A stretch of DNA of 20,431 nucleotides from a virus, in the IMG/VR virus record IMGVR_UViG_3300002835_001385, positions 1-20,431 of that record; one strand, written 5' to 3'. Of the stretch, positions 1-20,431 are shown piece by piece; within the stretch, counting starts at the first letter, position 1, and every line of letters starts with the position of its first letter. The translations under genes and the position numbers were made by a program. The notes beneath the pieces are model-generated. The model was given only the letters and a program-made list of their open reading frames with translations, searched no databases and was not told the origin of the DNA.

Positions 1-1008
1 ATTGCGCAGGGCCGTACAAACACTTATCTGCAAGGCTCTAAGCGTTCAGATAAAATTAAAGGCTGTCCTTCAGGATCTGGTTGTAACAGCAATGTAACTG
101 AGTGGTACAAAGTGGACGGTTGTCCTACTCCTCTCACTCAAATTACAGATGTTGTTAACTGGAACGCACAGTGTGGTGATATTATCACTGTAACACTTCG
201 TGCTCACTCTAGCTACCTTGACACATTGTACTTCAACGGTTTTACTCGTTCAGTAACTGTAAACGCACCTTGTTGTGATTGCGGTGGTGATCCTTGTACT
301 AGCGTTAATGTACCTGCTTTGATCGATGATGTGATTTATCACTTCAATCTTCAAGCTCCTGGTAACAACCCTGACAACATCACTTTCTCTGACTTCTATC
401 AGTTCCAGAGAATTGGTAACGACCAAAACGCTTTCTTGCGTATCACTGGTAAGCCTCTTACCAAATATGGTCAGCCTTGTGATGTGGCAGCATTTCCTTT
501 CGAGTATGACAGAATGTGGTTCCGTACATTCGTATTTAGCGGACCTGCAACCACAGCTGACTTCATTGTAGCTGATCCTTGTAACACTGTTGCTGATCCT
601 GTTGTAGTACAGCGTTCTTCTTACGCTTCTGGTACTTCTGCAGAGATTGCACAATTAGAGAAAAACTTCTACAGCTACCAAGCTGGTTACTTGAAGCATC
701 TCTACAGGATGAACGGTTACAATGAGAACTTTGAAAGCTGGGTGAGTGATGGTACTACATATACCACTTACTACATCAAGTTTAATGAGTTCGACAAGTC
801 TGCTTATCAGTGGGGCGATTATATCTATGAAGACAGCACTGTAATCATTGCTCTTCAAAAGGATAGCGCTATGGAAACCGCTGTAGAAGCAGTTCTTGTG
901 GCAGGTCTTGGTGCAGTTGTTGCTCAGAATGGTGCGTGTGTAACGACCACTTCTACTACAACCACTGTATGGCCTTCTACTACTACAACATCAACCTTGA
1001 TTCCGTAA
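1..1008 (+). CDS. Probable major capsid protein, C-terminal part (open at left edge)
   Basis: Frame 1 is open from the first base to the TAA at 1006-1008, so the true start lies upstream; the internal GTG at 112 is not a credible start because coding continues before it. The visible 335 codons hold a Cys cluster (CCDCGGDPC, nt 277-303), a segment rich in aromatic residues (AQLEKNFYSYQAGYLKHLYR) and a WGDYIYED motif near the end. These resemble, from memory, the C-terminal half of crAss-like major capsid proteins (HK97 fold, forming the icosahedral shell). The last ~20 residues are a Thr/Ser tail (nt 943-996) ending in LIP, not expected of a capsid core and shared with other genes here. A strong hairpin follows. 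Its position upstream of the ring and muzzle genes fits a capsid role. Alternative: another abundant head protein. Structural role likely; the exact identity is moderately supported. Confidence 0.6.
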   Translation: MAQGRTNTYLQGSKRSDKIKGCPSGSGCNSNVTEWYKVDGCPTPLTQITDVVNWNAQCGDIITVTLRAHSSYLDTLYFNGFTRSVTVNAPCCDCGGDPCTSVNVPALIDDVIYHFNLQAPGNNPDNITFSDFYQFQRIGNDQNAFLRITGKPLTKYGQPCDVAAFPFEYDRMWFRTFVFSGPATTADFIVADPCNTVADPVVVQRSSYASGTSAEIAQLEKNFYSYQAGYLKHLYRMNGYNENFESWVSDGTTYTTYYIKFNEFDKSAYQWGDYIYEDSTVIIALQKDSAMETAVEAVLVAGLGAVVAQNGACVTTTSTTTTVWPSTTTTSTLIP

Positions 1009-1038
1009 TAGTAGGCAAGTAACATAGATTATATAACC

Positions 1039-1085
1039 TAAGCCAGAGGTGAGAGGATACTACTCAATCCTCTGGCTTATTTATT
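1039..1085 (+). terminator. Hairpin after capsid gene, likely terminator or processing site
   Basis: An 11-bp perfect stem, TAAGCCAGAGG (1039-1049) with CCTCTGGCTTA (1069-1079), encloses a 19-nt loop and is followed by the T-rich TTTATTTA. The position just after the capsid stop suggests an intrinsic terminator or attenuator that lowers transcription into the appendage genes. The loop side contains AGAGGAT (1052-1058), which could instead pair with ATCCTCT (1067-1073), giving a second, mutually exclusive hairpin. The T-run is interrupted by A, so termination may be partial. Confidence 0.6.
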
Positions 1086-1094
1086 TAAAGCAAC

Positions 1095-1658
1095 ATGGCA
1101 GATTTAAAACTAGACATATTAGTAATTCCTACGTACAATGTAGAAACACTTGGAGTTGCTGATGCATCTGTATATCCAACTAATCCACCTGTTGTTTCTG
1201 GTGCTACAATTGAAATTACTGTTCCTGGATTTGGAACATTTATTAAACCATTCAGCGTTAACGACTTTAACATATTTACAACATCAAACTTAGGTATAAC
1301 CCCACCAGGTATAGATCAACCTCTACCTGATGGGGTTTATCGTTTAAAATACTCTGTAGCTCCTGCATACTTGAACTTCGTAGAGAAGTCAATTGTGCGT
1401 GTTGAACAGTTACAGGAGAAGTTTGATGGCGCGTTTATGAAGCTTGATATGATGGAATGTGATAGAGCTATTAAGACACAAGCAAAGGTGGACTTAAACT
1501 CTATATACTTCTTCATGCAGGGGTCTATTGCCGCTGCTAACAATTGTGCTGAGATTGAAGCAACAAGATTATACACCCAGGCAGACATGATGCTGAACAA
1601 TTTTATAAAGAACAATTGTGGATGCTCTGGAACCAACTACGTAATAAATTTCTACTAA
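1095..1658 (+). CDS. Hypothetical virion-associated protein, 187 aa
   Basis: No family with known function recognised. The N-terminal ~95 residues look like a beta/Ig-type domain (alternating hydrophobics, Pro/Gly turns, SGATIEITVPGFG, then PDGVYRLKYSVAPAY). The C-terminal ~90 residues look helical (EKSIVRVEQLQEKFDGAFMK and onward) and end in a short Cys-bearing tail (NNCGCSG). There is no signal peptide or membrane segment. It starts 16 nt after the hairpin that follows the capsid gene and is followed after one base by the next start. A beta head joined to a helical region suits a small capsid decoration or fibre-attachment protein, which is inference from fold pattern and position. I am confident it is a real gene because it fills its interval with normal amino-acid composition and is tightly linked to its neighbours. 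Confidence 0.6.
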   Translation: MADLKLDILVIPTYNVETLGVADASVYPTNPPVVSGATIEITVPGFGTFIKPFSVNDFNIFTTSNLGITPPGIDQPLPDGVYRLKYSVAPAYLNFVEKSIVRVEQLQEKFDGAFMKLDMMECDRAIKTQAKVDLNSIYFFMQGSIAAANNCAEIEATRLYTQADMMLNNFIKNNCGCSGTNYVINFY

Positions 1659-1659
1659 T

Positions 1660-1812
1660 ATGGCTATGTGTAAAAAATGTGGAGCTAAGGTTGGATGTGG
1701 ATGTCAATTGATTAACGGTCTTTGTGCAGCATGTAATGGTGCTGTAAAACAAGGAAGAAAACTTATAGGAAATGTTATCACCCAGGCTCACAAATTGTCC
1801 AGAGTGCGCTAG
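1660..1812 (+). CDS. Small Cys-rich (zinc-ribbon-like) protein, 50 aa
   Basis: A 50-codon frame starts with ATG one base after the previous stop (TAATATG) and ends at TAG 1810-1812. The peptide begins MAMCKKCGAKVGCGCQ and continues with GLCAAC, giving CxxC, CxC and CxxC pairs, seven Cys in the first 25 residues: a plausible small zinc ribbon or knuckle. The second half is basic and helix-prone (KQGRKLIGN, KLSRVR). Its last 41 nt overlap the start of the next gene in the +1 frame. Without it, 1659-1771 would be the only unexplained gap among otherwise tightly packed genes, which supports translation. Function unknown; it could be a minor metal-binding virion component or a regulator. Confidence 0.6.
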   Translation: MAMCKKCGAKVGCGCQLINGLCAACNGAVKQGRKLIGNVITQAHKLSRVR

Positions 1813-2038
1813 TATACCAGTATTAATTGCTGATATAGATTGTAAACTAGCTTCTCTTGCAAACAATTTGTATAATAATGTTGTGTTTATGTTGAACCAG
1901 CCTGTGCCTGGAGGGGTGATGCTGGACCTCATAAACTACAGAAGAATACTTGCATACAAGTATTGTAACCCCGATTATGCTGCTCCATTCACAGTGAATA
2001 TGATTGCGAGTAGAGTAAAACTTTTAAAATATAAATAA
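1772..2038 (+). CDS. Hypothetical protein, 88 aa
   Basis: The start at ATG 1772 is set by an in-frame stop at 1766-1768, so no longer frame exists, and an AGGA at 1767-1770 sits just before it, too close for an ideal Shine-Dalgarno. The protein starts with a Pro/Cys segment (LTNCPECASIP), then a helical stretch (ADIDCKLASLANNLYNNVVF), a loop and a basic C-terminus (ASRVKLLKYK). A CxxC near the N-terminus recalls the neighbouring Cys-rich gene and the two fibres, whose N-termini also carry CxxC. The stop abuts the ATG of the collar fibre, so the two are likely translationally coupled. Possible role: small attachment or assembly partner of the fibre (inference). No known family recognised. Confidence 0.6.
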   Translation: MLSPRLTNCPECASIPVLIADIDCKLASLANNLYNNVVFMLNQPVPGGVMLDLINYRRILAYKYCNPDYAAPFTVNMIASRVKLLKYK

Positions 2039-3142
2039 ATGTCTAACATTTGTTCAAATTGCTATAATGGTTGTGTAGAAACAATATCTGATCAATGTGT
2101 AAGATATACAGGTGTAGATGTTCCTGTTTTGGGAATCCAAACAGGAGACTCTCTTTCGTATGTTGAACAAGCGTTGATTACATTTCTCACATCCACTCTT
2201 GATGGAAATGGTATAGTGTTAACTATCGATCCTCAAGTCATTTGTCAGATTGTAAATAAGAATCTCGTAGCGTGTGAAGGTCTTGATCTTCCAAATGTTG
2301 TTACTGCGATTATCAAAGCTGTTTGTGAGCTTGATACCAGACTAACCACTTTAGAAGGAAGGTTTAATACATTAGAAGGACCTTATACAATAGGTTGTCT
2401 TACTGGTGTAACATCAACCTCTGGAACACATGCAATTCTGCAAGCTGTTATTACAAAGCTTTGTGCTGTAGAGGTTACTCTAAATGCTCTTGCTCTTAAC
2501 GTAAGTACAAACTATGTTAAGCTTTCTGATCTTAACTCTCTGATTGCAGCCTATATAGCTAGCGCTGGAACTAGTACTAAGTTTTTCAACCGTATGGTTC
2601 CTTATGCTGTTGTAGAATACTACGGTAGTCTCACAGGTAAGTTTGATGGTACAGGTGCTGGTATTGCTGGAACTGATTGGGAGAAAATCTACCTCTGTAA
2701 TGGTAACAATGGCACTCCTGATAAAAGAGGACGTGTACCAGTTGGTGCTACAACAGGTATGGGTGGAGGAGCTTTCAATCCTGCAGTGGATCCTGGTGTA
2801 GCTGGTAATCCTGCTTATGCCTTATTAGGAACTGCTGGTTCTAACACGGTAACTCTTTCAGCTACAGAAATCCCTGCTCACTCTCACTCAGCTACAGCCA
2901 CTGTATCTGATCCTGGACACTTGCATACAATTGCATATGCCCATGGACAAGCTGATCAGAATGAGCCTGGTGCATATGGTGATCTTATGGATATGAATGG
3001 TACAAAGAGCTCGTCTACTAGCACGAACACAGCAGTTACAGGAGTTTCTGTAGCAGTCAGTGTTGGTTCTACAGGAGGCGGATTAGCCCATAATAACTAC
3101 CAGCCTGGTCTGGGATGTTACTACATTATGTACATTCCTTAA
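2039..3142 (+). CDS. Tail-collar-domain fibre protein, 367 aa
   Basis: A short fibre or head/tail appendage, expected to trimerise. Residues 1-50 form a probable anchor: Cys pairs, then VRYTGVDVP and TGDSLS, a pattern shared with the next gene. Residues 80-170 hold two similar helical segments (VTAIIKAVCELDTRLTTLEG and LQAVITKLCAVEVTLNALA), likely a trimeric stalk. From about residue 185 comes a phage tail-collar-type domain (Pfam Tail_Collar family): YLCNGNNGTPDKRGRVPVG, then EIPAHSHSA and GHLH histidines, ending in NNYQPGLGCYYIMYIP, the usual terminal strand motif. HxH motifs in trimeric short tail fibres such as T4 gp12 bind metal on the axis, so a metal site is plausible. The start directly abuts the preceding stop. 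It probably contacts the host surface or carries further fibres; which structure it attaches to cannot be told. Confidence 0.85.
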   Translation: MSNICSNCYNGCVETISDQCVRYTGVDVPVLGIQTGDSLSYVEQALITFLTSTLDGNGIVLTIDPQVICQIVNKNLVACEGLDLPNVVTAIIKAVCELDTRLTTLEGRFNTLEGPYTIGCLTGVTSTSGTHAILQAVITKLCAVEVTLNALALNVSTNYVKLSDLNSLIAAYIASAGTSTKFFNRMVPYAVVEYYGSLTGKFDGTGAGIAGTDWEKIYLCNGNNGTPDKRGRVPVGATTGMGGGAFNPAVDPGVAGNPAYALLGTAGSNTVTLSATEIPAHSHSATATVSDPGHLHTIAYAHGQADQNEPGAYGDLMDMNGTKSSSTSTNTAVTGVSVAVSVGSTGGGLAHNNYQPGLGCYYIMYIP

Positions 3143-3154
3143 TGTAAAGAATAG

Positions 3155-6100
3155 ATGTCTAAACAAAACTGTGATCCTTGTAACCCTGAACTAACTAGTT
3201 CTAACAACGTAAAGTATGATGGACCTAATCTCCCATGTACAGCTGTACATACGTGTGACTCGCTCACTGTAGCTCTACAAAAGATAGACGAGAGAGTTTG
3301 TAAACTAGGAGGTAGTTCTGGTACTAGTGGTACTAGTGGAACTTCTGGTTCCAGTGGTACATCTGGTATAAATGGAACATCAGGCTCGTCTGGAAGCAGC
3401 GGGTCTAGTGGTTCTAGTAGTACGTCAGGTACTTCTGGAACTACTGGTACGTCTGGTAGTTCAGGAACCAGGGGGACTAGTGGTAGCTCAGGTTCTTCAG
3501 GGAGCTCTGGAACTACTGGTACAGGAGGATCATCTGGAAGTAGTGGTACGTCTGCTACTTCTGGCACATCAGGTACAAGTGCAACAAGCGGCAGTAGTGG
3601 AACTACAGGCACAAGCGGTACTAGTGGTAGTACAGGTACCTCAGGGACCAGTGGGACATCTGGTACATCTGCTACTTCTGGTAGCAGTGGTACAACTGGT
3701 ACAAGTGGAATAAATGGTACATCTGGTAGCTCTGGAAGCAGCGGAAGCAGTGGAACGAGTGGAACGAGTGCAACAAGTGGAAGCAGTGGTACGACAGGTA
3801 CTTCTGGTACTTCTGGTATTGAAGGTACATCTGGTACGAGTGGGACAACAGGAACAAGTGGTACAACAGGTACAAGTGGTACTAGCGGTACTAGCTCCAC
3901 CTCAGGCACTAGTGGGACATCAGCAACTAGTGGCTCATCTGGAACTTCTGGAACAAGTGCCACTGATGGAACAGGTGGTACATCTGGATCAAGTGGTTCA
4001 TCAGGAACTTCAGGTACAGATGGAACTTCTGGTACGAGTGGCACTAGTGGCAGTACAGGCACTAGTGGTAGCAGTGGTAGCAGTGGTACATCTTCTACGA
4101 GTGGAACTTCTGGTACAACTGGCACCAGTGGAAGTAGTGGTACCTCAGGAACATCTGCTACGTCTGGTACATCTGGACTTAGTGGCGATAGATATGCTAC
4201 AACTTCTTCTTCAACTTATACATTACAAGCTCCTGGTGGAACAGGTACAATCACTGTAGGTACAGGATTGTCTTATTCCCTAGGACAGTCTATTATTATA
4301 ACATATTCCCTAGATGCCTTTAAACATAACGAGGCAATCATTACAGCTTACAACCCTGGCACAGGTAGTTTAAGCTTCCAGGTAACAGGACAAACTGGTA
4401 CAGGCACTTATTCATCTTGGGAAGTGAATCTTGACGGTGCTACGGGAGGAGATGGATCACACGGTACATCAGGAACTACGGGCACCAGTGGAACATCAGG
4501 CACAAGTGGCACTAGCGCTACAAGTGGATCGTCTGGCTCATCTGGAACTACAGGAACCAGTGGTAGCTCAGGAACATCTGGAACAACAGGTATAGATGGT
4601 ACTTCTGGTACATCAGGAATTGATGGTACGAGTGGAAGTAGTGGTACAAGCGCAACCAGTGGCACAAGTGGCACAACAGGAACTAGTGGAACTACAGGAA
4701 CATCTGGATCTTCTGGAAGTTCTGGTTCTTCAGGAACTAGTGGAAGTAGCGGATCAAGTGGATCAAGCGGCACAAGTGCTGTTAATGGCACTAGTGGCAG
4801 TAGTGGATCTAGTGGAAGCAGTGGAACTAATGGAACAGGAGGCACCTCTGGTACTTCTGGTAGTTCGGGATCTAGTGGTTCCTCTGGAACAGCTGGAACG
4901 AGTGGTATAAACGGTACGTCTGGTACCACAGGCACTTCTGGTAGTTCTGGTACTTCTGGCACAAGTGCTACTAGCGGTAGTTCAGGAACTACAGGAACGT
5001 CTGGTACAACTGGTTCATCAGGTACTAGTGGAAGCTCTGGAACATCAGGAACCAGTGCTACAAGTGGTTCATCAGGTACAACAGGAACAAGTGGAACATC
5101 TGCTACTTCAGGAACCAGTGGTTCAAGCGGTACGTCTGTATCTGTATCTGGAACAACAAACTATGTTGTTAAGTTTACTTCAGCAAGTACAATAGGTAAT
5201 AGTCAGATCTTTGATAATGGTACTCAACTTGCAATAAATACTGCAAGTCCAAGTGGTTTTGGTACGCAAAGGTTTTTAGTAGTAGGTTCAGCTGCATCAC
5301 AAATTGCAAGATTTACTGATGGAGCAAATGGAGATTTAGTATTTGACTTCCCTTCTACAACTATATCAAGAATTACTGCACAATATGGAACGGGTGGTGT
5401 TTTAGTATTTGCCAATGGTACAGGGTTTACCGAGCGTATGCGTCTTGACGCTTCAGGCAATTTAGGATTAGGAGTTACACCGAGTGCGTGGAGTAGTAGT
5501 TGGAAAGCATTTGAATTTGCCGCAGCTGCTATTGCGTGGACAGGTGCCGGAGCAAATGATTTTAGTTTTAGCACTAATTCATTTTTTGATTCAACGGACT
5601 CAAGATGGGAGTATAAAAGCACAGGAGATGGTGCAGCAAGATATTCAATGACGGCTCTTACAGGTCAGCATCGTTGGTTTACTGCTCCTATTGGAACGGC
5701 AGGTGCAGCTATATCTTTTACTCAAGTAATGACTTTGAATACGTCAGGTAATTTGTCTATTGGAAACACTAATGATACATATAAACTTGATGTAACAGGT
5801 CAAATAAGAGTAAACGGAAGTACAAATGAACAATTAATCGTTGATTATACAATTGTAAGTGGTGGTTTTACTTGGCAATCATTTAGATTAAACGGAACTA
5901 ATAGATATAGGATATTTGGTAACACTGATAATAGTTTTACTTTATGGAGTGATGTTTTATCTTCAAATGTATTATCAATAGCCTCTACAGGAGCAGCTAC
6001 ATTCTCAAGTAGTGTAACGGCAAATTACGGAGGTACTTTTATTATTCCGAGTGAAAGTCCTGCAAGTGGTAATGTGGCTTTAATTGCAAAAACATCAAAT

Positions 6101-7783
6101 GGTGCAAACGATATATTTAGGTGGTATGATGGTGCAACACAATTAGGAGTATTTAAGAATAGTGGTAACGTAGGTATAGGTACAAATTCACCTGTAGCAA
6201 ACCTTCATGTTACAGGAGTTTGTGGGGCAGGGTCAAGTGGTAGTTTTTCAATAGCAGCTCCTGCAAGTGGAGGCGGATGTCCATCATATTTTATAATGGG
6301 GAATAATGATAGTGCAGGAGTAGCAGGTCCTAACGTTATTATGTCAGCTAATAGACAGCTTTTATTTGGATTAGGTAATAGCTTCTCATCATCAACAGGT
6401 GGTACATTTAGTGAATTGATGCGCATAACAAGTGATGGTAACGTAGGTATAGGCACTTCAAGTCCTATATCAAAATTAACAGTTGATAATACTACAAATA
6501 ATATATGGTTATCTATTAATAATGGTCGTAATAGTGGTAGTTCTCCAACATATGGGCTTTCTATTACAACAAGCCACGCTTCAAGTAGTTTAAATGATGT
6601 AAATCACTATGGTGCGTACATTGTACCAAACTTTACTACATCATCATCAAACCTTGGTAGTGTTTATGGTATGTTTATACAACCTACTGAAAGTGGTTTT
6701 TATAATATAGGTTATGGATATGGTCTTTATGTAAAAGCGATAACAGTCAATTCAGGTACTATATCAAATAACTATGCTGCTGTTTTTATGGGAGGTAATG
6801 TTGGCATAGGCACTGTAACACCAAGCTATTTATTAGATGTTCATTCTTCTGCAGGAGGTTCATTTTCTACAATTCGTTCAAACAATGGTTTTACAGGAGC
6901 TTCTGATGGTTCTCAGATTTTACTTGGTAATTCTGCAAACTTTACAAATGCTTACTTTAGATTAAATGGTGGTGGCAATAGTTCACAAGCAGGAATAGGC
7001 TCATTAAATATAGGAGTTACAGAAGCCGTACCTATGGCGTTTTATACGTCAAATTCTGAACGTATGCGCATAACAAGTGGGGGGAATGTTGGTATAGGTT
7101 GCACAGACCCAACTTCTATAAATATTACAGGAGCAAATTACCCTGTATTACAAATAAGAGATGGGGTTGGAGATGGACAACTTAGAGTTGGTGGAGTGGG
7201 TGATGGTACTGTTGGTTTATTGCTTGATTATGATAATTCAGCTTATACTACAACAACTATAAGGTCATTATATGGTGCTACATCAAATGACGCAGCTTTA
7301 AATATTGATGCAGGTTATATAACATTTAGAACAGGGACATCTTTCTCCGAACGTATGCGCATAACAAGTGGGGGGGATGTATTAGTAAACGCAACAGCAA
7401 CCACTCAAGGAGCTAAGTTCTATGTAAATGGGATAGGTGCATTTGGAAGTGTATATGTTGGAGCATTAGGTACAGGTACTGTTTACTCAAATGCAGGATT
7501 CCTAACCAATACCAACCCTTCAGACAGAAGATTAAAAACCAACATCATACCACTTACCTATGGTCTATCTGATATATTAAAACTAAACCCTGTTTCATAT
7601 AATTGGAAAGATGGAACCAATGGTAAACAATTTGGATTCATAGCACAAGAAGTACAAGAAATAATGCCTGATGCAGTTAAAGATGGTGAATATCTTGGAC
7701 TTGAAAAAGATGCTATCTATTCAGCTTTGGTAAATGCAATTAAAGAACTTAAACAAGAATTAGACACTTTAAAAAATAAATAA
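3155..7783 (+). CDS. Giant collagen-like tail/head fibre with S74 intramolecular chaperone, 1542 aa
   Basis: Long receptor-binding-type fibre. Residues 1-51 are an anchor (CDPC, VKYDGPNLP, TCDSLTVALQKI) resembling that of the preceding fibre. Residues 52-344 and about 431-661 are near-perfect Gly-X-Y triplets with X/Y almost only Ser and Thr (GTSGSSGTS type). A beta-rich insert lies between them at 345-430 (GDRYATTSSS ... SSWEVNLDGA). After 665 come beta repeats built on RMRI...GNVGIGT..P units, typical of the shaft before an S74 domain. The C-terminus (1456-1542) is a peptidase S74 / endosialidase chaperone: SDRRLKTNI, then NGKQFGFIAQEVQEIMPD. In that family the domain folds the trimer and cuts itself off just before the Ser of the SD.R.K motif, so the mature fibre probably ends at Pro1455. 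No enzymatic tip domain is recognisable, so binding rather than degradation is the likely role. Confidence 0.9.
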   Translation: MSKQNCDPCNPELTSSNNVKYDGPNLPCTAVHTCDSLTVALQKIDERVCKLGGSSGTSGTSGTSGSSGTSGINGTSGSSGSSGSSGSSSTSGTSGTTGTSGSSGTRGTSGSSGSSGSSGTTGTGGSSGSSGTSATSGTSGTSATSGSSGTTGTSGTSGSTGTSGTSGTSGTSATSGSSGTTGTSGINGTSGSSGSSGSSGTSGTSATSGSSGTTGTSGTSGIEGTSGTSGTTGTSGTTGTSGTSGTSSTSGTSGTSATSGSSGTSGTSATDGTGGTSGSSGSSGTSGTDGTSGTSGTSGSTGTSGSSGSSGTSSTSGTSGTTGTSGSSGTSGTSATSGTSGLSGDRYATTSSSTYTLQAPGGTGTITVGTGLSYSLGQSIIITYSLDAFKHNEAIITAYNPGTGSLSFQVTGQTGTGTYSSWEVNLDGATGGDGSHGTSGTTGTSGTSGTSGTSATSGSSGSSGTTGTSGSSGTSGTTGIDGTSGTSGIDGTSGSSGTSATSGTSGTTGTSGTTGTSGSSGSSGSSGTSGSSGSSGSSGTSAVNGTSGSSGSSGSSGTNGTGGTSGTSGSSGSSGSSGTAGTSGINGTSGTTGTSGSSGTSGTSATSGSSGTTGTSGTTGSSGTSGSSGTSGTSATSGSSGTTGTSGTSATSGTSGSSGTSVSVSGTTNYVVKFTSASTIGNSQIFDNGTQLAINTASPSGFGTQRFLVVGSAASQIARFTDGANGDLVFDFPSTTISRITAQYGTGGVLVFANGTGFTERMRLDASGNLGLGVTPSAWSSSWKAFEFAAAAIAWTGAGANDFSFSTNSFFDSTDSRWEYKSTGDGAARYSMTALTGQHRWFTAPIGTAGAAISFTQVMTLNTSGNLSIGNTNDTYKLDVTGQIRVNGSTNEQLIVDYTIVSGGFTWQSFRLNGTNRYRIFGNTDNSFTLWSDVLSSNVLSIASTGAATFSSSVTANYGGTFIIPSESPASGNVALIAKTSNGANDIFRWYDGATQLGVFKNSGNVGIGTNSPVANLHVTGVCGAGSSGSFSIAAPASGGGCPSYFIMGNNDSAGVAGPNVIMSANRQLLFGLGNSFSSSTGGTFSELMRITSDGNVGIGTSSPISKLTVDNTTNNIWLSINNGRNSGSSPTYGLSITTSHASSSLNDVNHYGAYIVPNFTTSSSNLGSVYGMFIQPTESGFYNIGYGYGLYVKAITVNSGTISNNYAAVFMGGNVGIGTVTPSYLLDVHSSAGGSFSTIRSNNGFTGASDGSQILLGNSANFTNAYFRLNGGGNSSQAGIGSLNIGVTEAVPMAFYTSNSERMRITSGGNVGIGCTDPTSINITGANYPVLQIRDGVGDGQLRVGGVGDGTVGLLLDYDNSAYTTTTIRSLYGATSNDAALNIDAGYITFRTGTSFSERMRITSGGDVLVNATATTQGAKFYVNGIGAFGSVYVGALGTGTVYSNAGFLTNTNPSDRRLKTNIIPLTYGLSDILKLNPVSYNWKDGTNGKQFGFIAQEVQEIMPDAVKDGEYLGLEKDAIYSALVNAIKELKQELDTLKNK
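3308..4186 (+). repeat. Collagen-like Gly-Thr/Ser triplet block 1
   Basis: Encodes about 290 residues in which Gly occurs at every third position (GTS, GSS, GTT, GTG, occasional GIN, GTD, GTA). The peptide is highly regular, but the DNA is scrambled by synonymous codons (AGT, AGC, TCT, TCA, TCC, TCG for Ser; all four Thr and Gly codons), so there is no exact DNA tandem array. It probably forms an extended triple-helical or beta-helical shaft. The composition creates long spurious open frames on both strands. Confidence 0.9.
4187..4444 (+). other. Globular beta-domain insert between collagen-like blocks
   Basis: About 86 residues (345-430 of the giant fibre) without the Gly triplet. They show alternating hydrophobic and polar residues (TLQAPGGTGTITV, LGQSIIITYS, GSLSFQVTGQTGTG, SSWEVNLDG). 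I recall similar units interrupting Gly-triplet shafts in other phage and Bacteroidota proteins, but cannot name a family with certainty. It probably acts as a trimeric beta knot that registers the three chains or forms a lateral display site. Confidence 0.6.
4445..5137 (+). repeat. Collagen-like Gly-Thr/Ser triplet block 2
   Basis: About 230 residues of the same GTS/GSS/GTT triplet pattern, starting after GATGGDGSHG and ending at GTSVSVSG, where the beta-repeat region begins. As in block 1, the codons are heavily varied while the peptide is nearly invariant. Rare non-Ser/Thr positions (GID, GIN, AVN, GTN, TAG) recur at intervals, suggesting larger units of several triplets. Confidence 0.9.
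5429..7390 (+). repeat. RMRI...GNVGIGT shaft repeats in giant fibre
   Basis: At least seven degenerate protein repeats built around (E)RMRI-x-SGGNVGIG-x-x-x-P occur near 5431, 5742, 6164, 6419, 6793, 7058 and 7349, separated by 70-130 residues of beta-rich sequence. Some cores are identical at DNA level: ATGCGCATAACAAGTG at 6419, 7064 and 7355, and GGTAACGTAGGTATAGG at 6164 and 6437. Such units commonly precede S74 domains in phage fibres. Sharing at DNA level points to recent duplication or recombination within the shaft. Confidence 0.75.
7520..7780 (+). other. Peptidase S74 intramolecular chaperone domain with predicted self-cleavage site
   Basis: Residues 1456-1542 of the giant fibre. The motif S1456-D-R-R-L-K1461 marks the family's autocleavage point, with cleavage expected between Pro1455 and Ser1456. 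It is followed by the conserved FGFIAQEVQEIMPD and a C-terminal amphipathic helix (ALVNAIKELKQELDTLKNK) typical of the trimeric chaperone stalk. In characterised members the released domain is not part of the mature virion. Confidence 0.9.
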
Positions 7784-7784
7784 A

Positions 7785-8147
7785 ATGGCAACAACAGTAT
7801 TTGAATGGGTAATCAGCGAATTAAATTGCGCTGTAGAATCAGAAGGTCTACTAGATGTAATCAATATGATACATTGGAGATATAACGCAACACAAGAGCA
7901 TGATGGTAAACTTTATTTTGCAGACACTTATGGTGCATCAAGTGTAGCACAACCAAACCCACAAAACTTCATTCCTTACGCGGATGTAACAGAAGCTGAG
8001 GTTATTGGTTGGCTAGAACAAATACTTCCTGTAGATGCTATGCAATTATCTTTGGAGAACAACATTGCTCTACAGATTAATCCTGTTGAAGTTACACTTC
8101 CATTACCATGGCTTTCAACAACAACCACCACCACCACTACACTATAA
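7785..8147 (+). CDS. Small fibre-associated protein with Thr tail, 120 aa
   Basis: It starts one base after the giant fibre stop (TAAAATG). The body (VFEWVISELNCAVES ... HWRYNATQEHDGKLYF ... FIPYADVTEAEVIGWLEQIL ... LPLPW) resembles a family of ~100-aa proteins of unknown function found beside fibre genes in many environmental phages. I believe it corresponds to a DUF7936-type domain but cannot verify this. The W/Y-rich strand region followed by an acidic amphipathic helix and a terminal LPLPW is the diagnostic pattern. The last ten residues are Ser, eight Thr and Leu (nt 8115-8144), a tail unlike the rest of the protein but like the Thr tracts in the capsid and muzzle genes. Likely role: fibre assembly or tip accessory (inference from position). 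It is the last gene before the terminator. Confidence 0.6.
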   Translation: MATTVFEWVISELNCAVESEGLLDVINMIHWRYNATQEHDGKLYFADTYGASSVAQPNPQNFIPYADVTEAEVIGWLEQILPVDAMQLSLENNIALQINPVEVTLPLPWLSTTTTTTTTL

Positions 8148-8155
8148 TTTATTAA

Positions 8156-8185
8156 AAATCCTGTTTTGTTGGTTTTACAGGATTT
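8156..8185 (+). terminator. First hairpin of tandem terminator region
   Basis: A 9-bp stem, AAATCCTGT (8156-8164) with ACAGGATTT (8177-8185), around a 12-nt T-rich loop, begins 9 bases after the stop of the 120-aa gene and ends directly where the next hairpin starts. Alone it lacks a U-tract; it may protect the mRNA 3' end or pause polymerase before the main terminator. Confidence 0.45.
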
Positions 8186-8218
8186 CTCCTGGGGCTTCGG
8201 CCCTGGGAGTTTTTGTTT
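8186..8218 (+). terminator. Intrinsic terminator with UUCG tetraloop
   Basis: A 10-bp stem CTCCTGGGGC / GCCCTGGGAG (8186-8195 and 8200-8209, two G-U pairs) is closed by a cUUCGg tetraloop and followed by TTTTTGTTT (8210-8218). This is a textbook rho-independent terminator for + strand transcription and ends the appendage operon. Confidence 0.9.
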
Positions 8219-8222
8219 AAAC

Positions 8223-8261
8223 TCTAACCAACTTGGTTAGAATGGATAACCAGAAAGGTTA
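8223..8261. promoter_or_regulatory. Tandem dyads TAACC-N5-GGTTA, candidate operator
   Basis: Two inverted repeats of identical design: TAACC-aactt-GGTTA at 8225-8239 (arms extend to 9 bp, 8223-8231 and 8233-8241) and TAACC-agaaa-GGTTA at 8247-8261. Their centres (8232 and 8254) are 22 bp apart, about two helical turns, so a dimeric regulator would sit on the same face twice. They lie between the terminator and a candidate promoter. Alternative: in RNA the four half-sites could pair in competing combinations as a leader switch. Confidence 0.5.
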
Positions 8262-8267
8262 AAATAA

Positions 8268-8300
8268 TTTGGAAAATACCAAAAAACCTTCGTACCTTTA
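8268..8300 (+). promoter_or_regulatory. Candidate Bacteroidota-type promoter
   Basis: TTTG at 8268-8271 and TACCTTTA at 8293-8300 resemble the Bacteroidota -33 (TTTG) and -7 (TAnnTTTG) elements, with a 21-bp spacer and one mismatch in the -7 box. The start would fall near 8307, about 20 nt upstream of the metallophosphoesterase ATG. A phage-encoded RNA polymerase may use different signals, so confidence is modest. Confidence 0.4.
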
Positions 8301-8328
8301 GGGCAATTTTAATTCAAAAAAGTTGTAA

Positions 8329-9579
8329 ATGCCTGAAAATCAATCCCTTCTGCAACAACTGGAGCAAATGCTCCACTGGAAAAAGAGCAAAAAGTTCTAT
8401 GCAGACAAACTAAACATCACAGAGAACGAGGTGGATGAGTTACTGAAGGGGTTGCGAGGGTCAGAAGAAATACAGAATGATGCTGAGATTTCAAACTACA
8501 TTGGAGAGTTAGAAGACCATGTAGTAAGGTTTTTAGAGGATATACAGAAAGGAACAGGTGAGGTGGTATTCAACTCTAAAGATGAAATCAAAAGCTTAGA
8601 TGAGTTAATTGAAAAGTGCAATATTGACACAGAGAAATGGGAGATAACTAAATACGTACAGAACTATTGGGGAAATGGTGAAACTCCTCATTGGCAAGTA
8701 AAAGCATGGTTGGGTAAGAAGAAGGATGAGCAAGTGTTTCAAGATAGCTTCATATCCTTCCTAGAGAACTACCAACCAATATCTCCAGAAGTAATGGCTC
8801 CTAAGTATGCTGAAGGTAAGAAAGATGCTTGCCTAATCATTAACAAACAGGATTCCCATTTAAATAAGTTAGACATAGGAGGAGAGAATGATATAGACCA
8901 TCGCTTTGGTGATTTCATCCAGAGGGTGGAAATAATCCTAAATCAAGCTTCCCTATCTAACAATCTCACAGATATCAAATACATTATTGGTTCTGATGAG
9001 TTCAACAGTGAGTTCACCAATTCAACTACAAAGGGCACTCCCCAACAAAACATCCTTTCATATCATGATGCGTTTCAGGCAATATGTGATCATGAAGTGA
9101 GCGTGATAAACCTGCTCCTTCAGAAAGGAGAAAATGTGGATGTTATATTTGTAGCTGGTAATCATGATGAATATGTAGGATGGCATTTAGCCAGTTGGTT
9201 ACAAACCTACTTTAGAAGCGAAGAGCGTGTGTTCTTTGACATCTCTCCAAGATATAGAAAGTATGTGAGCTATGGTACATCAGCATTAATGTTTAACCAC
9301 GGAGATGCTTTAAAACCTGCAAAGCTTGCTGGCTTGTTCCCTATGGAGTTTAAAACTGAATGGTCAGAGCATGACAACTTCTACATATTCACAGGTGACA
9401 AACACCATGAAATGAGTCTTGATTTCAATGGTATTAAGTTCTATCAACTACCTGCATTCTCTACAGCCAAGAGTTCTTGGGATGATAAGAATGGATACAC
9501 CGTAACCAAGGGTGAGGTGACAGGGTTCTTGATAGATCTCCAAGATGGAATAACAAACATATTCAAACAGTATTTATAA
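8329..9579 (+). CDS. Calcineurin-like metallophosphoesterase, 416 aa
   Basis: The C-terminal ~245 residues carry all five motifs of the two-metal phosphoesterase superfamily in order: D175-x-H177 (KQDSHLNK), G221-S-D223-E, G277-N-H279-D280-E, H324 (FNHGD) and G356-D-K-H359-H360. The second motif has Ser-Asp-Glu, a variant of the usual GDxxD. The first ~170 residues are acidic, mostly helical and begin with a short helix-turn-helix-like stretch (KKSKKFYADKLNITENEVDELLKGL), possibly for DNA or protein binding. Substrate unknown: nuclease, phosphodiesterase and protein phosphatase are all possible. It is the first gene after the terminator/promoter region and overlaps the next start by one base (TAATG), so it is co-expressed with connector genes. 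Crass-like phages often encode a metallophosphatase in this block. The start at 8329 is the first ATG after the promoter-like sequence. Confidence 0.85.
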   Translation: MPENQSLLQQLEQMLHWKKSKKFYADKLNITENEVDELLKGLRGSEEIQNDAEISNYIGELEDHVVRFLEDIQKGTGEVVFNSKDEIKSLDELIEKCNIDTEKWEITKYVQNYWGNGETPHWQVKAWLGKKKDEQVFQDSFISFLENYQPISPEVMAPKYAEGKKDACLIINKQDSHLNKLDIGGENDIDHRFGDFIQRVEIILNQASLSNNLTDIKYIIGSDEFNSEFTNSTTKGTPQQNILSYHDAFQAICDHEVSVINLLLQKGENVDVIFVAGNHDEYVGWHLASWLQTYFRSEERVFFDISPRYRKYVSYGTSALMFNHGDALKPAKLAGLFPMEFKTEWSEHDNFYIFTGDKHHEMSLDFNGIKFYQLPAFSTAKSSWDDKNGYTVTKGEVTGFLIDLQDGITNIFKQYL

Positions 9580-10307
9580 TGTCAACTTTTAGGAAGCTAG
9601 TTTCAGATGTACGTTCTATGCACAAGTTGCTCTCCACGGACAACTTGATCACGGATAGAGCTGTCATGTCTGAAATTAGAAACAATGCCTTCCTCTTGAT
9701 TAAGCGTGAGACTAATCTGAGGAAGTTATGGGCAACCGATACAGTTTTTACCACCATTCCCTGCTTGGAGATGGTGGAAGTTCCTATTTCTGAATGTTGT
9801 GATTATGTAGATCCTTGCACAGTGGCTAGAACAAGATTCAAGCTGCCTAGGATTACAGAGGGTAATTATCAATATGTCATTCAGGGTGTTTATTCAATTA
9901 ACGCTATGAGTGGTCAGGGAAAGAAACTTAAGGAAATAACCATCAACCGATACGTGAACTTGCTCAAGCTTCCTATAATTAAAAATGAGGAATACTATTG
10001 GATTTCTAACGGATATCTGTATGTGAACAATCCACTCTTAAAAGCAATCAGACTTGTTGCTCTTTTCGAGGAAGATGTTCCAAATGAGATAATGTATCCA
10101 GAATGTGGATGCGGAACTCCTAGCTATACACCAGAGCAACTGTGTGTAAATCCTTTAGATAAAGAATCTCCAGTTCCTGGCTATCTAGAAAAGCAGGTGT
10201 TGGAGCTCACTTCTCAGAAGCTTCTCTCTACGTATTTCAAATTGAAGACAGACATCACAAATGATGGAGTTGATGGTCAAGCACCTAACGCTCCAAATTT
10301 GAGATAA
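9579..10307 (+). CDS. Head-tail connector/ring-type structural protein, 242 aa
   Basis: Its position between the metallophosphoesterase and the IHF-like gene, and its pattern, match uncharacterised structural proteins of crAss-like phages that build the collar below the portal. The N-terminal ~50 residues are helical and charged (FRKLVSDVRSMHKLLSTDN, INTD-like turn, NAFLLIKRETNLRKLW). The centre is beta-rich with Cys motifs (PCLEMVEVP, ECCDYVDPC), an IQGVYSINAM strand and ITINRYVNLLKLP. The C-terminal part has GCGTPSY and a helix (LEKQVLELTSQKLLSTYFKL) before a disordered tail. There is no signal peptide or membrane helix. It starts inside the previous stop (TAATG). The assignment to a specific ring is not possible from sequence; structural role likely. 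Confidence 0.65.
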   Translation: MSTFRKLVSDVRSMHKLLSTDNLITDRAVMSEIRNNAFLLIKRETNLRKLWATDTVFTTIPCLEMVEVPISECCDYVDPCTVARTRFKLPRITEGNYQYVIQGVYSINAMSGQGKKLKEITINRYVNLLKLPIIKNEEYYWISNGYLYVNNPLLKAIRLVALFEEDVPNEIMYPECGCGTPSYTPEQLCVNPLDKESPVPGYLEKQVLELTSQKLLSTYFKLKTDITNDGVDGQAPNAPNLR

Positions 10308-10310
10308 GAT

Positions 10311-10787
10311 ATGAGAGTAAAGATAGACTGGAGAAGCGCCAGCAAAGAAAACTACAACAGTTTCTGTAAGAAACATCCGTCCATAAAGCTCACCTTTGAT
10401 CAATGGAGAAACATCGTTTATTCTTTTAACGATGCATTTAAAGAATACATTCTTGAGACAGGAGAGAAAGCAAAGCTGCCTTTTGGTTTTGGTGAGTTTG
10501 CCATAAACAAGAAAAAGCGTAAGAAGGTAAAAGACATTCATGGAAAAGAGTTTGTCAACCTTCCTATTGATTGGAAAAAGACAAAGGAGAAAGGTAAACG
10601 TATTTACAACTTTAACTTTCACACAGAGGGCTTCTTCTTTGGATGGGTGTGGTTTAAGTCAACAGCTAGATTCAGACAATCACCGTTGTGGTATTTTAAA
10701 CCTTCCAGAAACACGTCTAGACTTCTTTCTCACTATCTAAGAGCTGACGATAAATATCAACATCTCTATCACGAATGGAAAAAGTAA
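10311..10787 (+). CDS. IHF/HU-like protein of the crAss-like structural block, 158 aa
   Basis: Residues 25-72 show the core of the HU/IHF family: helices (TFDQWRNIVYSFNDAFKEYI), then G51-E-K-A-K-L-P-F-G-F-G-E-F and a basic arm (AINKKKRKK). The GFGxF turn is the family's hallmark. The protein is longer than the ~90-100 aa of bacterial HU/IHF: after the basic arm come a W/F-rich beta segment (GFFFGWVWFKS, PLWYFKP) and a basic helical tail. An 'IHF subunit'-like gene is known in the structural block of crAss-like phages, and its place between ring genes suggests the fold has been reused as a tail/collar ring component rather than a nucleoid protein. DNA contact inside the neck remains possible. 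It lies 3 nt after the preceding stop and 5 nt before the next start. Confidence 0.65.
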   Translation: MRVKIDWRSASKENYNSFCKKHPSIKLTFDQWRNIVYSFNDAFKEYILETGEKAKLPFGFGEFAINKKKRKKVKDIHGKEFVNLPIDWKKTKEKGKRIYNFNFHTEGFFFGWVWFKSTARFRQSPLWYFKPSRNTSRLLSHYLRADDKYQHLYHEWKK

Positions 10788-10792
10788 AATAG

Positions 10793-11764
10793 ATGTCATA
10801 CTATTACAAATATAATTTTATCAGCCCTGCGCCTGTATACGCTACAGTTAAGGAGGAATTCAAAAGCTATTTTGATACAGGAGCAGTTGATGATTTAATG
10901 TTCCCCACCTATCTAGACAAGTGTCTTAGAAAGTTGGGTAGAACAACTTATGTGATTTCTCAGGAAATCCTACACATTAACGACTATCAAGCTAGACTCC
11001 CAGACAACTTCTTTGCTGTGAGAGAGGCTTGGATGTGTACAGCTGTGAATGGTTTCCCTTATCAACAGGCTAACTCATTCTACTCACAGGCTGCTACAGC
11101 TACAACAATTCAGGTGAGCCCTATCACCACAGATTGTCCAATCCCTAGTCCTTGTTGTGGTAATGTAGGATGTGATGGTTCTTGTATGCCTGAACTCATT
11201 CAAACAGTGTACAAGACTAATAATGAAGCAGCAGTTAGCTATCGTAGAGAATACCTATTAAAACCTGGTAACATTTCTGCACAAGGTAACTGTGGTGTAG
11301 ACTATACCAATAACTGGGAGTTCTATGCACAGGCACCTCCTATTAATGAGTTCACTCCTGGTTCCTCTTGGTATGACTCATTTGATATCAGAGACAATAA
11401 GTTTGTCACTAACTTCCGTAATGGTGTGGTGCATCTGTTGTTTTATGCTACAGAATATGATGCTGGTGGAAATCAGTTAATTCCTGACAACTATCGTATT
11501 AGAGAATATGTTGAAGCTTTCATCAAGTATAAGGTGATTGAAACGCTCACTAATCAAGTGAACGATGAGACATACAATCAGCTAGAAAGGAAGATGATGA
11601 ACTACAAACAACAGTCTGAAGAAGCTTTCATCATGGCTGATATTGAGATTAAGAAGCAAGATCCTTGGACTAAGCAACGTAGGATTAAGAATGACTTGAA
11701 CAGATTTAACATGTATGAACTTCCTAATCGTACTAATAGATACGGTTGGAGACGCAATAATTAA
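10793..11764 (+). CDS. P22 gp4-like tail ring (head-completion) protein, 323 aa
   Basis: The N-terminus (YYKYNFISPAPVYATVKEEF, SYFDTGAVDDLMFPTYLDKC, LRKLGRTTY, ARLPDNFFAVREAWMC) is, from memory, a well conserved signature of crAss-like 'tail tubular' P22 gp4-like ring proteins, which connect the portal to the tail. A Cys-rich loop follows (C115, C121, C122, C127, C131), then a beta region (FVTNFRNGVVHLLFYATEYD) and a C-terminal helical segment (YRIREYVEAFIKYKVIETLT ... LERKMMNYKQQSEEAFIMAD) ending in a basic tail with NRFNMYELPNRTNRYGWRRN, another recurrent motif of the group. The gene directly precedes the muzzle gene (5-nt gap), the expected order. High confidence in a connector role, moderate in the exact homology to gp4. 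Confidence 0.75.
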   Translation: MSYYYKYNFISPAPVYATVKEEFKSYFDTGAVDDLMFPTYLDKCLRKLGRTTYVISQEILHINDYQARLPDNFFAVREAWMCTAVNGFPYQQANSFYSQAATATTIQVSPITTDCPIPSPCCGNVGCDGSCMPELIQTVYKTNNEAAVSYRREYLLKPGNISAQGNCGVDYTNNWEFYAQAPPINEFTPGSSWYDSFDIRDNKFVTNFRNGVVHLLFYATEYDAGGNQLIPDNYRIREYVEAFIKYKVIETLTNQVNDETYNQLERKMMNYKQQSEEAFIMADIEIKKQDPWTKQRRIKNDLNRFNMYELPNRTNRYGWRRNN

Positions 11765-11769
11765 TACTA

Positions 11770-14700
11770 ATGGCTGAACAGGAACAAGGCAATATTAGAC
11801 AGGAGTATAACAATGCTACTACAGGTCTTAACATGGACCAAACCCCTAACCAAATTGCAAAGGGGAAACTAACGTATGCAATAAATGCTACTGTTGAAAA
11901 CTATGATGCTAATTCTGTAAACTATCAGAATGAGCCAGGGAACGAACTTTGTGTTACGTTCCCTTCAGGTTTTGTGCTTATAGGTAATCACTTCATCCAA
12001 GAGAAGAACAAACATATATTCTTTATCACTAACCCTGATACAGGAGCTAGTCAGATTGGACAGATGGAGAATAATGATTGCGTATATCGTGTAATTGTAA
12101 ATGCTCCTTGCCTCAACTTCAATACTGGCTACCCCATCCACAAGGTGGCACATAAGATAACTAATTGTACCACAGAGATTTATTGGACAGATGGATTCAA
12201 TCCTAGAAGATATTTGGACATTGACAATATTCCAAAAGTTCTAAAATCTGGAACTCCGTTCTGTGATCCAGAATATACAGACGACCTAGACTGTAATCAA
12301 CTTAAACTTCAACCCAACTTTAATATCCCTCAACTGGAGGTAACTGATGTTACTAGCACAGGTAATCTGATTGCTGGTACATATCAGTTTGCTGCACAAT
12401 ACTCTGATGCTCAGGGTAATCCTTACACGTCCTACTATTCTGTTACCAACCCAACACCTATTGCTGATAAGTTCATTACATCAGTGAACTTCAACTATCC
12501 TGTTGGGAAGTCTATCATCCTCAATATAAGCAATCTTGAGGACACAGGGCTTTACCAGTATTTTAACTTAGCGGTGATTAAGACAGTGAATAACATCACT
12601 TCTGTCGAGCTAGCTGGTACATATTACATCGATGCTGTTCAAAAGGAAATCACATACACTGGTCAGAACGTTACACAAATCAGACTGACTATCAATGATA
12701 TATTTGAGAAGTTCCCTTATTACGACATTGCTCAAGATCTTACAACAGCACAAGATGTCTTGATATGGGACAACCTTACATCTATTGATCGTATTAACTA
12801 CCAAAGCATTGCTAATCAAATTCCTCTGTTATGGGAAAGCTGGAGAATTCCTGCTGACCAAAACTATTCAGATGAGTTGAATGCCACCAATCTCAGAGGT
12901 TATTTGAGAGATGAGGTGTATGCTTTTGAGATAGTGTTCTTGCTTAAGAATGGTAAGCAGACAGATGGATTTCATATTCCTGGTAGAATCAAAGGCGCTA
13001 CAGAGAACTTACAACCTGATGTACCAGATACCAACCCAGACTTTATAGGCGTTCCTGATTACACATCTGGAGGAATAGGATATAGCTCTTATTGGAAAAT
13101 CTACAATACAGGATCTGTTATTGGTACAAGTCCTGGATATTCTCCAGCTCCTGACTACAGAGGTCCTTATCAGTATGGTGAGTTTGGTTATTGGGAATCA
13201 ACAGACACCTACCCATGTAACAAAGATGTGTGGGGCGATCTTGCTGGTCAGCCTATTAGGCACCATAAGTTCCCTGACATCAATGTAAGTCCTGCTTACG
13301 AATCTAAGATATTTACAGGACCTTCAGGTATGGTTCAGGGTAATGATGCTGTGTTCCCTATTGGTGTACAATTAGATGTACAACTAGTGAGCTCACTTAT
13401 TCAGACATCCACTCTTACACCAGAACAGAAAGATGATATTGTAGCATTTAAAATCATTCGTGCTGATCGTGGTACAAACAAGTCTATTGTTGCTAAGGGT
13501 ATCCTTAGAAACGTAAATACGTATGAGAGAGAAGAGGAAACCTACTACTATCCTAACTACCCATACAACGATCTTAACCCAGATCCATTCCTTAATACAA
13601 CTAACAATGCCTACTCACAAATCTGTGATGGGTATAGTGTATTCATAGACACACTTGTTGTAGACCCTGCTGGTGGACCTTCTTTTGCTGAGGTGGAATA
13701 CACTGATTGCAATACGAACAAAACAACAAAGAAGAAATACTTTGCAATTGGTCAATATCCACTTTGCTCAATAGGTAAGCCTACAATCCTTGGTCCTGCA
13801 ACAGGAAGGGTGGGGCTTTCTACATATGAGATATGGACAGCTCAGGTTTGTAATCCAAGTCCTTTTGCATTTGCCAGAGGTGGTAGAATTGAGTGGAACG
13901 ACATCTATACAGGTGTCACTACACAGTGGGTGAATGGATGGCCTACCTCTCCAGTGTATACATTATATGTAGTTCCTGGCACAGGTGGTCCTGTACAAAT
14001 TGAAGGTCCTGGTAATATTTGTTTCACTGGTCCAACACTTGTTACAGGTGCAAATTGTAAAGCTGAGAATCCTCAACCTGGATTTACAGAGAAATACAGA
14101 CAGATATTTAACTCTCCTGAAACTTCTTTTGGACAGCCTTTCTTAGGTGGTGTTCTTAAGCTTGAGAGTGTAATGTTTGGTAGAGGTAAAGGTCACTTTG
14201 TTGAGGTGAGAGATAATGCTAAGTACAAACTCTTAACAGAAGAAGCTCAGCGTGATGCTCTTGAAAGTGCTGAAGAACTAGGTGATGTAACCACACCATT
14301 CAATGCGACTGCTATGTTTACAGCATACCAGGCGTATTTAACCATCTATGTAAATGGCATCACAAGGAAGAACTATGCTTACTCTTTCAACTCCATAGGA
14401 GATTATAACTATGGGGTGGGAGTTCCTGATGATCTAGGGATTAAGCAACGTAACCTTGACATCGCTAGATATTTGATTCCTGGTGTACAGAACGTTGGTG
14501 ATATATACAACATCAACAACTTCCAAAGAGAATCATCTGTCTACCTAAGAACTGACCTAGATAGACCAGGTCTTCCCTTCCCAGACCAAAGCCCTAACAT
14601 GTTGTCTGCAGGAAGTTCAATAGTTACAGACATATCAAGATTCACTATATCAGAAAGAAGCAAGTGTCAAGCTCCTGCTAAGGAAGAAGACATGTCTGTT

Positions 14701-17232
14701 GTTTCTTATTACGCATCTCTTAAGAATGTATTTGTTAACCAATACGGACAAATCTATTCTTACACCACGGTGGACACTGGTTTCCAAGTGCCTGTGGATG
14801 ATGTTACTCCCAATATACAAACAGTGTTTGGTGGTGATACATTCATTAGCAGGTTTGCATTCAAGACCAAGCTTCCATTCTTTATTGACAACCGTGTGAA
14901 TGCTCCTGATGATAGTGATATATTCTATGATGAGATAGGTAACATAGCCTATCCAAAATACTGGCATTCAGCACGTTCTATTCTTAGAGACTACACTATT
15001 ACAAGTGTAGGTGTGTTATCAAACATTATTTCCTACAAGGCTCACAACTTTGACTGTCCTAACAGTCAGTTTGTAGCTCCTGGGCAACCTAAGGATAGCA
15101 ATCCTGGAAGAACATTCTATGATGGATACTTCTACCTATTTGCATACGGTATTCCTAATTTCTATTGTGAGAGCTCTTATAACGTAGACTTACGTCAAGC
15201 TTTCAACGACAGAGAGGGTGACTTCTGGCCTCACGTGAGTACAGGTATTCCTGATGACTGGGTGCAACAAAGTTATGTTCCTATTGTTCAGGATAACACC
15301 TACTTCTATAATGTAACATATTCTAAGCAGAACAAAGAGAATACATTTACAAATCTACCTATTGACTGGAATAGACCTTGCTTCACCTATTATCCTTTCA
15401 GAGCTATCTATTCTGATTCTCAGAACATTGACTCTGATAATAGAGTGAACAGTTGGTTGATTTACAGAGCTGTATCTTATTATGACTTCCCTCAGAACTA
15501 TGGAGATCTTATATCTCTAGATGGAATTCAGAACAAGGCAGTGCTTGCTCGTTTTGAGAACAAGACACTCATGTACAACAACCTCCTTACGATAGATACA
15601 AGTAATCCTCAAGCAGCGTATGTTGGTAATCCTCAGTTCTTTAGATCAGCTCCTCCGATTGATTTCGCAGAAACTGATTTGGGATATGTAGGAACCCAAA
15701 ACAAGATGTTGCTGAAGATTCCACAAGGACAAGTGTCTGTGGATGCTAAGCGTGGTCAGGTATTTTTGATCTCTGGTACACAGGCTGTAGACCTGTCAGG
15801 GTTTGGTTCAGGACTTAATAGGTTCTTTACAGACCACCTGGCATTTGAAATCCTGCGTTACTTCCCAGATGTACCTACAGATAACCACTTCACAGGAATT
15901 GGTCTACATGGTGTATTTGATAGCAAGTATGACAGGGTGCTTATCACTAAGCTTGACTATGTTCCAAAGAGCAAAGATGTTAAATACGATGCTGTAAAGA
16001 GAGAGTTTTATGTTGAAAAGGCATACAAACAAATCCCTTATAACACTACTACTAGTACAACTACCTCTGCTGGTACCACGACTAGTACAACCACATCTGC
16101 TGGCACTACCACTAGTACAACAACATTTGGATCAACTACTACAACAACCACTCTTAAACCAATCACTGTACGTGAGAGAGTATATCTAACAGATGAAGAG
16201 TACTTCTGTAATAAGAGCTGGACAGTGTCTTTCAACTTCAACACTAAGAGTTGGATAAGCTTCCACAGTTATATCCCTAACTGGTATATTGGTGAGAACA
16301 ATTTCTTCTATTCTGGTCTTAATGGATGTTGTGATGACTTTGAAGTGATAGCTGGTGTTCCTGGACCTGTTCCAACCACCACTACTACATCTAGTACATC
16401 TACCACTTCTACAAGCTCAACTACCACTACAACCACTACAAAGAATTGTAACCTTGCGGGAACTGTTGTAGTTACAAGTTGTAACCTTGTAGGAACAGCA
16501 ATAGCAATTGGACCAACTCCACCACCTCCTTGTACAAGACCTGTGAAACTATTGAATGATGTATTCTATACAGGATATAATATCGTATCCCCACCATCTA
16601 ATGTTGTTTCTACAGGAAGTCAATTAGCTGCATGTAACGCTGTTGCCTATCTGAATACATTTGGTGGATCATATGTAAACGTTGTACCTACATTCCTCAC
16701 TATCCAATATCAAGGACTCTACGTTGGATCTAGGGTGTTTGTGACCAATGGTACAAATGATTGTACAACTATTCCTAATGGTTGGTACTTTACAGGAGCT
16801 TCTCAAGCTGTTAACACAGTGTTCCAAGTGGTAGGTGGATTGATTGTATCAATTAATATTTGTCCTACAACCACTACAACAACAAGCACTAGTAGCAGTA
16901 GTACAACAACAACGTCATCTACTAGCACAACAACTAGTACATCGTCTACCACTACCACAACAACTACAGCTATACCTGTAACTACTACCACTACATCTAG
17001 TAGTAGTAGCACAACTACAACAACAACAGGCACACCAACAACAACCACAACTACTACCACTGCTGTACCTCCAACAACTACTACTACTACAAGTTCTAGT
17101 AGCACCAGTACTACTACATCAACTAGTAGCACTAGCACTACATCAACTAGTAGTAGTACAACAACTACAACAACTACAGCTGCACTTAATTGTTCACTTG
17201 CTGGAACAGCTGTTGAAGAATATCCATCATAA
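11770..17232 (+). CDS. crAss-like tail muzzle (P22 gp10-like stabilization) protein, N-terminal and central parts, 1820 aa
   Basis: The N-terminus (TTGLNMDQTPNQIAKGKLTY, AINATVENYD, YQNEPGNELCV) and the NCTTEIYWTDGFNPRRYLD segment are hallmark sequences of crAss-like muzzle/stabilization proteins, which form the distal short tail. Later signatures also fit: NRVNSWLIYRAVSYYDFP, VSVDAKRGQVFLISG, NRFFTDHLAFEILRYFPDVP, GIGLHGVFDSKYDRVLITKL and F1479-C-N-K-S-W with SWISFHSYIPNWYIGENNF. From residue 1426 the conserved sequence is broken by Thr/Ser linkers: 1426-1455 (three 10-aa repeats), 1536-1557 and 1700-1803. A ~140-aa Cys-containing domain lies between the last two, and the protein ends in a short NCSLAGTAV stub. 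The expected muzzle C-terminus is absent here and appears in the gene at 17902. So this is probably one part of a split protein. Confidence 0.85.
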   Translation: MAEQEQGNIRQEYNNATTGLNMDQTPNQIAKGKLTYAINATVENYDANSVNYQNEPGNELCVTFPSGFVLIGNHFIQEKNKHIFFITNPDTGASQIGQMENNDCVYRVIVNAPCLNFNTGYPIHKVAHKITNCTTEIYWTDGFNPRRYLDIDNIPKVLKSGTPFCDPEYTDDLDCNQLKLQPNFNIPQLEVTDVTSTGNLIAGTYQFAAQYSDAQGNPYTSYYSVTNPTPIADKFITSVNFNYPVGKSIILNISNLEDTGLYQYFNLAVIKTVNNITSVELAGTYYIDAVQKEITYTGQNVTQIRLTINDIFEKFPYYDIAQDLTTAQDVLIWDNLTSIDRINYQSIANQIPLLWESWRIPADQNYSDELNATNLRGYLRDEVYAFEIVFLLKNGKQTDGFHIPGRIKGATENLQPDVPDTNPDFIGVPDYTSGGIGYSSYWKIYNTGSVIGTSPGYSPAPDYRGPYQYGEFGYWESTDTYPCNKDVWGDLAGQPIRHHKFPDINVSPAYESKIFTGPSGMVQGNDAVFPIGVQLDVQLVSSLIQTSTLTPEQKDDIVAFKIIRADRGTNKSIVAKGILRNVNTYEREEETYYYPNYPYNDLNPDPFLNTTNNAYSQICDGYSVFIDTLVVDPAGGPSFAEVEYTDCNTNKTTKKKYFAIGQYPLCSIGKPTILGPATGRVGLSTYEIWTAQVCNPSPFAFARGGRIEWNDIYTGVTTQWVNGWPTSPVYTLYVVPGTGGPVQIEGPGNICFTGPTLVTGANCKAENPQPGFTEKYRQIFNSPETSFGQPFLGGVLKLESVMFGRGKGHFVEVRDNAKYKLLTEEAQRDALESAEELGDVTTPFNATAMFTAYQAYLTIYVNGITRKNYAYSFNSIGDYNYGVGVPDDLGIKQRNLDIARYLIPGVQNVGDIYNINNFQRESSVYLRTDLDRPGLPFPDQSPNMLSAGSSIVTDISRFTISERSKCQAPAKEEDMSVVSYYASLKNVFVNQYGQIYSYTTVDTGFQVPVDDVTPNIQTVFGGDTFISRFAFKTKLPFFIDNRVNAPDDSDIFYDEIGNIAYPKYWHSARSILRDYTITSVGVLSNIISYKAHNFDCPNSQFVAPGQPKDSNPGRTFYDGYFYLFAYGIPNFYCESSYNVDLRQAFNDREGDFWPHVSTGIPDDWVQQSYVPIVQDNTYFYNVTYSKQNKENTFTNLPIDWNRPCFTYYPFRAIYSDSQNIDSDNRVNSWLIYRAVSYYDFPQNYGDLISLDGIQNKAVLARFENKTLMYNNLLTIDTSNPQAAYVGNPQFFRSAPPIDFAETDLGYVGTQNKMLLKIPQGQVSVDAKRGQVFLISGTQAVDLSGFGSGLNRFFTDHLAFEILRYFPDVPTDNHFTGIGLHGVFDSKYDRVLITKLDYVPKSKDVKYDAVKREFYVEKAYKQIPYNTTTSTTTSAGTTTSTTTSAGTTTSTTTFGSTTTTTTLKPITVRERVYLTDEEYFCNKSWTVSFNFNTKSWISFHSYIPNWYIGENNFFYSGLNGCCDDFEVIAGVPGPVPTTTTTSSTSTTSTSSTTTTTTTKNCNLAGTVVVTSCNLVGTAIAIGPTPPPPCTRPVKLLNDVFYTGYNIVSPPSNVVSTGSQLAACNAVAYLNTFGGSYVNVVPTFLTIQYQGLYVGSRVFVTNGTNDCTTIPNGWYFTGASQAVNTVFQVVGGLIVSINICPTTTTTTSTSSSSTTTTSSTSTTTSTSSTTTTTTTAIPVTTTTTSSSSSTTTTTTGTPTTTTTTTTAVPPTTTTTTSSSSTSTTTSTSSTSTTSTSSSTTTTTTTAALNCSLAGTAVEEYPS
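16045..16134 (+). repeat. Three tandem 30-nt repeats (TTTSTTTSAG) in muzzle gene
   Basis: Units at 16045-16074, 16075-16104 and 16105-16134 encode TTTSTTTSAG, TTTSTTTSAG and TTTSTTTFGS. They share an ACTAGTACAAC core with synonymous differences, and are followed by six more Thr codons. The array interrupts conserved muzzle sequence just before the segment leading to the FCNKSW motif. Confidence 0.85.
16375..16440 (+). repeat. Thr/Ser linker 2 in muzzle gene
   Basis: Twenty-two codons, all Thr or Ser, placed between the conserved SWISFHSY segment with its following CCDDFEVIAG and the Cys-containing inserted domain that begins KNCNLAGTVVV. Confidence 0.8.
16867..17178 (+). repeat. Long Thr/Ser linker 3 near muzzle gene end
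   Basis: About 104 codons of Thr and Ser, broken only by short spacers (AIPV, GTP, AVPP). The DNA mixes ACA, ACT, ACC with AGT, AGC and TCT, and is rich in CTAGT and ACAACA words. The same composition gives a Val-rich frame on the other strand, which is an artefact. It ends before NCSLAGTAVEEYPS and the stop codon. Confidence 0.85.
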
Positions 17233-17251
17233 CTTTTAAATATTATATACA

Positions 17252-17890
17252 ATGACAGTCTTAATAACGTTAACAACAGCTGGGGCAGACACAGGTCCTT
17301 TTAATCTCTACTCAAATGTAGATGGTTATGTTTCAGCATTTGAAACAGGGGTGTCTAAGGCAGCTCTCCAAGCTGGTTATTCATCTGCACTTGTTCCTAA
17401 TGGTACAACAACCATAAGAATAAAGTCTACGGGCACTTGTGTAAACTACATAGATGTTACAGTGGTTACAACTACTACCACTACTTCTAGTACTTCTAGT
17501 ACAACAACATCTACTTCTAGCACCACAACAACGTCTACTTCTAGTACCACAACAACCACTTCTAGTACTGCAGCACCTACTCAGTTGTTTGTTTATGCAA
17601 AGTATATAAATTCTCCATCTGCTGGTAATTTACAATTTAGTATAAACTCAGGACCAAATTTCAATGCTGGTGCTGTACCAACATCATCTTGTGATTATAT
17701 GTTTACAATAAGTGGAATCACTGCAGGAGATAGCATCACATTTACTGACTCAAACACTCAGGCAATTGCAGGAAGTACATCTGTTTGTCCTTCAGGGCCT
17801 GGTGGATTTGGCTGTACATACAACTACTCTGTATTAGTGTCTGGTCCACAAACTGCATACATCTCAGTTGACGGAGCTAACGCTTGCTAA
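17252..17890 (+). CDS. Modular tail-associated display protein, 212 aa
   Basis: Starts 19 nt after the muzzle stop. Three parts: residues 1-70, a beta-type domain with TGPF (14-17), TGVSK (32-36) and STGTC (59-63), which recurs at the start of the next gene; residues 73-106, a Thr/Ser linker; residues 107-212, a second beta-type domain with paired Cys (SSCDYMFTISGITAGDSITF, VCPSGPGGFGCTY, SVDGANAC), resembling an Ig-like or lectin-like fold. No signal peptide, so it is a cytoplasmically made virion part rather than a secreted protein. It sits between two pieces of what looks like one ancestral muzzle protein, suggesting it attaches to the muzzle through the shared N-terminal domain and displays its C-terminal domain. 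No known family identified. Confidence 0.55.
   Translation: MTVLITLTTAGADTGPFNLYSNVDGYVSAFETGVSKAALQAGYSSALVPNGTTTIRIKSTGTCVNYIDVTVVTTTTTTSSTSSTTTSTSSTTTTSTSSTTTTTSSTAAPTQLFVYAKYINSPSAGNLQFSINSGPNFNAGAVPTSSCDYMFTISGITAGDSITFTDSNTQAIAGSTSVCPSGPGGFGCTYNYSVLVSGPQTAYISVDGANAC
17468..17569 (+). repeat. Thr/Ser linker in 212-aa protein
   Basis: Thirty-four Thr/Ser codons with a repeating ACTTCTAG-containing unit (24-nt periodicity in places, encoding TTSTSSTT). It links two beta-type domains, and its composition is the same as in the muzzle linkers. Confidence 0.8.
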
Positions 17891-17901
17891 AATAAATAAG
17901 A

Positions 17902-18768
17902 ATGCCTAAGACAATCATCATAAAATTAACTAGCTCAGGACCTACAACAGGACCTTTTACAATCATTGACCAACTTGGAAACACTCTAGCAACGGGTGTT
18001 TCCAAGGGGGACTTGATTTCTGGGGTGAGCTATGTTGTAGATGATGCTGTTAATGTCATCACTGTAGAGTCTACAGGTAAGTGTAAGAGTAAGAAAAACT
18101 TCCCTGTCACTACAGTTAATCCCGTGAGTTTAGCAGCTACCACGTATAAACAAATATCAACTGCTTGTATCTGGAGGCACCTGAAGAATCCAGTGGTGTA
18201 CAACTACTTCTATGGAAACATAGAACCTTACATCATTGAGTATCCTTTTGCCTATCAGTACCAGGATGAAATCTTACAGAGTGTACAGGATTACACCAAG
18301 GCATATAGATACTTCCCTGATCCAGATGGTATATCAGATGACAACCGTAAAATAGAAACCGACAATGCTTGGTTTAATAAGGCTGTCCTTTACAATGGTC
18401 AACAGAGTACAGGTGTGCTTGAGTTGGTTCCTAAACCAATCAACAACCTCAAGGACTACTTAAAGTATCCTATATACAACACTGATAGTAAGACAATTAC
18501 ATTCACTAAGAGTGATAACTTCTACCAGTATAATACATTCTGGTCATTGGTAAAAGACAAACAACTACCTCTCTTCATACGCACGTGCGAGTCTCTGTCT
18601 TTAGATAAGGTGGTGAATCAGGTGAATATGGATTATGGTAAGAGATCCTTCAAGAAGGAACCTCTACGTGCTAAGGAATTAAAGGTGCGACACATCCTAG
18701 ATAACCGTAGCGATGCACACTTAGTATCACAGTTTATTTACACACCTGCTCAAATCTCTTACAAGTAA
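17902..18768 (+). CDS. Split muzzle C-terminal part fused to TGPF/GVSK domain, 288 aa
   Basis: Residues 1-70 repeat the domain at the start of the previous protein: TGPF (16-19), TGVSK (31-35), STGKC (57-61). From about residue 82 the sequence changes: STACIWRHLKNPVVYNYFYG, then IEPYIIEYPF, NAWFNKAVLYNGQQSTGVLE, YNTFWSLVKDKQLPLFIRTC and KELKVRHILDNR. This resembles the C-terminal domain of crAss-like muzzle proteins, which normally follows the SWISFHSY...NNFF segment in the same chain (recalled, not searched). The missing end of the 1820-aa protein therefore seems to be encoded here as a separate gene with its own ATG, 11 nt after the previous stop. It would have to assemble with the main muzzle in trans. 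Alternatives: an independent tail-tip protein, or joining by recoding, for which no slippery site is evident. Confidence 0.6.
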   Translation: MPKTIIIKLTSSGPTTGPFTIIDQLGNTLATGVSKGDLISGVSYVVDDAVNVITVESTGKCKSKKNFPVTTVNPVSLAATTYKQISTACIWRHLKNPVVYNYFYGNIEPYIIEYPFAYQYQDEILQSVQDYTKAYRYFPDPDGISDDNRKIETDNAWFNKAVLYNGQQSTGVLELVPKPINNLKDYLKYPIYNTDSKTITFTKSDNFYQYNTFWSLVKDKQLPLFIRTCESLSLDKVVNQVNMDYGKRSFKKEPLRAKELKVRHILDNRSDAHLVSQFIYTPAQISYK

Positions 18769-20431
18769 TGAACAACTGGCTAGATAAATATGAACAAGGA
18801 GGAATGGTCTTAAAACAAAAGACCAAGGATAACTATGGAAAGAAAGCTAACCCAAACAATCCTGATGTATCACTTCCTCCAGAATTCAAAGGATTGGCAT
18901 ACAACACTAAGGGACGTAACTATAGTCCTGCATGGGGTGGACAGTTTGAGAATGGTGGATATGTAGCTCAAAAGGGTAAATCTATTCCTACAACAGCAGA
19001 TAGTGTACGTTTGTTTAATTCTCAAATGGCTCTCAACAAGTTTTATGACAATGAGATGAAAGCTGGAAAAATTAGAAAATTTCCAAGAAGTTCATATTCA
19101 AGTGCTGATGTGTCATATAATTTTTCTCCTAGTTCGTTAAAACGGCTTAATGAAGAAAACTTACAATTTTATCGTGAAAAAATAAAAGAGAGAAATACCT
19201 TTAGAGGTAGAGGTATTTATGATGAAAATTACGCAGAATATTTTAATTTAAGTCCTGAAAAAGTTCGTGAACTAGAAAATAAAGGATTAGCTCAGACAAA
19301 AGGTAATTCTGAATATCAACAATATTATAGAGATCTTATAACTCCAATGCAAAACTTAGCAAGTCCTTTTGCATTAGTTGATTCAAGAATACGTCCACAA
19401 GGACAAATAAGTTATGGTCCAATAATAGATGGTACTAATAAAAATGTCTATCCAGGAGGAAGCGTTTCAGTATTTGATTATGACCCTCTTGCTATTAAAC
19501 CTTATCACATGAGAACTGATAAGGAAAAGATAGAGTGGGAAAAGAAGTATGGTAAAAAAACTACCACTGAGAAATCAAAAACTGAACCAGAAAAGAAAAA
19601 GACTCCAGTAACTAAAAAATCTGAAGAAACTAAACCAGCACCATATACTCCTAAAGGAAGTAAGAAGTATATAGTAAATGGAATAGAGGTTAGTGAAGAA
19701 GACTTCTTAGGTACAGGTAGTACAACTGGTGGTAGCAAAAGAATTATATATAGTACACCAAAACTAAAAGATCGTAAAGTTCTTCGTTTAGATGGAACTC
19801 CTGAAACAGACCCAGAGAAGATTCGTAAGGCTATGCGTGCACAGGAAAAGGATGATGAGTTTCAAGATGGTGGTAACTTGATGCCAGCTATGGCTGGAGC
19901 TAACCAAACTATGCCTATGTATCAAATGGGTGGTAGTATTCCAGGTGCTGTAGGATTCACGTACGCACGTACAGTTGGAGCTGCTCCTAGTAACGGTCCT
20001 TATGCTAAGAAGACAAAGGCTAGTGCACAGAATGGTATGGAGATGAAATACTATCAGGAAGGGCTAGACTTCAAGCCTAAGACCATTAGTAAGAATGGTG
20101 GTTGGTTAGATAAATTTGATACAGCTCAGGATGGAAAATTTATGTCCAATCTTATATCTAAGGAGGAGAATAAAAACAGAGGTGATATAGCATCCTACTT
20201 TCCTCAAATACAAAGGATGAAGGATGAACCTAAGATAAAGGAGGTAATTGTTAAAGCTGATCAGAAAAGACAAAAACAAATACTTGCAGAGGCAGTTGCT
20301 ATAGGTAATAAAAACAGAACCACTGTTAAACAAGACAATAGAACATCTAGAGAGAAAAAGATTGCTGAACAAGAGTTATTAAATCTTAAGAGAGATGAAG
20401 CTTTAAGAAATTCTCCTCTTGCTCAAACAAT
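18768..20431 (+). CDS. Lys-rich Gly-Gly-motif protein, probable virion cargo (open at right edge)
   Basis: The frame begins at an ATG overlapping the previous stop by one base (TAATG) and stays open to the window end (554 codons), so the C-terminus is missing. The first residues, NNWLDKYEQGGMV, recur as NGGWLDKFDTAQDG at about 20095-20136. Further short [NDM]-G-G motifs (FENGGY, QDGGN, QMGGS, AQNGM) are scattered through it. A Lys/Glu/Thr/Pro-rich low-complexity stretch lies near 19550-19665 (KKTTTEKSKTEPEKKKTPV). No transmembrane helix or catalytic motif is visible. In crAss-like phages very large proteins encoded just after the muzzle are packaged as cargo and ejected; place, charge and repeated short motifs fit this, but it is inference. 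A muralytic or cleavage-site function for the GG motifs is possible but unsupported. Confidence 0.55.
   Translation, partial: MNNWLDKYEQGGMVLKQKTKDNYGKKANPNNPDVSLPPEFKGLAYNTKGRNYSPAWGGQFENGGYVAQKGKSIPTTADSVRLFNSQMALNKFYDNEMKAGKIRKFPRSSYSSADVSYNFSPSSLKRLNEENLQFYREKIKERNTFRGRGIYDENYAEYFNLSPEKVRELENKGLAQTKGNSEYQQYYRDLITPMQNLASPFALVDSRIRPQGQISYGPIIDGTNKNVYPGGSVSVFDYDPLAIKPYHMRTDKEKIEWEKKYGKKTTTEKSKTEPEKKKTPVTKKSEETKPAPYTPKGSKKYIVNGIEVSEEDFLGTGSTTGGSKRIIYSTPKLKDRKVLRLDGTPETDPEKIRKAMRAQEKDDEFQDGGNLMPAMAGANQTMPMYQMGGSIPGAVGFTYARTVGAAPSNGPYAKKTKASAQNGMEMKYYQEGLDFKPKTISKNGGWLDKFDTAQDGKFMSNLISKEENKNRGDIASYFPQIQRMKDEPKIKEVIVKADQKRQKQILAEAVAIGNKNRTTVKQDNRTSREKKIAEQELLNLKRDEALRNSPLAQT

Follow-up and report, generated by a model that had tools for sequence, protein, structure and literature searches.

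A crAss-type tail muzzle probably divided by gene fission, with exchangeable display modules at the break

The muzzle protein gp44 of Bacteroides phage crAss001 (PDB 7QOK, 7QOL; PF25731/PF25729) is a single chain; its structural account (PMC10172136) describes a hexamer at the tail tip that acts as a gate. Cellulophaga phage phi4:1 (gp042) and Leptolyngbya phage Lbo-JY46 likewise encode single-chain muzzles. The phi4:1 protein, entered as a virion protein by MS/MS in the phage record, carries ∼300 extra residues at one hairpin (hairpin A) and zero at another (hairpin B). T7/P22-type nozzles (P22 gp10, SU10, VP1) share a propeller and a ring-joining fold (Z 8–11 against a model of L112, an intact relative of the locus described here) but lack the crass domain; they too are single chains in these entries.

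A 20,431-nucleotide stretch of the IMG/VR virus record IMGVR_UViG_3300002835_001385, which we analysed whole and call the window, encodes a muzzle of a different form. Its core chain shares the N-terminal family of gp44 and the same place after tail ring protein 1, with ring proteins 1 and 2 both upstream. The PF25729-type C-terminal domain (CTD), found in gp44 together with the PF25731 part, is here on a chain of its own, so that the window protein is a muzzle split in two rather than the usual muzzle form. Where gp44 has a short turn, the split muzzle has a new N-terminal domain (the N-cap) and Thr/Ser-linked modules. We found no earlier report of a split muzzle in the literature searched. 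Our preferred reading, to which we assign a probability of roughly 0.8, is that gene fission produced a disulfide-stapled muzzle with a swappable tail-tip display, whose chains would co-assemble and whose modules may bind the host. In a large group of uncultured crAssphage relatives, the one-chain tail cap that retains the DNA is made as two or three pieces that probably re-lock, seemingly through cysteine bridges, with swappable modules at the break.

The initial annotation had proposed that the 1820-aa protein carries muzzle signatures as far as SWISFHSY before running into Thr/Ser linkers, and that the third gene (17902–18768, 288 aa in the ORF list of the window) continues the same chain. 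Both proposals were borne out. The core chain passes the curated cut-off of PF25731 (crAss_MUZ; 98.1 bits against 27) and matches phrog_37948 (E = 6.3e-109) and the N-terminal part of phrog_15100 (12–416 of 1783); SWISFHSY begins at its residue 1494. The third gene matches the C-terminal end of phrog_15100 (1587–1776 of 1783, E = 2.4e-10), and this match together with our own profiles identifies its CTD as a muzzle homologue. When the window chains were scanned against Pfam, the third gene reached no family, PF25729 included. The core chain misses the ∼200 last muzzle residues, which sit in the third gene behind the N-cap. Neither chain matched in a PDB sequence search, and the CTD profile gave chance-like hits only.

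Table 1. Positions of the muzzle pieces, display modules and neighbouring tail genes in the window
Feature	Coordinates	Strand	Details
Tail ring protein 2	9579..10307	+	PF25702, 8.1e-19
Tail ring protein 1	10793..11764	+	Immediately 5′ of the core gene; PF24228, 6.9e-11
Muzzle core chain	11770..17232	+	1820 aa; muzzle regions through the SW segment, then display tail; PF25731 (5.4e-28), phrog_37948, phrog_15100
Hairpin A Thr/Ser linker (core to SW)	16042..16152	+	Site of the second chain break in relatives
SW segment	16159..16323	+	Residues 1464–1518; last strand is the hairpin strand FFYSGLN; contains Cys1480 (16207–16209)
Cys1520–Cys1521	16327..16332	+	Right behind the hairpin strand; covariation with Cys61 and Cys89 of the third gene
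Core-chain C-terminal display tail	16333..17229	+	Thr/Ser linkers, 138-aa module (16447–16860), linkers, short NCSLAGTAV motif
Middle gene	17252..17890	+	212 aa; N-cap domain (17252–17458), linker, 104-aa module (17576–17887)
Third-gene N-cap domain	17902..18129	+	Residues 1–76; Cys61 at 18082–18084
Muzzle CTD in the third gene	18163..18765	+	Residues 88–288; last propeller strand and C-terminal part; Cys89 at 18166–18168, Cys229 at 18586–18588

The middle and third genes had also been said to share their first domain, and profile–profile comparison of the two N-caps agrees (hhalign probability 98.8, E = 5.6e-17); plain pairwise BLASTP found no match between them and another BLASTP gave an E of 0.012 only. 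The suggestion that the muzzle is split over three genes stood in part: the split is real, but it involves two genes here, and the middle gene encodes an additional display protein with an N-cap rather than a part of the muzzle. This gene matched no muzzle family in Pfam and phrog searches and none of the phage records, and a middle ORF of at least 80 aa occurs in only 24 of 133 distinct split relatives among the matches listed. The N-cap, by the same matches, is present in all S1/S2 loci of two locus sets (208/208 and 72/72) and in none of the 42 intact loci of two sets together. In the AlphaFold model of the third gene the N-cap is well predicted (pLDDT 84–93 by blocks of ten), while the CTD modelled alone is poor. 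Foldseek returned no match for the N-cap at E 0.001 or better; the best rows were mixed and included some immunoglobulin-like folds.

Related loci were fetched by CTD similarity, taking the best 80 per scan, so that the frequencies of split and intact forms describe a sample, not a census. Among the matches listed, the 201 distinct CTDs comprise 163 classed as S1 or S2, two as S3, 34 intact and two unclassified; core and C-terminal piece lie on separate genes in 165 of them. A second break, between core and SW segment at hairpin A, yields three chains and accompanies 20 of these 201 CTDs. The third break type (S3) occurs in the distant L130, L133 and L138. Stop reassignment was excluded at these three loci, where a TAA stop is followed by a new Met, and the break was therefore kept as real. 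In the 34 distinct intact relatives, and in the cultured phi4:1, the SW segment and CTD adjoin within one chain. For example, Lbo-JY46 (34% core identity to the split muzzle) has SW at 1409–1457 and CTD at 1462–1652, and phi4:1 (28%) has SW at 2052–2100 and a CTD starting at 2103, in the same core/SW/CTD order as the split muzzle. The gap between the two segments is at most 14 residues in 27 of 27 distinct intact relatives, five of which carry inserts of 165–345 aa at hairpin A. In intact chains the counterpart of the third-gene segment thus follows the SWISFHSY segment directly, as the initial annotation had anticipated. The opposing prospects, that muzzles end naturally at SWISFHSY or that the third gene is unrelated, failed: relatives whose chain stops there encode the CTD in a gene just 3′. 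Most cultured relatives retrieved have Flavobacterium or Cellulophaga as host, and one is recorded on Leptolyngbya. Among GTDB bacterial contigs, 95 pattern matches included no relative.

The last propeller blade contains a beta-hairpin, and the chain break falls at its tip. On gp44, the SW and CTD profiles correspond to residues 1191–1281, and the C-terminal half of the model of intact L112, on which (and not on the split chains) the gp44-type fold was recognised, aligns with gp44 residues 1026–1371 (Z 16.1, rmsd 5.0, 326 aligned). Both AlphaFold models have moderate confidence, with mean pLDDT of 63.4 for the third gene and 59.5 for L112.

Across 165 distinct combinations, cysteines of the core chain and of the C-terminal chain covary with no exception. 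Cys89 is present in 107/107 sequences with CC at the Cys1520–Cys1521 site and in 0/58 without it; GC and Cys61 are both present in 163 and both absent in two. The SW cysteine and Cys229 agree in 101 of 102 representatives by an alignment-based count, L093 being the exception. Tree-corrected tests have few independent changes to draw on: four of four pairs change in the same direction (p = 0.125), and a second test with three pairs gives a median p of 0.25. The covariation points to interchain disulfides, by which the core and C-terminal chains are seemingly joined. Adjacent cysteine sites could travel together by recombination.

Split tails differ from intact loci in their Thr/Ser runs, present in 129 of 132 distinct split tails versus 0 of 32 intact loci among the matches listed. 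The 138-aa tail module of the window belongs to a family of 94 modules from 68 loci, and a second copy of the window modules was absent from the other window ORFs. There are 68 module families (a count that includes the N-cap itself and the CTD of S3 loci), mostly without known function. Two of ten stretches scanned had Pfam hits, the remaining eight matching nothing: in L193 and L215 a FISUMP-type domain (PF09603), whose ligand is not known, closes the core tail. The Thr/Ser-linked modules at the open end differ among phages with near-identical flanks; across 189 close pairs, selected at core identity of at least 85% and CTD identity of at least 90%, mean identity is 95% for SW, 87% for the N-cap and 51% for the tail.

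Phylogenetic analysis places 76 of 76 split representatives in one clade (first tree; SH-aLRT 100) nested within intact lineages. The split is a clade-wide trait, not peculiar to the window phage. The earlier proposal of gene fission with modules inserted at the break is supported. Starred branches of the tree force four to five state changes (gain or loss) of the core/SW break. Two proteins that are intact, L255 and L256, group within the split clade or next to it, and the AU test does not reject monophyly of the split form (p = 0.18); they may reflect refusion, repeated fission or pre-fission lineages.

We propose that a crAss-type muzzle was broken through gene fission at the hairpin tip, and that the core and C-terminal chains would co-fold to restore the hexameric tail tip as it was. 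The chains and N-cap are probably held together by three cysteine pairs, of which one was inherited and the other two are new. The break would leave two free ends at a single surface point: the core-chain end would carry Thr/Ser linkers and modules, exchanged via recombination in the linker repeats, and the second chain would start with an N-cap, a domain that likewise opens independent display proteins, the middle gene among them. With modules carried on free ends, the surface could change while the gate fold stays undisturbed. If true, a conserved virion gate made from two or three chains frees the tail tip for fast change with the gate untouched, and the split muzzle would offer a testable model of tail-tip diversification among uncultured crAss relatives as well as a natural split-protein display scaffold; gene calls will misannotate such muzzles. 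A further conjecture, to which we give somewhat less than even odds, is that the fission is an evolved device: hairpin-tip breaks would give free ends for modules of any length, new disulfides, one of them to the recruited start domain, would replace the peptide bond, and the stapled break may be a latch that senses pull on the modules and helps the gate to open.

Other readings have to be weighed against this one. Every split record found is a metagenome contig from IMG/VR, as an assembly or sequencing artefact would have it, yet many metagenomes contributed to the 165 distinct split CTDs, a start codon is retained in 133 of 133 junctions and both sides are under selection. The chance of an artefact is negligible. 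It is very improbable that the pieces end up as one chain through programmed frameshifting, stop readthrough, an intron or a split intein. Window genes 1 and 3 do share a reading frame, and crAss phages have recoded stops, including one in a zeta crAss phage muzzle gene. Across 133 distinct junctions, however, the CTD frame, counted from the SW chain 5′ of it, is mixed (30, 50 and 53 in frames 0, 1 and 2), which speaks against programmed frameshifting and readthrough, and the CTD chain begins with ATG at the N-cap in all of them. At the four S2 junctions looked at, the stop is TAA or TAG, and at three S3 junctions it is TAA; the intron search found no Rfam family in the window at gathering scores, Pfam showed no intein-type domain in the window chains, and in most relatives each open end is a long coding tail.

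The CTD gene might instead be a remnant, or have a new role outside a muzzle that functions without it. The correlation between CTD and core distances is only moderate (r = 0.49), with discordance in 39 of 2850 pairs, and loci found by their CTD would leave undetected any cores that had lost it. Against this, both muzzle pieces are under purifying selection (14 pairs), with CTD dN/dS of 0.033–0.122 in 14 of 14 pairs, hand-picked as were the eight breakpoint pairs. Each of 16 records, 14 of them split, has one core and one full CTD, and the split ones, which may be incomplete, contain no second copy of either; covarying cysteines link the CTD to the core chain, and intact L255 and L256 keep the CTD fused. 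We consider this reading improbable. Less easily set aside, though still unlikely, is a co-assembled muzzle whose variable tails, instead of binding receptors, act as decoys, as glycan carriers or as virion decorations that stick to mucus or polysaccharide. The scarcity of known module functions is compatible with such roles, and the Thr/Ser linkers could be glycosylated. Receptor-binding parts at phage tail tips typically exchange fast, and the exchange seen here fits them; the FISUMP-type ends of two core tails may also favour receptor binding. For the split muzzle itself, the discordant distances are suggestive of CTD reassortment between phages. The CTD DNA of the discordant loci is only 79–87% identical to that of L001, so exchange, if any, was not recent.

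Sequence profiles show that the third gene encodes the absent C-terminal part of the muzzle, the crAss-type tail-tip gate protein. The 20.4-kb virus record carries crAss-type tail genes (see the table); the long muzzle chain matches the first 400 positions of phrog_15100, which has the same length as the single 1783-aa muzzle of Flavobacterium phage Fpv1, where Pfam places PF25729 (crAss_MUZ_C) at residues 1597–1706. From 80 loci we built profiles of the core (window residues 861–1424), the segment containing SWISFHSY (SW), the muzzle C-terminal domain (CTD, residues 88–288 of the third gene) and the N-cap, the new domain with which the third gene starts. One ORF holds core, SW and CTD, with the CTD directly after SW by these profiles, in Lbo-JY46, FpV4, Fpv1, csAssE-Sib and MT837925, and likewise in Cellulophaga phi4:1 and phi17:2. 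The SW–CTD gap is at most 14 residues in 27 distinct intact relatives and at most 11 in seven found later; in crAss001 gp44, SW lies at 1191–1217 and the CTD starts at ∼1244–1281 (joint SW–CTD profile, E 1.9e-8). The proposal in the initial annotation that the third gene continues the muzzle chain after the SWISFHSY segment is thus borne out, since SW directly precedes the CTD in single-chain relatives.

Muzzle genes and other features of the window
Feature	Position	Match or content
Gene with muzzle-tail-like C-terminus	1-1008	Thr/Ser-rich C-terminal runs resembling the muzzle tail
Possible baseplate gene	2039-3142	Gp10_C baseplate domain (PF21939), weak match below cut-off
Probable tail fibre, 1542 aa	3155-7783	Long GTSGSSG collagen-like repeats (PF01391); C-terminal Peptidase_S74 chaperone domain (PF13884)
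Gene with muzzle-tail-like C-terminus	7785-8147	DUF7936 (PF25590); Thr/Ser-rich C-terminal runs resembling the muzzle tail
Exonuclease/phosphoesterase-like gene	8329-9579	phrog_704; among structural genes
Ring protein 2	upstream of muzzle gene	PF25702
Ring protein 1	after ring protein 2, then muzzle gene	PF24228
Muzzle gene	11770-17232	PF25731 crAss_MUZ; phrog_37948
Middle gene	17252-17890	ORF
Third gene	17902-18768	Last 190 positions of phrog_15100
Downstream protein, at least 554 aa	18768-20429	phrog_25095, marginal (E 0.0022)

The chain is broken at the tip of a hairpin. We modelled an intact relative, L112 (799 aa, mean pLDDT 59.5); by blocks of ten, its pLDDT is mostly 76–92 from residue 451, with 44–53 at 611–630 and 58–64 in two other blocks. 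The window break falls in the tight hairpin FYSGVNI-LG-SSSMWRH (blocks 72–78), and a second break seen in some relatives, between core and SW, was placed by inspection in the hairpin KFYV-GT-TEIQL. The C-terminal half of the model matches crAss001 gp44 (7qol_P, Z 16.1, rmsd 5.0 over 326 residues, gp44 1026–1371) and, more weakly, the nozzles of P22, SU10 and VP1. Because plain-propeller matches mostly stop near model residue 614–624, just past the break, the last propeller strand would be supplied by the CTD chain. The chains may co-fold into the hexamer. Modelled alone, the third gene gives a good N-cap (pLDDT 84–93 by blocks) and a poor CTD (33–74), as might be expected when only part of a fold is modelled; a shallow alignment is another potential cause.

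Split muzzles are widespread among relatives. In a first scan with the whole third gene as query, core and CTD occupied different ORFs at all 80 listed loci; given this query and the limit of 80 loci per scan, the state counts are not population frequencies. Among 245 loci examined, 183 separate core plus SW from the CTD (S1), 25 encode core, SW and CTD on three chains (S2), three separate the core from SW plus CTD (S3), 32 are intact, and in two the core was not found; the 163 distinct CTDs divide into 113, 19, 2, 27 and 2, respectively. A later set of 82 loci comprised 69 S1, three S2 and 10 intact, and its 38 extra distinct CTDs comprised 30, one and seven. Every S1 and S2 locus has an N-cap ahead of the CTD, compared with 0/32 and 0/10 intact and 0/3 S3 loci. 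Three distant relatives (L130, L133 and L138) have a separate core/SW break, their second chain starting MACNCPNINC without an N-cap, and L049 and L050 carry a 75-aa ORF (MIKYLKNENAV...), also without an N-cap, between the chains in the gap before the CTD gene. In the mostly openly available literature covered on muzzle proteins, we found no report of a split muzzle, which does not prove priority.

Both muzzle pieces are kept, as far as sequence conservation and copy number indicate. In 14 chosen pairs, dN/dS was 0.033–0.122 for the CTD and 0 to 0.38, where defined, for the N-cap; the core gave 0.024–0.131 in 13 pairs, the remaining pair reaching 0.436 at a very low dS. Each of 16 records (56–115 kb, 14 split, possibly incomplete) contains one core and one full CTD, and their other matches to the third-gene profile are N-cap genes. 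The CTD chain starts with ATG in all 133 distinct cases, in mixed frames relative to the upstream chain.

Cysteines covary across the break. In the core chain, the hairpin strand is followed by CC (Cys1520/1521 in the window), by one C or, in two cases, by no Cys. Two residues ahead of the first CTD Trp, a Cys accompanies CC in 86 of 136 distinct junctions and is absent, as is CC, from the other 50, none being mixed; the rule holds in 165 distinct combinations (107/107 with CC vs 0/58 without). A Cys after the hairpin and N-cap Cys61 are both present in 163 cases, both absent in two (L243 and L274) and never mixed. The SW strand Cys (YFC) and CTD Cys229 occur together in 76/76 S1/S2 representatives and are both missing from the two S3 ones; among 24 single-chain representatives, 10 have both, 13 neither, and one (L093) is discordant. 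By exact position, 35 distinct intact proteins include 14 with both, 18 with neither and three with Cys229 only; the SW Cys sits two residues later in these three and in L093/L094, which lack Cys229. Since the SW Cys–Cys229 pair is present also in single-chain muzzles, it looks like an old bond turned interchain; the CC–CTD Cys and hairpin Cys–Cys61 pairs look new. Which partner each of Cys1520 and Cys1521 has is inferred, and the paired cysteines would form disulfides. After tree correction the covariation is suggestive, not conclusive (four independent pairs, 4/4 in the same direction, p 0.125; for SW Cys–Cys229, three independent pairs, median p 0.25). The tail barrel and the fibre hubs of crAss001 are stabilised by disulfides, a statement that does not extend to the muzzle (PMC10172136).

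The split muzzle arose by fission. A quick IQ-TREE tree built from the core plus CTD of 102 representatives groups all 76 S1/S2 rows in a single clade (SH-aLRT 100); the lineages closest to this clade are intact (L112/L169, then L106, L098 and L089). The S2 state changed 6–7 times on the trees, by gain or loss, with 4–5 changes forced by starred branches. Two intact muzzles found later, L255 and L256, fall in or beside the split clade, which counts against a single clean event; the split rows as one group are not rejected (AU p 0.18). A 7-residue CTD insertion is common to L255, L256 and the split forms. The L255 junction, SGLNDCDGFTSTQQSATSCMWRHL, comes from a single assembly in which the gene reaches the contig edge; its sequence looks like a mixture of both open ends and would suit refusion. 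In the genome of L256, an N-cap gene lies upstream of an intact muzzle, plausibly representing a pre-capture state.

At the open end, modules turn over. The 132 distinct core- or SW-chain tails after SW have a median length of 239 aa and range from 4 aa up to 1676 aa, the longest coming from one split locus, and a Thr/Ser run of seven or more occurs in 129/132 distinct split tails vs 0/32 intact loci. In 189 pairs selected by core identity of at least 85% and CTD identity of at least 90%, mean identity is 92% for the core, 95% for the CTD, 95% for SW, 87% for the N-cap and 51% for the tail; L210 and L218 show identities of 100% (core), 98% (CTD) and 43% (tail). Modules of at least 35 aa number 320 in 68 families (37 singletons); of these families, one is the N-cap itself and another the CTD of S3 loci, included in error. 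Linkers make up 24% of tail residues, and the left-hand end of similarity lies within Thr/Ser linkers or CxLxGTA-like repeats in 8/8 hand-picked pairs; linkers may be the sites of module recombination. Two core tails, both from three-chain muzzles (L193:4801-6174 and L215:4801-6198), terminate in a Fib_succ_major (FISUMP) domain (PF09603). The modules may contact host surfaces. The crAss001 authors propose contact of the crass domain with the cell (PMC10172136), and Bayfield et al. describe length variation that stems from insertions in the regions of the crass and IG2 domains.

The single domain that the initial annotation saw in both the middle and third genes is the N-cap, which begins the third gene and all 23 distinct middle genes of at least 80 aa. 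A profile of the third-gene N-cap gave 282 matches, none of them internal: 209 in CTD chains and 73 in other genes, with 39 of the latter placed between the chains and the other 34 upstream of the core. The N-cap proteins upstream of the muzzle would constitute a family of display proteins. In L077, L035, L026 and other loci the N-cap starts further small proteins upstream of the muzzle, often with Thr linkers.
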